A stretch of DNA of 64,000 bases from Comamonadaceae bacterium OTU4NAUVB1 (GTDB lineage: Bacteria; Pseudomonadota; Gammaproteobacteria; Burkholderiales; Burkholderiaceae_C): assembly GCA_024372625.1 (NCBI GenBank), contig CP099604.1:225856-289855 (forward strand), written 5' to 3'. Made by a program: the position numbers and the translations under genes. The notes under the pieces were generated by a model. It saw nothing but the letters and a program-made list of their open reading frames with translations. It did not search any database and was not told where the DNA came from. Shown in pieces: positions 1 to 64,000 of this stretch (the first letter of the stretch is position 1; every line of letters begins with the position of its first letter).

Positions 1-198
1 CTCGGCTACGCGAAGCGGCTGCACGACGCCGGCATCCCGGTATGCAGCCAGGTGCTCGCGAGCGCCCGGGGCTGGCCCGAGGCCCTGGCCGATCCCGCCA
101 CGGCCGACTCGGCCTGTCCCTGCTCGGCCTCGGTGCTGCAGCAGTTCCGCCGCTTCTTCGAACAGACCCGGACGACGGCGCCCCGACCGCCCGACTAG
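1..198 (+). CDS. C-terminal end of a probable alpha/beta hydrolase (partial)
   Basis: An open frame enters from the left edge and ends at TAG 196-198, giving 65 residues. The stretch YAKRLHDAGIPV is typical of the strand just before the catalytic His in alpha/beta-hydrolase-fold-3 esterases, and the end VLQQFRRFFEQT fits their last helix. The usual H-G motif is not clear, so the family call is tentative. It is followed by 187 bp without a gene before the efflux operon. Confidence 0.4.
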   Translation, partial: LGYAKRLHDAGIPVCSQVLASARGWPEALADPATADSACPCSASVLQQFRRFFEQTRTTAPRPPD

Positions 199-385
199 CC
201 GCGAGGGGCGACCGCCCCGACCCACCGCACCACGACCTTTCCCGGGCCGACCGCCGACGCGGCGCCAGCCCCGGCCGCCGCATGGCGGCCCCGACCCCGA
301 TCTCCGCCCTGTCGTTCGCGCCCCGCGCCCCGGGGCGGCGAGCCGGGCCCGCGCATTCACGACAACAGCCAACGAGGAACCCGCC

Positions 386-1627
386 ATGTCCCATCACCTC
401 CCCCACCGACTCTCGGCCATCGCGCGCCGTGGCCTCTGGCCCACGCTGACGCTGCTGACCGCCGTCGCCGCCTTCGCGGCGGCGCTTTTCGGACTGCGCA
501 GCGCCGATGCCGGCGAGCCCGCCGCCGCGCCGCCCGCGCCGGCGGTGTCCGTCGCCACGGTCGCGCAGAGCGAAGTCACGGCCTGGGACGAGTTCTCCGG
601 CCGCCTGGAGGCGGTGGAACGCGTCGACGTGCGCTCCCGCGTCGCCGGCGCCCTGCAGTCGGTGCACTTCAAGGAAGGCTCGCTGGTGAAGAAGGGCGAC
701 CTGCTCATCACCATCGACCCGGCGCCCTACGCGGCCGAGGTCGAGCGCGCCGAGGCGCAGGTCGCCTCGGCGCAGGCCCGCGCCTCGTTCAGCCGCAGTG
801 AACAGGAGCGCTCGCGCCGCCTGTTCGAGGAGCGCGCCATCGCCCAGCGCGAGGCCGACGAGCGCGTCAACGCCACCCGCGAGGCCGACGCCAGCCTGCG
901 CGCCGCGCAGGCCTCGCTGCAGTCGGCGCGGCTGAGCCTGGGCCACACGCAGGTCCGCGCCCCGGTCGCGGGCCGCGTCGGACGCATCGAGGTCACGGTC
1001 GGCAACCTGGTCTCGGCCGGTCCGGGCTCGCCCGTGCTGACGACGCTGGTGTCGGTCAGCCCGATCTACGCGAGCTTCGACGCCGACGAACAGACCGTCG
1101 GCCGCGCGCTGAAGGACACCGCCGGCGCCACGGGCGCCCGGGGCGCGCTCGACCGCATCCCGGTGCGCATGGGCACCGCGGCCACCGACGGGACGCCCTT
1201 GGAGGGCCGGCTGCAGCTGATCGACAACCAGGTCGACGCGCGCAGCGGCACCGTGCGCGTGCGCGCCGCCTTCGACAACGCCGACGGCGCGCTCCTGCCC
1301 GGCCAGTTCGCCCGCATCCGCATGGGCCAGGCGCACAGCAGCCGCGTCGTGCTGGTGAGCGAGCGTGCCATCGGCACCGACCAGAGCAAGAAGTTCGTGC
1401 TGGTGGTCGACGCCAACGACAAGGCCGAATACCGCGAGGTCACGCTAGGCGCGCCGGCCAACGGGCTGCGCGTGGTGAGCGCCGGCCTGAAGGCGGGCGA
1501 GCGCGTGATCGTCAACGGCCTGCAGCACGTGCGCCCCGGCACGGTGGTCGCGCCGAAGACGGTGCCGATGGAAGCGCGCGCGTCCGTGGCGGCGCCCGCC
1601 CCGGCCAAGCTGGCCACCAACACCTGA
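386..1627 (+). CDS. RND efflux periplasmic adaptor (MexE-like membrane fusion protein)
   Basis: This 413-residue protein is the periplasmic adaptor linking an inner-membrane RND pump to an outer-membrane channel. It has an N-terminal hydrophobic segment (about residues 15-36), a biotinyl-lipoyl half (VDVRSRVAGALQSVHFKEG), an alpha-helical hairpin rich in Ala/Glu/Arg (about 115-190), the second lipoyl half (VRAPVAGRVGRIEVTVGNLV) and C-terminal beta-barrel and membrane-proximal domains (LLPGQFARIRMG). GAGGA lies a few bases before the ATG. It leads a three-gene operon, with 10 bp to the pump gene. The sequence is closest in style to MexE of MexEF-OprN. No dedicated regulator is visible next to it, so the inducer and substrates cannot be told. 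Confidence 0.93.
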   Translation: MSHHLPHRLSAIARRGLWPTLTLLTAVAAFAAALFGLRSADAGEPAAAPPAPAVSVATVAQSEVTAWDEFSGRLEAVERVDVRSRVAGALQSVHFKEGSLVKKGDLLITIDPAPYAAEVERAEAQVASAQARASFSRSEQERSRRLFEERAIAQREADERVNATREADASLRAAQASLQSARLSLGHTQVRAPVAGRVGRIEVTVGNLVSAGPGSPVLTTLVSVSPIYASFDADEQTVGRALKDTAGATGARGALDRIPVRMGTAATDGTPLEGRLQLIDNQVDARSGTVRVRAAFDNADGALLPGQFARIRMGQAHSSRVVLVSERAIGTDQSKKFVLVVDANDKAEYREVTLGAPANGLRVVSAGLKAGERVIVNGLQHVRPGTVVAPKTVPMEARASVAAPAPAKLATNT

Positions 1628-1637
1628 GTCGACGGCC

Positions 1638-4600
1638 ATGAACTTCTCCAGATTCTTCATCGACCGGCCGATCTTCGCCGGCGTGCTGTCGGTGCTGATG
1701 GTCATCGCCGGGCTGGTCGCCCTGCGCGGGCTGCCGATCTCCGAGTACCCCGAGGTCGCGCCGCCGTCCGTGGTGGTGCGCGCCCAGTACCCCGGCGCCA
1801 ACCCCAAGGTGATCGCCGAGACCGTCGCCACGCCGATCGAGGAACAGATCAACGGCGTCGAGGGCATGCTCTACATGGGCAGCCAGGCGACCACCGACGG
1901 CGTGATGACGCTGACCGTCACCTTCAAGCTCGGCACCGATCCGGACAAGGCCCAGCAGCTGGTGCAGAACCGCGTCTCGCAGGCCGAGCCGCGCCTGCCG
2001 GAGGAGGTGCGCCGCCTCGGCATCACGACCATCAAGAGCGCGCCCGACCTGACGATGGTGGTGCACATGGTCTCGCCCAACGGGCGCTACGACATCAACT
2101 ACCTGCGCAACTACGCGGTGCTCAACGTCAAGGACCGGCTCGCGCGCATCGGTGGCGTCGGCCAGGTGCAGATCTTCGGTGGCGGCGACTACGCGATGCG
2201 CGTCTGGCTCGACCCGCAGAAGGTCGCGCAGCGCGGGCTGTCGGCCAGCGACGTCGTGGCCGCGATCCGTGGCCAGAACATCCAGGCCGCGGCCGGCGTC
2301 GTCGGCGCGTCGCCGGGCCTGCCGGGCGTGGACATGCAGCTGTCGATCAACGCGCAGGGCCGCCTGCAGAGCGAGGAGGAGTTCGGCGACATCATCGTCA
2401 GGACCGGCACCGAGGGCGGCGCCACCCAGGTCACGCGGCTGCGCGACATCGGCCGCCTGGAGATGGGCGCGGCCGACTATTCGCTGCGCTCGCTGCTCAA
2501 CAACGACGCGGCCGTGGGCATGGGCGTGTTCCAGTCGCCGGGCTCCAACGCGCTGGACATCTCGCGCGACGTGCGCGCCACCATGGACGCGCTGGCCCAG
2601 GGCATGCCCGAGGGCGTGGAATACCGCATCGCCTACGACCCCACGCAGTTCGTGCGGGCCTCCATCGAGTCGGTGATCCACACCCTGCTCGAAGCCATCG
2701 CGCTGGTGGTGCTGGTGGTGATCCTGTTCCTGCAGACCTGGCGCGCCTCGATCATCCCGCTGCTGGCGGTGCCGGTGTCGGTGGTGGGCACCTTCGCGGT
2801 GCTGCACCTGCTGGGCTTCTCGATCAACGCGCTGAGCCTGTTCGGGCTGGTGCTGGCGATCGGCATCGTGGTGGACGACGCCATCGTGGTGGTGGAGAAC
2901 GTCGAGCGCAACATCGAGTCCGGCCTGGCCCCGCGCGAGGCGACCTACAAGGCGATGCGCGAGGTCTCCGGGCCGATCGTGGCGATCGCGCTGGTGCTGG
3001 TGGCGGTGTTCGTGCCGCTGGCCTTCATCAGCGGCCTCACCGGGCAGTTCTACAAGCAGTTCGCGGTGACCATCGCGATCTCGACGGTGATCTCGGCGAT
3101 CAATTCGCTGACGCTGTCGCCCGCGCTCGCCGCCCTGCTCCTGCGCGGCCACGACCAGCCCAGGGACGCGCTCACCCGCGGCATGGACCGGGTCCTCGGC
3201 GGGCTGTTCCGCGGCTTCAACCGCCTGTTCCACCGCGGCTCCGAGGCCTACGGCGGCGGCGTCAAGGCCGTCGTCTCGCGCAAGACGCTGATGCTGGTGA
3301 TCTACCTGGCGCTGGTCGGGGTGACCTTCGGGCTGTTCAAGATGGTCCCGGGCGGCTTCGTGCCGGCGCAGGACAAGCAGTACCTCATCGGCTTCGCGCA
3401 GCTGCCCGACGGCGCCACGCTCGACCGCACCGAGGACGTCATCCACCGCATGGGCGAGCTGGTCAAGCAGAACCCGAACGTCGAGGACGCCCTCGCCTTC
3501 CCGGGCCTGTCGATCAACGGCTTCACCAACAGCTCCAACTCGGGCGTGGTGTTCGTGACGCTCAAGCCGTTCGCCCAGCGCAGGCAGAAGGACCAGAGCG
3601 GCGGCGCGGTGGCCGGCCAGCTCAACCAGGCCTTCGGCGCCATCCAGGACGCCTTCATCGTGATGTTCCCGCCGCCGCCGGTCGCCGGCCTGGGCACCAC
3701 CGGCGGCTTCAAGCTGCAGCTGGAGGACCGGGGCTCGCTCGGCTACGAGGCCATGGACGCGGCGGTCAAGGCCTTCATGGCCAAGGCGCGCCAGTCGCCC
3801 GAGCTCGCCGGGCTGTTCACCAGCTGGCAGGTCAACGTGCCGCAGCTCTACGCCGACATCGACCGCACCAAGGCGCGCCAGCTGGGCGTGCCGGTGACCG
3901 ACATCTTCGACACCCTGCAGATCTACCTGGGCAGCCTCTACGCCAACGACTTCAACAAGTTCGGCCGCACCTACTCCGTGCGCGTCCAGGCCGACGCGCC
4001 CTACCGGGCCCGGGCCGAGGACGTCGGCCTGCTGAAGGTGCGCTCGACGGCCGGCGAGATGGTGCCGCTGTCGGCGCTGCTGAAGGTGGGGGCGAGCTTC
4101 GGGCCGGAGCGCGCGATGCGCTACAACGGCTACCTGTCGGCCGACGTCAACGGCGGCCCGGCCCCCGGCGTCTCGTCGGGCCAGGCGCAGGCGGCGATCC
4201 AGCGCATCGCCGCCGAGACCCTGCCCAAGGGCATCGGCTACGAATGGACCGAGCTGACCTACCAGGAGATCCTGGCCGGCAACTCCGCCTTCCTGGTGTT
4301 CCCGCTGGCCATCCTGCTGGTGTTCCTGGTGCTGGCCGCGCAGTACGAGAGCCTGACGCTGCCACTGTCGATCATCCTGATCGTGCCGATGGGGCTGCTC
4401 GCCGCCATGACGGGCGTCTGGCTCTCGGGTGGGGACAACAACGTCTTCACGCAGATCGGGCTGATCGTGCTGGTCGGGCTGAGCGCGAAGAACGCCATCC
4501 TGATCGTCGAGTTCGCCCGCGAGCTGGAGTTCGCCGGCCGCACCCCCGTGCAGGCCGCCATCGAGGCGAGCCGGCTGCGGCTGCGCCCGATCCTGATGAC

Positions 4601-4868
4601 CTCGCTGGCGTTCGTGATGGGCGTGCTGCCGCTGGTGCTGTCCACCGGCGCGGGCGCCGAGATGCGCAGCGCCATGGGCGTGGCGGTGTTCGCCGGGATG
4701 ATCGGCGTGACCGCCTTCGGCCTGTTCCTCACGCCGGTGTTCTACGTCGCGCTGCGCCGGCTGGCCGGCAACCGGCCGCTCAAGCTGCACGGCGAGGTGC
4801 CGCACCACGCCGAGGCCTTCGCGCCCCCCGCCACCGCGCACCCCCACCCGTCCGCCCAAGGAGTCTGA
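1638..4868 (+). CDS. RND multidrug efflux pump, inner-membrane transporter (MexF/AcrB-like)
   Basis: A 1076-residue HAE1-type RND transporter exporting hydrophobic compounds at the cost of the proton gradient. It opens with MNFSRFFIDRPIFAGVLS, the usual RND start, has porter-domain repeats such as PGANPKVIAETVATPIEEQI, and carries the TM4 proton-relay motif GIVVDDAIVVVENVER (Asp pair). The second half repeats the layout (IGLIVLVGLSAKNAILIVEFA, with the TM10 lysine). Length and topology match full-length MexF/AcrB. The stop codon overlaps the ATG of the outer-membrane factor (ATGA), so the two genes are probably translationally coupled. Substrate specificity cannot be read from sequence alone. 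Confidence 0.96.
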   Translation: MNFSRFFIDRPIFAGVLSVLMVIAGLVALRGLPISEYPEVAPPSVVVRAQYPGANPKVIAETVATPIEEQINGVEGMLYMGSQATTDGVMTLTVTFKLGTDPDKAQQLVQNRVSQAEPRLPEEVRRLGITTIKSAPDLTMVVHMVSPNGRYDINYLRNYAVLNVKDRLARIGGVGQVQIFGGGDYAMRVWLDPQKVAQRGLSASDVVAAIRGQNIQAAAGVVGASPGLPGVDMQLSINAQGRLQSEEEFGDIIVRTGTEGGATQVTRLRDIGRLEMGAADYSLRSLLNNDAAVGMGVFQSPGSNALDISRDVRATMDALAQGMPEGVEYRIAYDPTQFVRASIESVIHTLLEAIALVVLVVILFLQTWRASIIPLLAVPVSVVGTFAVLHLLGFSINALSLFGLVLAIGIVVDDAIVVVENVERNIESGLAPREATYKAMREVSGPIVAIALVLVAVFVPLAFISGLTGQFYKQFAVTIAISTVISAINSLTLSPALAALLLRGHDQPRDALTRGMDRVLGGLFRGFNRLFHRGSEAYGGGVKAVVSRKTLMLVIYLALVGVTFGLFKMVPGGFVPAQDKQYLIGFAQLPDGATLDRTEDVIHRMGELVKQNPNVEDALAFPGLSINGFTNSSNSGVVFVTLKPFAQRRQKDQSGGAVAGQLNQAFGAIQDAFIVMFPPPPVAGLGTTGGFKLQLEDRGSLGYEAMDAAVKAFMAKARQSPELAGLFTSWQVNVPQLYADIDRTKARQLGVPVTDIFDTLQIYLGSLYANDFNKFGRTYSVRVQADAPYRARAEDVGLLKVRSTAGEMVPLSALLKVGASFGPERAMRYNGYLSADVNGGPAPGVSSGQAQAAIQRIAAETLPKGIGYEWTELTYQEILAGNSAFLVFPLAILLVFLVLAAQYESLTLPLSIILIVPMGLLAAMTGVWLSGGDNNVFTQIGLIVLVGLSAKNAILIVEFARELEFAGRTPVQAAIEASRLRLRPILMTSLAFVMGVLPLVLSTGAGAEMRSAMGVAVFAGMIGVTAFGLFLTPVFYVALRRLAGNRPLKLHGEVPHHAEAFAPPATAHPHPSAQGV

Positions 4869-6283
4869 TGATGAACACGCCGCTTTCCCTCCCGGGCCGC
4901 GCGCCGCGCGCGGCGTGGCTGCCGCTGGTCGCCGCCCTGCTCCTGGCCGGCTGCGCCTCGACGGCGTCGCTGGCGCCGCAGGCCGAGGCGCCCGCGCGGT
5001 TCAAGGAAGCCCCGACGGCGCAGGTCGCTACGGCGCCGGTCCCGGCCGCCGGCGACTGGTGGCGCGCCTTCGCCGATCCCGCGCTGGACGCGCTGGTCGA
5101 ACGCGCGGCGACGCGCAACACCGACATCGGCCGGGCCGCCGCCCGGCTGGCCGAAGCGCGCGCGATCGCCCGCACCGTCGATGCCGCCCGCGCGGTGCAG
5201 ATCGGGGTCGGCACGGGCGTGAACCGCGCCGCCGGCATCGGCCGCACCCCCGACGCCCGCCCGGCCACCGTGCTCAACGCCGGCGCGAACGTGTCCTACG
5301 AGGTCGACCTGTTCGGCCGGCTCGCCGGCGCCAGCAACGCCGCCGCCCTGGACGCCGCCTCGCGCGAGGCGCTGCTGCAGAGCGTCCGGCTGATCGTGCA
5401 GGCCGAGGTGGCGCAGCGCTACCTCCAGCTGCGCGCCACCGACGCCGAGCGCGACCTGGTGCGCGACACCGTGGCCGCCTACCGCGACACGCTCGACCTC
5501 ACCGAACGCCGCGAGCGCGCCGGCGACCTGGCCGAGCTCGACGTGGCGCGCGTGCAGACCGAGCTGTCCGCGACCGAGTCCGAGGCGCTGGCGCTGGACC
5601 GCCAGCGCGCGCTGCTCGAGCACGCGCTGGCCGTGCTGACCGGCGACGCCGCGTCGGACTTCGACCTCGCCGCCGGCGACTGGACCACCGCCCTGCCCGC
5701 GATCCCCGCCGGCGTGCCCGCGACGGTGCTGGCGCGCCGGCCCGACGTGGCCGCCGCCCAGCGCACGGTGATGGCGGCGCAGGCGCGCCTGGGCGTCGCG
5801 CAGACGGCCTGGCTGCCGGCCATCGCCCTGACCGGCGCGGGCGGCTTCGCCTCGCCGGACCTGGGCGACCTGTTCCGGTGGTCGGCGCGTTCGTGGGGCA
5901 TCGGCGCGCTGCTGTCGCTGCCGCTGCTCGACGGCGGGCGCCGCGAGGCTGGCGTGCAGACCGCCTCGGCGCAGCTCGACGGCGCGCTGAGCGACTACCG
6001 CGACCGGGTGCTGGTGGCCTTCCGGGAGGTCGAGGACGAACTGGCCTCGCTGAGCCTGCTCGATCGGCAGTCGGCGGTCCAGGCCCGGGCAGTGGCCTCG
6101 GCGCGGCGCGCCACGGCGCTGTCGGACACGCGCTACCGCAACGGCATGGTGAGCCAGCTCGAGCTGCTCGACGCGCGCCGCAGCGAGCTGCGCAACCGCC
6201 GCCAGGCGTTGCAGGTGCGCTCGGCGCAGTACCAGTCGACGGTGGGGCTGATCCGGGCGCTGGGCGGCGGCTGGTCGGTCTAG
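4868..6283 (+). CDS. Outer-membrane factor lipoprotein of the RND pump (OprM/NodT family)
   Basis: A 471-residue TolC-like channel. The N-terminus is a lipoprotein signal with lipobox LLAGC (acylated Cys near residue 28), followed by two OEP repeats containing the family motifs WWRAFADPALDALVERA, YEVDLFGRLAGA and RRPDVAAAQRTVMAAQARLG. The start overlaps the pump stop codon; a second ATG three bases on is equally possible. It completes the MexEF-OprM-like tripartite complex. The stop codon overlaps, tail to tail, the end of the opposing decayed Fic gene by four bases. Confidence 0.94.
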   Translation: MMNTPLSLPGRAPRAAWLPLVAALLLAGCASTASLAPQAEAPARFKEAPTAQVATAPVPAAGDWWRAFADPALDALVERAATRNTDIGRAAARLAEARAIARTVDAARAVQIGVGTGVNRAAGIGRTPDARPATVLNAGANVSYEVDLFGRLAGASNAAALDAASREALLQSVRLIVQAEVAQRYLQLRATDAERDLVRDTVAAYRDTLDLTERRERAGDLAELDVARVQTELSATESEALALDRQRALLEHALAVLTGDAASDFDLAAGDWTTALPAIPAGVPATVLARRPDVAAAQRTVMAAQARLGVAQTAWLPAIALTGAGGFASPDLGDLFRWSARSWGIGALLSLPLLDGGRREAGVQTASAQLDGALSDYRDRVLVAFREVEDELASLSLLDRQSAVQARAVASARRATALSDTRYRNGMVSQLELLDARRSELRNRRQALQVRSAQYQSTVGLIRALGGGWSV

Positions 6284-7025
6284 GGCGGGAGGTCTCCGGC
6301 GTCCAGCCGCGTCCGGATGCGCGCGAGGGCGGCCTTCCGCGCTTCCCGGTCGCCGGGCAGCCGGGCGGCGAAATGCGCCGGCGCCGCGTGCATCGTCCGG
6401 TAGGCCGGCGCGAGCCCGGGGTGGCGCCGCAGCGCATCGGCCAGCGGCAGGCGCTCGAACGCCACGGCGCGCGTCGGCCGCACGGCGTCGCGCAGCAGGT
6501 CGGGCAGCGCGGGGTGGTCCGCCAGCCGGGCCCGGGTGCGGACAAGCTTCTTCAGGGTGTCCGGATGCCGCACCAGCGGCAGCGCGATCTCGTTCACGCT
6601 GCGGTCGCGGGCCATGCAGAGCCGGTCGCGGCCGTCCGCGCTGCGGGCGAAGCGGTCCCAGTCGATGTCGTGGCCCGCCTCTCCGGCGAACTGGCCGACG
6701 AAGGTCCGCGGGGTTCGGCGGTTGCCGTCGGAAAACGGGTGCGCGTGATCGAGTCCGGCGTGGAGCGCGCCGATGCGGCGCGTGAAGCCGGCGGTGTCCA
6801 GGCCGCGCAGCCCTCCAGGGCGACCGACGCGCGGCCGAACCGCACGGCGTCCTCGCGCTCGAATCGCGGCGACGCGGGAATGGCGTCGTTCGCCGCGCCG
6901 AGGTCCCGGGCACCGACGCGCCGGACGTGGTCGCGCATGAGCCCGCGCAGCACCTGCGAGGCCGGACGATGGTCGCCCGAGGCGGCCTCGGCGAACTCGG
7001 CCCGCAGCGCCGGTTCATGTGCCAT
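6280..7025 (-). pseudogene. Decayed antitoxin-Fic (VbhA/VbhT-type) toxin-antitoxin gene, deleted and frameshifted
   Basis: Reading from ATG 7023-7025, the first frame gives an antitoxin-like N-terminus (LRAEFAEAASGDHRPASQVL) followed by the Fic-inhibitory signature S-x-x-x-E-G (SVALEG, residues 67-72). The frame is then lost near 6808. A second minus frame continues with IGALHAGLDHAHPFSDGNRR and ends as a Fic C-terminal region at TAG 6280-6282. The Fic signature HPFxxGNGRxxR reads HPFSDGNRRTPR, so one conserved Gly has become Arg. The N-terminal half of the Fic fold is missing. In Fic/VbhA systems the toxin AMPylates target proteins and the antitoxin helix blocks it. Here a deletion seems to have fused the two genes and a frameshift then broke them. 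Confidence 0.72.
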
Positions 7026-7184
7026 CGATGCATGGACAGCGTACCGACGCGCCATGCCCGCCCCCCCCCATGCTCGGACGGCGGCGTCCCGGCGGCCCGA
7101 CGCAAGGAGACGGCGCGTTCGGACACGGCGCCGGCCGTTTCGGGGACAGGGTTCGGATTCACACCTCCATGATCGACGAGCGCG

Positions 7185-8942
7185 ATGCCGGTTCCAGACC
7201 TCCTCCATCGGCATTTCACGGGCCGCACCCGGATGAAAAGCCGCCAGCCCGCTCCGGCGACCACGCCCTACGAGTTCAAGCCGCACGAGCGCGCGGCGAT
7301 GCCGGGCTCGCCGGCCACGCCGGAGCACCCGACCGGCCGGCGCGTCGCCTACTTCCTCGTCGCCGTCCTGGTCGGGCTGACCGGGGGTTTCGGCAACGCG
7401 CTGATCGCGGCCAACCTGGTCAACGTCCAGGGCACGCTCGGGCTCTACACCGACCAGGCGGCGTGGCTGTCCACCGCCTACCTGATGACCAACATCTGCA
7501 TGAACATGCTGCTGATCAAGTTCCGCCAGCAGTTCGGGCTGAACCTGTTCATCCGCATCTTCCTGGGCACGCACGTGCTGCTGACGCTGGGCCACCTGTT
7601 CGTGCACAGCTTCGCGAGCGCCATCGCGGTGCGCGCGGCCAGCGGGGTGTCCGCCGGGGTGCTGAGTTCGCTGTCGCTGTTCTATTTCATCCAGGCGCTG
7701 CCGGCGCGCTGGCGCATGAAGGCGATCGTGCTGGGCGTGGGCGTGCCGCAGCTGGCCACGCCCCTGGCGCGGCTGTTCTCGTCGGACCTGCTGGAGTTCG
7801 GCGGCTGGCGCTCGCTCTACCACTTCGAGCTCGGCCTGGCGGTGCTGTCGCTGGCGGCGGTGGCGCTGTTTCGGCTGCCGCCGAGCGAGCGCATCAAGGT
7901 CTTCGAGAAGCTCGACCTGGTCACCTTCGCGCTGTTCGCGCCCGGCATGGCGCTGCTGTGCGCGGTGCTGGGCCAGGGCCGCATCCTCTGGTGGACCGAG
8001 GTGCCCTGGCTGGGCTGGGCGCTGTGCGGCGCCATCGCGCTGCTGTCGGTGGCGATGGTGATCGAGCACAACCGGGCCAATCCGCTGCTCAACACCCGCT
8101 GGCTGGGCAGCGGCGACATCGTGCGCTTCGCGCTGGTCGCCACGCTGATGCGGCTGCTGCTGTCGGAGCAGAGCTTCGGCGTGGTCGGCCTGCTGACCAC
8201 GCTGGGCGTGGGCAACGACCAGCTGGTGGGCCTGTTCGCCTGGGTCACGCTGGCGACGGTGGCCGGCATCGCCGTCAGCGCCTTCACCATCGACCCCCAG
8301 AAGCTGGGCACGCCCATCGTGGTGGCACTGGCCTGCATCGCGGTGGGCAGCTTCCTCGACACGCGCGCCACCAGCCTGTACCGGCCGCAGAACTTCGTCG
8401 TCAGCCAGTCGCTCCTGGGCTTCGCGGCCGCCCTGTTCGTGGGGCCGGCGCTGCTGTTCGGACTGACGCAGGCGCTGAAGAAGGGGCCGTCGCACTTGGT
8501 GAGCTTCTCGGCGCTGTTCGGCATCACGCAGAGCCTGGGCGGGCTGGCCGGCGGCGCGCTGCTGGGCACCTTCCAGGTGATGCGCGAGAAATTCCATTCG
8601 CACGAGTTGGTGCAGTCGATCACCCTGACCGACCCTCTGGTGGCCGCGCGCGTGCAGGCCGGCGCCGGCGCCTACGGCCGCGTGCTCGGCGATGCGGCTT
8701 TGCGGCAGGCCGAGGGCGGTGCATCGTTGTCCCAGCTCGTCACGCGCGAGGCCAACGTGCTGGCCTTCAACGACGTCTTCCTGGTCGTGGGCGTGTTCGC
8801 CTGCGTCGCGGTGCTGTGGGTGGACTTCCTGGTGGTGCGCGGCCGCCGCCGTGCCGCCGCCGCCGTACCCGCCACCCCACCGGCCACCCCACCGGCCATG
8901 GCGCCCGCTTCCGCCGTCCCCGCCACTTCGCCATCCCGCTAG
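7185..8942 (+). CDS. MFS efflux transporter, DHA2/EmrB-like
   Basis: A 585-residue inner-membrane transporter of the major facilitator superfamily, with many hydrophobic helices starting at about residue 50 (YFLVAVLVGLTGGFGNALIA). QAAWLSTAYLMTNICMNML corresponds to the conserved EmrB region of helix 2, and the total length fits the 14-TM DHA2 group. It is followed after 14 bp by an EmrA-like adaptor and then an outer-membrane factor, so it is probably the pump of an EmrAB-TolC-type export system. The start is uncertain: ATG 7185 is used, but the in-frame ATG at 7233 gives a more typical N-terminus; neither has a strong Shine-Dalgarno. The C-terminal tail is a low-complexity Ala/Pro run. Confidence 0.9.
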   Translation: MPVPDLLHRHFTGRTRMKSRQPAPATTPYEFKPHERAAMPGSPATPEHPTGRRVAYFLVAVLVGLTGGFGNALIAANLVNVQGTLGLYTDQAAWLSTAYLMTNICMNMLLIKFRQQFGLNLFIRIFLGTHVLLTLGHLFVHSFASAIAVRAASGVSAGVLSSLSLFYFIQALPARWRMKAIVLGVGVPQLATPLARLFSSDLLEFGGWRSLYHFELGLAVLSLAAVALFRLPPSERIKVFEKLDLVTFALFAPGMALLCAVLGQGRILWWTEVPWLGWALCGAIALLSVAMVIEHNRANPLLNTRWLGSGDIVRFALVATLMRLLLSEQSFGVVGLLTTLGVGNDQLVGLFAWVTLATVAGIAVSAFTIDPQKLGTPIVVALACIAVGSFLDTRATSLYRPQNFVVSQSLLGFAAALFVGPALLFGLTQALKKGPSHLVSFSALFGITQSLGGLAGGALLGTFQVMREKFHSHELVQSITLTDPLVAARVQAGAGAYGRVLGDAALRQAEGGASLSQLVTREANVLAFNDVFLVVGVFACVAVLWVDFLVVRGRRRAAAAVPATPPATPPAMAPASAVPATSPSR

Positions 8943-8956
8943 CGCCATCGATTCCC

Positions 8957-10369
8957 ATGCCCGATCCCCGCCATCCCCCCACCCCCGCGACGCCCGCGAC
9001 GCCTGCGGCCGTCCCGCCGACGCCCGCACCCACTCGCCGCCTGGAAGACCCGGTGGAGAGCGCCACGGACCGCGCGGCCGACCTGCGCGAGCCGGCCGGC
9101 ACCGACACCGCCGCCCCCGTCGCACCCGCCACGTCCCCCGCCGCGCCGCCGCCCTCCGCCGTCGCCGCGCCGCCCGCGGCGACCCCCGCCGCGCCGACCG
9201 GCTGGGCGCCGCCGCGCCATGGCTGGATCGGCACCACCGTGACGCTGGTGGTCGCCCTGCTGGGCATCGCGGTGGTGCTCTACGCCTGGCAGCTGCCGCC
9301 CTTCACCAGCGCCGTGGAGAGCACCGACAACGCCTACGTGCGCGGCCGGACCACCCTGGTCAGCCCGCAGACCAGCGGCTACGTCGCGCAGGTGCCGGTG
9401 CAGGATTTCCAGCGCGTGCGCGCCGGCGACGTGCTCGCGCGCATCGACGACCGCATCTACCGCCAGCGGGTCGAGCAGGCCCGCGCCACGCTGGCCGGCC
9501 AGGAAGCGAGCCTCGCCAACTCGGCCCAGACGCGGCGCTCGCGCGAGGCGACGGTGGCGTCGCAGCAGGCCGGCATCGCCAACGCGCGGGCCCAGCTGGC
9601 GCGCGCGCAGGCCGACATGGAGCGGGTCGACGTGCTGGTGGCCGAAGGCTCGGTCTCGCTGCGCGAGCGCGACCAGACGCGCGCCGTGCTGCGCCAGGCC
9701 CAGGCCGCCGTCGAGCAGGCCCGCGCCGCGGCCGAGATCGCGCGGCAGGACGTGCGCTCGGTCGGCGTCAACCGCGCCGGCCTGGAGGCCGCCGTCGAGA
9801 GCGCGCGCGCCGCCCTGGCGCTGGCGGAGATCGACCTGGCCAACACCGTGATCCGGGCGCCGGACGACGGCCGGCTCAGCGAGGTCGGCGTGCGCGCCGG
9901 GCAGTACGTGACCGCCGGCACCCAGCTGATGTTCCTGGTGCCCGACCGGCTGTGGATCATCGCCAACTACAAGGAGGCGCAGACCGCCGCCATGGCGCCG
10001 GGCCAGCCGGTGCGCTTCCGCGTCGACGCGCTGGACGGCAAGGCGCTGCTCACCGGTCGCGTCGAGCGGCTCGCGCCGGCCGCCGGCTCGGAATTCGCGG
10101 TGCTCAAGCCCGACAACGCCACCGGCAACTTCGTCAAGGTCGCCCAGCGCATCGCCGTGCGCATCGCCATCGACCCGGACCAGCCGGGCGTCGAGCGCCT
10201 GCGGCCGGGGATGTCGGTGGAGACGCGGGTCGACACCACGGCGCCGGCCGGGACGGGCCGTGGCGAGCCGGGCCCGACCGCCGGCGCAGGGGCCGCACCG
10301 GATGCCGGAGTGCCCACGGGGGCGGACGCGGGCACGGGCACGGACGTGGGCCCCGGAGCACGCCGATGA
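8957..10369 (+). CDS. EmrA/HlyD-family membrane fusion protein of the MFS pump
   Basis: A 470-residue periplasmic adaptor. The first 85 residues are an unusually long cytoplasmic Ala/Pro/Thr-rich tail. One TM helix follows (TVTLVVALLGIAVVLYAWQL), then the EmrA hallmark TDNAYVRGRTTLVSPQTSGYV, a long coiled-coil hairpin (about 165-285) and the second lipoyl half (VIRAPDDGRLSEVGVRAGQY). The C-terminus ends in a Gly/Ala/Thr-rich stretch. It sits between the MFS pump and the outer-membrane factor, and its stop codon overlaps the next ATG. The family exports drugs, fatty acids or siderophores; the substrate here is unknown. Confidence 0.93.
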   Translation: MPDPRHPPTPATPATPAAVPPTPAPTRRLEDPVESATDRAADLREPAGTDTAAPVAPATSPAAPPPSAVAAPPAATPAAPTGWAPPRHGWIGTTVTLVVALLGIAVVLYAWQLPPFTSAVESTDNAYVRGRTTLVSPQTSGYVAQVPVQDFQRVRAGDVLARIDDRIYRQRVEQARATLAGQEASLANSAQTRRSREATVASQQAGIANARAQLARAQADMERVDVLVAEGSVSLRERDQTRAVLRQAQAAVEQARAAAEIARQDVRSVGVNRAGLEAAVESARAALALAEIDLANTVIRAPDDGRLSEVGVRAGQYVTAGTQLMFLVPDRLWIIANYKEAQTAAMAPGQPVRFRVDALDGKALLTGRVERLAPAAGSEFAVLKPDNATGNFVKVAQRIAVRIAIDPDQPGVERLRPGMSVETRVDTTAPAGTGRGEPGPTAGAGAAPDAGVPTGADAGTGTDVGPGARR

Positions 10370-11778
10370 GCGGCCATCACGCGCGCGGACGTTCCCCGGC
10401 GGCCCTGCCGGCGTGCCTGGCCGCGCTGCTGCTGGTGTCCGCCTGCGCCGCGCCGCCCGCGCCGGCCGTGCCCGACGCCGCGACCGTGGCGCCGCCGCCC
10501 GCCTGGCGCACGCCGGCGGACGTCGCCGGCCCGCCGATCGATCCGCGGTGGTGGCGCGCCTTCGGCGACGACACCCTCGCGCGGCTGGTCGACCAGGCGC
10601 TGGCGCGCAACACCGACATCGCCACGGCCGTCGCCCGGCTGGCCGAGGCCCGCGCGCAGGCGGCGCTCGCGCGGGCCCAGCTCGCGCCCTCGCTGGACCT
10701 GGGCGCGTCGGCCAGCCGCACCCGCAGCCTGAGCGCCGTCACCGGCCAGCCGGTGACATCGACCTCGGCCCAGCCGCAGCTCCAACTGGCGTACGAGGTG
10801 GACCTGTTCGGCCGCCTGGCCGACCTGAGCGAGGCCTCGCGCGCCGCCTTCCTGGCCAGCGCCACCGCGCGCGACGCCACGGCGCTGAGCGTCGCAGCCG
10901 CCACGGCCGGCGGCTACCTCACGCTGCGCGGCCTCGACGCCCGACTGGAGGTCGCCCGGGAGACGCTCGCCGCCCGCACCGAGGCGCTGCGCCTGGCGCG
11001 CTCGCGCGCCGAGGCCGGCTACACCTCGCAGCTGGAACTGCGCCAGGCCCAGGTCGAACAGGAATCCGCCGTGCAGCTGGTGCCGCAGCTGCGGCTCGCC
11101 ATCGCGCGGCAGGAGAACGCGCTGGCCCTGCTGCTGGGCGAGGCGCCCGGCGACGTCCCGCGTGGCGCGCCCCTGCTGGCGATGCGCCTGCCGCCCGTGC
11201 CCGCCGGCCTGCCGGCCGACGTGCTGCGCCGCCGCCCCGACATCGCGCAGGCCGAGTACGCGCTGGCCGCCACCGACGCCACCCTGTCGGCCACCCGCAA
11301 GCAGTTCCTGCCCGCCGTGCGACTGACCGGCAGCACCGGCGTGCTCCTGTTGAATTCGCTGTCCGACCCGACGACGCTGTGGACGCTGGGCGGCAGCGTG
11401 CTGGCGCCGTTGTTCTCCGGCGGGCGGCTGCGGGCCCAGGCCGAGGTGGCCGTCGCGCGGCGCGACCAGGCGGCCTTCGCCTACCGCCGCACCACGCTCA
11501 CCGCCTTTCGCGAGGTCGAGGACGCGCTGGCGGGAGTCGCCCGGCTGGCCGAACAGGGCGCGAGCCTGGAGCGGCAACGCGCGCTGCTGAGCGACACGCT
11601 GCGGCTGGCGACCAGCCGGTACCGGGCGGGGTACGCGACGTACCTGGAACAGCTCGACGCGCAGCGGGGGCTGCTGGGGGCCGAGTTGTCGCTGCTGCAG
11701 GCGCGGGCGGACCTGCTGAACGCGGCGGTGTCGCTCTACCAGGCGATGGGCGGTGGGTGGGACGCCGGCGGTGGGTGA
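10366..11778 (+). CDS. Outer-membrane factor lipoprotein of the EmrAB-like system (NodT family)
   Basis: A 470-residue TolC-type channel paralogous to the one at 4868-6283. The N-terminal signal ends in a lipobox around LLVSACA. Family motifs include RWWRAFGDDTLARLVDQAL, YEVDLFGRLADLSEA and RRRPDIAQAEYALAATDATL. Its ATG overlaps the adaptor stop codon (ATGA), so it is the last gene of the pump-adaptor-OMF operon. Having its own OMF means this export system need not share the OprM-like protein of the upstream RND operon. Confidence 0.93.
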   Translation: MSGHHARGRSPAALPACLAALLLVSACAAPPAPAVPDAATVAPPPAWRTPADVAGPPIDPRWWRAFGDDTLARLVDQALARNTDIATAVARLAEARAQAALARAQLAPSLDLGASASRTRSLSAVTGQPVTSTSAQPQLQLAYEVDLFGRLADLSEASRAAFLASATARDATALSVAAATAGGYLTLRGLDARLEVARETLAARTEALRLARSRAEAGYTSQLELRQAQVEQESAVQLVPQLRLAIARQENALALLLGEAPGDVPRGAPLLAMRLPPVPAGLPADVLRRRPDIAQAEYALAATDATLSATRKQFLPAVRLTGSTGVLLLNSLSDPTTLWTLGGSVLAPLFSGGRLRAQAEVAVARRDQAAFAYRRTTLTAFREVEDALAGVARLAEQGASLERQRALLSDTLRLATSRYRAGYATYLEQLDAQRGLLGAELSLLQARADLLNAAVSLYQAMGGGWDAGGG

Positions 11779-11830
11779 CGGCCGTCGACGTGCCGCCGGC
11801 CGTCCGTCGGGGGACCGGCCGGAGGACCGG

Positions 11831-13240
11831 TCAGAGGGCCGGCCGGAGGTCGCGCACGGCGCTCGCCGATTCGAGCGATGAAGCGGCGTGCAGCAGCGTC
11901 GCCTCGCCCCCCCAGGTCGATGCCAGCTGCACGCCGATGGGCATGCCGTCGCGGCTCGTCCCGAACCGCATCGACAGGCCCGGCAGACCGGTCAGGTTGA
12001 GCGGCACGGTCGAACCCTGAAGGTAGGTCGCGTCCACCGTCTGGCCGTCGATGACGAAACGGGTGGTGCCGTGCGGCTGGGCGGGGATCGGCTGGACGGG
12101 CGTCAGCAGCACGTCGTGGCGCGAGAAGAAGTCCGCGAAGCCGTCCCTCAGCCGCTCTGCCGCCTGTTCGGCCTCGATGTAGTCCTTCATCGACGTGTCG
12201 GGCGTGGCGAGCATGGTCCTGGCCATCCGGTAGATCTCGTCGTCGCTCCGGCCCGCCGTGGCCTCCGCGAAGGCCGGCTTCATCTCCATCACGTGGAGGC
12301 GATTGAAGACGTCGAGCGCGAAGTCCCGTTCGAGCGCGGGTATGCGCACCGCCTCCACGACGCAGCCGATGCCCTGCAACGCATCAGCCGCGGCCTTCAC
12401 GGTCGCGGCGACTTCCGGGTCGATCGGCCCGAAGCCCGGCCCCACCAGCCAACCCACGCGCAGCGGGCGGGCCAGCGGACGGTCGATGCGCCCGTCGAAC
12501 GCGCCCACGCTCGAGGAAAACCCATCCGCCCCGTCCGGTCCGGCCAGGAGCGAATAGGCCAGCGCCACGTCGCGCACGCTGCGCGCCATGGGTCCGACAT
12601 GCCAGAAACGACGGGGCGCACGCGGCCAGATCCCCGTCATGGGCACCCGGCCGTGGGTCGCCTTCAGCGACGTGATGCCGGTCTGGGCGGCCGGTCCGCG
12701 CACGGAGATCGCCAGGTCGGTGCCCAGGCCCAGCGGCGACATGCCCGCCGCGATGGCCGCCGATTCGCCGCCGCTCGACCCGCCGGGCGTGCGCGCCAGG
12801 TTCCAGGGATTGCGGGTCAGGCCGGACAGCAGGTTGTCGCTCTCGATCCAGTAGGAGAACTCGGGCAGGTTCGTCTTCGCAAGCAGGATCCCGCCGGCGC
12901 GCTTCAGGCGCGCGACGCTCGTGGCATCCGATTCCGGGGTCCGTCCCTTGAAGATGGGCGAGCCACGATGCGTCGGCACCCCCGCGGTGTCGATCGAATC
13001 CTTCACGGTGAACGGCACCCCGTGCAGCGGCCCGAGTTCGGCGCCGGCCAGAACGGCGGCCTCCGCGATCCTGGCGGCCGCCCGTGCGTCGCCGGCGACG
13101 GTGACGATCGCATTGACTCGGGGATCGACGGCGTCGATGCGGTCGAGGTGGGCCTGCACGACCTCGACCGGCGAGACCTCCCGGCGACGGATGAGTTCGG
13201 CCAGCCGGGTGGCGTCGCAATGAATGAGGTCGGATGGCAT
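11831..13240 (-). CDS. Amidase signature (AS) family hydrolase
   Basis: A 469-residue amidase of the AS superfamily, which hydrolyses amides by a Ser-cisSer-Lys triad. The Lys is in PFTVKDSIDTAG, the cis-Ser in TPGGSSGGESAAIAAG, and the nucleophile Ser in LAISVRGPAAQTG, where the usual GGSIR reads AISVR. Length matches stand-alone amidases, and there is no GatB/GatC nearby, so this is catabolic rather than tRNA-dependent. It is divergent from a TetR regulator, and the 160-bp gap holds two matching palindromes, one only 14 bp before the ATG, so it is very probably repressed by that regulator. Substrate unknown. Confidence 0.92.
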   Translation of the reverse strand: MPSDLIHCDATRLAELIRRREVSPVEVVQAHLDRIDAVDPRVNAIVTVAGDARAAARIAEAAVLAGAELGPLHGVPFTVKDSIDTAGVPTHRGSPIFKGRTPESDATSVARLKRAGGILLAKTNLPEFSYWIESDNLLSGLTRNPWNLARTPGGSSGGESAAIAAGMSPLGLGTDLAISVRGPAAQTGITSLKATHGRVPMTGIWPRAPRRFWHVGPMARSVRDVALAYSLLAGPDGADGFSSSVGAFDGRIDRPLARPLRVGWLVGPGFGPIDPEVAATVKAAADALQGIGCVVEAVRIPALERDFALDVFNRLHVMEMKPAFAEATAGRSDDEIYRMARTMLATPDTSMKDYIEAEQAAERLRDGFADFFSRHDVLLTPVQPIPAQPHGTTRFVIDGQTVDATYLQGSTVPLNLTGLPGLSMRFGTSRDGMPIGVQLASTWGGEATLLHAASSLESASAVRDLRPAL

Positions 13241-13253
13241 GGAATTCCTTCTA

Positions 13254-13269
13254 TCTATCAGTTGGTAGA
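13254..13269. promoter_or_regulatory. Probable TetR operator 1 (TCTATCAGTTGGTAGA)
   Basis: A 16-bp imperfect palindrome just upstream of the amidase ATG. It matches the perfect palindrome at 13311-13326 in 14 of 16 positions and lies 57 bp from it, in the gap between the divergent amidase and TetR genes. This pairing is what an autoregulated TetR repressor normally shows. Confidence 0.72.
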
Positions 13270-13310
13270 CATCGGATGCTAAAGGCCTGATTGATGCTGG
13301 TCAACAACTA

Positions 13311-13326
13311 TCTATCAATTGATAGA
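13311..13326. promoter_or_regulatory. Probable TetR operator 2 (TCTATCAATTGATAGA)
   Basis: A perfect 16-bp palindrome in the amidase/TetR gap. If ATG 13329 were the regulator start, this operator would cover its ribosome-binding site, which supports GTG 13401 as the true start. Binding here could repress both divergent promoters. Confidence 0.75.
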
Positions 13327-13400
13327 CGATGTCCTGCGGATTAGAATCGGCCGATCCGTCCGTCGTCCGACACGGAGCACCGACACAGCGAGGCATCGAC

Positions 13401-13997
13401 GTGAGCCTGAATTCGAGGGAAGCCATCCTGGCCGCCGCCCAGCGGACCGCGCAGGTGCGCGGGTACGGCGGTCTGAACTTTCGCGATCTCGCGCACGAGG
13501 TCGGCATCAAGAGTTCGAGCGTCCACTACCACTTTCCGAGCAAGGCCGACCTGGGGGCCGCGGTGGCGAAGCGGTACTGGGAGGACACGGCCGCGCGGCT
13601 CGACGCCCTGGCCGCCGGGACCCCGGACCCGTGGGTCTGCCTGCGCGACTACCCGGGCATCTTCCGCATGTCGCTCGAAAACGGGAACCGGCTGTGCCTG
13701 TGCAGCTTCATGGCCGCCGAGTACGACGACCTGCCGGACGCCGTCAAGAAGGAAGTCCAGACCTTCGCCGATGTCAACGTGGCTTGGCTCCGGAAGGTCC
13801 TGATCGCCGCGGGCGTCGCGAATGCCGAGGCGGGCGAACTGCGCGCCCGCGCCATCTTCGCGGCCATCGCCGGCGCGCAGCTCATCGCCCGCAGCCGTGG
13901 CGACATCACGCTTTTCGACGCGATGATCGAGAGCTACCGCGTCTCGGGGTTGTTCGGGCTTTCCCCGGAGCGTTCCGACCGGGTGGCCCCGGCGTAG
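13401..13997 (+). CDS. TetR/AcrR-family transcriptional regulator
   Basis: A 198-residue repressor. Residues 4-50 are a TetR helix-turn-helix (REAILAAAQRTAQVRGYGGL, then FRDLAHEVGIKSSSVHYHF), and the rest is the variable ligand-binding helical domain. GTG 13401 is chosen because the earlier in-frame ATG (13329) abuts an operator palindrome and the conserved fold only begins after the GTG. It is divergent from the amidase, with two copies of one palindrome between them, so it probably controls the amidase and itself. The ligand is presumably an amide or its product (inference). Confidence 0.88.
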   Translation: MSLNSREAILAAAQRTAQVRGYGGLNFRDLAHEVGIKSSSVHYHFPSKADLGAAVAKRYWEDTAARLDALAAGTPDPWVCLRDYPGIFRMSLENGNRLCLCSFMAAEYDDLPDAVKKEVQTFADVNVAWLRKVLIAAGVANAEAGELRARAIFAAIAGAQLIARSRGDITLFDAMIESYRVSGLFGLSPERSDRVAPA

Positions 13998-14053
13998 CCC
14001 GAGCCTTCCTGCGCGACGCGGGCAACCCTGTGCGCGGGGTGGAGTCGACGGGT

Positions 14054-14071
14054 CCGAGGACGGCTCCTCGG
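14054..14071. terminator. Hairpin between convergent TetR and RES genes
   Basis: A perfect 7-bp stem (CCGAGGA / TCCTCGG) with a 4-base loop lies in the 103-bp gap between two convergent genes. No T-run follows, so it is at best a weak or Rho-assisted terminator. Confidence 0.3.
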
Positions 14072-14100
14072 CATCGGCGATGGCGCGCGTGCCATGGCGT

Positions 14101-14763
14101 TCAGATCGACCACGGCGCGATCCCCGCGCCCATGTCGTCCAGCACCTCCACGATCAGCGCCTCGTGGTCCTGGAGCGGATCCGGCCCGCCGAGGGCGATC
14201 ACGTCCGAGGCATCGAGCCGATCGCCGAAGAGCAGGATCACCTGACGGCTGTTGTCCCGCCGGGACATCCACCGCAGTCCCTGGGCCCTGGGCACGTGCC
14301 GCCAGATGTGGAGACCCCATTCGCGCGTCCGCGGGTAGTCGGGCATCCCGCCGTCGAAGAGGTCGGAAGGCACCAGCCCCGCCGCCTGAAGTCCGTGCGT
14401 GGTCATGTTGACGAGGTCCAGTTCCGCCACCCGGATGCTGCTCAGGTGAAGCGACTGGTCGTAGTCCCGCTGGATGTCGTGCAAGTAGCCCGTTGAAGGC
14501 GTCGGCACGTCGTGCAGCACGATCTCGGCGATCGCGCCGCGCGGGTCGTCGGCCGCGTAGAGGGTGGGGATCGGTCGGTTCGTGACGGGATCGACGAGCG
14601 GGCTGAAGCGGGCGTTGCCACGACCGGACGCGTTGAAGGCATCGGGCGCGTAGCGCCCGGTGGCCGCGTCGAAGGGATGCACGCGAAACCACACCCCGGC
14701 AGGGAGTTTCTTGGTGACGAACGGCGCGGGTGGTGGCGGATACGGACGCTCGGCGCTAGCCAT
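14101..14763 (-). CDS. RES-domain toxin (NAD-degrading type) of an Xre-RES module
   Basis: A 220-residue RES-domain protein. Conserved features are WFRVHP (Arg), the GRGNARFSPL block, TLYAADDPRGAIAEIVLHD (Tyr and Glu) and a downstream Ser-containing region. RES toxins of this family deplete NAD+ and are held in check by an Xre/MbcA-type partner. Its ATG (14761-14763) lies eight bases inside the end of the preceding antitoxin gene, so the pair is translationally coupled with the antitoxin first, the usual order for these modules. The frame is open and full-length, so the toxin looks intact. Confidence 0.86.
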   Translation of the reverse strand: MASAERPYPPPPAPFVTKKLPAGVWFRVHPFDAATGRYAPDAFNASGRGNARFSPLVDPVTNRPIPTLYAADDPRGAIAEIVLHDVPTPSTGYLHDIQRDYDQSLHLSSIRVAELDLVNMTTHGLQAAGLVPSDLFDGGMPDYPRTREWGLHIWRHVPRAQGLRWMSRRDNSRQVILLFGDRLDASDVIALGGPDPLQDHEALIVEVLDDMGAGIAPWSI

Positions 14764-15406
14764 GCACCGGCCCCACCCGGTGCTCCCGCGCGGCAGCGAC
14801 GACGGCGTCCGGGTCCGTCCCGATGACCTCGCGCGGGCGTCGACCGCCCAGGAATGCGTTGGTCGACTCGAACCAGGCGGCGATCCGGAAGGCTTCGTAA
14901 CCCTTGAGGATCTCCAGCACCTTCCTGACCGCCGGCAAGGGTTGCAGGGACGCGTCGAAGACATAGGCGGGGTAGATCTTGCGGCCACCGTGGTCGATGC
15001 CGAACACGGCGCCGGACTCCCGCCAGCGGCTGATCGTCCCGTGGGGATTGGCAGCACCCGGCGCCCGGCGCGCTCCGATCTCCGCGGCCGTGCTCCATTC
15101 GACGCCCTGCAGCACCCGCTCGATGGCGCGCCGCTCCAGGTCGATGCGGGTGGGCGCCGGGCGCCGGACCTCCACCTGATCGACCAGTTCCTGGACGGAA
15201 TCACGCTCCATCCGGTTGACGATCTCGCGCACCTTCACCTGCAGGGCCAACGGGTCCAGGCCATGGCCGCCGTCCGGTTCCGCCGCGTCATCGGAGGCCT
15301 TGCCGAACTCGCTGAAGATGATGCGGGTCGCTTCGCGCATGCCATCGATCCTTCCAAGGATGACACGCAGGGTGTCGTCGTGGTCTTTCAGGGCAGGGCG
15401 TCCCAT
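14756..15406 (-). CDS. Xre/MbcA/ParS-type antitoxin of the RES module
   Basis: A 216-residue partner of the RES toxin. The C-terminal region (about 150-205) has the ParS/MbcA toxin-binding pattern PLPAVRKVLEILKGYEAFRI followed by an FLGGRRPREVIG block. The middle (about 105-150) has a helix-turn-helix-like stretch ending in RWRESGAVFGIDHGGRKIY. The longer N-terminus is helical and charged. ATG 15406 is chosen because GGAG lies five bases upstream; a GTG immediately before it would be too close. Such antitoxins usually also repress their own promoter. Confidence 0.78.
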   Translation of the reverse strand: MGRPALKDHDDTLRVILGRIDGMREATRIIFSEFGKASDDAAEPDGGHGLDPLALQVKVREIVNRMERDSVQELVDQVEVRRPAPTRIDLERRAIERVLQGVEWSTAAEIGARRAPGAANPHGTISRWRESGAVFGIDHGGRKIYPAYVFDASLQPLPAVRKVLEILKGYEAFRIAAWFESTNAFLGGRRPREVIGTDPDAVVAAAREHRVGPVHG

Positions 15407-15620
15407 CACGTCTCCATGAGAAAAGAGAGACCATTTTACGTCTCATGATCCTCGCAGGCAAGGCGCCTCGAACGAGCGGGACCATGCACGTGCTTCGACA
15501 TTCCCGGCATCGGTGCAGGGCGGCCCCCCAGAGCGCGCCGACTTGCCCGCGCGGCCAACACCTACAAGACCCGGTGTCCGTCGCATCAGATTGATTCGGC
15601 AGTCAGGACAAGGAGAGCGC

Positions 15621-16166
15621 ATGACCACGACCCCCAGTCAAGCCCCGCCGTCTTCCGCCTTCGCCGGTCGCCTCCACGAGGTGCGATGCGCACTGCCCAT
15701 CGACCGCGAACCCGCCGACCTCCACCACCTGTGGCTGCAGCCCGAGACGCAGCGCACGGTGATGGCGCGCATCGCCGAGGTCACCGTCGCGGCCGACCGA
15801 TGGCACTGGAAAGCGCACGCGAAATGGATCGGCGACATCGAATGGGACTCGCGGGTCGTCGCCGACGAACCCGGCCGGCGCATCGCCTGGCGATCGCTGG
15901 ACGGGGCCGCGCTGCCCAACGAGGGCGAGCTGTCGTTCGCGCCGGGGCGACCGGGCTGGGGCACGGAGGCCCGGCTTGCCTGGCGCTTCGATCCGCCCGG
16001 CGGCCCGCTGGGCGATCTGGTCGTGCGCTTCGCGGACGCCCCGCACGCCATCGGCGCACTGATCCTGCGCCGCTTCAAGAGCCTGGCGGAGACCGGGGAG
16101 GTCCCCACGCTCGCGCACAACCCCACCACCCGGGACGACCCGGATCCCCTTGGAGCGTTCGCATGA
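15621..16166 (+). CDS. SRPBCC-family (polyketide cyclase/dehydrase-like) protein
   Basis: A 181-residue START/SRPBCC-fold protein that probably binds a hydrophobic ligand in a deep cavity. Family features are the strand WHWKAHAKWIGDIEWDSRVV, then RIAWRSLDGAALPNEGELSF, the EARLAWRFDPPGG strand and a C-terminal long helix. AAGGAG stands just before ATG 15621, which fixes the start. Its stop overlaps the start of the zinc dehydrogenase (ATGA), so it is the first gene of a three-gene operon with the dehydrogenase and a DJ-1-like protein. Exact role unknown. Confidence 0.8.
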   Translation: MTTTPSQAPPSSAFAGRLHEVRCALPIDREPADLHHLWLQPETQRTVMARIAEVTVAADRWHWKAHAKWIGDIEWDSRVVADEPGRRIAWRSLDGAALPNEGELSFAPGRPGWGTEARLAWRFDPPGGPLGDLVVRFADAPHAIGALILRRFKSLAETGEVPTLAHNPTTRDDPDPLGAFA

Positions 16167-17329
16167 GAGCCATCTGCTGGAACGGCGTGAACAAGCTCGC
16201 GGTCGAGACCGTTCCCGACCCCATCCTCGTGAATCCCGGGGACGCGATCCTCAAGGTGCGGCTGAGCACCACCTGTGGTTCGGACCTGCACTTCATCGAC
16301 GGCTACATCCCGACCATGAAGGAAGGCGACGTGATCGGCCACGAGTTCATGGGCGAGATCGTCGAGGTCGGCACCGGCGTGCGCAAGCTGCGCCAGGGCG
16401 ACCGCGTGGTCGTGCCCTCGTTCATCGGGTGCAACCACTGCTGGTACTGCGCCCATCAGCTCTGGTCGCTGTGCGACAACACCAACCCGCATCCGTACCT
16501 GCAGGAGCCGCTGCTGGGCTATCCGACGGGGGGCATCTACGGCTACACCCACGCCTTCGGCGGCTACGCGGGCTCGCACGCGCAGTACATGCGCCTGGTG
16601 CACGCGGACGCCAACTGCTTCCACGTGCCCGAGGGCGTGTCGGACGCGCAGGCGCTGTTCCTGTCGGACGCCGGACCCACCGGCTTCATGGGCGCGGACT
16701 TCTGCGGCATCGAGCCCGGCGACACCGTCGCCGTGTGGGGCTGCGGGGGCGTTGGGCTGATGGCGCAGAAGAGCGCCTTCCTGCTGGGCGCGGGGCGCGT
16801 GATCGGGATCGACCGCTTTCCCGAACGCCTGCGCATGGCGCGCGAACAGGTGGGCTCCGAAACCCTCGACTACACCGCCACCGACGTGGCCTACGCCCTG
16901 AAGGACATGACCGGCGGCCGGGGCCCCGACGCCTGCATCGACGCCGTCGGCATGGAGGCGCACGGCGAAGGCCTGGCGCACGCGTACGACCGCGTCAAGC
17001 AGGCGCTGCACCTGGAGACCGACCGCGGCGACGCCCTGCGCCAAGCCATCCTCTGCTGCCGCAAGGGCGGCACGCTGTCCATCCTGGGCGTCTACGGAAT
17101 GATGGACAAGTTCCCGATCGGCACGATCATGAACAAGGGCCTGACCGTGCGCACCGCGCAGCAGCACGGGCAGCGCTACCTGCCGCGGCTCCTGGAACAC
17201 GCGCAACGCGGCGAGCTGGACCCGTCCTTCCTGGCGACGCACCGCTTCTCGCTGGAGGACGGTCCGCGCGCCTACGAGATGTTCAAGAACAAGGAAGACG
17301 GCCTGGTGCGCGCGGTCTTCGAACCCTGA
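16163..17329 (+). CDS. Zinc-dependent alcohol/formaldehyde-type dehydrogenase (MDR superfamily)
   Basis: A 388-residue medium-chain dehydrogenase. The catalytic zinc region is LSTTCGSDLHFIDGYIPTM with IGHEFMGEIVEVG, the structural zinc cluster is GCNHCWYCAHQLWSLC, and the NAD(P)-binding loop is WGCGGVGLMAQKSA. Length and the long insert after the second zinc cluster resemble glutathione-independent formaldehyde dehydrogenase-like proteins. It overlaps the upstream SRPBCC gene by four bases and is followed after 57 bp by a DJ-1/PfpI gene. A role in aldehyde detoxification is inferred. Confidence 0.9.
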   Translation: MRAICWNGVNKLAVETVPDPILVNPGDAILKVRLSTTCGSDLHFIDGYIPTMKEGDVIGHEFMGEIVEVGTGVRKLRQGDRVVVPSFIGCNHCWYCAHQLWSLCDNTNPHPYLQEPLLGYPTGGIYGYTHAFGGYAGSHAQYMRLVHADANCFHVPEGVSDAQALFLSDAGPTGFMGADFCGIEPGDTVAVWGCGGVGLMAQKSAFLLGAGRVIGIDRFPERLRMAREQVGSETLDYTATDVAYALKDMTGGRGPDACIDAVGMEAHGEGLAHAYDRVKQALHLETDRGDALRQAILCCRKGGTLSILGVYGMMDKFPIGTIMNKGLTVRTAQQHGQRYLPRLLEHAQRGELDPSFLATHRFSLEDGPRAYEMFKNKEDGLVRAVFEP

Positions 17330-17386
17330 GCGGCAGTGCCGGCGGCACGACGCGACCGTGGAATCGACACCGGAACGGAGAAGGTC

Positions 17387-18178
17387 ATGGAAATCATGCA
17401 TCGGCTGGATGGGAAACGCGTGGCGGTGCTGGCCGCGGACGGCTTCGAGAAGGTCGAGCTGACGGTGCCGGTCACCGCCCTGCGCGCGGCCGGGGCGGAG
17501 GTCGAGATCGTCTCGCTGCGCGCGGGCCGCATCCGGGGTGTGAACTTCCACGAGCCGGCCGGCCGCGTGAAGGTGGACCGCACGCTCGACGAAGCCGTCC
17601 CGGGCGACTACGACGCCCTGCTGATCCCCGGCGGCTTCATCAACCCCGACCTGCTGCGCCAGTCGGCGCTCGCGCGCGAGTTCGTGCGCGACTTCGACGC
17701 CTCGGGCCGGCCCCTCGCGACCCTGTGCCACGGGCCGTGGCTGCTGGCGTCCGCCGGGCTGACGGGGGGACGGCGCATGACCTCGTGGCCGGGCGTGCGC
17801 GACGACATGGTCAACGCGGGCGCGACCTGGCTGGACGAGACGGTGGTGCAGGACGGCAACTGGCTCACCAGCCGCGGCCCGCAGGACATCGTGGCGTTCG
17901 TCAGCGCGCTGGTGCCGTTCTTCGCCGGGACCGCGCCGGCGCCGGCGCTGCCGGTGCGCGACGACGCCGCCTCGTCGCCCCAGCGCGCGGCGCCGCCGGC
18001 GCTGGTGCTGACGGTCATGAAGTGGCTGCCGCGGCCGTCGTTGCGGACCGTGGGGTTGCTCGCCGGCCTCGGCCTGTTCCTCGCGCTGCGCAGGCCGGCA
18101 TCGCGACCGCTCAGGCGGACTGCTCGAACACCAGCCGGCCGGCCGCGAGGTCCTCGAGGGCCGTTCCGACCGACTTGA
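17387..18178 (+). CDS. DJ-1/PfpI-family protein with C-terminal hydrophobic tail
   Basis: A 263-residue protein. Residues 8-180 form a PfpI/DJ-1 domain with the acidic residue in ADGFEKVELTVPV and the nucleophile Cys in ATLCHGPWLLASAG. This family includes deglycases, glyoxalases and intracellular proteases. After the domain comes an Ala/Pro linker and a short hydrophobic stretch (LRTVGLLAGLGLFLAL), then an Arg/Pro-rich end, which is unusual. The last 68 bp overlap the convergent cyclodeaminase gene. GGAG precedes ATG 17387. Probably cotranscribed with the upstream dehydrogenase. Confidence 0.85.
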   Translation: MEIMHRLDGKRVAVLAADGFEKVELTVPVTALRAAGAEVEIVSLRAGRIRGVNFHEPAGRVKVDRTLDEAVPGDYDALLIPGGFINPDLLRQSALAREFVRDFDASGRPLATLCHGPWLLASAGLTGGRRMTSWPGVRDDMVNAGATWLDETVVQDGNWLTSRGPQDIVAFVSALVPFFAGTAPAPALPVRDDAASSPQRAAPPALVLTVMKWLPRPSLRTVGLLAGLGLFLALRRPASRPLRRTARTPAGRPRGPRGPFRPT

Positions 18179-19058
18179 AGACCGTGCGGCGCGCGCGGTC
18201 CGCCTCGGGCGCCCCGGCCGGCATCCGCACCAGATCCGCGAGCGTCCCCCGCACGTCGCCCGCCGCGAACACGCCCCGCGCCATCGGCCCCAGCAGGTCC
18301 CCGCTCTTGTGCAGCGCCTCTGTCGTGTCGATCCACCGGTCCACGTCGCCGGCGAAGCAGGCGTCGTCCGCCTCGCGCATCGCCGGGTTGAAGCCGCCGA
18401 TCAGGTCGAGGTGCGACGCCGCGCGCAGCCATGCGCCCTGGATCAGCGGCTCGGTGGCGAGTGTCGCGGTGCTCACGACGTCCGCCGCCGCCACGGCCGC
18501 CGCCAGGTCGCCCGCCACCCGCGCCTCGAAGCCGTCGCCGCGCAGGTCCTCCACCAGCGCCCGCGCGGCCGCCGTGTCGCGGGCCCAGACCGTCACCCGC
18601 TCCAGGCCGGGCCGCACCACGCGGTAGGCCGCCGGCAGCAGCCGCGCCACGCGCCCGGCCCCGACCACCAGCAGGTGCCGCGCGGCCGCCGGCGCCAGGT
18701 ACGACGCCGCCAGCGCCGAGGCCGCGGCGGTGCGGCGCGAGGTGATCTCGTTGCCGTCCATCGAGGCCAGCGGCACGCCGGTGCGGGCGTCGCACAGCAG
18801 GTAGGTCGAATGCAGGCCGGGCAACCCCCGGCCGGCGTTGCCGGAAAAGATGCCGACCGTCTTGATGCCCAGGTACGCGCCGGGTTGCCACGCCGGCATC
18901 AGGAGCAGCGTGCCGACGGCCGTTCCTTCGGCGTCGGCGATCGCGTGCGTGTGACGCTGCGGCACCTCGCAACCGCGCTCGAACATCGCGCGCAGCGCGG
19001 GCACGAGCCGCTCGAACGGCAGGGCCGCGCGGGTGGCGGCGGCGTCGACGATGCGCAT
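18111..19058 (-). CDS. Ornithine cyclodeaminase / mu-crystallin family protein
   Basis: A 315-residue NAD(P)-dependent enzyme of the OCD/mu-crystallin family. Visible motifs are KTVGIFSGNAGRGLPGLHST, LASMDGNEITSRRTAAASALAA and the Rossmann loop LLVVGAGRVARLL. Members act as ornithine cyclodeaminase, alanine dehydrogenase or delta1-pyrroline-2-carboxylate reductase, and this cannot be resolved here. It lies 14 bp after a 2-dehydropantoate 2-reductase-like gene, probably in one operon. Its end overlaps the convergent DJ-1-like gene by 68 bp. Confidence 0.88.
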   Translation of the reverse strand: MRIVDAAATRAALPFERLVPALRAMFERGCEVPQRHTHAIADAEGTAVGTLLLMPAWQPGAYLGIKTVGIFSGNAGRGLPGLHSTYLLCDARTGVPLASMDGNEITSRRTAAASALAASYLAPAAARHLLVVGAGRVARLLPAAYRVVRPGLERVTVWARDTAAARALVEDLRGDGFEARVAGDLAAAVAAADVVSTATLATEPLIQGAWLRAASHLDLIGGFNPAMREADDACFAGDVDRWIDTTEALHKSGDLLGPMARGVFAAGDVRGTLADLVRMPAGAPEADRARRTVFKSVGTALEDLAAGRLVFEQSA

Positions 19059-19072
19059 GGCCGGACGCCCGC

Positions 19073-20065
19073 TCAGGCGCCCGTCCGCCTGTCCTGGGCG
19101 TCCTGGGCGTCCTGGGCGTCCTGGGCGTCCTGGGCGTCCTGGGCGTCCGCCGCCTGCTTGCCCTCCAGCAGCTTCACCAGCGCCCACAGCGTCCGGTTGA
19201 CCGGCGTCGGGATGCCCAGGGCCTCGCCGCGCCGCACGATCAGGCCGTTGAGATGGTCGATCTCCGTGCGCTTGCCGCGCGCGAGGTCCTGCGCGGTGGA
19301 GGAGTACTGCCCGGGCATGCCGGTCACCAGCGCCGCGACGGCCGCGTGGGCGTCGTGCGCCAGGCGCACGCCGTCGGCCGCCGCCACGGCCAGCACCTCG
19401 TCGACCACGTCGCGCATCACGTCCTTCACGCCCTCGCCCGGCACCACCCGGCCGTAGGGCAGCTGCGCGATGGCCGACAGGGCGTTGTAGGCGCAGTTCA
19501 GGATCAGCTTGAGCCACAGCGCGCCGCGCACGTTGTCCGAGACCTGCGTCGGGATGCCGGCGGCGACCAGCGCGGCGGCCACCGCGTCGCTCGCGCGCGA
19601 GGGCTCGATCACCAGCTCGCCGCGTCCGTGGTGGCGGACGTGGCCGGGGCCGGCCATCTCGGTGGCGACGTAGACCACGGCGGCGGCGACCTGCGCCGGC
19701 GGCAGCACGGTGCGCAGGCGCTCGGCGTTGTCCACGCCGTTCTGCAGGCACAGTACCAGCGCGTCCGGGCGCAGGTGCGAGCGGATGGCCTCGCCGGTCG
19801 ATTCGGTGTCGCCCGACTTGACGCTGAACAGCACCAGGTCGGCGCCCGCGACCGCCTCGGGGCCGGTGGCGGCGTCCGCCTTCACGTGCGTGTCGAAGGC
19901 GCGGGTCTCGATGCGCAGGCCGGACGCCCGGATCGCCTCGACGTGCGAGGCCCGCCCGATCAGCACGACGTCGTGGCCGGCGCGGGCCAGCAGCCCGCCG
20001 AAGTAGCAGCCGACGGCGCCGGCGCCCATTACGGCGACACGCAGGGAAGTGGAAGCAGCGGTCAT
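19073..20065 (-). CDS. 2-dehydropantoate 2-reductase (ApbA/PanE family)
   Basis: A 330-residue NADPH-dependent reductase family protein. The N-terminal Rossmann loop is VMGAGAVGCYFGGLLARAGH, the middle has LQNGVDNAERLR, and the C-terminal helical domain has the catalytic Lys region ALWLKLILNCAYNALSA. PanE makes pantoate for coenzyme A, but Burkholderiales carry several paralogues, so the exact substrate is uncertain. The last 25 residues are a repeated Asp-Ala-Gln tract produced by a 9-bp tandem repeat. The protein starts opposite a divergent TRAP-binding protein gene, 192 bp away. Confidence 0.88.
   Translation of the reverse strand: MTAASTSLRVAVMGAGAVGCYFGGLLARAGHDVVLIGRASHVEAIRASGLRIETRAFDTHVKADAATGPEAVAGADLVLFSVKSGDTESTGEAIRSHLRPDALVLCLQNGVDNAERLRTVLPPAQVAAAVVYVATEMAGPGHVRHHGRGELVIEPSRASDAVAAALVAAGIPTQVSDNVRGALWLKLILNCAYNALSAIAQLPYGRVVPGEGVKDVMRDVVDEVLAVAAADGVRLAHDAHAAVAALVTGMPGQYSSTAQDLARGKRTEIDHLNGLIVRRGEALGIPTPVNRTLWALVKLLEGKQAADAQDAQDAQDAQDAQDAQDRRTGA
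19092..19145. repeat. Six tandem copies of TCCTGGGCG (9 bp)
   Basis: Six exact head-to-tail 9-bp units inside the 3' end of the PanE-like gene. As 9 is a multiple of 3, copy-number change would lengthen or shorten the C-terminal (Asp-Ala-Gln) tail without breaking the frame. Confidence 0.95.
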
Positions 20066-20257
20066 GGCGGGGTTCGGGAAGGTGAGGGGTCGCGGGACAC
20101 GCCGAGCGCGGCGTCGGCGGGCGGAGCCGGAATTATGGGCGGCGTCCCGGCCCGTCCGCCAGCGCGCGATGACGCCATGGAGTCATCCGGTCGCGGCGTC
20201 GTCGCCCGACAATCCGGCGCCCGGATCGCTTCATCGACACCAGAAAAAGGAAACACC

Positions 20258-21358
20258 ATGCAGAGACGCAACTTCCTAACGCACGCCGGGGTCGGCGGCG
20301 CCGTCGCCGCCGTCGCGGCACCCGCCCTCGCCCAGACCGGCACCCCGGAGATCCGCTGGCGCATCGCGTCGAGCTACCCGAAGTCCCTGACCTCCATCTA
20401 CGCGGCCATGGAGACGGCGACCAGGCGCGTCGGCGAACTCACCGGCGGCCGCTTCCGGATCTCGCTGCACGCCGCCGGCGAACTGGTGCCGGCGCTGGGC
20501 GTGTTCGACGCGGTGGAGACCGGCACCGTCGAGGCCGGCCACAGCGCGAGCTACTTCTACATCGGCAAGGACCCGGCCTTCGGCTTCCACACGGCGCTGC
20601 CCTTCGGGCTGAACCTGCGCGGCCAGAACGCCTGGCTCTACCAGGGCGGCGGCCAGGCCCTGATCGACCAGTTCCTGGAGCGCTACGGCGTCTTCGCCCT
20701 GCCCGTGGGCAACACCGGCGCGCAGATGGCCGGCTGGTTCCGCAAGGAGATCAAGAGCGCGGCCGACCTGCAGGGCCTGAAGTTCCGCGTCGGCGGACTC
20801 GCCGGGATGGTGCTGTCCAGGCTGGGCGTGGTCACCCAGCAGATCGCCGCCGGCGACATCTACCCCGCGCTGGAGAAGGGCGTCATCGACGCGGCCGAGT
20901 TCGTCGGCCCGCTGGACGACGAGAAGCTCGGGCTGAGCAAGGTCGCCAAGTACTACTACTACCCCGGCTGGTGGGAGGGCTCGGCCACGCTGTCGCTGTT
21001 CGTCAACCAGAAGGCCTGGGCGACGCTGCCGCCGTCCTACCAAGCGGCGCTGAAGGTGTCGGCGGCCGAGGCCAACCAGTGGCTGACGGCCAAGTACGAC
21101 GCCGAGAACCCGCAGGCGCTGCGCCGGCTGGTGGGCGCCGGCGCGCAGCTGCGCGCCTTCCCCAAGGACGTGACGCAGGCCTCGTTCAAGGCCGCCACGG
21201 AGCTGTACGAGGAGTTGTCGGCCAAGAGCCCGGCGTTCCGGACCATCTTCCAGGAGTGGTCCAAGTTCCGCGCCGAGCAGGTGGTCTGGCAGCAGTTCTG
21301 CGACCTGCCCTTCGACAACCTGATGGCGTCCCTGGTGCGCCCGCCCAAGGCTTCGTGA
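20258..21358 (+). CDS. TRAP transporter solute-binding protein (DctP family)
   Basis: A 366-residue periplasmic substrate-binding protein. The signal sequence has a twin-arginine-like RRNFL and ends near PALAQ (residue 26), suggesting Tat export. Family features are WRIASSYPKSLTSIYAAMET, the ligand-arginine region GWFRKEIKSAADLQGLKFRV and GVIDAAEFVGPLDDEKLGL, which are closest to TakP/2-oxo- or hydroxy-acid binding members. AAAAAGG precedes the ATG. No TRAP permease (DctQ/DctM) is in the window, so it must work with permease genes elsewhere. Its stop overlaps the start of an FMN-dependent 2-hydroxyacid dehydrogenase, pointing to uptake of a 2-hydroxy acid such as lactate or mandelate (inference). 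Confidence 0.9.
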   Translation: MQRRNFLTHAGVGGAVAAVAAPALAQTGTPEIRWRIASSYPKSLTSIYAAMETATRRVGELTGGRFRISLHAAGELVPALGVFDAVETGTVEAGHSASYFYIGKDPAFGFHTALPFGLNLRGQNAWLYQGGGQALIDQFLERYGVFALPVGNTGAQMAGWFRKEIKSAADLQGLKFRVGGLAGMVLSRLGVVTQQIAAGDIYPALEKGVIDAAEFVGPLDDEKLGLSKVAKYYYYPGWWEGSATLSLFVNQKAWATLPPSYQAALKVSAAEANQWLTAKYDAENPQALRRLVGAGAQLRAFPKDVTQASFKAATELYEELSAKSPAFRTIFQEWSKFRAEQVVWQQFCDLPFDNLMASLVRPPKAS

Positions 21359-22530
21359 TGCCGGCGCTCGACCGCGCGCTGTCCGGGGCGCTCTCCATCG
21401 CCGACCTGCGCGCCCTGGCGCGGCGCCGGCTGCCGCGCTTCGTCTTCGAGTTCATCGAAGGCGGCGCCGAGGACGAGGTCACCCTGGCGCGCAACCGCGC
21501 GGGCTTCGAGGCCATCGGCCTGCTGCCGCGCGTGCTGGTCGACGTCTCCGGGCCCTCGCTGGCCACGCCGATCCTGGGCGCGCCCAGCGCGGCGCCGATG
21601 GTGGTCTCGCCGATGGGATCGTGCGCGCTCGGCTGGCCCGACGCCGACGTGGCGATCGCGCGGGCGGCGGCGGCCCACGGCATCCCCTACACCCTGTCGA
21701 CCATGGCGACCACCTCGCTGGAGACGCTGGCGCGCCGGGTGCCGGGCCGGCTGTGGTTCCAGCTCTACGTGCTGCGCGACCGGGCCCTGACCGCGTCGCT
21801 GGTCGACCGCGCGGACGCGGCCGGCTACGAGGCGCTGGTGGTCACCGTGGACCTGCCCACCGGCGGCAAGCGCGAGCGCGACCTGCGCAACGGCATCACG
21901 GTGCCGCTGCGGTTGGGTCCGGCGCAGCTGCTGCAGATGCTGGCGCGGCCCGCCTGGACGCTGCGGACGCTGCGCCAGGGATCGCCGCGCTACGAGAACG
22001 TGCGCGACCTCGCCCCCGCCGATGGCGAGGCCGGCCTGACGATCGCGGCCAAGGTCGGGCAGATGCTCGACGCCGCCTTCACCTGGGACGACCTGGCCCG
22101 CCTGCGCGACCGCTGGCCGCGCCGGCTGGTCGTCAAGGGCGTCCAGCACCCAGAGGACGCGGACCGGCTGGCCGCGATGGGCGTCGACTGCGTCTGGGTG
22201 TCCAACCACGGCGGACGCCAGCTCGACGGCGCGGCGGCGGCCGTCGACGCGCTGCCCGCCGTCGCGCGGGCCGTGCGCGGCCGCGCCGAGGTCATGATCG
22301 ATTCGGGCATCCGCCGGGGGGTCGACGTGGTCAAGGCGCTGGCCCTGGGCGCCGACTTCGTCGCCTTCGGCCGGCCGGCGCTGTTCGGCGCCTGCGCGGG
22401 CGGGGAACGCGGCGCGCACCGCGCGATGGCGATCCTGGTCGAGGAGACCGGGCGCGCCATGAAGCTCTGCGGCATGCCCGGCACGGCGGCCATCGACGCC
22501 GCGCTCCTCGGACCGCGCGCGGCCGGCTGA
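21358..22530 (+). CDS. FMN-dependent alpha-hydroxyacid dehydrogenase/oxidase (LldD/MdlB-like)
   Basis: A 390-residue TIM-barrel flavoprotein oxidising L-2-hydroxy acids to 2-oxo acids. Motifs are FVFEFIEGGAEDE, PMVVSPMGSCALGWPDADVA, LVVTVDLPTGGKRERDLRNG, the catalytic base in VSNHGGRQLDGAA and the FMN-phosphate site DSGIRRGVDVVKALALGADF. The ATG overlaps the stop of the DctP-type binding protein gene (ATGA), so the two are coupled, which links substrate capture to oxidation. Whether the substrate is lactate, mandelate or glycolate cannot be decided. Confidence 0.92.
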   Translation: MPALDRALSGALSIADLRALARRRLPRFVFEFIEGGAEDEVTLARNRAGFEAIGLLPRVLVDVSGPSLATPILGAPSAAPMVVSPMGSCALGWPDADVAIARAAAAHGIPYTLSTMATTSLETLARRVPGRLWFQLYVLRDRALTASLVDRADAAGYEALVVTVDLPTGGKRERDLRNGITVPLRLGPAQLLQMLARPAWTLRTLRQGSPRYENVRDLAPADGEAGLTIAAKVGQMLDAAFTWDDLARLRDRWPRRLVVKGVQHPEDADRLAAMGVDCVWVSNHGGRQLDGAAAAVDALPAVARAVRGRAEVMIDSGIRRGVDVVKALALGADFVAFGRPALFGACAGGERGAHRAMAILVEETGRAMKLCGMPGTAAIDAALLGPRAAG

Positions 22531-22540
22531 GACGCCGCAG

Positions 22541-24007
22541 TCACTTGCGCCAGAACGACGGCGTCAGCAGCGCGATGAAGCTCAGCAGCTCCAGCCGTCC
22601 CAGGATCATCGCGAAAGTGCAGACCCAGATCTGGAAGCCGGTCAGGCCGCTGAAGTTGCCCGCCGGCCCGACGGTGCCGAGCCCCGGGCCGGTGCAGTTG
22701 ATGCTGGCGAGGACAGCGCTGAAGGCGGTCACCGGGTCGAGGTCGCTCAGCACCAGCAGCATGCTCAGCGAGATGGCCGTCACGCCGTAGACCAGCATGA
22801 AGGCCAGCACCGAGAAGATCACCCGATGGTCGACCACCAGGCTGCCCAGCGTCACCGGCTCGACCGCGCGCGGGTGAACCAGGCGCGTGATCTCGCGCCG
22901 GGCCTGCTTCAGCAGGATCAGCACGCGCACCATCTTGATGCCGCAGCCGGCCGAGCCCGCGCTGGTCGCCACGCCCGACAGCAGCAGCATGAACAGCGGT
23001 GCGAAGACCGGCCAGGCGAGGTAGTCGACGGTGGCGAAACCGGTCGTGCTGCCCACCGAGACGGCGTGGAACATCCCGTGGCGCAGCGCCTGCGCCGGAC
23101 CGTAGACGCCCTTGGTCCACAGCACCGCCGCCACCACCAGCCCACCGCCGACGAGCGCGGCCAGCGTGGCGCGCAGCTCGGGATCGCGCCAGAAGCCGCG
23201 CCAGTGGCCCTTGCGCAGGGCCACGAAGTACAGCGCGAAGTTGCAGCTCGCCGCCAGCATGAAGACCACCGCGACGCCTTCCAGGAACGGCGAGGCGAAG
23301 TGCGCGAAGCTCGCGTCGTGCGAGGACAGCCCGCCCAGGCTGACGGTGGTGAACATGTGCATCAGCGCGTCCATGGCCGTCATGCCGCCGGCCCAGTACG
23401 CGGCGAAGCACAGGGCGGAGAACGCCGCGTAGATGCCCCAGAGTCCCTTGGCGGTCTCCTTCACGCGCGGCGTGAGGCGGCTGTCCTTGATGGGGCCGGC
23501 CACCTCGGCCTTGAAGAGCTGGCTGCCGCCCACGCCCAGCAGCGGCAGGATCGCCACCGCCAGCACCAGGATGCCCATGCCGCCGATCCACTGCAGGAAG
23601 GTGCGCCAGACGTTGATCGACACGGGCAGCGCGTCGAGCCGGGCCAGCACCGTCGCGCCCGTGGTGGTGAGGCCCGAGACCGCCTCGAAGTAGGCGTTGG
23701 TGAAGTCGATCGGCCGCCCGACCGCCGCGAGCGCCCACATCAGGGGCAGCGTCGCGAACAGCGGCATCAGCACCCACGTGAACGACGCGAGGAAGATGCC
23801 GTGGCGCGGCTGCAGTTCCCGCTTGTAGCGTCGCAGGCCCAGCCACAGCCCGACGCCGCAGGCGAACGCCACGGCGGCCGAGCCGGCCCACACGTGGGCC
23901 AGGCCGTCGGCGTGCGCCCAGGACACCAGCCACGGCACGGACAGGCCCAGCGAGAAGAAGGTCAGCAGCGCGCCGAGCACGCGCAGGACGGGCAGGAAGT
24001 CGCTCAT
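22541..24007 (-). CDS. trkH: Potassium uptake protein TrkH
   Basis: A 488-residue potassium channel-like subunit of the Trk system in the inner membrane. The four selectivity-filter loops are visible: SGLTTTGATV, TTVSLGGLSS, SVGSTTGFAT and ASINCTGPGLGTVGP. Multiple TM helices cover the rest. It lies four bases downstream of trkA, so the two form one operon. TrkA gates the pore through its RCK domains. Convergent with the 2-hydroxyacid dehydrogenase gene, only 10 bp apart. Confidence 0.95.
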   Translation of the reverse strand: MSDFLPVLRVLGALLTFFSLGLSVPWLVSWAHADGLAHVWAGSAAVAFACGVGLWLGLRRYKRELQPRHGIFLASFTWVLMPLFATLPLMWALAAVGRPIDFTNAYFEAVSGLTTTGATVLARLDALPVSINVWRTFLQWIGGMGILVLAVAILPLLGVGGSQLFKAEVAGPIKDSRLTPRVKETAKGLWGIYAAFSALCFAAYWAGGMTAMDALMHMFTTVSLGGLSSHDASFAHFASPFLEGVAVVFMLAASCNFALYFVALRKGHWRGFWRDPELRATLAALVGGGLVVAAVLWTKGVYGPAQALRHGMFHAVSVGSTTGFATVDYLAWPVFAPLFMLLLSGVATSAGSAGCGIKMVRVLILLKQARREITRLVHPRAVEPVTLGSLVVDHRVIFSVLAFMLVYGVTAISLSMLLVLSDLDPVTAFSAVLASINCTGPGLGTVGPAGNFSGLTGFQIWVCTFAMILGRLELLSFIALLTPSFWRK

Positions 24008-24011
24008 GGGC

Positions 24012-25478
24012 TCAGAAGAAGGTCGCGCCGACGCGGAACAGCTTCTCCACCTCGCGCACCTGGGCCCGGCGCGGCACGAACACCACGACGTGGTCGCCAG
24101 GCGCGAGGACGGTGTCGCCGCGCGCGATGACGACGTGCGCCGGCGTCGGCGGCGGCCCGCCGCGCGGCGCGGCGTCCTCGCCCGCGGCCGGCAGCCCGCG
24201 CATCACCAGGCCGACCTGCGCGCCCTCGGGCAGCGCGAGGTCGCAGATGCGCCGGCCGACCACGCGCGACGTCCGGCGGTCGCCGCGCACCACGATCTCC
24301 AGCGCCTCGGCCACGCCCCTGCGCAGGCTGTGCACCGCCTGCACGTCGCCCTGGCGCACGTGGGCCAGCAGTTCGCCCAGCATCGTCTGCGCGGGCGACA
24401 GGGCGATGTCGATCTGCGTGCCGTGCATCAGCTCGGCGTAGCTGCGCCGGTTGATCAGCGCCAGCACGCGCCGCGCGCCCAGCCGCTTGGCCAGCAGGCT
24501 GGCCAGGATGTTGTCCTCGTCGTCGCTGGTCAGCGAGAGGAACAGGTCGATGTGCTCGATGCCCTCGTCCTCCAGCAGGTCCTCGTCGGTGCCGTCGCCG
24601 TGCAGCACCATCACGCCGCCGGGCAGTTCGGAGGCGAGCCGCACGCAGCGCGCGTGGTCGCGCTCGAGCACCTTGATCTGGTAGCGCCGGCCGCTCTCCA
24701 TCAGCTGGCGCGCCAGCCGCAGCCCGACGCGGCCGCCGCCCGCGATCATGATGCGCGTGACCTCCCGCCGAGCGGCGGGCTCGTCGCGGTGCAGCGCCGA
24801 GAGCACCACGCCCAGGTGCTCGCGCGCCGACAGCACGAACACCTCGTCGCCCGCCTCGATCAGCGTCGCGCCGTCGCAGACGATGAAGCGGTCGGGCTCG
24901 TTGTCCAGGCGCCGGTAGATGGCGACGATGCGCATGTCGGCGTCCGGCACGCACTGGCGCAGCTCGGCGATGCTGTGGCGCACCAGCGGCGCGCCCGCCA
25001 CCGCGCGCACCGACACCAGGCACGCCAGCCCGCCGGCGAACTCGCGCACCTGCAGCGCCTCGGGGTACTCGATGAGCTTGCCGATGTAGCGCGTGAGCGA
25101 TTCCTCCGGACAGATCACGCGATCGACCGCGAAGCCTTCCTTGCCCAGCAGCGGACTGCCGTCCTTGTAGGCGTCCGAGCGGATGCGCGCGATGCGCATC
25201 GGGATGCCGAAGACCTGGTGGGCGACCTTGCAGCACACCAGGTTGGTCTCGTCCTGGGCGGCGCAGGCGATCAGCATGTCGGCATCGCGCGCGCCGGCGT
25301 CGGCCAGCACGTCGGGCTCGATGCCGCTGCCCACGACGCCGCGCAGTTCCAGGCGCTCCTCCAGCTGGCGCAGGCGCTGCGCGTCGGTGTCGATGACGGT
25401 GATGTCGTTGCGCTCGGACACCAGGGTGTCGGCCACGCTCTCACCGATACGGCCGGCCCCGAGGATGATGATTTTCAC
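24012..25478 (-). CDS. trkA: Trk system potassium uptake regulatory protein TrkA
   Basis: A 488-residue cytoplasmic NAD-binding regulator with two RCK modules. Rossmann loops are IIILGAGRIGESVADTL near the start and IMIAGGGRVGLRLARQL near residue 235, each followed by a TrkA_C domain. The start is GTG 25476-25478, where the first Rossmann strand begins; the open frame continues upstream without family similarity. Adjacent to trkH, four bases apart. The 275-bp gap to the divergent flippase contains a short GCGCG-rich repeat near 25567-25588 and nothing else recognisable. Confidence 0.95.
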   Translation of the reverse strand: MKIIILGAGRIGESVADTLVSERNDITVIDTDAQRLRQLEERLELRGVVGSGIEPDVLADAGARDADMLIACAAQDETNLVCCKVAHQVFGIPMRIARIRSDAYKDGSPLLGKEGFAVDRVICPEESLTRYIGKLIEYPEALQVREFAGGLACLVSVRAVAGAPLVRHSIAELRQCVPDADMRIVAIYRRLDNEPDRFIVCDGATLIEAGDEVFVLSAREHLGVVLSALHRDEPAARREVTRIMIAGGGRVGLRLARQLMESGRRYQIKVLERDHARCVRLASELPGGVMVLHGDGTDEDLLEDEGIEHIDLFLSLTSDDEDNILASLLAKRLGARRVLALINRRSYAELMHGTQIDIALSPAQTMLGELLAHVRQGDVQAVHSLRRGVAEALEIVVRGDRRTSRVVGRRICDLALPEGAQVGLVMRGLPAAGEDAAPRGGPPPTPAHVVIARGDTVLAPGDHVVVFVPRRAQVREVEKLFRVGATFF

Positions 25479-25753
25479 GTGAGGTAGGTCTCCGGCAGGC
25501 TTTATACGCCGCCCCGCCGACGAAGCTCGGCGCCGGATGCGGGAAAAAGTCACCCGGGCCGGCACCGCGCGGCGCGGCGCGGCGCGGCGAGATGGGCCAT
25601 CTTGCATAATGCCGACCAATCCGCGCCGCCGGTCATTCCCGGCAGTCGTCGAGCGACGATGGCCGATCGGCCCGCTCCATCGAACCCCCATCGACGCGCA
25701 TTCCCGGCATTTGGCATTCGAATCCGGATCGCCGATCCGCCAGGACGAAACCC

Positions 25754-27070
25754 ATGAAAACACTGATCGCGCGCGTGCGCGCCCATCCCCGGTACGCCAA
25801 GCTGTTCGAGTGGGGCATGCTGATCTCGATCCTGGGTTCGACGCAGCTGATCATCCAGGCGCTGGGATTCGTGAGCGGCTTCCTGATCGTCCACATGCTC
25901 TCGACCGAGGAGTACGCCTACTACACGCTGGCCTACACCATGTTCGGCACGCTGGTCTCGCTGGCCGACGCCGGCGTCTCCAGCGGCGTCCTCGCGCACG
26001 CGGCCAAGGGCTGGCAGGACAAGAAGGTCGTCGGCGAGGCGCTGGTCACCGGCATCGGCCTGCGCCGTAAGTTCGCCCTCATCAGCCTGGGCGTGTCTTT
26101 CCCGATCCTGTTCGTGCTGCTCACCCGCCACGGCGCGGCCTGGCAGTTCTCGCTGCTGATCCTGCTGGCCCTGGGCCCGACGTTCTACGCCTCGCTCACC
26201 GAGGACCTGCTGGAGACGCCCTCCAAGCTGCACCAGGACATCATCTCCCTGCAGAAGAACCAGCTGTTCGCCAATGCCGGGCGCCTGGTGTTCCTGGCCG
26301 CGGGCCTGTTCGCGCTGCCGTGGGCGGCGATGGCCATCCTGGCCAACGGCCTGCCGCGCATCTGGGCCAACTTCCAGCTGAAGAAGATCGCCGCCAAGTT
26401 CACGGATTTCTCCGTGGCGCCCAAGCCGGAGATCAAGCAGGACATCCTGAACCTCATGAAGCGGGCCCTGCCCGGCACGATCTACTACTGCCTGTCGAGC
26501 CAGCTGTCGATCTGGCTCATCTCCATCTACGGCAACACCGAGTCGATCGCGCAGATCGGCGCGCTGGGACGGCTGGCGGCCATCCTGACGCTGGTGGGGG
26601 CGATGTTCTCCACCCTGGTCGTGCCGCGCTTCGCCCGGCAGCCCGAGCAGGCGTCGGCGCTGGTGCGCAGCTTCACGATCGTGATGGGCGTGCTGGCGGC
26701 GATCTGCGTCGTCGGCTCGGGCCTGGCCTATTTCTTCCCCGGCCAGCTGCTGCTGCTGCTGGGCAAGAACTACAGCGGGCTGAACGAGGAACTGTTCGTC
26801 AGCGTGCTGGGCAACTGCGTGGCCATGGTCGCGGGCGTCGTCTACGCGCTGCTGATCTCCCGGACCTGGATCCTGATGCCGGTCATCAGCATCACGGCGA
26901 GCATCCTGGTGCAGGTGCTGCTGATCGCGACCCTGGACCTGTCCAGCGCGAAGGGCGTGCTGGTCTATTCGCTGCTCAACGCGCTGTGGTCGCTGGTGAT
27001 GTACATCGCCTACTTCTTCTACCGGATCGGCGTCATCCGGAAGGCCGAATCGGCCGGCGCCGCGTCCTGA
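25754..27070 (+). CDS. Polysaccharide flippase-like membrane protein (MOP/Wzx-type)
   Basis: A 438-residue integral membrane protein with about 12 hydrophobic helices (for example LIIQALGFVSGFLIVHML near the N-terminus and VLAAICVVGSGLAYFF later). The arrangement and the pattern LADAGVSSGVLAHAAKGW match oligosaccharide flippases of the MOP exporter superfamily, which move lipid-linked sugars across the inner membrane. A GT2 glycosyltransferase follows on the opposite strand, which supports an envelope polysaccharide role, but no complete O-antigen or capsule cluster is present here. Confidence 0.82.
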   Translation: MKTLIARVRAHPRYAKLFEWGMLISILGSTQLIIQALGFVSGFLIVHMLSTEEYAYYTLAYTMFGTLVSLADAGVSSGVLAHAAKGWQDKKVVGEALVTGIGLRRKFALISLGVSFPILFVLLTRHGAAWQFSLLILLALGPTFYASLTEDLLETPSKLHQDIISLQKNQLFANAGRLVFLAAGLFALPWAAMAILANGLPRIWANFQLKKIAAKFTDFSVAPKPEIKQDILNLMKRALPGTIYYCLSSQLSIWLISIYGNTESIAQIGALGRLAAILTLVGAMFSTLVVPRFARQPEQASALVRSFTIVMGVLAAICVVGSGLAYFFPGQLLLLLGKNYSGLNEELFVSVLGNCVAMVAGVVYALLISRTWILMPVISITASILVQVLLIATLDLSSAKGVLVYSLLNALWSLVMYIAYFFYRIGVIRKAESAGAAS

Positions 27071-27155
27071 ACGCGGCACGCCCCGGTCCGGCCGGGGTCC
27101 GTCGGGGCGTCGCACGGACCGGACGCACCGGGCGGACCCGACGGCCCGGCGCCGC

Positions 27156-28091
27156 TCAGCGCAGCTTCCACCGCCACAGGACGTCGGGCGTGGCGAGCAT
27201 GGCCAGCGTCACGATGCCCCGGGGCGAGAACCGGCGCTGCCAGCGCCAGTCGGGCGACAGGAAGCACTTCCACGCCAGGCCACGTTCGCCGGCGCGCAGG
27301 TAGCGCATCGTCGCGACCTCGGCGAAGAACAGCAGCAACTCCTTCTTCTCGGCCTCGCGCTCGGGCGGCACCTTCAGCTGGTGCGCGATCTCGTACATGT
27401 AGTGCAGGTTGGTGCCGCTGCCCGTGACGGAGGCCGCCTGCACGCGGTATTTCGAGATGTCCTCGGCGATGAAGCTGCCCAGCGCGCCGCTGTTGGCCAT
27501 GCGCACCGCCATGCCCCAGTCGCCGACGTTGCCGTCGCGCGGGCCCCACATGAATTCGCGGTACGTGTCGGCCCGCATGAGCCAGCTGTTGGGCGGCAGG
27601 GAGTGGCGCAGGCACCATTCCCAGACCGGCCGGACGGCGCTCGGGCCGTCCTTGCCGTAGGTCTTGGTGTCGACGCGCGAGCGTTCCTCGTCGATCCGGC
27701 CGTCCTCGTCCATGACCAGGTTGCGGCCGAACCAGATCTTCACGGCCGGGTTGGTCTCCGCCTGGCAGGCCGCCGCCAGCCGGTCCAGGGCGTGCTCGCA
27801 CAGGTGGTCGTCGTCGTGCAGCAGCAGCACGTACTCGTGGACGGCGCGCTTGCCCAGCGACAGCTGGTTCGGGTAGTTGCCCTTGGGGGGATCGTGCGCG
27901 AGGTAGCGCACCAGCGGGCTCAATCCGCTCGCCTCGATGACCGCCAGGTTCTCGGCCCGCCCGGCCGTCGGCGTGTCGTCGCCGATGACGATTTCACCGA
28001 TGAGCGACCGGTTCTGCAGCGCCAGGCTCTCCAGCGCCTCCTTGAACTGGTGGGGTCGCCGGTACGTCGGCATGAGAATCGATATCTTCAT
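27156..28091 (-). CDS. Family 2 glycosyltransferase
   Basis: A 311-residue GT-A glycosyltransferase. It opens with ISILMPTYRRPHQFKEALESL, the nucleotide-sugar binding start, has GEIVIGDDTPT and the metal-binding acidic cluster LLLHDDDHLCEHALDRL. ATG 28091 is the first Met before the conserved start. It is convergent with the flippase gene, and the 85-bp gap holds a GC-rich hairpin (stem CCCCGG/CCGGGG at 27081-27097) without a T-run. Donor and acceptor sugars are unknown. Confidence 0.88.
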   Translation of the reverse strand: MKISILMPTYRRPHQFKEALESLALQNRSLIGEIVIGDDTPTAGRAENLAVIEASGLSPLVRYLAHDPPKGNYPNQLSLGKRAVHEYVLLLHDDDHLCEHALDRLAAACQAETNPAVKIWFGRNLVMDEDGRIDEERSRVDTKTYGKDGPSAVRPVWEWCLRHSLPPNSWLMRADTYREFMWGPRDGNVGDWGMAVRMANSGALGSFIAEDISKYRVQAASVTGSGTNLHYMYEIAHQLKVPPEREAEKKELLLFFAEVATMRYLRAGERGLAWKCFLSPDWRWQRRFSPRGIVTLAMLATPDVLWRWKLR

Positions 28092-28361
28092 AGAGCAGGT
28101 CGGATTAGGAGAATGGGGATGACGACCGCGGCCGCCGGCAGGGCCGCAATCCGGCACGACGCAGGCTCCGGAGGCGCCGCCGCGACGCCTGCGAGCGGCG
28201 GAGGGTGCTCGGGCACGCGCTTCAAGCAATCGCCGGGCCTGGATCGGCCCGATCATATCGAGGGCGCGTGTCCGGACGGCCTCGCCCGCCGGTGCCGCGC
28301 CGTGCGAAACGGCATTACGTCATGCGGCTCGTTCTTTCACGCCGCGCGACCTCGGGGCGTT

Positions 28362-30623
28362 TCAGTTGATGTTCGAACTGCTCAGATCGAACGGCTTGCC
28401 CGGCAGCCGGTAGAACCCCCCGCGCTCGAACGGCTTGCCACCCAGCAGCCGGCACGGCCTGGCCTCCGGACAGGGCGCGACGCTCTGCTTGGCCGTGTGC
28501 ATGGTGATCGGGCCGTAGAGGAAGTTGTGCACGCCCTCGCCCTCGTAGTCGGCGACGGTCAGGACGTAGCTCTCGGTGCCGTGGTTGTCGGCGTCCTCGA
28601 CCTTGAGCATGTCGCGGATCGACGGGTCCTGGAGCGTCAGGCGCACCGACGCAGCAGTCATCGCATTGTTGAACTCGATCAGCCGGGCCGTGTTGGTGCC
28701 GCGCGAACTCGCCCAGAAGAACTGCTCGGGCGACTTCTTGTCCTTGGCGTAGAGGAAGCTGCCCTTCCAGTCGGGGATCTCCTTCTTGAACGCGATGCTG
28801 GTCACGTTCTCGCCGATCTGGACGTCGAACAGCGGCTTGATGTCATCGGGCGATCCCACCTTCGCGGCGGTCTGGTCGAGGTAGCGCTCGCCCAGGTCGT
28901 AGACGCTGAGCTTGCCGTCGAGCCGGCCGATCAGAGCGCGGTGCGGCGCGTTGCGCGTCAGCTCCACCGCCGTGGGCGCCGACGGCAGGTCGATCACCTT
29001 GATCAGGCGGGGCCGCTGCGCCGGGGCCACGTCGAAGCTGTAGGGCCACTGGGTCGGCGCATCGCCGCGCGAGGCGATCAGCTGGTTCCAGTCGGCCTGG
29101 CCCTTGTTGAAGTACTGCTCGCGGTAGTACTGGAACAGCGGACGCAGGTCGATAAACGCGGCCTTCTTCTCGCTCTTGCTGACGACCGCGACCATGCCGG
29201 TCCGGGGGATCGCGGTCGTCCAGTCGCCGTCGTAGTAGCGCCGGCGGTTCTCCGCCGTCAGGAGGTGCGAATCCCAGAACGACTGGATGCGCTGGTAACC
29301 CCAGCCGCTCTTGACCTTCCCGGTCGTGATGGCGATCTCGGTGGGCGCCCGGATGCTGTCGGGCAGGTCGACGAAGCCGATCAGCTTGGCGCCGCTGTAG
29401 TTGCCCAGTCCCGGCAGTCCTGGGTATTCCTGGCGGTGGTTGCCCCAGTTGGCGCCCCATTCGGCTTCCGGCCGGCCCGCACAGCCCTGGCAGGCGTCGG
29501 ACAGCGCGATGACGGCGATCCGGCCCCTGTATGCCGCTGTGTCCCACACCGGCATCACCGCGAACTCGCCGCTGTTGGAGATGGCGATGCCCAGTGGCGT
29601 CATGCCGTCGGGCAGGACCTTGCGGGCCATGAAGTTGTGCGAGGTGTTGCTGCCGTAGCCGAAGATCCAGCCGTCGCTCATCACGCCGATCGCGTTGGTG
29701 GTCCAGCCGCCGCGGCCGTAGCCGCGCGTGGACGCGACCGGGCGGTCGTTGAGCGGGACGGTGGCGAACGGCAGGCCGGGCTGCAGCCCGGCGTAGCGCG
29801 CCACGTTCTCGTCGGTGTCGGCGTTGTTCACGGCCGAGCCGCCATAGGTCGTCCAGCTCGGCTGCGGGGTCACCGACATGGTGTTGTGCCCCATGTTGAG
29901 CACCTCGATCGAAGCGAAGCCCGGATAGCGCTTGTTGTAGATGCCGCGCGCCACCGGGCGCACCGGGAGGAACGCCACGTTGGCGATCGTGGAGCTGTAG
30001 TCGTCGGGGGCGCCGAAGAGCCGGTCGCCGATGGAATACACCCCGCAGTAGCCGTCCACCGAGCAGCCGCGCTGCGCGATCACGCCGTCGGCCTGGCGCA
30101 CCTTCGCGTCGTGGGCGAGCGAGGCGTAGCTGCGGGTCGGGCGCGGGCCGTCGTAGGCCGTGCCGGCGCGCGCCGACGCGCGGCCGTAGCGGTAGACGAT
30201 GCCGGCCTGCGTGCCGATGGTGGCGGCGACGGCCCGGTAGCCTTCGGGGGTCGAGACGTCGAGCGCGACCTCGGGCTCGGGGATGGGTGCGAGTCGCGGC
30301 AGGGGCGCCGCCCGCAGCCCGGCTTCGTTCGAGACCTCGCAGGCCTTCGCGACGCCGTGGGCGGGGTCCTCGCCCGCGAAATGCTGGCTGTCGCACCACA
30401 GGTCGCCCGCGGGCAGCACCCGCACGGCGTGCCGACCCGCGACGCCGTAGCGCACGCGGGCGGGTTCGCTCAGCACGAAGCGCTCGCCCTCGCCGGCGAT
30501 CCGGCGCCACGCGGGGTCGCCCGGGGGCGTGGACTTGTCCGCCGCACCGGGTGCGGCGGCGGCGACGGGGGCGGAGAGCGCGGTGGCCCACGCGATCGCG
30601 GCCCCGCAGAGCAGGTGTTTCAT
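28362..30623 (-). CDS. Large secreted protein of unknown function
   Basis: A 753-residue protein with a Sec signal peptide (hydrophobic core AAIAWATALSAPVAAAA, cleavage near residue 24). ATG 30623 is used because it gives this signal; an in-frame earlier start adds an unlikely polar extension. I do not recognise the family. It contains about ten Cys, including RGCSVDGYCG and DACQGCAG, which suggests disulfides in the periplasm. Short repeated strand-like segments (IAVIALSDACQ, GMVAVVSKSEKKAAFIDL, RALIGRLDGKLSVYDLG) would fit a beta-propeller. It lies 270 bp upstream of the GT2 gene on the same strand, so a link to surface polysaccharide is possible but unproven. Confidence 0.75.
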   Translation of the reverse strand: MKHLLCGAAIAWATALSAPVAAAAPGAADKSTPPGDPAWRRIAGEGERFVLSEPARVRYGVAGRHAVRVLPAGDLWCDSQHFAGEDPAHGVAKACEVSNEAGLRAAPLPRLAPIPEPEVALDVSTPEGYRAVAATIGTQAGIVYRYGRASARAGTAYDGPRPTRSYASLAHDAKVRQADGVIAQRGCSVDGYCGVYSIGDRLFGAPDDYSSTIANVAFLPVRPVARGIYNKRYPGFASIEVLNMGHNTMSVTPQPSWTTYGGSAVNNADTDENVARYAGLQPGLPFATVPLNDRPVASTRGYGRGGWTTNAIGVMSDGWIFGYGSNTSHNFMARKVLPDGMTPLGIAISNSGEFAVMPVWDTAAYRGRIAVIALSDACQGCAGRPEAEWGANWGNHRQEYPGLPGLGNYSGAKLIGFVDLPDSIRAPTEIAITTGKVKSGWGYQRIQSFWDSHLLTAENRRRYYDGDWTTAIPRTGMVAVVSKSEKKAAFIDLRPLFQYYREQYFNKGQADWNQLIASRGDAPTQWPYSFDVAPAQRPRLIKVIDLPSAPTAVELTRNAPHRALIGRLDGKLSVYDLGERYLDQTAAKVGSPDDIKPLFDVQIGENVTSIAFKKEIPDWKGSFLYAKDKKSPEQFFWASSRGTNTARLIEFNNAMTAASVRLTLQDPSIRDMLKVEDADNHGTESYVLTVADYEGEGVHNFLYGPITMHTAKQSVAPCPEARPCRLLGGKPFERGGFYRLPGKPFDLSSSNIN

Positions 30624-31086
30624 GGCTTGGTTCCAGCGCGGACGGGCCGGCGTCTTCGTCGTCGGCATGACGGGAATGACGCGTCTGACAGGCATGACGG
30701 AGGGCATGCCACGCGGCCGGACGATGCTACACGCGCCACTTTTGCGAGGCGCCGAATCGCCCGCCGACGGCGACGGTCATGCGGCCCCGGCGGCGATCGG
30801 CCGGCGGCGGCGTTGCGTTCCCGGCCGTCGGGCACGGAAGCATCTGCCGCTCGCGAACCGCAGCCATCCGGAACGGCGCGATCCGATCGTCGGGACGGGC
30901 GAGTGTGGGAACGCACGCATGTGCATGCTTTTTTATTCACTGAGTACCTTGGACGTAGGAATTTGCCTCTCCCCGATGTAGGCGCTTCAGCCCCTATTAA
31001 CAGGGGAATACTGATTAAGGTTCTTGCATCCGACGCCGAGAATCGGCGCATCGAACGACAGGACCGCGGTCCGCGAAAGGCACCCG
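30624..31086 (+). promoter_or_regulatory. 463-bp gene-free leader between the secreted protein gene and flhD
   Basis: No gene is supported here. The left part has GGCATGACGG-like short repeats (about 30665-30712). The right part (30915-31020) becomes AT-richer than its surroundings, with a T-run (CTTTTTTATTCACTGAG) and CTATTAACAGGGGAATACTG. This drop in GC suits an flhD promoter and leader, but no -10/-35 pair could be assigned with confidence. Confidence 0.4.
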
Positions 31087-31419
31087 ATGACGAGCGAACA
31101 GATGCTTACGGAGATCAAGGAAGCCAACCTCACCTACCTCATGCTCTCCCAGAGCCTGATCCGCCAGGACAAGGCCCAGGCGCTGTTCCGCCTCGGGATC
31201 TCGGAGGAATCGGCCGACCTCATCGCCACCCTGTCGCCCTCCCAGATCATGAAGCTCGCCTCCAGCAACATGCTGCTGTGCCGCTTCCGCGCCGACGACG
31301 ACATGGTGTGGAACCTGCTGACCCAGCACAACCTGCCCGCGCGCACCACCAACGAGTCCACCGCCATGCGCCACGCGAACCCGCTCATGTCCAGCCGCTT
31401 CGCCGAAGCCTCGCTCTGA
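31087..31419 (+). CDS. flhD: Flagellar transcriptional regulator FlhD
   Basis: A 110-residue protein clearly matching FlhD: SEQMLTEIKEANLTYLMLSQ, LIRQDKAQALFRLGIS and PSQIMKLASSNMLLCRFRAD. With FlhC it forms the FlhD4C2 master activator of flagellar class II promoters. ATG 31087 is chosen since family similarity starts at this Met. In Burkholderiales flhC normally follows at once, but the next 220 bp hold no FlhC-like frame and the next gene is on the other strand. It therefore appears as an orphan flhD, either a second copy or one separated by rearrangement. Confidence 0.92.
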   Translation: MTSEQMLTEIKEANLTYLMLSQSLIRQDKAQALFRLGISEESADLIATLSPSQIMKLASSNMLLCRFRADDDMVWNLLTQHNLPARTTNESTAMRHANPLMSSRFAEASL

Positions 31420-31555
31420 CGGGCCATGTTCCCGATGGAGGGCTTGCCATCGCCGGTCGCGTCGTCGACGGGGGACACGCACGACAGAATCGCACCCGCG
31501 CACCGGCTGCCCGAGCTTGTCGCTCGGCAGCCAGCCGCGGTCTCGACGGACAATG

Positions 31556-31581
31556 AAAAAGGCTCGTGGTCCGCGAGCCTT
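31556..31581 (-). terminator. Rho-independent terminator of the Bug-protein gene
   Basis: On the minus strand an 8-bp perfect stem (AAGGCTCG / CGAGCCTT) with a 7-base loop is followed by a T-run. It lies 63 bp after the stop of the Bug/TctC gene. Confidence 0.75.
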
Positions 31582-31643
31582 CGCAATACATCGACGACGC
31601 GTCCTCCGGTGACCGTCGCGTCATGCCGATTCGCCGGCGCGGC

Positions 31644-32621
31644 TTATTCAGCCTGCACGCCGGCCGCCCTGATCACCTTGCCCCAGTCCTCGGTCTGACC
31701 GCGCACGTACGCCTGGAAGTCCGCTGGCGCCATGACGCCCACGTCGGCCCCCTGATCGGCGAAGCGCCTGGCCAGGTCCGGCGACGCCAGTGCCTTGGCG
31801 ACTTCCGCCTGCATCCTGTCGACGATCGCCTGCGGCGTGCCTCGGGGCGCGGCAATGCCGAACCAGTTGGTGGCGGTGAAGTCCTTGAGCCCGGCCTGGG
31901 CGCTGGTCGGCACGTCGGGCAGGGCGGCCAGGCGCTGCGGCGAGGTCACGAGCAGCGCTCTCGCCTTGCCGCCCTTGACCTGGGCGATCGCCGTGGGGGC
32001 CGCTGTCACCAGCATGTCGACCTGGCCCGACACCACCCCCAGCATGGCTTCGCCGGCACCCTTGTAGGGCACGTGCGTGAGCAGCAGCTTGCCGTTCTGC
32101 TTGAGGAGTTCGCCGCCCAGATGGGTCGAACTTCCGACGCCGCCCGAACCGAACGTCAGCTTGTCCGGCGCTTTTCTGGCCGCATCCAGCAGGTCCTGCA
32201 TGGTCTTGTACGGCGAACCGCCACCGACCATCACGACCAGCGGCGTGTTGACGATCCGCGTGACAGGCACCAGCCCGGTGGCGTGATCCCAGGGCAGTTT
32301 CTTGAACAGATGCGGCAGCATCGCGTAGGTGGTGTCGTTGATCAGGAAGGTCGTGCCGTCGGGCGCGGCCTTGGCGACGTAATCGGAGCCGATGGTGCCG
32401 CTGGCGCCGACCCTGTTCTCGACATAGAGCGACTTGCCCGTCTGCTCGGTGAGCTTCTGCGCGATCTGGCGCGCCGCGTAGTCGGTCGTGCCCGAGGGCG
32501 AGTACGGCACCACGAGGCGCACCGGGCGGTCGGGCCAGGACGTCTGTGCCAGCACCGGCGCGACGCTGCTCGACAACACCAGCGCCAGCGCCACACAGAA
32601 ACGGTTCAGGATTTTCTTCAC
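31644..32621 (-). CDS. Bug/TctC-family tripartite tricarboxylate transporter binding protein
   Basis: A 325-residue periplasmic binding protein with a Sec signal ending near VLAQT. Family features are WPDRPVRLVVPYSPSGTTDY, LYVENRVGASGTIGSDYVAK, LTHVPYKGAGEAMLGVVSGQ and LPDVPTSAQAGLKDF. GTG 32621 is preferred because GGAG lies six bases upstream; the longer TTG start would place the Shine-Dalgarno inside the gene. Bug proteins bind carboxylates or amides. No TctA/TctB permease is nearby. It is the last gene of an IclR-adjacent catabolic group, separated from the CoA-transferase by 261 bp in which I see no convincing gene. Confidence 0.92.
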   Translation of the reverse strand: MKKILNRFCVALALVLSSSVAPVLAQTSWPDRPVRLVVPYSPSGTTDYAARQIAQKLTEQTGKSLYVENRVGASGTIGSDYVAKAAPDGTTFLINDTTYAMLPHLFKKLPWDHATGLVPVTRIVNTPLVVMVGGGSPYKTMQDLLDAARKAPDKLTFGSGGVGSSTHLGGELLKQNGKLLLTHVPYKGAGEAMLGVVSGQVDMLVTAAPTAIAQVKGGKARALLVTSPQRLAALPDVPTSAQAGLKDFTATNWFGIAAPRGTPQAIVDRMQAEVAKALASPDLARRFADQGADVGVMAPADFQAYVRGQTEDWGKVIRAAGVQAE

Positions 32622-32882
32622 GAGCGTCTCCAAAGACGGATGGGAATCACGGATCGGGCGTCACGCCGGTGGTGGAGACGATGCCGTTCCACCCGGTGCG
32701 TTCGGCTGCGGGACGCTCGACGGCGCACCCTGCTGTCGCACACGGGCCTGGCGTCCTCGGCGCGCGGTGGCGCGAGCGCCGCGGGTCCGGCCCGCCCCGA
32801 TCGTGTCGCCGCCGGGGCCGGACCCGGCCACCACGTACGGGCCGATGTGGCCGGCACCACCGGGAATGCGGGGCGTCATGGC

Positions 32883-34094
32883 TCAGGCTCCGAAGACGAT
32901 CCCTCTGGCCTTCAGGGTGTCGATGTCCGCATCGCTGTAGCCGGCCTCGCGCAGCAGGGCGGTGGTGTGCTCGCCCAGCAGCGGCGGCTGCAGGCGGATG
33001 CCGGGGCGCTCGCCGCCCAGGGTCAGCGGCAGCAGCGGCACCTTCGACATCGTCTGGTCGTTCATGCGGATCGGCGCCAGCCCCCCGCTCGCGTTCAGGT
33101 GCGGGTCCTCGAACAGGTCGTGCGGCCTGGCGATCGGCGCGAAGGGCAGCTCGTGGGCCTCGAACACCGCCGCCAGCTCCGACGCCGTGCGTCCGGCCAA
33201 GTGCGAGCGCAGGATCGGCATCATCCATTCGCGCGCGCGCACGCGGTCGTTGTTGGTCGCCAGGCGCGCGTCGGCGTGCATCTCGCCCAGCCCGAAGGCG
33301 CCGCAGAAGATCGCCCACTGCTTGTCGCTGACCACCGCCAGGAAGATCTGCTCGCCACCAGCCACCGTGAAGACGTCGTAGATGCCCCAGGCCGAGATCC
33401 GGCTGGGCATGGGGTCGGCGGCACGGCCCGTGGCGGCGAACTGCATCATGTGCTGCGCGACCAGGAAGATGTTGTTCTCGAACAGCGCCGACTGCACCTC
33501 GCAGCCCGCCCCCGTCAGCTCGCGCTGGCGCAGCGCGGCCATCGCGCCGATGGCGCCGAACATCCCGCCCATGATGTCGTTCACGCTGGTGCCCGCGCGC
33601 AGCGGGTCGCCCGTCCGCCCGGTCATGTAGGCCAGCCCCCCCATCATCTGCACCACCTCGTCCAGGGCGGTGCGATGGTCGTACGGGCCGGGCAGGAAGC
33701 CCTTGTGGCTGACGTAGATCAGGCGCGGATGGCGCTGCCGCAGCGTCTCGTAGTCCAGCCCGAGCTTCTTCATGGTGCCGGGCTTGAAGTTCTCGCTGAC
33801 GATGTCGGCCGTCGCGATCAGGCGCAGGGCCGCCTCGCGCCCCTCGGGGGTCTTCAGGTCCAGCGCGATGCTCAGCTTGTTGCGGTTGAAGGTCGGGAAG
33901 AAGCCCGCGCCCGAGCCCAGCAGCCGGCGCGTGTCGTCGCCGCCCACGGGCTCGACCTTGACGACCTCGGCACCCAGGTCGCCCAGCAGCAGGCCGCAGG
34001 TCGGCCCCATGACCATGTGGGTGAACTCGACGACCCGGATGCCGGCGTAGGGCAGCGGCGCGGCGGCCGGCGCGGTGGCGATCGGATCATGCAT
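32883..34094 (-). CDS. CaiB/BaiF family III CoA-transferase
   Basis: A 403-residue CoA-transferase, moving CoA between carboxylic acids. It shows GIRVVEFTHMVMGPTCGLLLGDLGAEV, FPTFNRNKLSIALDLKTPEG, ADIVSENFKPGTMKKLGLDY and the likely catalytic Asp in RTALDEVVQMMGGLAYMTG. ATG 34094 has AGGAG seven bases upstream and overlaps the end of the HMG-CoA-lyase-like gene by eight bases, so the two are coupled. A CoA-transferase beside an HMG-CoA-lyase-like enzyme fits activation and cleavage of a branched hydroxy-dicarboxylate such as citramalate or 3-hydroxy-3-methylglutarate (inference). Confidence 0.92.
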   Translation of the reverse strand: MHDPIATAPAAAPLPYAGIRVVEFTHMVMGPTCGLLLGDLGAEVVKVEPVGGDDTRRLLGSGAGFFPTFNRNKLSIALDLKTPEGREAALRLIATADIVSENFKPGTMKKLGLDYETLRQRHPRLIYVSHKGFLPGPYDHRTALDEVVQMMGGLAYMTGRTGDPLRAGTSVNDIMGGMFGAIGAMAALRQRELTGAGCEVQSALFENNIFLVAQHMMQFAATGRAADPMPSRISAWGIYDVFTVAGGEQIFLAVVSDKQWAIFCGAFGLGEMHADARLATNNDRVRAREWMMPILRSHLAGRTASELAAVFEAHELPFAPIARPHDLFEDPHLNASGGLAPIRMNDQTMSKVPLLPLTLGGERPGIRLQPPLLGEHTTALLREAGYSDADIDTLKARGIVFGA

Positions 34095-35034
34095 GGGCAA
34101 GCTCCTGGACGAAGCCCTTGGGCACGCCCGCCAGGGGCGTCATCCCGTAGACCGGTTCGCCCGGCAGCCCCGCCTGCAGCGGCGCACGCGCCGCGAACAG
34201 CGCCTCGAGGTCGATGCCGGTGCGCACGCCCATGGCCTCGAACATGAAGGCCAGGTCCTCGGTCACCACGTTGCCCGAAGCGCCCGGCGCATAGGGGCAA
34301 CCGCCCAGGCCGCCGAGCGACGCGTCGAAGGTGCGCACGCCCTCCTCCCAGGCCGCCAGGCAGTTGGCCAGTCCGAGGCCGCGCGTGTTGTGCATGTGGG
34401 CCGCACCCGCGTGGTCGCCGAGCTCGGCGCGCAGGCGCCGGAACAGGCGCCGGACCTGGGCCGGGTTGGCATGGCCGACCGTGTCCGACAGGCCGGCCTC
34501 GTCGGCCCCCGCCCGGACGCACTGCGCGGCCAGCCAGATCACCTCGTCCTCCGGCACGTCGCCCTGGAGCGTGCAGCCGAAGGCCGTCGAGATGCCCGCC
34601 TCCAGCCCGACGTGCGGTGCGACGTCGCGGCGCAGTTCGGCGATGGCACGCAGTTCCTCGACCATCGCCTCGCGCGTCTTGCGCACGTTGGCCAGCGAAT
34701 GCGCGGCGCTGGCGGACACCGGCACGGTGAGCTTGTGCACGCCGGCCTCCAGCGCGGCCTGCGCGCCGCGGCGGTTGGGCACCAGCGCCATGACGGTCAG
34801 GCCGGGCAGCGCGATCGCATGGCGCACGACCTCGGCGGCGTCGGCCATCTGCGGCAGCAGCTTGGCCGGAACGAAGGAGGCCACCTCGATCTCGCGCACG
34901 CCGGCGGCGTGAAGGGCGTCGATCCAGCGCAGCTTGTCGGCCGTCGGCATGGTCGCCGCGACCGATTGCAGGCCGTCGCGCGGGCCGACCTCGCTGATGA
35001 GCACGTCGGGCGTGCGCGGTTTCAGGAATGACAT
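34087..35034 (-). CDS. Hydroxymethylglutaryl-CoA lyase-like enzyme
   Basis: A 315-residue TIM-barrel lyase of the HMG-CoA lyase family. Signature elements are LISEVGPRDGLQ at the N-terminus, metal-binding AHMHNTRGLGLANCL and the catalytic-Cys loop SLGGLGGCPYAPGASGNV. The family cleaves 3-hydroxyacyl-CoAs with a tertiary alcohol into acetyl-CoA (or acetate derivatives) and an oxo acid. It overlaps the CoA-transferase gene and lies 42 bp after an amidohydrolase gene, so all three are probably one transcript. Confidence 0.93.
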   Translation of the reverse strand: MSFLKPRTPDVLISEVGPRDGLQSVAATMPTADKLRWIDALHAAGVREIEVASFVPAKLLPQMADAAEVVRHAIALPGLTVMALVPNRRGAQAALEAGVHKLTVPVSASAAHSLANVRKTREAMVEELRAIAELRRDVAPHVGLEAGISTAFGCTLQGDVPEDEVIWLAAQCVRAGADEAGLSDTVGHANPAQVRRLFRRLRAELGDHAGAAHMHNTRGLGLANCLAAWEEGVRTFDASLGGLGGCPYAPGASGNVVTEDLAFMFEAMGVRTGIDLEALFAARAPLQAGLPGEPVYGMTPLAGVPKGFVQELAHA

Positions 35035-35076
35035 GGATGTCTCGATAACGTGAGGGTGAAGGGTGGATCCGGGCCG

Positions 35077-36123
35077 TCAGCCCAGACGGTAGACACGTCG
35101 TGCCGTGCCTTCGAACAAGGCCTGCTTCTCGTGCGCGGTCGCACCGCTGGCCAGGCGCTTGAAGGCGTTCCAGCAGACCGCGTGGCTGTACGAGCCCTTG
35201 TCGACCGGGAAATTGCTCTCGAACATGCACCGCTCGGCACCGAACGCTTCGAGGCAGGTGTGCATCCACGGCGCCCAGCTTCGCGCCAGTTGGATCGACG
35301 TGGGCGGCGTGGGCTGCGCTTCGAACTCGAAGCCGTTGATGCGCATGCCCAGCCCCCCGAGTTTCACGAACACATTGGGCAGCCTTGCCAAGGCGTGCAT
35401 CGACGTCGACCAGGCGTCGAAGCCTTCCCGCCGCCGCTGCGCATGGGCACCGATGCGCACGATGCCGCCGCAGTGGTTGATGACGATCGGCAGGTTGGGG
35501 AAGGCCCGGGCCAGGTCCAGGAGTTCGGGCAACTGGGGCGACAGCAGCCACGCGTCATAGGACAGGCCCAATGCGTCGAGTTGCGCCACGCCAGCGCGGT
35601 ACTTTCCGTCCAGCAGCAGGCCGCGCGGTGCGGCGGTCAGCGGATTGACGAGCGACGCATCGGCGTCCCAGGTCGTCAGATGCCGGACGCCGCGGAATCG
35701 GGATCGGCCCGCTTCGACATGCGCTTCCAGCACCGCCCGCACCGCCGCACCCAGGCGCAGGTCGGCATGACCCACGATGCCCATGGCGACCTGGACGCCG
35801 TCGCCGCCGAGGGGTGGGGTCGTGGCGACGACGAACTCCGTTTCGCCCACCGGCTTCCGGGCGTCGGGACCTTCGGCGCGGTAGCGGGTCAGCGCCTGCA
35901 TGTAGACCGAACCCCGCACGTTGTGGCCCGAGGCGGCATCCGCCACGTAGTCGGCGTTCAGGTACTGCCAGCCCGCACGGTCGTAGAAGTGGTGGTGCGC
36001 GTCGATGATCGGCAGATCCGGCTCCAGGATCTCTTCCCGGTGCAGCGCAAGCCAGTCGCGCCGGACCGGCAGGTAATTGCCGGTGGTCGCGGTCGAGCGG
36101 GGTTTGTTCGAGGAAAGGGCCAT
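35077..36123 (-). CDS. Amidohydrolase-family (2-pyrone-4,6-dicarboxylate hydrolase-like) protein
   Basis: A 348-residue metal-dependent hydrolase of the amidohydrolase_2 type. The metal-binding start is LPIIDAHHHFYDRAG, further markers are IVINHCGGIVRIG and the terminal Asp region CMFESNFPVDKGSY. Members hydrolyse lactones or decarboxylate ring acids, as in 2-pyrone-4,6-dicarboxylate hydrolysis. It is the first gene of the group facing the IclR regulator, so it probably supplies the substrate for the CoA-transferase and lyase behind it. Confidence 0.88.
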   Translation of the reverse strand: MALSSNKPRSTATTGNYLPVRRDWLALHREEILEPDLPIIDAHHHFYDRAGWQYLNADYVADAASGHNVRGSVYMQALTRYRAEGPDARKPVGETEFVVATTPPLGGDGVQVAMGIVGHADLRLGAAVRAVLEAHVEAGRSRFRGVRHLTTWDADASLVNPLTAAPRGLLLDGKYRAGVAQLDALGLSYDAWLLSPQLPELLDLARAFPNLPIVINHCGGIVRIGAHAQRRREGFDAWSTSMHALARLPNVFVKLGGLGMRINGFEFEAQPTPPTSIQLARSWAPWMHTCLEAFGAERCMFESNFPVDKGSYSHAVCWNAFKRLASGATAHEKQALFEGTARRVYRLG

Positions 36124-36186
36124 GGATGTCGTCGATGGAACGGCCTAGACCTCTCGGACCGCGACCGCTCGCTTGGTTCTACTGCA

Positions 36187-36201
36187 CGGAATTATGTTCC
36201 G
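36187..36201. promoter_or_regulatory. Candidate IclR operator (CGGAATTATGTTCCG)
   Basis: A 15-bp dyad (CGGAA / TTCCG) in the 211-bp gap between the divergent amidohydrolase and IclR genes. It has the layout of the E. coli IclR box (TGGAAAT-N-ATTTCCA). It is 64 bp before the amidohydrolase ATG, a usual place for an IclR-family site. Confidence 0.55.
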
Positions 36202-36203
36202 CC

Positions 36204-36217
36204 TGAAAGAACTTTCA
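36204..36217. promoter_or_regulatory. Second inverted repeat (TGAAAGAACTTTCA)
   Basis: A 6-bp perfect dyad with a 2-bp spacer, immediately beside the CGGAA/TTCCG box. It may be part of the same operator or a second regulator site. Confidence 0.35.
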
Positions 36218-36250
36218 AGTCGTTGCGACGCGGTTTCATTGCGGGTAAAC

Positions 36251-36270
36251 CCTGACGATTCAGCGTCAGG
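36251..36270. promoter_or_regulatory. Inverted repeat CCTGACG-N6-CGTCAGG
   Basis: A perfect 7-bp inverted repeat with 6-bp spacer, 65 bp upstream of the IclR-family ATG. It could be an operator for autoregulation or a leader hairpin. Confidence 0.35.
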
Positions 36271-36334
36271 CGTGTCGCTTCGAGCCGCGTGACCCCAGTG
36301 CGAAACTCGGGACGACCGTTTTCCAAGATGACCC

Positions 36335-37114
36335 ATGAACGAAATGACCGAACCCGTTGTTGAAGCTGCGGAGCCCACCAGCGGCGTGGCCGTGCTGGAC
36401 CGCGCGTTCGCGTTGCTGAGAGCGTTCGGAGTGAGCGATGCGCACCTGACGTTGACGGAACTGTCGCGCCGCACCGGCCTGTACAAGAGCACGGTGCTCA
36501 GGCTGCTCGGCGCGCTCGAGCATGGCGGCTACATCCGCAAGACACCCGATGGCCAGTACGGCGTCGGTCCCGAACCCTTGAGGCTCGCCGCGGTGTACCA
36601 GAACTCGTTCGCCGTGGCTCAGGTCATCGAGCCGCAGCTCAATCAGCTCAGCATGAGCAGCGGGGAGACGGCTTCCTTCTACATCCGCCGCGACCACCAG
36701 CGCGTGGTCCTCTTCCGGGCAGAACCGCCACGCGCCGTGCGGTTCTCCATCCGCGTGGGGGAAGCATTCACGCTGGACCAGGGTGCTTCGGGCAAAGTCC
36801 TGATCGCGTTCGCGGGCGGCATCTCGACCGTGCCGCAGCAGGCGCCGCTCTGGCGTGCTTCCTATGGCGAGCGTGACGCGGAAACGGCTTCGCTGGCCGT
36901 GCCAATATTCGATGCCATGGGCGAACTCCAGGGCGCGCTCACCCTCTCGGGGCCGAAATCCAGGATGGTTCCACCCGGCACGATGGCCCGTAACTGCGGC
37001 TTGCTGCTGGAAGCGGCGCGAAAGGCGGCCGTCTCGCTCGGTGGCAACGAAATCATCTACACATCGGCATCGAGCGAGATCGATGACCGGAACTTCGCCG
37101 AGGTCCGAGCCTAG
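36335..37114 (+). CDS. IclR-family transcriptional regulator
   Basis: A 259-residue regulator. Residues 18-80 are the winged helix (VLDRAFALLRAFGVSDAHLT, then LSRRTGLYKSTVLRLLGALE), and the remainder is the IclR ligand-binding domain (FYIRRDHQRVVLFRAEPPRA, FTLDQGASGKVLIAF). It is divergent from the amidohydrolase/lyase/CoA-transferase operon, with palindromic sites between them, and probably controls that operon in response to a pathway intermediate. It is the last clear gene of the GC-rich part of the window. Confidence 0.92.
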   Translation: MNEMTEPVVEAAEPTSGVAVLDRAFALLRAFGVSDAHLTLTELSRRTGLYKSTVLRLLGALEHGGYIRKTPDGQYGVGPEPLRLAAVYQNSFAVAQVIEPQLNQLSMSSGETASFYIRRDHQRVVLFRAEPPRAVRFSIRVGEAFTLDQGASGKVLIAFAGGISTVPQQAPLWRASYGERDAETASLAVPIFDAMGELQGALTLSGPKSRMVPPGTMARNCGLLLEAARKAAVSLGGNEIIYTSASSEIDDRNFAEVRA

Positions 37115-37840
37115 GTGACCGCCACGTCCTCGACGAAGTCCGGTGAGCCATGCGTGCGGACGCATTCGAAGAACCTCCGTTCGCAACGGCGCGATGGTTC
37201 CTGCTGCCCACCAACCGCGCATTGTCGATGTCCATTGCCCAACACGACAAAGGCTGGAACATCGATGCCTGCCTTTGCCACGTCGGCCCTTTCGGCTTCT
37301 GGTCACCGGTCGGACCATGCAACGTCGACGTGGACCCGACGGGATGCCATGAAGCAGTTCCCGTTCCATCTGGCAGGCGTTCAGACCGTGACTGTTTTTT
37401 CTTCATCCACCCGCTCAGGCCATCGAACAAGCAGTGTTGCATCTGGTTGACGACGTCAACCATCGAACAGATCATGGCTTTCGGCAAGAGACATTCAGTG
37501 CCTGGATTCAGGAGCATTGCAATGAGAAGACACATCCTCGATGACGCAGCCCTGCTCACTTCCAGGGGTCTCGTTCGGGGCCCCGGTCTAGCCTTGGATT
37601 CGATCAAGCGGGTTATATAGGAACTTCTCCAAGTCATTGCTGAGTGGGTTGTAGACGCTGGGGGCGAGCTGTGGTGTGCTTGCTGTGCCTTTCGCGTACA
37701 TCGCGGATCACGATGGCGTGGCGGCCGGCATCTTTTCGGCATCGACCGGATGCTTACCCTGCTTGTCGGTACAGGGCGTGTGTACGCCCTTGTGGAGGCA
37801 GAGACTGAACCGGGTTTGGCAGGCAAATCGCTAATGATGG
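37115..37840. other. 726-bp stretch without a recognisable gene at the GC step
   Basis: Both strands carry open frames of 110-270 codons here, but none has a recognisable motif, a good start site or consistent codon use. On the plus strand, the frame with VLHLVDDVNHRTDHGF (about 37432-37540) looks most protein-like and may be a relic. GC falls from left to right, so the edge of the acquired DNA probably lies in or near this stretch. Confidence 0.4.
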
Positions 37841-38101
37841 CTAAGCCTTCTTGCATGTTTTCATATAATCATGAAAACATGCAAGCATGAAATCACTCAA
37901 TGTCATTTCTTGTTCTGCGGCAGCGATCTTGATCGCCCTTGCCTCTTCTCGTGGAATGCGGATCTGCAGCGGATGCATAGGTCTCTGCTTGGGCTTGGGA
38001 GCCACTTGTGGTTGGGCTGCTACGCGCGGCGGCGTCACAGCCTTTGGCGTGATTTGTGGCGCGTTCAACGCGTCGGGGGTTAGAGCAAGTGCTTTAGCCA
38101 T
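37841..38101 (-). CDS. Small ribbon-helix-helix (RHH) DNA-binding protein
   Basis: An 86-residue protein. Residues 1-45 are a flexible Pro/Ala/Lys-rich tail. Residues 46-83 read as an RHH fold: the strand LQIRIP, helix REEARAIKIAAAEQEM and helix TLSDFMLACFHDYMKT. This layout (loose basic tail plus C-terminal RHH) is that of plasmid partition/copy-control proteins such as ParG and omega, or of RHH antitoxins; no ParA or toxin is adjacent. AAGGTGA precedes the ATG. The 5' leader is a 20-copy octamer array and the 3' end of the gene lies in a perfect 15-bp inverted repeat built from the same GCATGTTT-type sequence. Autoregulation on these repeats is inferred. Confidence 0.72.
   Translation of the reverse strand: MAKALALTPDALNAPQITPKAVTPPRVAAQPQVAPKPKQRPMHPLQIRIPREEARAIKIAAAEQEMTLSDFMLACFHDYMKTCKKA
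37850..37885. repeat. Perfect 15-bp inverted repeat at the 3' end of the RHH gene
   Basis: Arms CTTGCATGTTTTCAT and ATGAAAACATGCAAG are separated by 6 bp (ATAATC). The arms share GCATGTTT/AAACATGC with the octamer array upstream of the same gene. The repeat encodes the last residues of the RHH protein. Confidence 0.9.
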
Positions 38102-38124
38102 GATGTTTCACCTTAGATTCAGTT

Positions 38125-38284
38125 TTTGCATGTTTGCATGTTTGCATGTTTGCATGTTTGCATGTTTGCATGTTTGCATGTTTGCATGTTTGCATGTTTG
38201 CATGTTTGCATGTTTGCATGTTTGCATGTTTGCATGTTTGCATGTTTGCATGTTTGCATGTTTGCATGTTTGCATGTTTGCATG
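38125..38284. repeat. Array of 20 tandem TTTGCATG octamers
   Basis: Twenty exact 8-bp units without interruption (160 bp), seen as CATGCAAA on the minus strand. It sits between a -10-like TATAAT (38293-38298, minus) and the RHH gene start, so it would be transcribed as a 5' leader or act as an operator/iteron array. All six frames through it are open, which produces meaningless reading frames. Confidence 0.97.
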
Positions 38285-38292
38285 TTTTGCGC

Positions 38293-38298
38293 ATTATA
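38293..38298 (-). promoter_or_regulatory. Candidate -10 box (TATAAT) for the RHH gene
   Basis: A consensus TATAAT on the minus strand, just upstream of the octamer array. Initiation 6-8 bases downstream would start transcription at the edge of the array. No good -35 element is seen 17 bp upstream (CTGAAT), so activation or a weak promoter is possible. An 8-bp octamer-like half site (TTTGCATA) overlaps it. Confidence 0.45.
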
Positions 38299-38474
38299 TG
38301 CAAACATGTAGGAATATTCAGCTGGTTAAGTTGATGTGGCTAGTGACATGACGGCTCAGATTTCTCGTTTTTTTGTCAACGTCGTGAGCCAGACCCAGTG
38401 ATCGAATCGATCGCACAGCTTGGTCTTGACGCCGGGCCGGACCTCCTCGGAAGAAATCACAGCCGACTTCTTAC

Positions 38475-38690
38475 GATGTCACACGAAAAGAATCAAGCCG
38501 TTGCCGCGGGGTCCCTTACGGGGCAGAGCTTGAACACATTGAGAAAACTGCGGTCGTGGCGATGTTTGCCGACGACGAGCTGATGGACTTTTTCGTTCTC
38601 AAGGGAAGGAACGCGATGGATCTTGCCCACCAGATGAACTCTCGAGCCTCTATCGAGCTCGATTTTTCGACCGCTGGCCTTAGTGCAAAC
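38475..38690 (+). pseudogene. Fragment of an AbiEii-type nucleotidyltransferase
   Basis: One plus frame reads LEHIEKTAVVAMFADDELMD, then FFVLKGRNAMDLAHQMNSRA and SIELDFS. This matches the N-terminal nucleotidyltransferase region of AbiEii/AbiGii-type toxins, with the signature L-K-G-G-x-A-x-x-L (here GRNAMDL, second Gly changed to Arg) and the following acidic D-x-D-like DLDFS (here ELDFS). Similarity stops after this and no C-terminal half is present. The AbiEi antitoxin is absent. It is read as a truncated relic. Confidence 0.42.
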
Positions 38691-38693
38691 CCT

Positions 38694-38709
38694 AGTACAC
38701 TAAAGTACT
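38694..38709. repeat. AGTAC-type inverted repeat, copy 1
   Basis: AGTACACTAAAGTACT, related to AGTACCAAAGTACT at 59505 and AGCACCAAAGTACT at 63529. It lies between the AbiEii relic and the acyltransferase gene, 140 bp before the latter. Confidence 0.4.
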
Positions 38710-38848
38710 ACATATCGATACGATTTATACATCAACGCACAAGCGAAAAAATCGGTTTACAGCTGGACACTTGTTTCCCCAATTTTATTTCGGGGTGCAA
38801 ATTGCGCAATAACCATTAGCTAACATTTATCGAAAGTTTGAGAAAAAA

Positions 38849-39442
38849 ATGGCAAGTTTCAGATACTTATGGAAAAACAGAAAAACGTTCGAAGTAGGTA
38901 CGTCACCTTTTATTAAGGCCTGGGGTAAGCGTTTGTTTTCTTTGAAGGAACTGACTGATAGAAACAGAATTCGTAAATATTTGAATAAAAAAGGCGCTGA
39001 TATACACGAATGTGCAGAGATAGGAAAAGTAAAAGCTGAGGGTAATAAAAAAAACCTTTCTATCGGAGCTTTCTCGTTTATTGGTCAGGTGGAACTTGCG
39101 CTGCACGCCCCAATCGTTATTGGAGAACGTGTTTGTATCAACGATGGAGCGATTATCCTTACCGCATCGCACGACTTGATGGATACGGAGTGGAAACATA
39201 AAAAATCTTCTATTGTGATCGAGGATTATGCTTGGATTTGCACAAACGCCATTATATTGCCTGGCGTACGCATTGGCCGGGGTGCAGTAGTTGGTGCAGG
39301 TGCTGTTGTGAGCAAAAATGTAGGTCCCGGCGAGATTGTGGCTGGTAATCCAGCCAAATTGGTCTCTAGTAAGCGAATCGAAAATTTAAAATACAATCCG
39401 TGTGAGTTTTTGGCGGCCAATCGTGCTTGGTTGGTAGGATAA
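38849..39442 (+). CDS. Left-handed beta-helix (hexapeptide) acyltransferase
   Basis: A 197-residue acetyltransferase-type enzyme. Hexapeptide repeats run through the second half (ICTNAIILPGVRIGRGAVVG, AGAVVSKNVGPGEIVAGNPA), with the active-site-like His in LTASHDLMDTEWKHKKSSI. It ends with the usual GNPAKLV tail. Such enzymes modify O-antigen, capsule or Nod-type sugars. Codon use and GC are much lower than in the left half of the window, and the nearest sugar genes are not adjacent, so it is probably acquired as a single gene. Confidence 0.88.
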   Translation: MASFRYLWKNRKTFEVGTSPFIKAWGKRLFSLKELTDRNRIRKYLNKKGADIHECAEIGKVKAEGNKKNLSIGAFSFIGQVELALHAPIVIGERVCINDGAIILTASHDLMDTEWKHKKSSIVIEDYAWICTNAIILPGVRIGRGAVVGAGAVVSKNVGPGEIVAGNPAKLVSSKRIENLKYNPCEFLAANRAWLVG

Positions 39443-39452
39443 AAAGAATACC

Positions 39453-39680
39453 GTGATATTGGGCTCTGAAGCGGTTCAGATCTTCTGGATTCATAAAGCC
39501 ATCAAAGACGGATGCTCCAGTGATATGAGGCAGATGATCCTAGGCCATTTGCGCTTGGCGTCTGACAACCAATTAACCCTTATCTTTTTCAAAAACACAA
39601 GCAATGCCACACACTGTCGAAGTCGGTGTGAGCAATTGGCAGAAATCTACTACTTGCCCCCGAGTTTCTAATACATTTTT
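39453..39680 (+). pseudogene. Degraded paralogue of the ABM-like gene at 59123-59464
   Basis: From GTG 39453 the frame gives FWIHKAIKDGCSSDMRQMIL followed by HLRLASDNQLTLIFFKN, which aligns with FWIHAAIENECRNDVERMVL and MRLAPGNQRASVLLKD in the intact gene. Around 39603 the match moves to another frame (TVEVGVSNWQKS against TFEVVVLSVWES), showing a frameshift, and the last third is missing. It is a relic of the same family of small antibiotic-biosynthesis-monooxygenase-like proteins. Confidence 0.6.
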
Positions 39681-39739
39681 TTATAACTGATACGGTAGTG
39701 ATCATTCATGAATGACCTACTTGGAAAATTTGGGGGCGG

Positions 39740-40708
39740 TTAAGTGTATGGTCCCGGGATGAGGTGACGCGGATCGATTTTAAAGATGGTCGGGTTTGTT
39801 GCCCATGCTTCGGTGATGGCTTGGAAGGGTGTCCGCCATCGCAGAGCTTTCAAATGCTTAGCAAAGTTGAATGCGCATACGAACGCGAGCACATGCGCTT
39901 TGAGACTCTCGAGGTCCGGGTAATGGAATGCCTTGATCGTCGCTTCCTTGATGGTACGGTTCATGCGTTCGGCCTGCCCGTTTGTCCAGGGGTGGTAGGG
40001 CTTGGTGAGCCTGTGCTCAATGGCGTTTTCGTTGCAGACCCTGCCAAAGATGTGCATTCCCAGCCACGCATGGATAGGCTTGTTTCTATTCTTGGGCAGG
40101 TCTGCGAAGGCCATACCGTTGTCGGTGAGGATGGTGTGGATGCGGTACGGGAAGGCCTTGATCACACCGCGCAGGAACTCCGCGCCATTCATCTTGCCGA
40201 CATCGTCCCGGAACTCTATGTAGGTGAACTTGGAGACTCGATCGATGGCCAGGAACATGTGCACTTTGCCTTGAGCCAGACGCATCTCGGCGCTGTCGAT
40301 ATGCACGTAGCCAATCGCGCTCGGAGCAAACTTTCCCCTTCTGTAAGTGTTGATCTCGCTTGATGGGAGACGAGAAATTCCGTGCCTCACCAGGCAGCGA
40401 TGCAGACTCGAGCGCGTGAGCTTTGGGATGCTTTCACGCAGGCAGCCCATCACATCGTCCAAAGGCAGCAGGGTTCTGCGCCTGAACTCCACGATGACGG
40501 CCTCTTCGGCAGGGGAAAGCACCGTGCTCTTGGGTTGTCGAGGGCCCATTGGCGCGTCTGCCGTCGTGGTGCGACATCGCCACTTCGAGACGGTCGTGCG
40601 ACTCAGTCCATAACGCTCGGCCAAGACGCTGGTCTTTTCTTTCGACGCTTGGAGCTCGGCACGAACTCTCGGCGTTGTACGGGCGCTGCCATGAAGAACA
40701 TTTGCCAT
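39740..40708 (-). CDS. IS481-family transposase
   Basis: A 322-residue DDE transposase. The N-terminal helix-turn-helix is SVLAERYGLSRTTVSKWR, and the catalytic triad lies in VHIDSAEMRLAQGKVHMFLA (D), ILTDNGMAFADL (D) and NGQAERMNRTIKEATI (E). Length is normal for IS481 and the frame is intact. The element ends were not resolved: I could not match terminal inverted repeats, but the right end must lie near 40725-40740, as it interrupts the first codons of the following integrase. Confidence 0.9.
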   Translation of the reverse strand: MANVLHGSARTTPRVRAELQASKEKTSVLAERYGLSRTTVSKWRCRTTTADAPMGPRQPKSTVLSPAEEAVIVEFRRRTLLPLDDVMGCLRESIPKLTRSSLHRCLVRHGISRLPSSEINTYRRGKFAPSAIGYVHIDSAEMRLAQGKVHMFLAIDRVSKFTYIEFRDDVGKMNGAEFLRGVIKAFPYRIHTILTDNGMAFADLPKNRNKPIHAWLGMHIFGRVCNENAIEHRLTKPYHPWTNGQAERMNRTIKEATIKAFHYPDLESLKAHVLAFVCAFNFAKHLKALRWRTPFQAITEAWATNPTIFKIDPRHLIPGPYT

Positions 40709-40716
40709 AACGTTTC

Positions 40717-41701
40717 TTGCTCCAGTTTGGACAGAATAACGTCACGACTCTCCGGGACTGCACACCTAAGGCCATCGCGCAGTTGCCGGCGCTGTTCCGG
40801 CCCACCCCCGCAGCGGCCAAGCGCACGCTGGAGTTCTTCACCGCCCAGATCCGTAACCCGAACACGCGTAAGGCATATGCGCGCTCGGTCTCTAAGTTCG
40901 GCGCCTGGTGTGAGGCACATGGACTGCACGACCTGGCCGGCATCGAGCCGGTCCATATGGCAGCCTACATCGAGCAAATGCAGCAGCGTCTATCAGCATC
41001 CTCGATCAAGCAGCCTCTGGCCGCATTACACGTGGTGTTCGACTGGCTGGTAGTGGGTCAAGTCATCCCGATGAACCCAGCCAGTTCGGTGAGGAGACCA
41101 CAGCACTCGGTGCGCAAAGGGAAGACGCCCGTGCTTGCCGCTGACGAAGCTCGGGCCATGCTCGATACGATCGACCTCACCACGCCCATCGGCCTGCGCG
41201 ATCGGGCGCTGATAGCCCGATGGTCTACACCTTTGCCCGCGTGGGTGCAGCGCTGCAGATGCGGGTGGAGGACGTCTACACCCAGAGCCGCGCACCTGGG
41301 TGCGGCTGCACGAGAAGGGCGGCAAGGAGCACGAGATGCCCTGCCATCACCACCTGGAGGAGTACCGCCATGCGTACCTGCAGCAGGAGGCATTGCAGGG
41401 CGACAAGAAGGGTTGGCTGTTCCGCTCGGCCAAAGGGCGCTCTGGCGAGCTCTCAGAGCGGCCCATGAGCCAATCTGACGTCTACCGGATGATCGGGCGG
41501 CGAGCCGAGGATGCTGACGTCGCCACGAAGATTGGATGCCACTCCTTCTGGGCCACCGGGATCGCGGAGTACCTGCGCAACGGCGGGCGCCTCGAGGTGG
41601 CTCAGCAGATGGCCAACCATGAGAGTTCGCGCACCACCGGGCTCTACGACCGGCGCAATGATCAGGTCTCGCTCGATGAGGTTGAGCGGATATTGATTTG
41701 A
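40717..41701 (+). pseudogene. Tyrosine recombinase (XerC/phage integrase type), 5'-truncated with two frameshifts
   Basis: Frame 1 (to about 41213) has the SAM-like N-terminal domain (LEFFTAQIRNPNTRKAYARS) and the start of the catalytic domain (PIGLRDRALIA). A second frame holds MVYTFARVGAALQMRVEDVY (41220-41290, with the first catalytic Arg region). A third (41297-41701) holds RLHEKGGKEHEMPCHHHLEE, HSFWATGIAEYL and MANHESSRTTGLYDRRND with the Tyr. Each break is explained by loss of one base. HxxR reads HSFW, so the second Arg is missing too. The initiation codon seems to have been removed by the IS481 element. The recombinase is therefore inactive as read. Confidence 0.8.
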
Positions 41702-41772
41702 AATTTTTCATCGAGGGTAAAACTCGATCCGTTCTCGGCAACGCAAAAACCTAGTTATTTGGCTCTTCAGGC

Positions 41773-42399
41773 CTAAGGTGATTTATTGGTCTCGCGCATA
41801 CAGAAAAACTTCGCACGGCTTGAAACGTGATCTCTGCAAAAAGCGATAACGTATTTCGGGCCTGTTTTTGCAATGTAAGAAACTTTTCTTGAGTCGTTAA
41901 GAAAATCCTGAAAAACGTAATCTTTTTTCTGTGGGATTTTCATCAGTGTCGCAGTATCAAAATCCAAAGAAAGAATTTCTGCCTGTTCAAAACCAATGCC
42001 TGGTTTTATTGGCGCAATGGCAACAAAACGAATGGATCTGTTGGAAAACTCTTTTTGAAATAATTGAAGTTTTCTCGTGATTTCTAATGCATCTACGGCA
42101 AGTTCAGTAATTATACTTGCGGGATATTTGGGAGCCGGTTGGATCAGGGTGATAATTAAAGCATCGTCCGATGCCGTATTTATTTCAACTTTTGAGACTC
42201 TTGGATTTAAAATTTTTGGCTTGGAAAGTATAGAGTCTACGCCTAAGACAAATTCTTCCAAGGAGGGGTCAGCGATTGGCTTGTCATCGCGAAATCCATA
42301 CGCAAATGATGAAAAGACGACGATCATAATGAGCACGCTGATAATCTCCACGCGTGTCGTGCGGTAAACCAGCAAACCCTTGATGAAAACTGCATGCAT
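41773..42399 (-). CDS. Hypothetical membrane-anchored protein, AT-rich
   Basis: A 208-residue protein that I do not recognise. The N-terminus has one hydrophobic segment (VEIISVLIMIVVFSSFAYGF, about residues 17-36), so the rest is probably periplasmic or the segment is a signal. The remainder is mixed alpha/beta without Cys pairs until FCRDHV and FFCMRE near the end. Low GC sets it apart from both neighbours. No close partner gene is present; a MobC-like gene lies upstream on the same strand after 265 bp of AT-rich DNA. Confidence 0.55.
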   Translation of the reverse strand: MHAVFIKGLLVYRTTRVEIISVLIMIVVFSSFAYGFRDDKPIADPSLEEFVLGVDSILSKPKILNPRVSKVEINTASDDALIITLIQPAPKYPASIITELAVDALEITRKLQLFQKEFSNRSIRFVAIAPIKPGIGFEQAEILSLDFDTATLMKIPQKKDYVFQDFLNDSRKVSYIAKTGPKYVIAFCRDHVSSRAKFFCMRETNKSP

Positions 42400-42664
42400 C
42401 TCATTTAACTTTCAAGTCGAGGTTAAATTTTTGGCTATCAGCAGCTATCCGTTTAAGTAATAATTACTAATTTAAAAACTTTATAAATAATTTTATCTCT
42501 AAAGTAAATTCAATTGCAAACTATTTAGTGTTGTTCCAATTTGGCTGTTGAAACCTGCTCATTGATTGGATGCTGCGCGTGAGGTTAACGACTGCCTAAG
42601 CCCTTGCTGCTCCACTCTGGCGTTGCACCAGACTTCTTGTACGCCTCCGAACTCGGTGCCAACC
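42400..42664. other. AT-rich gap between the mobC-like and hypothetical genes
   Basis: No gene or strong hairpin is seen. The stretch around 42440-42530 is very AT-rich and might hold the promoter of the hypothetical membrane protein gene. Confidence 0.4.
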
Positions 42665-43261
42665 TCAGGTCTTTTCGCTGCCTCGATCGTTCTCACTCCC
42701 GAGGGTCCATCGGCTCAGACTTGCATCGAGCAACGCTGCCACCTTCTCGGTGTGGCTGTGAACGTATGCGGTGAGCTGGTCCAACTGCTCGGTCTTGACT
42801 GTGCTGGGCTCGCCCTGGTTAAGCCGCTTGGCAATCTGGTTGAGGTTGCGGCCAATGGCTCGAAGCTGACGCGATGACTCCCAGAGCGCTTGGGTCGTCT
42901 CCATCATGAACTGCGGCTGGTGCGTCAGACTGGCTCGCACGCTGTTGGCGACCCAGCGTTGAGGAGAACTGCCCTCAGCTTGTGCCCGGGCAGTCAACGC
43001 CTCGAACTCGGAAGGCGTGAACCGAACCGCCAGCCGTTCCTTTGGGCCGTAGTCAGGCGCGCCATCGTGCTCAACCCAACGGCGAACATCGGGCGGGATG
43101 TCGTCCTTGATGAGGTAGGCCATCAGGGCACGCAAGGCGACCGAGGGTGTCACGTCCTGCTTGGCACAGTGTTGATCCCACTGGGCCTTCAACGGCGCTG
43201 GTACACGCAGTTGATACACGGCGCTCTCCCGGGTTGCACCGATCACAGACTTGCGAGGCAT
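42665..43261 (-). CDS. MobC-like plasmid mobilisation relaxosome protein
   Basis: A 198-residue protein with the MobC block ALWESSRQLRAIGRNLNQIA (about residues 124-145), which in mobilisable plasmids helps open oriT for the relaxase. The N-terminal half has RHH-like segments (VYQLRVPAPLKAQW and RLAVRFTPSEFEALTARAQA). AAAGG lies before the ATG. No relaxase gene is found on either side, so the module is incomplete in this window. The non-coding region upstream carries palindromes and iterons, as expected near an oriT/oriV. Confidence 0.8.
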   Translation of the reverse strand: MPRKSVIGATRESAVYQLRVPAPLKAQWDQHCAKQDVTPSVALRALMAYLIKDDIPPDVRRWVEHDGAPDYGPKERLAVRFTPSEFEALTARAQAEGSSPQRWVANSVRASLTHQPQFMMETTQALWESSRQLRAIGRNLNQIAKRLNQGEPSTVKTEQLDQLTAYVHSHTEKVAALLDASLSRWTLGSENDRGSEKT

Positions 43262-43354
43262 AGTGACCTTTGGGTCATGGAAAGCTCAAACACCGACGTA
43301 GTGTGGTACGAAATCCCGGCAAAAGCCTATCCTGCACTAGTCCATCACCCTCTC

Positions 43355-43380
43355 AAAGTCTTGGTCATGACCAAGACTTT
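43355..43380. repeat. 26-bp perfect palindrome A
   Basis: Arms AAAGTCTTGGTCA / TGACCAAGACTTT, no spacer. The core GTCATGAC is shared with copies C, D and E. Confidence 0.93.
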
Positions 43381-43434
43381 TGTCCTTCTCCACTTCCGCT
43401 AGCAATCATGCACGCCGCCCCCTGTCTGCCCTGT

Positions 43435-43450
43435 CTGCCCTGTCGGGCAG
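43435..43450. repeat. Hairpin CTGCCC-TGTC-GGGCAG, copy 1
   Basis: A 6-bp perfect stem with TGTC loop, preceded by two direct CTGTCTGCC repeats. A second copy (43734-43749) occupies the same place between palindromes C and D. Confidence 0.85.
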
Positions 43451-43488
43451 GGTGGAAAAAGGCGGCTGCGCCGCCAGGGCGATGTCGA

Positions 43489-43514
43489 AAACGTTTCGTC
43501 GTGACAAAGCTTTT
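43489..43514. repeat. Degenerate palindrome B
   Basis: Centred on GTCGTGAC, with nine of thirteen base pairs kept in the 26-bp window. By spacing it corresponds to copy D of the second module. Confidence 0.6.
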
Positions 43515-43664
43515 GCCCGTCTTGGTCGTCCAAGCCAAGACCGTCGTTGCCCTGTTCGTATCTCATCGGACAGAGCGGTAAGGAGCTGCTGTACCGTCAG
43601 GAGATGGTCGAAGAGTGCTTGTCAGGACTGTGCTTGGCCTCATCCAGCCATCGGATCCATCCGA

Positions 43665-43690
43665 GATTCCTTAGTCATGACTAAGGAATC
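43665..43690. repeat. 26-bp perfect palindrome C
   Basis: Arms GATTCCTTAGTCA / TGACTAAGGAATC. Outer arm sequence differs from copy A, yet pairing is complete. Confidence 0.93.
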
Positions 43691-43733
43691 GACCCTGTAC
43701 AACGACTTGGACAACGACTCACGCGACCTCTTT

Positions 43734-43749
43734 CTGCCCTGTCGGGCAA
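43734..43749. repeat. Hairpin CTGCCC-TGTC-GGGCA, copy 2
   Basis: Same sequence as 43435-43450 except for the last base. It lies midway between palindromes C and D. Confidence 0.8.
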
Positions 43750-43786
43750 GACAAAACAAAGCGGCCGTGACGCGATGGAAGATCGA

Positions 43787-43812
43787 AAAGTGTTTGTCAT
43801 GACGAACACTTT
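43787..43812. repeat. 26-bp palindrome D, one mismatch
   Basis: Arms AAAGTGTTTGTCA / TGACGAACACTTT, with a single T/G mismatch next to the GTCATGAC core. Confidence 0.9.
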
Positions 43813-43900
43813 GCCGAACCTGTGCGTTTCGGCTGGACCCCGATGAAATCCAACTTGGGGGAAAACGTCCCACGTGTACGAGTCCATCCCTTCCATGAAT

Positions 43901-43918
43901 CGTTGGTCATGACCAACG
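43901..43918. repeat. 18-bp perfect palindrome E
   Basis: CGTTGGTCA / TGACCAACG, the shorter fifth member sharing the GTCATGAC core. Confidence 0.88.
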
Positions 43919-44252
43919 CAACGACGACAGCCCATAGACCCTCGCTGCCATCTGGCGTACTGACCAGGACTGCGTAAATCCAAGTCCAAGATCTAGTGTT
44001 CTGGTTGCTCGAAATCATCAGAGTCGGCGCTGAGATTGTCTTGAAAACGGAAAAAGTCGTTGTAAATCAACGAACTCGATTTTCTTGAGGTTTCTTGTCT
44101 TGGCAGCTTGGCCAAGCCAGGTTCAAGCCTTGATCTCTCAGGCACTGGCCCGGCGCTCGGGCCGCCTCGTCTGCGTTGAAATCTCCCCGATCCTGTGGGC
44201 TGCCTTACTGGACGTCACCCGTGAGCGCCGCAGGTGCGAATAAGGGCTGCCA

Positions 44253-44293
44253 GCGAAGTGCAAGGACCGGCTTCGCCGGTGCTAGCACTTCGC
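44253..44293. other. Nested hairpin
   Basis: Outer 9-bp stem GCGAAGTGC / GCACTTCGC encloses an inner stem ACCGGC / GCCGGT. It lies just before the 11-bp repeats. It could be a nic-site hairpin, a small RNA terminator or an origin structure. Confidence 0.6.
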
Positions 44294-44325
44294 CTATCCT
44301 GCCCCGTTGCACGCGTCCATCGTCA

Positions 44326-44434
44326 GACGATCGAAAGCCGATCGAAAGCCGATCGAAGGCCGATTTTTCTGCATTGAAACTCGATCGAAGCCCGACTGGA
44401 TGCCGATCGAGACCCCAGGGGAAGCCGATCAGCA
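44326..44434. repeat. 11-bp repeats, GCCGATCGAAA type
   Basis: Units at 44326, 44337 and 44348 are adjacent, with a decayed one at 44359 (GCCGATTTTTC). Further copies near 44380, 44402 and 44424 keep roughly 11-bp phasing. One DNA helical turn per unit is typical of initiator or partition protein sites. Confidence 0.75.
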
Positions 44435-44454
44435 TCCGATTTCGGGAGAAACCT

Positions 44455-44586
44455 CACTCAACACCCACTCAGCACCCACTCAGCACCCACTCGACACCCA
44501 TTCAACACTCACTCAGCACCCACTCGACACCCACTCGACACCCATTCAACACTCACTCAGCATCCACTCGACACCCACTCAGCACC
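44455..44586. repeat. Twelve tandem 11-bp repeats, CACTC(A/G)(A/G)CACC type
   Basis: Twelve head-to-tail units with limited variation (CACTCAACACC, CACTCAGCACC, CACTCGACACC, CATTCAACACT). The variants recur in the same order, showing higher-order duplication. The strand is C-rich and nearly T-poor. Confidence 0.93.
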
Positions 44587-44843
44587 GGTCACGCTGCAGC
44601 CCAAATGCAGCATCGCAACGGAGCAGGATATGCGCTGTACCTGTACGAGCAAGCCCGCCCAGTCCCAGCGCCCTGCCCTTGCTTGCACCTGCGGCGCTCA
44701 CGGGTGCTGTCATGCAAGGCATGACCATGGTCATCTCCCTGCCGGTCGCCTGTTTCTCGCATGGCAGGTCCTATGGCCATTCTTGAAGCAATGCAGACTT
44801 GCCTGTCGACTAACCCACTGCACCAGTTCCGTCGATTAGTAGC

Positions 44844-45104
44844 TGTTGATCCGCGCAAGCTGTAGCGGCTCCTTTTGAACTGATAAAGCAAGCCGACGAG
44901 ATCCATGTGGCGATGCGGAAGGCGGCGCGAACCGCCTTCAAAGCACAGTCATGGGACACCGCGGGCTTGCAGGCCATTCGGATCAAAGGCGCGGCTGGTG
45001 AATTCCGTCGCGGCGTCTGGACCTGCTCTATTGAGAACAGCGTCACCACGTTCCTGGCCAGATTGTTGGCCTCGGCAATGAGCTACAGGCTCACCGCACA
45101 CTGA
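44844..45104 (+). pseudogene. Short unrecognised open frame, possibly a gene fragment
   Basis: An open plus frame ends at 45104 with FELIKQADEIHVAMRKAART, then AFKAQSWDTAGLQAIRIKG. Its composition is protein-like, but no start with a ribosome site is present; GTG 44907 or the ATG at 44913 are the only options, both within the continuous sequence. It may be the C-terminal part of a plasmid protein whose 5' end has been lost. Confidence 0.3.
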
Positions 45105-45602
45105 GTAAGTGCACAAACCAGATGGCCAATAGCCGTGTCTCAAAGCCAGCTTAGCCAAGACGCGGAGACAGACTGGGAGTGTCGAAGTTCTGTCGCCGCG
45201 ACAAGCATGTCGCTTGATCGACCAACCCTTCGCTGCTTGTTCAACCTGCAGGTGTACGAACGACTCAGACTGAGGAATCCGTTGGACGCTCTTGCCGAAA
45301 CAATTGAATGCGGCATACATACAAGCATCAGACCGAATAGAAAGCACCAAGCATTCTGAAATTCAAATTGATTCTTGCACGCTATTCTGAATACAACATC
45401 AATTTAATTATGAAAAACTAATAGACCTTATTTTTTTATTGAATAATTCATATCAGCTCTAATGAGTTTTTTGAGTATATCAATTCTTAAACTGCTTGAT
45501 TATCAAATTGTCAAATGAAGCTTAAGATGGACATCATCAAAGCGGCTGCGATATTTTCGTCGATATGACTTAGGAAGTCTTGCGAACGCTTAGAGTCAAT
45601 CG
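45105..45602. other. AT-rich 498-bp gap before the first CheB-like gene
   Basis: No convincing gene. The part 45380-45520 is highly AT-rich and probably contains the promoter for the downstream gene. Confidence 0.4.
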
Positions 45603-46619
45603 ATGGAAATCACACCCAACATCGTGGTCGTCGGTGCCTCGGCCGGGGGCGTCGAGGCGCTGAGCGCATTGCTTGGTGCGCTTCCTTCAGATCTCCCCGC
45701 AGCCGTCTTCGTCGTGCTGCACATCCCGTCGCATACGGACAGCGGGTTGCACCTCGTCCTGGACCGCGTCAGCGCACTGCGCGTGGTGAGTGCCTCTAAT
45801 GGCCAGGCAATCGAGCCCGGGACCGTGTACGTTGCGCCCACGGACCGCCACCTCATGGTCTTAACCGACACCGTGAGGGTCACGCGCGGCCCCGAGGAAT
45901 GTCGTGTTCGCCCCGCCATCGACGTGCTCTTTCGCTCCGCTGCGGCACACCACGGTGCACGCGTGATCGGTGTGATCCTGACGGGGACGCTTGACGATGG
46001 AACGGCAGGGCTCTGGGCCATTAAGGATCATCAGGGCGTCGGCTTGGTCCAAGATCCCAAGGAGGCGGCTTTCTCATCTATGGCCGAAAGCGCGATTGCC
46101 CATGTCTCAGTCGATCTAGTGGCACCCCTGCATGAGCTGGCTCAAGAAATCGTTCGCCGCACACACGAGGCCCACGTCGTGACGCCTAAAGACCCCACCG
46201 CTGGCGAGCGTCACAGAATCGAGAACGAGATCGCGCACAACGGCAACGGCCTGAGGAGCGGCGTCATGAACCTGGGCGCAGTCTCAAAGTACACGTGTCC
46301 GGATTGTCACGGCGTCCTGGTTCAGATCGAGGAGGGATCGATCGTGCGGTTCCGCTGTCACACCGGACACGCTTTCTCTTTGCAGACGCTCATCGCTGAA
46401 GTCAACGATGCAATCGACACCGGGCTGTGGGACACGCTGCGCGCCGTTGAAGAACGCGTGATGCTGCTGCATCAGATGGCGGACCTGGCACGAAGCTCAG
46501 GCGCGGTGAGCGACGCCGATCGCCTGCATGCCTTGGCCGACGAGACCGAGCAGCGGTTGCAGCCGCTTCGCGATCTGGTGATGGATCCTCGCTTTTTCGG
46601 CCACGATGCCAAGGAGTGA
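45603..46619 (+). CDS. CheB-type methylesterase domain protein with C-terminal Cys/His motif
   Basis: A 338-residue protein. Residues 6-190 are a CheB catalytic domain with Ser in VVVGASAGGVEAL, His in FVVLHIPSH and Asp in VILTGTLDDGTAGLWAI. No receiver domain precedes it, so it is not a classical phospho-regulated CheB. Residues about 235-275 have CPDCHGVLVQIEEGSIVRFR followed by CHTGHAFSLQ, a CxxC...CxxGH pattern that could bind zinc, and the end is helical. No CheR, MCP or other chemotaxis gene is near. It is paralogous to the gene at 51489-52508. Family members stand in stress-gene islands, so signalling other than chemotaxis is likely (inference). Confidence 0.87.
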   Translation: MEITPNIVVVGASAGGVEALSALLGALPSDLPAAVFVVLHIPSHTDSGLHLVLDRVSALRVVSASNGQAIEPGTVYVAPTDRHLMVLTDTVRVTRGPEECRVRPAIDVLFRSAAAHHGARVIGVILTGTLDDGTAGLWAIKDHQGVGLVQDPKEAAFSSMAESAIAHVSVDLVAPLHELAQEIVRRTHEAHVVTPKDPTAGERHRIENEIAHNGNGLRSGVMNLGAVSKYTCPDCHGVLVQIEEGSIVRFRCHTGHAFSLQTLIAEVNDAIDTGLWDTLRAVEERVMLLHQMADLARSSGAVSDADRLHALADETEQRLQPLRDLVMDPRFFGHDAKE

Positions 46620-46836
46620 ACAGGCGGAACAGCTCGTTGGCACCGACAAGACGACTTCCCAGGCTAAACGGAGAATGCCTGACATGGCGTTTCACGGCAT
46701 CAGAGACTCTGAGAGTGCCACTTCCAGCACTTGGATTCTTTATCCAGACCTACCAACGCGATGACTGATCTCTTTGCCTGATTTTCCATGGCAGCCGCTA
46801 ATTTGCGTCGTTTGATCTCTTCACAGGAGCGCAACG

Positions 46837-47103
46837 ATGCATGTGGTGATGCGCGCGACGGGTAATTTCGGTTCGGCGGTTGCAAACGCCTTGTTGCGCC
46901 GCAGCGAAGCAGTGACCATCTGCGCCCGCCATCCCGAAGCTGCTCAGGACTGGCGCGCCACGGGGGCCTCGGTCGCGATGGCCGACGCCGAGGACTTCAG
47001 GTCGTTGAAAGCCGCGTTCCAATGCGACCTCAACCCTCCGGTCGATCCTTCCGGCGACTCCGATGCCACTGAACTGGTGGCGTTCAAGGACAAGCGTCAC
47101 TGA
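46837..47103 (+). pseudogene. N-terminal fragment of an NmrA-like NAD(P)-binding protein
   Basis: Residues 1-65 start with MHVVMRATGNFGSAVANALL, the Rossmann start GxTGxxG (first Gly changed to Arg), and continue with VTICARHPEAAQDWRATGAS and VAMADAEDFRSLKAAF, as in NmrA/SDR-type NAD(P)H-binding proteins. After this the similarity ends and the frame closes at 88 residues, against about 280 in the family. It looks like a deletion relic. Confidence 0.55.
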
Positions 47104-47353
47104 CTTCAGTTCTTTGTCTGTCCGGTGCGGCACCGACGTCGTGAGGCCCCGCACCAGCCACGGCAGGCGATGACGTGGATGCCGGCTGCTTGCAAACAGC
47201 TCTGAGCGATCACGCGATGGCCAGCAGGCTAGGGACAGAGGCGGCTAGTTGCGATGCAGAAGCAGCCGCAACGTCCACGAGAGGTCGTTTTGTTTCCTCC
47301 TCACTTGACGACAACGGCCAGCTGCGCCAGATTGACAGTTAAAGTCTGACACT

Positions 47354-47605
47354 ATGACTGACCATTACCGCCGCCTCGCCGTCTTTGTCGACCGTTCGAA
47401 CGAGGAGCACTTTCTTTGGGTGATCCTGGAAAGCACCGACGATCCGGCGGTCTGGCTTGATCTTGAAACGGGTGACGCGTCGTACCCGTCGTGGATTGAA
47501 GCGCACGAGGCTGGCAATGAAGCTTTGATGGCCTACGTCGACGATGAGGCCATCGGACCCGTGACCGAAGGCACACTCGATGACAGTGACGTCGAGGACG
47601 ACTAG
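47354..47605 (+). CDS. Small acidic hypothetical protein
   Basis: An 83-residue protein of unknown function, strongly acidic at the C-terminus (DDSDVEDD). The middle reads FLWVILESTDDPAVWLDLET, which suggests a compact alpha/beta domain. No clear Shine-Dalgarno is present before the ATG at 47354. Kept because codon use is coherent and both ends are clean. Confidence 0.5.
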   Translation: MTDHYRRLAVFVDRSNEEHFLWVILESTDDPAVWLDLETGDASYPSWIEAHEAGNEALMAYVDDEAIGPVTEGTLDDSDVEDD

Positions 47606-47755
47606 GGTTGCATTGACAGTCCGTTTGGAAAAGCAGCTCGAGAAGACAAAAAGGCACGCTTAAAAGGCGTTGGTCGACAAAATCGCCCTATGCGTGTTCA
47701 AAACTTTTTTTGATGGGTCTAGGCAATTTCATATCTTGGAGCCATCCCAAGAAAC

Positions 47756-47955
47756 CTACACGCGACCGATGTCAACTATGATGAGTGGAGCTTTGCTGCA
47801 CCCTACCTTGTCCTCATGACCCGGACGCCCCCGCAGCGTGAGCACAGCTTGCGGGAGGTGTTCAACGCTCTGCGATGGATCCTGCGGGCTGGATCGCCTT
47901 GGCGACTGCTGCCCAACGACTTCATCCTAGGAGGGGGTCTACCGACGCCCATGTG
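47756..47955 (+). pseudogene. IS5-type transposase N-terminal fragment
   Basis: The plus frame reads VNYDEWSFAAPYLVLMTRTP, then REVFNALRWILRAGSPWRLL and PNDF, matching the DUF4096 start of IS5/IS427-type transposases (usual R-x-G-x-x-W-R-x-L-P). Similarity ends after PNDF and a stop follows. No inverted repeats or DDE region are left. Confidence 0.65.
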
Positions 47956-47972
47956 AACGGCTGCCTGCGTCG

Positions 47973-48209
47973 TTACCTACCTGATAACGGCGCACGCTGT
48001 GTTGACCCCGGACTGGCTTCGGGCGCTTGGCCCCGCAAAATCTTCCCCGTCTTCCCCATCATCAACCCCACCCACGTGACAACGCAGAATCCCAAGAACA
48101 GCACGAGAAATAGGAGGCCTGAGAGACGGCCTAGAGCTTCAATGGTCGGCATCGTGAGCATCGCCCCAATAGGGCCGATCACAAGCAAGGCAATCTTGAG
48201 TTTTCGCAT
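47973..48209 (-). CDS. Small two-TM membrane protein
   Basis: A 78-residue protein with two hydrophobic segments (KIALLVIGPIGAMLTMP and GLLFLVLFLGFCVVTWVGLM) and a short polar tail. Unknown function. The ATG at 48209 has CAGA upstream, no strong ribosome site. It overlaps no other gene and could be real, though small. Confidence 0.45.
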   Translation of the reverse strand: MRKLKIALLVIGPIGAMLTMPTIEALGRLSGLLFLVLFLGFCVVTWVGLMMGKTGKILRGQAPEASPGSTQRAPLSGR

Positions 48210-48585
48210 GATTCTGAGGTTAGTTCGGCGGTCTCAGGGTCCGGTGATGCCAAATTAAAAACTTCCCGAAGATCCGTGACACATCCCTTGATAAGACGAC
48301 CTTTGTTGTCTCAGGACTCGATCGCCTCGTCGTGGACTCGTAGGCATTGGATGTCGTTGCCGTCTGCAGCGCCAGCGATCTATCAGATCAAAGCCAAAGC
48401 GAGCATTGTTCTGAACACTAGTTCGGTTTTTCTCACTTGGTAAGCATCAATACAATTTTGATTGTGTATAACAATATCTGTTAAAGGCATTTTTCAGAAT
48501 AAAAATGTAGAAATTTCGATCAGACTTTTAGATTTAAGCTGTATCTCATAGATCATTTTGATCCTGGCTTTTTTTTGGACACTGT
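48210..48585. other. Gene-free stretch, 376 bp
   Basis: No gene or structured element was recognised. AT content rises towards 48540. Confidence 0.35.
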
Positions 48586-48945
48586 ATGTGCTTGCCCAAA
48601 TTGCATGTTCTATGTTCTGCGTTCGTGTCGTTCGGACTGGTAGCTTCTGCCGGTGCGAGCCCTCCACGTGCACCTGCCAGAATCTGGCGCAACTCCATCG
48701 GCATGCCATTTGTGCGAATTCCAGCGGGCAGCTTTTTCATGGGCAGCAGCGAGTCCAATGCAGCATTGGCAAAGTCTTATCCACTGATGGAGCAGCGACG
48801 TTTGGTGGACCTAGACGACGAGGCTCCTGTTCATGCCGTGCGCATCAGTCATGCTTCGAGATCAAAGTTCATGCGGGCCGGTCTCGTAGGCGTTGTGCTT
48901 CGAAGCTTGGCGCTCGTCGCTGCAGCAGAGCATCGGCTTCATTGA
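48586..48945 (+). pseudogene. Truncated formylglycine-generating-enzyme (SUMF1)-like gene
   Basis: The frame starts with a signal-like hydrophobic segment (LCSAFVSFGLVASAGA) and then NSIGMPFVRIPAGSFFMGSS and DEAPVHAVRISH, the hallmark start of an FGE-sulfatase/SUMF1 domain. The next expected segment (FEIKVHEVT-like) appears in another frame (FEIKVHAGRS near 48862), so a frameshift follows, and the rest of the roughly 250-residue domain is missing. Confidence 0.6.
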
Positions 48946-48971
48946 GCGCAAGCTTGCGGGGAATTTTGCCG

Positions 48972-49283
48972 CTACCAGAACTTCCACCATGGCGGGGAAG
49001 CTGGAATGGCTGAGAAAGGCCGGATGGTCGCGAGACCGGGTTGAAGCCGTCGGAGCTCCTCCAGCTCCAGCACGCGGGCGATCTTGTGGGCTTCGAGGTT
49101 ACCTCGCAGGGCTTGCACGCGCCATCGCATGACTTCCTGCCTTAAGTCCTGATCGTCCACGTCGCGAAGCTCGGCAGCGAACTGAGCAGCAAGGGAGCTT
49201 TTCACGGTCATTCCCGAAATGGCGGCGGCACATGCCACAGTTCGGCGGGCAATCCGGGCGGCTGCTTGGATTCCTTCACCCAC
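48972..49283 (-). CDS. Hypothetical protein, uncertain
   Basis: A 103-codon frame starting with GTG, or 79 codons from ATG 49211. The middle is charged and helical (LRQEVMRWRVQALRGNLEAH, then KIARVLELEELRRL). I do not recognise it. It is placed between the SUMF1-like relic and the Crp-like pseudogene and could also be a fragment. Confidence 0.33.
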   Translation of the reverse strand: MGEGIQAAARIARRTVACAAAISGMTVKSSLAAQFAAELRDVDDQDLRQEVMRWRVQALRGNLEAHKIARVLELEELRRLQPGLATIRPFSAIPASPPWWKFW

Positions 49284-49382
49284 GACTGGATGAGGCTGGT
49301 TGCCGCGGCATTTCGCGCATCCATGCGACCCCTTGAAGCGGGTACCCGCAGCAAAACACGGCCCATCCGACGAGAACCTGTT

Positions 49383-50090
49383 TCAGCCGATTAGCCGTCG
49401 GTATTCGTGGGCGACGATGGCATGGCACTCGCATGCTCTGGCTTCTAGACCTTGGCGGTCCGCGAGATCGATGCGCCCACGGGCGTAACGGATCAGACCG
49501 GCCGCCTGCAGCGCACCGGCGGCCTCGGTCACGGTCTCGCGGCGTACGCCCAGCATCGTCGAAATCGTTTCCTGGGTCATCGACAGCCGCTGGTCGTCGA
49601 GCCGGTCAAACATCAGCAGCAGCCAGCGACACAGATGCTGGTCCAGCGTGTGCTGGCGGTTGCAAACAGCCGTTTGCGAAACCTGGGTGAACAGGGCCTG
49701 CACGAAGAGCAGCAGTCGCCGCAGGACGAGGCCACCGCGAGCCACCTCGACCCTGAGCAAATCAGCAGGCAGTTGCCAGACCTCGCCTGGAATTTGCATG
49801 AGGGCCTGGTAGGGCATGACATCGCCGCCTGTGACGACCGGCACGCCAACAAACCCTTCCCGTCCCGTTACCGCGACCTCTACGGTCGAGCCGTCTTCCT
49901 AGAGATGGACCAGCGAAACGATTGCCGTGGTGGGAAAGTAGACATGCTGAGGTTTTTCATGCGCTCTCACGAGCACATGACCCGCTGACAAGTCCAGTGC
50001 ACGCAAATGAGGCAGCCAGCGCGCCATGTCTGGCGCATCCAGGGCAGCAAGAAAGCGGTTAGTCGTCCATCCTGAGGAAGAAGGTGTCAT
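49383..50090 (-). pseudogene. Crp/Fnr-family regulator interrupted by an in-frame TAG
   Basis: From ATG 50090 the frame encodes the start of a cNMP-binding-like domain (NRFLAALDAPDMARWLPHLR, then VYFPTTAIVSLVHL). TAG at 49899-49901 interrupts it. The same frame then continues without shift through EDGSTVEVAVTGREGFVGVP and a C-terminal Crp-type helix-turn-helix (MTQETISTMLGVRRETVTEA). So a single base change separates this from an intact gene of about 235 residues. Restart at GTG 49844 would make only the C-terminal half. Crp/Fnr proteins of this subgroup often sit in stress islands. Confidence 0.82.
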
Positions 50091-50552
50091 GGCAAAACAT
50101 CCTGGGCGAGCCAAGATTGTGCGGGACCACCGCCGACGTCGTCTGCCCTCCCCCTGAGTGACTGAGATCAACTTCTCTGCAGGACGCCATGTTGAACCTC
50201 CTCTTGGTCAATCTCAGGTTTTGAAGTGGCAACCCAGCATGAACAACACATTGATAAGTCACGACTGCCGGATCTGTCATTATTTAAGTGAAAAGCATTA
50301 ATTGACATATGCCTACATTGCCGGTACTAAAACTGACCGTCAGTCAGCGAATATATGCAGTGGCGTGTAAATACTGCCAATTTAGCCGTGTCCACGTAGC
50401 GGACTTGTAATCCAGTCCGCATGGGCCGATACAGGCGTACGTATACATTAGTTATCAGTTAAATATATCTTCTACTGACTGCCTCTAGCATCGCTTCTGA
50501 CAGGTAGAGTTGGCAGCAGCAAATATGCTGCTGACATCTAATGGAGAATTTA
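50091..50552. other. Gap between the Crp-like pseudogene and the DUF3455 lipoprotein gene
   Basis: No protein gene is supported. A segment at 50395-50425 resembles the anticodon arm of a tRNA-Thr but lacks the other arms. The right part is AT-rich and probably holds the lipoprotein promoter. Confidence 0.4.
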
Positions 50553-51131
50553 ATGCTTTTTTCTCAACACTTTGACCGTTCCATTGCCGTTTTGACAGCC
50601 TTGTCTGCTTCCGCGTTGCTCGCAGCTTGCGGCTCCATGGACAAGTCCATGACTGGGCCTGCCTTCAACCAATCGTCCCTTCCACCGTCAATTCAGGTGC
50701 CTGTTGGAAACCGGGTTGCCATGGAAACGGTTGGCACTGGGGATATCACATATGAGTGCCGTGACAAAGCCAACGCTGCTGGCCAGACCGAATGGGTGTT
50801 CGTGGGACCTGATGCCCTGCTGAAGGATCGCAACGGCAAGCAGGTTGGCAAGTACTACGGCCCGCCTGCCACGTGGGAATCGACGGACGGTTCAAAGTTG
50901 ACTGCCACGCAGCTCGCTGTGGCGCCTTCAGGCTCGAACAGCCTTCCTTATCAGGTCGTCAAAGCCAATCCCGCCATGGGCAACGGCATGATGACCGGCG
51001 TCACTTACATCCAGCGTGTGGCTCTGCAAGGTGGTGTTGCACCCGTTTCCACGCCTTGCACGCCCGAACTCAAGGGACAGAAACAGAAAGTGAAGTACCA
51101 GGCCGATTACATCTTCTGGAAGGCGTCTTGA
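50553..51131 (+). CDS. DUF3455-type lipoprotein
   Basis: A 192-residue envelope lipoprotein. The signal (SIAVLTALSASALLAAC) ends in lipobox LAAC, with the acylated Cys near residue 26. The mature part matches the DUF3455 layout: PPSIQVPVGNRVAMETVGTG, ITYECRDK, TEWVFVGPDALL, KYYGPPATWESTDGSKL and a paired Cys near PVSTPCTPELKG. ATG 50553 has GGAG seven bases upstream; an in-frame ATG four codons earlier is less good. Function unknown. Confidence 0.83.
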   Translation: MLFSQHFDRSIAVLTALSASALLAACGSMDKSMTGPAFNQSSLPPSIQVPVGNRVAMETVGTGDITYECRDKANAAGQTEWVFVGPDALLKDRNGKQVGKYYGPPATWESTDGSKLTATQLAVAPSGSNSLPYQVVKANPAMGNGMMTGVTYIQRVALQGGVAPVSTPCTPELKGQKQKVKYQADYIFWKAS

Positions 51132-51488
51132 AGCAAGGCGGCAGCATCGCGTAACGGTCCCGGCATGAGACTCGCTTGATATCGGGCTCTGTTTCAAGCC
51201 AATAGGTTTGCAGCGCGTTATAAAAGGTTCGCCATGTCAGAGATTCGCACAGGCGAGGCAACATTACGGCTGCAGGCCCGCCAATGAATCCGGCTTCCTG
51301 CTTCTACGGACCAAGCATGGATGTGTCGGCATGAGCAGACGCAAGAGCTTGGCATGCGATGGGAGAGATGAGCGCTGTTCGCACCCGCTGCGATACGGCC
51401 GGCATATTTCGATCATTCGCCACTGTTGCTGCGGCTCAGTGCGATGCTGTTGCTTTTGCTGTTTGCTCCTGCTTGTTTTACCTATCGC
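51132..51488. other. Gene-free stretch, 357 bp
   Basis: No gene, repeat or terminator with a clear T-run was recognised between the lipoprotein gene and the convergent CheB-like gene. Confidence 0.35.
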
Positions 51489-52508
51489 TTAGAAGCTGAT
51501 CGGCTCGTCCTCGACGAGCGCACGCAAGTTCGCAGTCTGTTTGACCAGCAACTGCCGGCTTTGCGCAACCTGGTTCGCTTCATCCTCCTCGCCCACCTTG
51601 CGGTAAGCCGCTTCCACGGTGGCAAGCAGGAGGGTTTGCTCCTGAAGCGCACGCACCGCCTTCCACAGGGCTTGGTCAGCGGTTTCCTCGAGGGCGTGCT
51701 GCAGGGTCTTGAGCGTGTAGGCATGACCGGTATGACAGCGAAAGCGTATCGGACTGTTCCTTTCGAGCTGCCACAGGCTGCCGCTGCAATCGGGACACAC
51801 GAACGTGCTCGGACTCGCTATGGCGCTCAAATGCTCCACGGGATCTCCCTGCGCCAGGGCCAAAGCCTGCTCATGCAACAGGTGCGAGGGTTGTTCCGGT
51901 GACATGTCCGAGGTGTGCATGGCCAGCGTGCTCAGCACATCGGCCATGCCGTTGATCGGCCCGCAGTGGTCGATGTGCACATGCTTGAGCGCGCTGCGCG
52001 GCATGCTCGGCTCCAGTGCATCGTCGGGATCCTGTACCACGGTCAATCCCCCACATTCCTTGATCGCCTGCAGACCCGCCGTCCCATCGTCCATGGTACC
52101 GGTCAAGACCACCCCCACCGCGGCGGGACCGTAGCTCAAGGCGGCTGACACGAACAACGGATCGATGGCGGGCCGGGTGAAATGCTCTTTGGGTCCCTTG
52201 GTCAGTCGGACATGACCGTTCTCGACGAGCAAATGATGGTCTGGCGGTGCCACGTAGATGCGACCGGCCAGCAAGCATTCTCCGTGCTTCGCACGGGCTG
52301 CGGGCAATGGACCACGTGAGGACAGGATCTCAGGCAGGACGCTGTGGTGACTGCCAATGTGCAAAACCACAAGAACGGGTAATGGAAACGTCGATGGCAA
52401 CTGTGAAACCAGTGTCGATAAGGCGCCCACACCCCCGGCCGAGGCACCGATCACGACCACCCCTAGTTTCATTCCGGTGCCACTTGCGTTTGTTTTTTCT
52501 GATGCCAT
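51489..52508 (-). CDS. Second CheB-type methylesterase protein with C-terminal Cys/His motif
   Basis: A 339-residue paralogue of the gene at 45603. The CheB domain shows VVVIGASAGGVGALSTLVSQ, LVVLHIGSHHSVLPEI and GVVLTGTMDDGTAGLQAIKE (Ser-His-Asp). The C-terminus has CPDCSGSLWQLERNSPIRFR followed by CHTGHAYTLK, the same CxxC...CxxGH pattern, then helices. ATG 52508 is chosen as it gives the same length as the paralogue; no strong ribosome site is visible. The open frame upstream has no family similarity. Again no chemotaxis partner is near. Confidence 0.86.
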   Translation of the reverse strand: MASEKTNASGTGMKLGVVVIGASAGGVGALSTLVSQLPSTFPLPVLVVLHIGSHHSVLPEILSSRGPLPAARAKHGECLLAGRIYVAPPDHHLLVENGHVRLTKGPKEHFTRPAIDPLFVSAALSYGPAAVGVVLTGTMDDGTAGLQAIKECGGLTVVQDPDDALEPSMPRSALKHVHIDHCGPINGMADVLSTLAMHTSDMSPEQPSHLLHEQALALAQGDPVEHLSAIASPSTFVCPDCSGSLWQLERNSPIRFRCHTGHAYTLKTLQHALEETADQALWKAVRALQEQTLLLATVEAAYRKVGEEDEANQVAQSRQLLVKQTANLRALVEDEPISF

Positions 52509-52912
52509 CAAATTAAAAATTGATCCGATATTTTTCTGACGCTGCCAAAGACGTCTTTTGCCAGTATTGGTTCTCTGGCTATAAGCAAGAACGATTGATC
52601 GTACATCGACAGATCGCAGGAACGCACAATGGCAACTATTTGGTCGAATGCGTTTGTAATACAAATTGAAGCGTATTCCATTACTATCTTTAATGGCTAT
52701 TTCTGACAGGCTTAGGCACGTCGTTTGCTCACACGACCTTGGGCGTTCCAAGAGAGTTACATCTCTACAAGTAGCAAGCCTGCAAAACGCACACTTAACA
52801 AGGTCAGTAAGACCCCAACCGACACACTCGGGAGGCACTGCCTTTCTTGAAACCTGCTGGCAGCCTTCGACATTCATGACGTTGAGCACTATCGGTACGT
52901 CATACGAACATC
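52509..52912. other. 404-bp divergent gap between CheB-like and iron redox enzyme genes
   Basis: Likely to hold promoters for both divergent genes. No convincing palindrome or gene found. Confidence 0.4.
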
Positions 52913-54415
52913 ATGCGTCCAGAATCTGAAGCGCTTCGAGCGGTCTCGAACCGAGTCAGTAGGGATGTCCCCAAGTTCTGCGCCAGCCGTGCGGCAGACA
53001 GTAGAGAAACGGGACTCAACAGGGCAAAGGCACTCTACGAACAACTCTGGGACGCGAACGCAACACCAGCTCTCCATGCGAGGCAAGCTGCTCAGACATT
53101 CATTGACCACTGGCGCGACGCATCACGCTGCAAGGGAAGTGATCTGCCTGCTACGCCGGATGAACTCGAAGGCTGGCTTCAAGCAGGCTTGGCGGATACG
53201 GGCCTGCGTTATCGCGACTACCTTGCCAGGAGAAAAGGTGGCGCGCCCAGACAATACTTCACCAGTCGCGCTCATGCGCTGTATTTTCTTCGCTCGGTAG
53301 CACCCACCAAGCTGGTTGACGGCGCTTGGCTTTACGGCCTGTTGAAAGACATGGGCAACCCCCGCTTGAGCGACCTCATCTTCACCTATGTCGAGGAACT
53401 CGGTGATGGCGATCCGGCCAAGAATCATGTGCTGTTGTATCAACGCTTGATGGATTCCCTGGGCATCATTGACTGGCGTGACCAAGCCGATGCTTCCTAT
53501 GTCCAAGGTGCATTGCAGCTTTCACTTGCAGTTTGCACCGACACGATGCTCCCGGAAGTCATCGGCTTCAATCTCGGCTATGAGCAACTGCCGTTGCATT
53601 TGCTGATCACCGCTTACGAGTTGGACGAACTCGGAATCGATCCCACGTATTTTTCATTGCACGTTACCGTGGACAACGCCGCTGGTGGTCACGCACGACG
53701 TGCCGTGCGGTCGGCCGTTGAAGCCTTTTCAGCAGCGGCCGACAAGACAACGTTTTGGAAGAGGCTTGAAGACGGCTACCGCTTGAGCGCCGTCGGATGG
53801 AGTACCACGGATGCCATCGCGTCGTTTGATCTTCACGCTGAATTCGTGCGGATCATCCAGCACCGGGCCGCTGAAGGAGCGGCCGTGCATTCCGACTACT
53901 GCCGCATTGAAGGCAAGACAGTCAACCAGTGGTTGGCGGTGCCAGACGGAGCAGCAGCGTTCGTCGACGCCCTCGGGCGCAAAGGATGGTTGCAGCGCGG
54001 CAGTGATCTAGCCTCCAGCCGGTTCTGGCAAATGCTTCAAGGCGAATCTGCAGCGATGTTCGGTGTTTTTGGCGATTACGAACTACAAGTCATCTACGAC
54101 TGGATCCGTGGCGACATGGCAGTCGACGGTGCATGTTTCACCAAAGCGGACGATGTACCGCGTCCAGCGCATGCCTTTCGCCATCGCCGCAGGCTTGAGG
54201 CCTCCCATCAACGCCTGAGACTTGCCGATCTGACCAGTTCTCCAGGCAGTCTTGATCCTGAAATCGCAGAACTCCGACGGTCCCTTGCAGGTCATGTCGA
54301 CTCGCAGCAGCAAGGTGCACTGTTGCATCGACTCCTGGGTCCTGCGCTTCATTGGACCTCGGCGGGACTCGAAGCCACCCGCTATTTGTCTTCGATCATG
54401 CGTGCGGCGCATTGA
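52913..54415 (+). CDS. Iron-containing redox enzyme family protein (haem-oxygenase-like fold)
   Basis: A 500-residue protein. The region 110-320 matches the iron-containing redox enzyme/haem-oxygenase-like diiron (HDO) family: YFLRSVAPTKLVDGAWLYGL, YVEELGDGDPAKNHVLLYQR (Glu and His ligands), EVIGFNLGYEQLPLHLLITA (Glu), YELDELGIDPTYFSLHVTVD and NAAGGHARRA (Asp, His). Known members oxidise amino acid or fatty acid substrates with O2; the substrate here is unknown. The C-terminal 150 residues are extra and unrecognised. It stands alone on the plus strand within the stress-gene region. Confidence 0.82.
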   Translation: MRPESEALRAVSNRVSRDVPKFCASRAADSRETGLNRAKALYEQLWDANATPALHARQAAQTFIDHWRDASRCKGSDLPATPDELEGWLQAGLADTGLRYRDYLARRKGGAPRQYFTSRAHALYFLRSVAPTKLVDGAWLYGLLKDMGNPRLSDLIFTYVEELGDGDPAKNHVLLYQRLMDSLGIIDWRDQADASYVQGALQLSLAVCTDTMLPEVIGFNLGYEQLPLHLLITAYELDELGIDPTYFSLHVTVDNAAGGHARRAVRSAVEAFSAAADKTTFWKRLEDGYRLSAVGWSTTDAIASFDLHAEFVRIIQHRAAEGAAVHSDYCRIEGKTVNQWLAVPDGAAAFVDALGRKGWLQRGSDLASSRFWQMLQGESAAMFGVFGDYELQVIYDWIRGDMAVDGACFTKADDVPRPAHAFRHRRRLEASHQRLRLADLTSSPGSLDPEIAELRRSLAGHVDSQQQGALLHRLLGPALHWTSAGLEATRYLSSIMRAAH

Positions 54416-54598
54416 ATTAGCGCTTTCGCGTTTTGACGGTCACAGCATTAACTGAAAAAACGACCACACTGAATCACCTTTGTTTTCGTTTGCGGCCAAA
54501 ACCGTTACCGCGTCGACGCTGGCGTTGGCGTTGGCGTTGTCTTAGATGGCGTCTGATTGAACCGCAGGAATTCCATTTCTGGCCAAAAGCTGCTGGGT
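54416..54598. other. Gap after the iron redox enzyme gene
   Basis: Nothing recognised, apart from a short GCGTTGGCGTTGGCGTTG repeat near 54520-54540. Confidence 0.35.
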
Positions 54599-54730
54599 TT
54601 AGTCTTCAATGGGATTGCGTTGCTTGTTGACCATCTGCAATGCCTGTCCTGCCATGGATGCGGCACCACCAACTGTCACGGTCGCCACTGTGCTGACCAT
54701 GCTGGCACCGCCACCCATCACGGTAGTCAT
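54599..54730 (-). pseudogene. Small Gly/Ala-rich exported protein, 5'-truncated
   Basis: On the minus strand the open frame TLAVTATACVQASA followed by MTTVMGGGASMVSTVATVTV and GGAASMAGQALQMVNKQRNP ends with TAA 54599-54601. The first part looks like the end of a signal peptide with an A-x-A site (ASA|M), but a TGA lies just before it and no start codon is available. The coordinates here begin at the internal ATG. It may be a relic of a small secreted protein gene. Confidence 0.3.
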
Positions 54731-54989
54731 GGCTGATGCTTGCACGCAGGCCGTCGCGGTTACGGCGAGAGTTCAGGTCAGCAGACCCGTCCAACACAGC
54801 GTCGGTCCTCTCAGGCGAAGCTATCAGCGGCGCCGACACCCAGCCGTTAAATTTTGCAGGCAGAAGCAGCGGGCCAATCTCTGACAAAGCGAAGGCGTTT
54901 AGTTGCACGGACTGACTTTCGGCGTCATCCACGATGAATGCTTTAGTGCACATGTCTAAGCATTTTTCCTGAGGTTCCCTGGACTCGTC

Positions 54990-55472
54990 ATGAATCAAAA
55001 ATCCAACGCTCTGCTGTCCTCCAGCAAAACTTCGAACGCCTCGCTCAGTCTTCCTCAGGAGCCACGTACTCTGGCGACCGCATCGTCGGCCGAGGTCCGC
55101 AAGGATGTCGAGCGAGCGACCGGACAATTTGCCCAGGCAGCTGAAGAAACCAAGGACCAAGTTGCCGACAAGGCACAGGAGGTCAAGGGCGAGGTGGTGG
55201 ACACTGTGGACGATGCCAAGGACGTAGGCTCGCGCCTAGCCGACAAAGTGCAGCAATCAGGCCAAAAAGCCATCGAAGCCACCAGCGCTGTGGCCAAGTC
55301 CGCCATCAATGTGGCCGGCGCGAAGGTGCGTCAGGTTCAGGAGCGCATCGACACCGCGAAAAGCACGGCCAGCGATTACATCCACGAGGACCCGGTGCGT
55401 GCGGTGACCTACACGGCGATCGGCAGTGCGGTACTCACCGCCGCCCTGATCGGCATCTTCCGTCGTCGCTGA
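54990..55472 (+). CDS. ElaB/YqjD/DUF883-family membrane-anchored protein
   Basis: A 160-residue protein with a long Lys/Glu/Ala-rich amphipathic helix (VADKAQEVKGEVVDTVDDAK, then AINVAGAKVRQVQERIDTAK) and one C-terminal TM helix (VTYTAIGSAVLTAALIGIFR) ending in Arg-Arg-Arg. The DPVRAVTYTAIGSA motif is typical of DUF883. E. coli homologues are inner-membrane proteins that bind ribosomes in stationary phase. It starts a run of stress-type genes on the plus strand. Confidence 0.85.
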   Translation: MNQKSNALLSSSKTSNASLSLPQEPRTLATASSAEVRKDVERATGQFAQAAEETKDQVADKAQEVKGEVVDTVDDAKDVGSRLADKVQQSGQKAIEATSAVAKSAINVAGAKVRQVQERIDTAKSTASDYIHEDPVRAVTYTAIGSAVLTAALIGIFRRR

Positions 55473-55511
55473 ACCTTGCCTGTCCGTCAATGAACATCCC
55501 GGACACGTCTC

Positions 55512-55967
55512 ATGCGTGAGCCAATTCAGAACGAGGGCATCCTGCCTTCTTCGCCTGCGACCTCCCTGGACATGGCGCGCGTCGTTCCAGTGATCGAAGA
55601 ATCCTTGGTCGTCGACAAGCGTGTGGTCGACCAGGGTGGCTATCGAATCGTCAAGAGCGTGGACGTCCGCGAAGAAGTCGTGGACGAGCCCTTGGTGGCT
55701 CATACGGTCGACGTCGAGCGTCGAATCATCGGCCGCCTGTTGCCGTCAATGGAAGTACCGGCCTCTCGACAGGAGGGCAACACCTGGATCGTGTCGGTCG
55801 TCGAAGAAGTTCTGGTCACCGAAAAGCGCCTGATGCTCAAAGAGGAGCTCCACATCCGTCGCACCGAATCGGTCACCCGTCATCCCCAGACGTTTTCGCT
55901 TCGCAGCGAGAACGTCGCCATCGAGCGACTTGAACCCGGCGTCCCGCCGGTGAGCGAGAAGCTCTAG
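55512..55967 (+). CDS. DUF2382 (YsnF/AvaK-type) protein
   Basis: A 151-residue protein dominated by a DUF2382 domain: VVPVIEESLVVDKRVVDQGG, EVVDEPLVAHTVDVERRIIG and EEVLVTEKRLMLKEELHIRR. The alternating Glu/Val/Arg strands are characteristic. In Bacillus YsnF belongs to the general stress regulon. It lies 39 bp after the DUF883 gene and 77 bp before a longer DUF2382 protein, so the three are probably cotranscribed. Confidence 0.85.
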   Translation: MREPIQNEGILPSSPATSLDMARVVPVIEESLVVDKRVVDQGGYRIVKSVDVREEVVDEPLVAHTVDVERRIIGRLLPSMEVPASRQEGNTWIVSVVEEVLVTEKRLMLKEELHIRRTESVTRHPQTFSLRSENVAIERLEPGVPPVSEKL

Positions 55968-56044
55968 CCGTCTGGCTCAACAGCCAGTCCTTCACAGCCT
56001 CTGTCCGAGGCTGCTTTTTCCTCTCATCTTAAGAAGTAGACCCC

Positions 56045-57157
56045 ATGAACTCAGTATTGGTTGGCATGTTTGATACCCGCGCCGCTGCCGAGCAGGCTCG
56101 CACGCGTCTTGTGGCAGCCGGCTTCTCGCCGGGCCAGGTCACGGGGAGCGATTCGAGTGCAAGCAGCAGCGCGTTGGCCGATGAGCCCGTGACTGCACGT
56201 CCAGGTGACGAAGGCGGCATCTCCGGCTTCTTTCGTTCGCTCTTTGGCAGCGACGACGCGGCAACCGCCCATTCAAGTACTTACCAGGAAGCCTTCCGCC
56301 GCGGTGGCTATGGCTTGACGGTCAGCGCCGTTGCCGATGCCGACATGGAACGCATCAGCGACATCATGGAAGACTGTGGTGCGGTCGATGTGGACGAGCG
56401 CGAACAGCAGTGGCGCAGTGACGGCTGGACCGGTGGCTCTGCTACCAGCACGGCGACGCAAGGTGTTGCGAGCGCCGTCGGCACCCATGTGGCCGCTGGC
56501 GAGACCAAGACCGTGAACCTGGTCGAAGAGAACCTGGCCGTGGGCAAGCGCGCCGTGGGCAAGGGCGGCGTGCGCGTGTTCAGTCGCGTGGTCGAAGTGC
56601 CGGTCGAGGAGACCGTTCACCTGCGTGAGGAGCATGCCGAAGTCCAGCGCCGCGTGGTCGACCGTCCCGCGACGGAAGCTGATTTCGCAGCGTTCCAGGA
56701 AGGCACGATCGAAGTGCGCAGCACGGCCGAGGAAGCCGTCGTGAGCAAGTCGGCGCGTGTCGTGGGTGAGGTCGAGATTGGCACCCAGGTTACCGAACGC
56801 GATGAAGTCGTGCGCGACACGGTGCGCAAGACCGAGGTGGATGTCCAACAACTCGACGCCACCCGCACCACGGGCAACCACGCCTCGGCGACCGGCCTGT
56901 CGGGCACGACCGCCTACACCGATGGCACTGCCAATCGTGACCCGATCACCGGCACTCCCGGCGCTCATCCGGTGGGCACGGGCGTTGGCGCGCTTGCCGG
57001 TGGCGCGGCCGCGGGAGCAGCAGTTGGCACCGTCGCGGGCCCGGTTGGCACGGCCATCGGCGCTGCCGTTGGCGCAGTCGCAGGCGGTCTGGCGGGCAAG
57101 GGCGTTGCCGAAGAGATCGACCCCACGGTCGATCCCAAGAGCAAGAAGGCGCTGTAA
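56045..57157 (+). CDS. Stress protein: 17M-like N-terminus, DUF2382 domain, glycine-zipper C-terminus
   Basis: A 370-residue three-part protein. Residues 3-110 are a general-stress-protein-17M-like domain (LVGMFDTRAAAEQARTRLVA). Residues 155-275 are a DUF2382 domain (VNLVEENLAVGKRAVGKGGV, VVEVPVEETVHLREEHAEVQ). Residues 305-360 form a glycine zipper (GALAGGAAAGAAVGTVAGPV) that may insert into a membrane. It follows the short DUF2382 gene and precedes a YidB-like gene. Function is not established; stress protection at the envelope is inferred. Confidence 0.85.
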   Translation: MNSVLVGMFDTRAAAEQARTRLVAAGFSPGQVTGSDSSASSSALADEPVTARPGDEGGISGFFRSLFGSDDAATAHSSTYQEAFRRGGYGLTVSAVADADMERISDIMEDCGAVDVDEREQQWRSDGWTGGSATSTATQGVASAVGTHVAAGETKTVNLVEENLAVGKRAVGKGGVRVFSRVVEVPVEETVHLREEHAEVQRRVVDRPATEADFAAFQEGTIEVRSTAEEAVVSKSARVVGEVEIGTQVTERDEVVRDTVRKTEVDVQQLDATRTTGNHASATGLSGTTAYTDGTANRDPITGTPGAHPVGTGVGALAGGAAAGAAVGTVAGPVGTAIGAAVGAVAGGLAGKGVAEEIDPTVDPKSKKAL

Positions 57158-57236
57158 AGCAACGGTGTCGAAGCGAACTGTGCCACCCGCACAGTTCGCC
57201 ACCTACGCACATTGAATACGTCTCGAGGAGATCAAG

Positions 57237-57806
57237 ATGGGTTTGTTGGATCAGATTTTGGGCAGTGCTGCTGGTGGCATAAATGCTGGCTCGCAACAAC
57301 GCAACACCGGCATCGGGAGCAGCGTCTTAATGGCATTGCTGCCCGTGGTGATTGGCATGCTGACTAACCGCGGAGGAAGCGCCGGAGCAACAGGTGGCTT
57401 GGGCGGCTTGGGCGGCTTGGGCAGCATCCCTGGCATGGGTGGTGCCTCATCGAGTGGCGCTGGAGGCTTAGGCGGACTAGGTGGCGCCGCAGGGATGGGC
57501 GGGTTGGGCTCGCTGATCGAGCAATTCACTCACAAGGGCTACGGCTCACAGGCCAATTCCTGGATCGGCACTGGGTCGAATGAAGCGTTGTCGCCACAGG
57601 CCGTGAGTGATGTCTTCGGTGAAGATCAGATCGCGCAGATTGCTCAACAGGCCGGCGTCAACACGGAGGACGCACGTCATGGCTTAAGTGAGCTATTGCC
57701 GAGCATGGTGGATCACTTCACACCTCAAGGCCAGGTGCCCAGTCTGGAACACATGTCTTCCAGCGTTGATGAGTTTATGAAACGAATGAATTCTCAACGC
57801 GATTGA
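57237..57806 (+). CDS. YidB/DUF937-family protein
   Basis: A 189-residue protein. It starts MGLLDQILGSAAGG, as YidB proteins do, has a Gly-rich linker of GGLGGLGGLGS-type repeats (about 50-95), and ends with the DUF937 domain (QANSWIGTGSNEALSPQAVS, IAQIAQQAGVNTEDARHGLS, LLPSMVDHFTPQGQ). GAGGAG stands seven bases upstream. It is the last of the plus-strand stress genes and is followed by a bidirectional terminator. YidB has no settled function. Confidence 0.87.
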   Translation: MGLLDQILGSAAGGINAGSQQRNTGIGSSVLMALLPVVIGMLTNRGGSAGATGGLGGLGGLGSIPGMGGASSSGAGGLGGLGGAAGMGGLGSLIEQFTHKGYGSQANSWIGTGSNEALSPQAVSDVFGEDQIAQIAQQAGVNTEDARHGLSELLPSMVDHFTPQGQVPSLEHMSSSVDEFMKRMNSQRD

Positions 57807-57892
57807 AAATTAGCTTTCAAAACATAAAAGCCGATTTCCAAATCTTGCCATAAGGTTCTTTCTAGACATTACTTTTCAAAAGACATTGAAAC

Positions 57893-57926
57893 AAAAAAGG
57901 ACGGAATCGATCCGTCCCTTTTTTTA
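57893..57926. terminator. Bidirectional Rho-independent terminator
   Basis: Stem GGACGG / CCGTCC with 7-base loop (AATCGAT), flanked by A6 on the left and T7 on the right. It lies between the convergent YidB-like and YciF-like genes and can serve both. Confidence 0.9.
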
Positions 57927-57992
57927 TTTATTGGAAACGCTCAGTCAGGCGATTTTGCACTGATTGATATTTTACCTAATCAGCTACGATTT

Positions 57993-58496
57993 TTACTCAT
58001 CTTTTGCAGCTAAGTTCACCGTCGTTTCTGCCAACTTGCTGCCGTACTGATCACCGCTGTACATTTCTTTCACTGCCAAGTCCAGAGCCTTCTTGTCATC
58101 TTCCAGACTCAATGCCTGGGCATAAGCAGCAGCAGTACCGAAACCAGCGATGCCATAATGAGTCATGCGTTGGTACTGAGCAATGATCAAGGCATCGAGC
58201 ACCGGGCCCTTCTTGGGTGCTTCTTCAGTCGTGTGCTTCACGGCTTCGGCAACCAGACCTTGCATGCCCTTGTAATGCTCTTTTGACACCTTTTCGTTGT
58301 TGGAGCTGATGAGTTCCTTCAGAATTGCTGTGTGCTTCACAATCCCTTCTTGGGATTTCATCAGCATTTCCTTGAGGCTCTTGTCCGACGTCTTGGTGGT
58401 GATTTTCTTGACGAATTTCAACATCTGGTCGTTGGCCGACCAGAGGTCCTTGAGTTCGTCGATGTAGAGGTCTTGCAGATTTTCAGGGACTGACAT
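57993..58496 (-). CDS. YciF/YciE-family (DUF892) ferritin-like stress protein
   Basis: A 167-residue four-helix-bundle protein. It starts ENLQDLYIDELKDLWSANDQ, the DUF892 N-terminal mark, with metal-ligand candidates in YIDEL, EGIVKHTAILKEL and DALIIAQYQRMTHYGIAGFG (Glu replaced by Gln in the first of these YE-type sites) and EMYSGDQYGSKLAETTVNLA. AAAGGA lies eight bases before the ATG. In enterobacteria yciF is in the RpoS general stress regulon. It is convergent with the YidB-like gene. Confidence 0.88.
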   Translation of the reverse strand: MSVPENLQDLYIDELKDLWSANDQMLKFVKKITTKTSDKSLKEMLMKSQEGIVKHTAILKELISSNNEKVSKEHYKGMQGLVAEAVKHTTEEAPKKGPVLDALIIAQYQRMTHYGIAGFGTAAAYAQALSLEDDKKALDLAVKEMYSGDQYGSKLAETTVNLAAKDE

Positions 58497-58657
58497 GAAG
58501 AAATTCCTTTAGATAAAATTAGGATGCAAACGTTAGCGCCAAAGTTCGATTTCCATGACAACTATCAAATTACAACCCTCGTTTTAGATACAGTTGCCCT
58601 TTGACATGTCGGAGATAATCGCGTCAGGCAGTAAGAAATGAGTGCTTTCTGCTTATA

Positions 58658-58867
58658 TCAGATTTCCATGATTAAATTTAAAGCCGAATTATTGGCGCCG
58701 AGGGAACAAGAAATGCGCCGTCTCGTCATTTCGGCTTCAAATGCATAGAGGATTCCTTGCGCTTCATGACTTCCACACCGCACCTGATTACGCCTGAATG
58801 TGATCAGTCGCTGCAATGCTTGATCATCGAGATTCATAAATTCAGTTAATGATAAATATTCTTGCAT
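58658..58867 (-). CDS. Small hypothetical protein
   Basis: A 69-residue protein: YLSLTEFMNLDDQALQRLIT, then FRRNQVRCGSHEAQGILYAF. The composition suggests a helical domain. Not recognised. It is on the same strand as the YciF gene, 161 bp upstream of it. Confidence 0.5.
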   Translation of the reverse strand: MQEYLSLTEFMNLDDQALQRLITFRRNQVRCGSHEAQGILYAFEAEMTRRRISCSLGANNSALNLIMEI

Positions 58868-58924
58868 GTTGATTTTTGGTTGGTCAGGATGCCATCTGCA
58901 ATGCCAATCAAAAAATCAAATCAT

Positions 58925-58957
58925 AAAAAAACCTGCTGACCTTGTTAGATCAGCAGG
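58925..58957 (-). terminator. Rho-independent terminator, minus strand
   Basis: On the minus strand an 8-bp perfect stem (CCTGCTGA / TCAGCAGG) with a 10-base loop is followed by T7. It terminates transcripts from the ABM-like gene, 166 bp upstream, before the small hypothetical gene. Confidence 0.85.
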
Positions 58958-59122
58958 CAAGCTGGAGGTGAAAATCACCTTTAAGGAGAACCTTGCCAAT
59001 GATGCCGCCGATTCAAAACGGAAACGCTTTCATCATGGGCAGAACCTGCGAAATTTTTTGTCAATAGAACAAAGATGAACTCTGCTGAGTACCATGCTGA
59101 TGAGTAACCTCAGTTGGTCGAC

Positions 59123-59464
59123 TCACGTGAGTGTCCAACCGCGAAATGACGCTGGGATGTCGTTCATCGCGTAATGATGGACAGCACGTTCCTTGTTAAA
59201 CACCTTGCTCAAGTGAGATGGGGGAATCGTCGGCTGGAGGTAGTTGAGTCCGACAAAGGCCTTGATGTGGTCGAGTGACTCCCAGACCGACAGCACAACG
59301 ACTTCGAAGGTGCCATCGCCTGCGTCTTTGAGCAACACACTGGCGCGTTGGTTGCCCGGCGCTAAGCGCATGCGGGGGAGCACCATCCGCTCGACATCGT
59401 TACGGCATTCGTTTTCGATCGCAGCATGGATCCAAAACGTCCAAATGCGAAGTATTTGGGTCAT
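59123..59464 (-). CDS. Antibiotic-biosynthesis-monooxygenase (ABM)-like small protein
   Basis: A 113-residue protein with the dimeric alpha/beta-barrel pattern: QILRIWTFWIHAAIENECRN, MRLAPGNQRASVLLKDAGDG, TFEVVVLSVWESLDHIKAFV. ATG 59464 is chosen because the first strand begins there; in-frame earlier starts lack a ribosome site too. It has a degraded relative at 39453-39680. An AGTAC palindrome lies 41 bp upstream. ABM-fold proteins include small oxygenases and stress-related enzymes; the role here is unknown. Confidence 0.72.
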   Translation of the reverse strand: MTQILRIWTFWIHAAIENECRNDVERMVLPRMRLAPGNQRASVLLKDAGDGTFEVVVLSVWESLDHIKAFVGLNYLQPTIPPSHLSKVFNKERAVHHYAMNDIPASFRGWTLT

Positions 59465-59504
59465 GCAAGCAATCCATGTGGCAGTCAGCATCAATGTGTT
59501 TGTG

Positions 59505-59518
59505 AGTACCAAAGTACT
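59505..59518. promoter_or_regulatory. AGTAC-CAAA-GTACT palindrome, copy 2
   Basis: A perfect 5-bp dyad with 4-bp spacer, upstream of the ABM-like gene. Variants occur at 38694 and 63529. Confidence 0.45.
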
Positions 59519-59680
59519 ACATAAATGCTTGGCCAGAGTTAGTATTTGCCCAACCCCTGATGCCTGAGGCTTATTGTCTGGATGCTGTTTAGGGATGCGA
59601 GATCGCGCGGCGATGAGCGCTGTTAGCGTTGATTGGCGGGACGCAACGACGCTTCAAGCGCCTCCCCAAGGCAGTGGTAA

Positions 59681-59706
59681 CCTAAGATTATTTTTATAAT
59701 CTCAGG
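59681..59706. promoter_or_regulatory. 26-bp inverted repeat upstream of the integrase
   Basis: Arms CCTAAGATTAT / ATAATCTCAGG pair in 10 of 11 positions around TTTT, 21 bp before the integrase GTG. It may be an operator, an att/core site or an RNA hairpin controlling the integrase. Confidence 0.7.
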
Positions 59707-59727
59707 TGTAAATCGGAGCGTCAAAAC

Positions 59728-61497
59728 GTGCCTCATCTATCGAATCCGCCCTCCCCGACGCGCTCCCCCGCGGAGCGGCACTTCGTGCGTCACATCGGTC
59801 TGCACCACTTCGCCTACCTGCGCGCTGTAGCCGAAGGCCTAGACGTCGTCGAGAGCGCCGCGCGCTACCTGGGCACCGAGCACGGCCACGAGGCGCGCTC
59901 AGCCCACCAGCAGACCGTCGACGCCGTGCGCGCTATTGCGCGCCGGCGCAGCGAGCCCTGGCGCCTCGTGGGCCTGTCGATCAAGACCACGGGCACGGCG
60001 CAGCCGAGCCTGGAAGCATTTGCGGAGGGACGGCTGGAAGGCTTCTCCGATGCCGAGGTGCTCGAGCTTTATCGGGAGGCCTTCCCTGCCGATCGCAAGA
60101 CGGCGCGCAGCCACCGGTTGCGCGAGCGCCAGCTGGCCCTGCTCCAGCGGCTCGAGGGCGTTGCCGCCGTGCAGCCGCAGCCCGGCGACCTGGTGGGTGG
60201 GTGGTTCGACGACCGCACGGCAGACAAGCTCATCGCCGCGGGGATCATCTCCCTGGGCGGGCTCCAGGCCCGCATTGCTGCAGGAGGACGTTGGTACCGC
60301 ACCCTGCCGGCAGTAGGCCAAGCCAAGGCCCAGCGCATCGCCCAGCACCTGGCCACCTTGCTGCCGGCAGCGCAGCGGGCGGATCGACCGCTGTTTGCGC
60401 TCGTTACGATGCCCGCGCTGGCTATTCCGCTTGCAGCTGCTTCAGAGTCGGATAGCTCCGGCCCACCTCGCCTGCTGGCGGTGTCGACCGATGCGGAAGC
60501 CGTCAGGGCCTGGATTGCCGCGCGAGCGGGCTCCACAGCCACCGCCAAGGCCTACCAGCGCGAAGCCACCCGGCTGCTGCTGTGGCTGCAGCACGAGCGC
60601 CAACGCCGCCTCGCGCAGATGGACATCGAGGACTGCACGGCCTACATGGCGTTCCTGCAGCACGTGCCCGAGCGCTGGATCTCGCGCGCGCGGGCCCGTC
60701 CCGGCCAGCCGGGCTGGGCGCCCTTCCGTGGCCCGTTGTCGCATGCCAGCCACCGTCAGGCGGTGGTGATCGTCAACGCCCTGTTCACCTGGCTGCAGTC
60801 GGCCCAGTACCTGCCGGGCAATCCCTGGCAGCTGGTCAACAAGAAGACCGGAGATGACCGCGACCAGAAGATGCTTGATACCAAGGCCTTGTCGCAAGCC
60901 GCCATGGCCGAGGTGCTGCGCTTCATTGACGATCAGCCCATGAGCGCCTCGAGCGTGCGGATGCGTTTCATCCTGCGTTTCGTGGAAGCGGTCGGGCTGC
61001 GCTCGGCCGAGCTGCTCGGCGCGAAGCTACAAGACCTCAGGTTCGAGCCCGAGGGCTGGGTGATCCAGGTCCACGGCAAGGGCGCCCGAAACCGCATCGC
61101 CGCCATCCCTGGCCAGGCCCTGGACGCGTTGCAGACCTACCTCGCCCATCGCGGGCTTGGAAGCCTTCAGAACGCACCGCCTGAGGCGCCACTGCTGGCC
61201 AGCACCGCCGATGCCATGACGGCCATCGGCTACCAAGCCCTGTACGAGCATGTGCGCGGATGGATCCGCAAGGCCGTGGCCGCCTCCGAACTGCCGATGC
61301 ACGAGCGCGCCAAGCTCGCCGGTGCGACGACGCACTGGCTGCGTCACACCTTCGGCACGCTCGCCATTGCACGCAACGTGCCCTTGGACGTGATCCAGGC
61401 CCAAATGGGCCACGCCAGCATTCAGACCACCACGGCGATCTATGGGCGCGCGCCGATCAAGCGGAGGGTCGATGAGTTGGGCAAGGCGTTTTCTTGA
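59728..61497 (+). CDS. Tyrosine recombinase/integrase with N-terminal DUF3701 domain
   Basis: A 589-residue integrase. Residues 15-110 (HFAYLRAVAEGLDVVESAAR and on) are the DUF3701 domain; a helix-hairpin-helix-like region follows (LVGGWFDDRTADKLIAAGII). Residues 260-370 are the SAM-like core-binding domain (STATAKAYQREATRLLLWLQ). The catalytic domain has Arg in AVGLRSAELLGAKL, Lys in VHGKGARNRIAAIP, HWLRHTFGT (HxxR), GHASIQTTTAIYG (His and Tyr). All catalytic residues are present and the frame is intact. The start is GTG 59728, with GGAG nine bases upstream. DUF3701 integrases are found on plasmids and islands of Burkholderiales, so it may mobilise this region. Confidence 0.93.
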   Translation: MPHLSNPPSPTRSPAERHFVRHIGLHHFAYLRAVAEGLDVVESAARYLGTEHGHEARSAHQQTVDAVRAIARRRSEPWRLVGLSIKTTGTAQPSLEAFAEGRLEGFSDAEVLELYREAFPADRKTARSHRLRERQLALLQRLEGVAAVQPQPGDLVGGWFDDRTADKLIAAGIISLGGLQARIAAGGRWYRTLPAVGQAKAQRIAQHLATLLPAAQRADRPLFALVTMPALAIPLAAASESDSSGPPRLLAVSTDAEAVRAWIAARAGSTATAKAYQREATRLLLWLQHERQRRLAQMDIEDCTAYMAFLQHVPERWISRARARPGQPGWAPFRGPLSHASHRQAVVIVNALFTWLQSAQYLPGNPWQLVNKKTGDDRDQKMLDTKALSQAAMAEVLRFIDDQPMSASSVRMRFILRFVEAVGLRSAELLGAKLQDLRFEPEGWVIQVHGKGARNRIAAIPGQALDALQTYLAHRGLGSLQNAPPEAPLLASTADAMTAIGYQALYEHVRGWIRKAVAASELPMHERAKLAGATTHWLRHTFGTLAIARNVPLDVIQAQMGHASIQTTTAIYGRAPIKRRVDELGKAFS

Positions 61498-61691
61498 GGC
61501 TTACTGGAGCGCTGTGATTGCAACCGCCTGAAGCAGCACTATGAACTGCACACGTCTGCAAGACACTTAACGCCCGCGCTCCCTCGCCTTTGCTTGAAAA
61601 CGCTGGGAAACAATTTTTCAAATTGCGTCCAACGTCGCCATTGCGGTGCTTCGATTAGATTTGTGCGAAGGATCGGAAGGTTCAATCGAGG
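61498..61691. other. Gap between integrase and exostosin-like genes
   Basis: 194 bp between convergent genes. No terminator or att-like direct repeat was recognised. Confidence 0.35.
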
Positions 61692-62711
61692 TCAGCGATT
61701 GAGTTCGTAGGGAAAACTACGCCCTGCGCGCCGAAAGGCTGCCAACACCAGGGCGCGAAGTTGCCTGCGCGCCATGGCTTTGCCAACGGTATAGGCTGTC
61801 CAAGCAGGATAGATCGCATGGATCAGCTGCTCGCGAAAATCGCTGCGTTGACTCTGGAGTTGTCGGAACTGTTGCTCCAGCGTGTGACCGAGTGAAATGG
61901 GTCCAAAATTTGCGTTGAATGTCAGGCGCGCTAGCGCGCCACGTTGTTGCCATTCGTCCTCGTGCGAACGAACGATCGCATCGAGTTGGGCAAGCTGGCT
62001 TTCTTTGACAAACAAACAAAAGCTCAAGTCGATGCCTTTGGGTGGAAGCCAGCCGTCTGCCATCACCACCGGTGCGACGCCCAGTTCCATGGCTTCGAAC
62101 ATGCGAATGCTCGACGGGCTGGCGCCTCGTGGACACAAGGCAAACTTTGAGGCTCTCATCGTTTCGATGTAGACGCGTTGTTGAGCGCTCTTGTCGACCT
62201 TGCCGCCCGCGTCGTGTGACCAATGCTGATAGAAGTCGGTCGGCGCGACCTTGACGTCCGCCTGATCAGTTGATTTGTAGTGCCGGAAAATACGTTTGCG
62301 CAGCATCGAGGTGCTGCCCCCGATGAAGCTATAGAGAAAATCTTTCTGCATCGGCTCATCGATCAATCTGTCGATCCACATGTTGCGTTTGCCTTGGGCG
62401 GCAAAGAGGGAGGTGTAGGGACTGCAGGTCAGCGCCCGATGCCGAGACAGGAATGTGGTGTGGTTGGATGCATAGAGTGCCGGAATGTAGAAGTCGGTGA
62501 CATCTGAATCTGAAATCGCTACGCATTTCTTCGGAAATCTCTTGTAAGCCTCGATCTTTCTAATCGATCTGGGGGTGCCATCACTCAAAATAATGATGTC
62601 TGCTTGTGCAGGATCGGCTGTCAAAATGACGTTTTCGAACTGCTGGAGAATGTCAGTCAACTCACGATAGTGATCTTGGTGGGAACAGCCAGCAACATGC
62701 AGAAAAATCAT
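61692..62711 (-). CDS. Exostosin-family (GT47-like) glycosyltransferase
   Basis: A 339-residue glycosyltransferase. The C-terminal exostosin signature is SKFALCPRGASPSSIRMFEA followed by MELGVAPVVMADGWLPPKG. The N-terminal half has IIILSDGTPRSIRKIEAYKR and FLYSFIGGSTSMLRKRIF. ATG 62711 is chosen because AAGG lies five bases upstream; an earlier in-frame ATG at 62768 lacks a ribosome site. Usually such genes lie in polysaccharide clusters, but here it stands alone at the end of the island, so it is possibly a moved single gene. Confidence 0.83.
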   Translation of the reverse strand: MIFLHVAGCSHQDHYRELTDILQQFENVILTADPAQADIIILSDGTPRSIRKIEAYKRFPKKCVAISDSDVTDFYIPALYASNHTTFLSRHRALTCSPYTSLFAAQGKRNMWIDRLIDEPMQKDFLYSFIGGSTSMLRKRIFRHYKSTDQADVKVAPTDFYQHWSHDAGGKVDKSAQQRVYIETMRASKFALCPRGASPSSIRMFEAMELGVAPVVMADGWLPPKGIDLSFCLFVKESQLAQLDAIVRSHEDEWQQRGALARLTFNANFGPISLGHTLEQQFRQLQSQRSDFREQLIHAIYPAWTAYTVGKAMARRQLRALVLAAFRRAGRSFPYELNR

Positions 62712-62869
62712 AAGCGCCTTTTTGAGTTGAAAACAGTGGCCGTCTACAGCATTCGAAGAGGTTTCCATGCAGTTCAAAAACGCCTGCAGAATATGATTTT
62801 TACAAGGAAAACTGTCTTTGAGAATCCATATCTTTGATTATATTCCCGGGAACCGTTGCGTAAAGTTCT

Positions 62870-63121
62870 ATGGATAGAGTGCGGCTTGCATTTCAGAACT
62901 GCACTCACACCAATTTTATATGCCCAACCATGGCAGTTAAAAATGATAAACTTTCCTTAACCGACGAGCATTTAATCGATATCCATTCTTATAAAAAAGC
63001 CAAACAAAATAGAAAGTACGAAAGATATAAAAAGTATGCCGAGTGCCGCCACATCCAGCTTAGGATGATTAAACTACGGCTTGATTTATTTTGTAATGCA
63101 ACAGATTTTTTCTGCGCTTGA
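62870..63121 (+). CDS. Small Lys-rich hypothetical protein, uncertain
   Basis: An 83-codon frame, or 64 codons from the internal ATG at 62930 (MAVKNDKLSLTDEHLIDIHS). The middle is Lys/Tyr/Arg-rich (YKKAKQNRKYERYKKYAECR). Very AT-rich. I do not recognise it, and no good ribosome site is visible. It might be a real short gene acquired with the AT-rich DNA. Confidence 0.33.
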   Translation: MDRVRLAFQNCTHTNFICPTMAVKNDKLSLTDEHLIDIHSYKKAKQNRKYERYKKYAECRHIQLRMIKLRLDLFCNATDFFCA

Positions 63122-63821
63122 AAAATAAACTTTTTCATCTTCTTTTGGATAATTTTTTTGGTATCTAAACCTCAACCAATCATCCAGATTGTCAAGGTCA
63201 GGACATTAAAAGATAGATTTGCTAAGAATTGGCGCTAGTAAAGCCGCGCCTGTGCTGCGTTCACGCATGTAAATGAAACAAGCATTGGCACTGGCTCAGA
63301 ACTTGCCCAACGAGACGTCGGTCTACTTCAACGAACAGATGGGATGAAACGCGCCCAATGGGTTGCGGCGCGTTCGAAACAACCGGTTCTCTGCTTAGGC
63401 GACCTGCGTCTCAGGGGGGAGTAACTGAGTGGAAGAAACCACGTGGCAAGTTTTTGCCTTGTTGACCCACTGGTACAAAGCTAGAGGAATAACTGCGCGA
63501 TTTCATGTCAGCATCGTACTACATGAATAGCACCAAAGTACTCATTTTGTGATAAATTTGGCGCGTTGACTCGATATTCAGACGCACAGCAGTCGGTTGA
63601 GCCAGAGGAATGGAGGGTAAGCCTCTGAAAAGCATGCGTTTGTGCACGAACGTGCGTGCTAATTCGATCTGCGCCAAGGTACGCGCTCAATGATCGCTCA
63701 GGCCAGCAGGGCTGGTACGTGTCTTGCAGAAGTCAAACCGTGACATCGCACGTTACGTCGAAAATAACGCCCACGACTGGCACCTGCAGAGCGTGAAGGT
63801 CCTTCCACAACAGAGCAGGTC
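63122..63821. other. 700-bp stretch without a supported gene
   Basis: Contains a third AGTAC-type repeat (63529-63542) and a short frame MKQALALAQNLPNETSVYFN (63273-63347), probably a gene relic. Otherwise no features. Confidence 0.4.
63529..63542. repeat. AGCAC-CAAA-GTACT repeat, copy 3
   Basis: One mismatch from the perfect palindrome at 59505. In the gene-poor right end. Confidence 0.4.
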
Positions 63822-64000
63822 ATGCGTCACTCATTTTTCTATCTTCAACGCCAAGTTCAAGTCGATGTGTTCGAGAACGGTGGCACTTGGCGTTGGGCAT
63901 CTGTCATCGACGGGTCCGATCCTTTAATCATTGATAGAGCTATGACTGGCACGGCAGCGAGAGGGTTGCAAGAAACTCGCGCGACTGCAAGAACAGCCAT
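63822..64000 (+). CDS. Start of a hypothetical gene running off the right edge (partial)
   Basis: From ATG 63822 the frame stays open to the end of the window (59 codons). It begins MRHSFFYLQRQVQVDVFENG, then TWRWASVIDGSDPLIIDRAM, which is coherent as a small alpha/beta protein. AGCAGG lies just upstream of the ATG. Family not recognised. Confidence 0.45.
   Translation, partial: MRHSFFYLQRQVQVDVFENGGTWRWASVIDGSDPLIIDRAMTGTAARGLQETRATARTA

Follow-up and report, generated by a model that had tools for sequence, protein, structure and literature searches.

The five palindromes located within positions 43355–43922 of the window (the whole 64,000-nucleotide stretch of DNA that was analyzed) are probably binding boxes of a KorB/ParB-type protein of the PromA plasmid family, with the 16-bp palindrome NTTNGTCATGACNAAN as the candidate recognition unit, and they form an array on what would be the leading side of a PromA-type oriT. 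The binding of KorB and the polarity of transfer are both deduced from sequence, the latter with the nic position and transfer direction of RP4. The features of this locus are summarized in Table 1.

Table 1. Features of the array and of its surroundings in the window
Feature	Position	Strand	Remarks
mobC, intact gene of a 198-aa relaxosome accessory protein (NikA-like/MobC domains)	42665..43261	-	70–71% identical to the MobC of the closest PromA-type plasmids
PromA-type oriT region, nic-like TATCCTGC at 43328–43335	43296..43335	+	DNA match and nic motif
Box A	43355..43380	.	perfect 26-bp palindrome; inner 14-mer starts 25 bp past the nic octamer
Hairpin CTGCCC-TGTC-GGGCAG, first module	43435..43450	.	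between A and B
Box B	43489..43514	.	degenerate; 4 mismatched pairs; core GTCGTGAC
Box C	43665..43690	.	perfect 26-bp palindrome
Hairpin CTGCCC-TGTC-GGGCA, second module	43734..43748	.	between C and D
Box D	43787..43812	.	26-bp palindrome with one mismatched pair
Box E	43901..43918	.	palindrome perfect over 18 bp
IncP (RP4)-type oriT, nic-like TATCCTGC at 44295–44302	44201..44304	+	plasmid matches; Rfam traJ-II on the opposite strand
11-bp direct repeats, CGATCGAAAGC type	44328..44442	.	after the first IncP-type oriT
11-bp direct repeats, CACTCAGCACC type	44455..44597	.	facing the second IncP-type oriT
Second IncP-type oriT, degenerate, inverted, nic-like site at 44623–44630	44615..44721	-	similarity only

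The core GTCATGAC is intact in four of the palindromes (A, C, D and E), and the degree of symmetry that the sequence-only reading had assigned to each of the five (Table 1) was confirmed on recount; in the 64-kb window, no 26-mer apart from A, C and D has fewer than two mismatched pairs. The core by itself is mildly enriched there (4 observed versus 1.14 expected, a number reached in 3 of 100 shuffles), while the pattern TTNGTCATGACNAA is present in 4 copies in the 4.66-Mb genome (98.78% complete), all of them inside the array, and the reversed control pattern gives no match. As is typical of KorB/ParB sites, a palindrome with a conserved core is thus present in several copies (four exact and one degenerate). 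The centre-to-centre distances are 134 bp (A–B), 122 bp (C–D) and 110 bp (D–E); the second of these agrees with the earlier reading, and the first had been given as 130 bp. The hairpin that had been noticed inside both pairs, A–B and C–D, is indeed present in both modules. These align with each other over 87 bp, from the hairpin to B or D (score of 33 versus a maximum of 15.5 in 200 shuffles), and the proposed duplication of a module of about 305 bp is shown for this part only; the best local alignment stops short of A and C. A scan of the window revealed no TATCCTGC beside boxes B–E, and one further, lone TATCCTGC at 61804, far from any box.

The palindromes could be linked to a known type of transfer region by the DNA upstream of mobC, where positions 43296–43375 match two PromA-type plasmids. 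The three plasmids of this type inspected at that place each have a nic-like CCTATCCTGCA with a single GTCATGAC palindrome after it, which indicates that palindrome A is the counterpart of a plasmid feature. The window has the same arrangement, with the nic-like CCTATCCTGCA upstream of mobC and a box approx. 25 bp away, so that the suggestion of an oriT element, made in the sequence-only reading for the whole family of palindromes, is supported for palindrome A; nothing in these analyses pointed to the alternative of an oriV. The distance between nic and box was determined for 36 distinct units, including that of the window: it is 25 bp in 17, 26 bp in 7, 24 bp in 2 and 34 bp in 5 of them, and 22, 27, 111, 185 and 223 bp in one each, with long gaps being under-counted because part of the loci were retrieved with a gap limit of 18–40. 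The 34-bp gap (5/36) exceeds the prevailing one of 25–26 bp (24/36) by about one helical turn.

The mobC gene itself is close to its plasmid counterparts. The mobC–oriT stretch is found at 72% identity on plasmid-sized contigs of two genomes of the same genus, and the comparison of mobC with four plasmid copies gave a dN of 0.20–0.31 and a dS ranging from 1.6 to saturated, values which mostly reflect plasmid history. The window MobC is 71% identical to those of the plasmids, versus 33–37% for four MobCs compared from the chromosomal islands described below; the MobCs of two other islands (L123 and L124) are closer to the plasmid/window kind than these four. When the window MobC was used alone as a query of genome contigs, 25 stretches were matched, none of which proved to be a relative by tblastn. 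A relaxase gene was found neither in the window nor in the genome to which it belongs, the genome search being one that, run without a positive control, shows little.

An indication of the identity of the binding protein comes from the plasmids, since the palindrome is embedded in the korB/parB gene of all 15 PromA-type plasmids examined (nine read whole or nearly so and three read locally, which together were aligned, plus three more that were not aligned); as PromA-type plasmids are related, these do not represent 15 independent cases. In all 12 aligned genes the box occupies the same alignment column and reading frame (pMRAD02 has two boxes), and in the three further plasmids it lies within korB in the same frame. 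It is situated in the hypervariable linker between the DNA-binding part of KorB and the C-terminal domain. Codon usage was compared in 13 of the 15 genes: the His codon of the box is CAT and the Phe codon, where present, is TTT, and outside the box the same genes prefer CAC (26/41) and TTC (60/76). The CAT, TTT and AAA codons of the box hence run counter to the codon habit of these genes; GAC does not, and the HisAsp encoded by the box could partly be kept at the protein level. A box is also located 24–27 bp from nic in 13/15 plasmids. The exceptions are the Stenotrophomonas plasmid L129, whose oriT box is 223 bp from nic, and pMRAD02, which has mobC and nic, lacks the nic-adjacent box and carries both of its boxes in korB. 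Four of the nine plasmids read whole or nearly so have a further copy, placed in traN (pSB102 and pIPO2T) or in its positional counterpart (pK1219-2 and pTer331). The KorB of pSB102 contains KorB and KorB_C domains, and KorB structures rank highest among its PDB matches. In PMC6232296, korB/parB is listed among 24 PromA core genes and a putative oriT is marked, and parS is mentioned nowhere in the main text of that article.

The KorB operators (OB) of IncP-1 plasmids and the parS sites of ParB proteins are short palindromes, several per plasmid, which are read by a dimer of the KorB/ParB fold, and KorB of RP4 binds such dispersed palindromes. KorB is the simplest candidate for the binding of the boxes described here, because its own gene carries the site and because this member of the family from IncP-1 recognizes dispersed palindromes. 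The likeness therefore lies in the multiple short palindromes and in the protein family, to which pSB102 KorB belongs. In contrast, the core in the window is GTCATGAC and not TTTAGCSGCTAAA, the motif of IncP-1 KorB boxes; the IncP plasmid pAOVO02 has 11 scattered TTTAGCSGCTAAA sites and no GTCATGAC. A further difference is that PromA plasmids have one copy within korB and one by nic, whereas the window contains an array without korB. Compared with the oriT of PromA plasmids (pSB102, pIPO2, pTer331 and pSN1104-11), the window shares the nic-like site, mobC and a palindrome 24–27 bp away, and differs in having five boxes instead of one, and no relaxase gene that we could find.

No PromA-type KorB or KorB_C domain was found in the genome of the window, and hence no cognate KorB in the same replicon as the array. 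Nor was a PromA-type KorB found in ten host genomes of array loci (the hosts of eight nic–box islands and of two other arrays); only partial ParB-like matches of 28–37% identity were observed. Binding would consequently have to occur in trans, and the array, in a genome where neither a PromA-type KorB nor a relaxase was found, looks like an orphan. A scan of 300 genomes of the order for KorB_C gave one genome above the cut-off (G109, with two matches) and one below it, which is too few for an assessment of other KorB lineages. Given the box in korB of 15/15 plasmids, we prefer, among the interpretations offered in the sequence-only reading, that of serial operators bound by a dimeric regulator, with KorB of a helper plasmid as the likely protein. 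The small protein encoded at 37841–38101, an RHH candidate, gave no Pfam hit.

The sequence-only reading had also proposed that the arms of the palindromes differ in sequence and remain self-complementary, i.e. that symmetry rather than sequence is conserved, and that this could be verified by a statistical analysis of covariation. We therefore compared 25 distinct plasmid sites and 31 island sites (56 relatives) with the five sites of the window. The GTCATGAC core and the TT/AA positions are part of the definition of a site in this set, and sites missing TT/AA around the core (e.g. L012 26627 and L017 16055) were left out; duplicates were merged, L081 was omitted (L127 is the same locus), L066, L078 and L080 were represented by the longer L099, L100 and L101, and the plasmids L129–L131, obtained later, lie outside the set. 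The shuffles ignore the relatedness of the sites. In the relatives, 50 of 56 sites are paired at position 5, where the shuffles give 37.4, and 47 of 56 at position 8, where they give 23.5. The corresponding values for positions 9–13 are 20, 21, 18, 17 and 18 of 56, versus 18.0, 18.5, 23.1, 21.7 and 16.5 expected. When positions 8–13 are pooled, 141 of 336 pairs are complementary (121.2 expected; reached in 146 of 5000 shuffles), and position 8 accounts for the excess. In the window, the same positions are complementary in 25 of 30 pairs (14.8 expected; reached in 40 of 5000 shuffles, for five sites only).

Since pairing exceeds the shuffles at positions 5 and 8 and not at 9–13, the unit is the 16-bp palindrome NTTNGTCATGACNAAN, and the full 26-bp symmetry appears special to the window. 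The proposed conservation of symmetry thus holds within the window and, among the relatives, as far as position 8; covariation across 26 bp as a general feature was rejected. The arms of the relatives have changed at positions 9–13 without compensation, which speaks against cruciform formation as a general property of these sites. Isolated copies with 12 of 13 pairs complementary do occur elsewhere (pSB102 korB, L100, L120 and L127). Positions 5 and 8 vary within one element and yet mostly stay paired, a behaviour not expected under a simple half-site model; a lineage-specific preference, concerted correction of the palindrome or a role as a hairpin may account for it. In L123, two boxes whose centres are 20 bp apart (9550 and 9570) differ at position 5 (C versus G) and have one nic site beside them.

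Several other explanations of the boxes were considered. They might be relaxosome sites of MobC or of the relaxase, that is, a part of oriT which was multiplied at this locus. This is unlikely, even though the nic gap is 25–26 bp in 24/36 units, mobC adjoins the array in the window and is present in 7 of 16 distinct island loci, and genome G413 has a nic-adjacent palindrome of other sequence beside another mobC. Such a function leaves the korB-internal copy in 15/15 plasmids and the copy in traN or its positional counterpart in 4/9 plasmids unaccounted for, and boxes B–E of the window have no neighbouring TATCCTGC. Moreover, pMRAD02 has nic and mobC and no nic-adjacent box, which dissociates the box from MobC; together with the korB-internal copies, this plasmid disfavours MobC as the sole binder, a role that the sequence-only reading had put forward for verification and that now seems less probable. 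Islands L099 and L120 have three boxes each and no mobC detected in 19.9 kb. The G413 palindrome mentioned above (L054, 4484–4525) is a perfect one with another core, CGCTAGCG, which is unique in its genome, and it lies at a MobC–relaxase locus; no plasmid carrying this region was matched. Its presence in an unrelated oriT island means that nic-adjacent palindromes may have another role. A still less probable view is that what matters is symmetry and not sequence, with the palindromes acting as hairpins in DNA or ssDNA, either as a cruciform or in the leading region of the strand that folds while it is being transferred. The palindromes are indeed located 3′ of nic on the strand inferred to be transferred, those of the window keep a 26-bp symmetry with differing arms, and positions 5 and 8 covary in the relatives (50 and 47 of 56 paired versus 37.4 and 23.5 expected). 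Against this stand the lack of excess pairing at positions 9–13 in the 56 relatives' sites and the copies inside coding genes far from nic; the apparent sequence conservation of the core weighs little, because the core and TT/AA were selection criteria.

That the boxes are operators of a host chromosomal regulator is hardly credible: they persist on chromosomes in which no plasmid KorB was detected, but the motif is found nowhere else in this genome and accompanies PromA-type mobility genes in several bacterial genera. There is a fair-sized minority chance that a PromA-type element once integrated here and has decayed into a relic without present function, whose sites were once KorB boxes, and this is compatible with the sites being of the KorB type. 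The neighbouring tyrosine recombinase gene (40717–41701) is split over two frames, box B is degenerate, and relaxase, KorB, VirB5 and VirB6 were not found in the window. On the other hand, mobC is intact, with the low dN relative to dS given above (mostly plasmid history), and three boxes have 0–1 mismatched pairs over 26 bp.

If the boxes are indeed recognized by KorB, they would serve this protein in a plasmid as operators and as a centromere (parS), and the nic-proximal box would couple KorB to the relaxosome or to the mobC promoter. In the chromosomal element, reduced here to mobC, oriT and the array, and in the islands, they would be occupied only after the arrival of a PromA plasmid. The KorB of such a plasmid, whether incoming or already resident, would then load there in the same way as at the boxes in its own korB and oriT, while the helper relaxase would nick at the copied nic site; the element would thereby be read as part of the helper plasmid (in regulation, partition or oriT loading) while being mobilised in trans. 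The loading could result in repression of mobC, in partition, in attraction of the relaxosome or in sensing of the helper. Recognition by KorB would provide a recognition sequence for this protein in a broad-host-range plasmid family, and it points to a physical link between a partition protein and a transfer origin.

The combination of nic, 25 bp and a box is a DNA signature which retrieves chromosomal islands that are probably mobilised by PromA plasmids. Two boxes 95–125 bp apart were found in 21 stretches of genome contigs, 11 of which have a nic-like octamer within approx. 125 bp of a box. Three of the latter belong to PromA-type contigs that include part of korB; the other eight, from Pseudomonas, Alcaligenes, Bordetella, Xanthomonas sp. 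Leaf148, P. viridiflava and Pseudoxanthomonas, lie on complete chromosomes or on contigs of 264 kb–1.9 Mb, with korB absent from the stretch read. The remaining 10 loci and three viral ones, with at least two GTCATGAC sites and no nic-like octamer near a box, were excluded from the relatives, and some of them may be due to chance. Among the excluded loci, a Methylobacter contig (L076, 6876–6987) and two viral contigs (L086, 3108–3362, and L087, 6714–6825) have arrays of the TTTGGTCATGACCAAA type and similar ones; they gave no hit to the PromA proteins tried and share a protein of 298–431 aa encoded beside the array, which might act in regulation or partition and use the same core. Within the Burkholderiales, where the sequence-only reading had suggested a search for such palindromes, the nic–box pattern was found in 2 of 399 genomes (that of the window, and G109, on a plasmid-sized contig). 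For the family to which Pseudomonas sp. T1-3-2 belongs, the count was 11 of 398 genomes, including three known beforehand, and the reversed control gave zero in both sets.

Gene content was analyzed in 16 distinct island loci (17 when an overlapping one is counted separately). Several of them are cut by contig ends or are 6–8 kb long, so that the genes present may be more numerous than counted and a missing gene means little in these cases; L099, L100, L101, L119 and L123 are 19.9-kb stretches of contigs of 1.9–7.6 Mb. VirB5 was identified in 11 loci, VirB6 in 10 (in L126 at 34% identity), an integrase in 10, MobC in 7 and KorB in none. Queries with relaxase, VirB4, VirD4, VirB10, VirB11, IncC, KorB and RepA retrieved from the islands only two short relaxase-like pieces, located directly after mobC in L101 (11408–11655), which suggests an origin of the islands from plasmids that had lost the relaxase. 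When ten genes from L068, L099, L100 and L101 were analyzed with PADLOC, seven matched defence systems (including IetA/IetS, PD-T7-1, PDC-S21 and PDC-S06) and three did not; judging from their nearness, the defence genes appear to be island cargo.

SGI1 and other mobilizable islands mimic the oriT of their helper and carry replacement subunits of its transfer apparatus. The nic–box islands are apparently SGI1-like satellites of PromA plasmids: related islands (such as L099, L100 and L119) have an integrase, an oriT mimic and VirB5-Eex-VirB6, with the other transfer genes searched for not found. They differ in that the helper would be a PromA plasmid and the boxes are of the helper KorB type; at the window locus, VirB5, Eex and VirB6 were not found. 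We tentatively propose that chromosomal islands, some of which have phage-defence genes in their neighbourhood, may form a family of satellites that parasitise PromA plasmids by means of a copied nic site, replacements of VirB5-Eex-VirB6 and arrays of helper-KorB boxes by oriT, through which the helper protein would recognise, switch on or carry the island; the version in the window, with two IncP-type oriTs in addition, might be movable by two unrelated helper families. If satellites do read the ParB-type protein of their helper, hitchhiking elements would have a new means of sensing the vehicle that carries them.

The window shares with these islands nic, several boxes and mobC, as well as the absence of a detected KorB and relaxase. 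Concerning the other island-type features, the recombinase is split, and its first part shares 32% identity over 164 residues with a recombinase next to the L081 array. In our reading, the window locus is the oriT cassette, perhaps a worn-down one, of a mobilizable element of the PromA type to which IncP-type oriTs were added. On the left side of this locus, the ORF at 37887–38351 reads as tandem CLHVCMFA repeats.

The two IncP-type oriTs lie to the right of the array. The first one has an RP4-like inverted repeat, a nic region and a traJ-II match above the Rfam gathering score, while the second is degenerate and was recognized by similarity only. Positions 44218–44304 match eight plasmid records, and in pAOVO02 (typed as IncP; the one record read) the match falls between traJ and traK. 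The oriTs are inverted with respect to each other and flank two distinct arrays of 11-bp repeats (44201–44721 in all), which are perhaps sites of cognate accessory proteins. In the case of the same-genus genome G041, a 5.8-Mb contig contains three nic-like octamers within approx. 1.05 kb (L056, 8641–9688), and the IncP-type oriT can be aligned with two of them; this is another chromosomal multi-oriT locus in the genus of the window.
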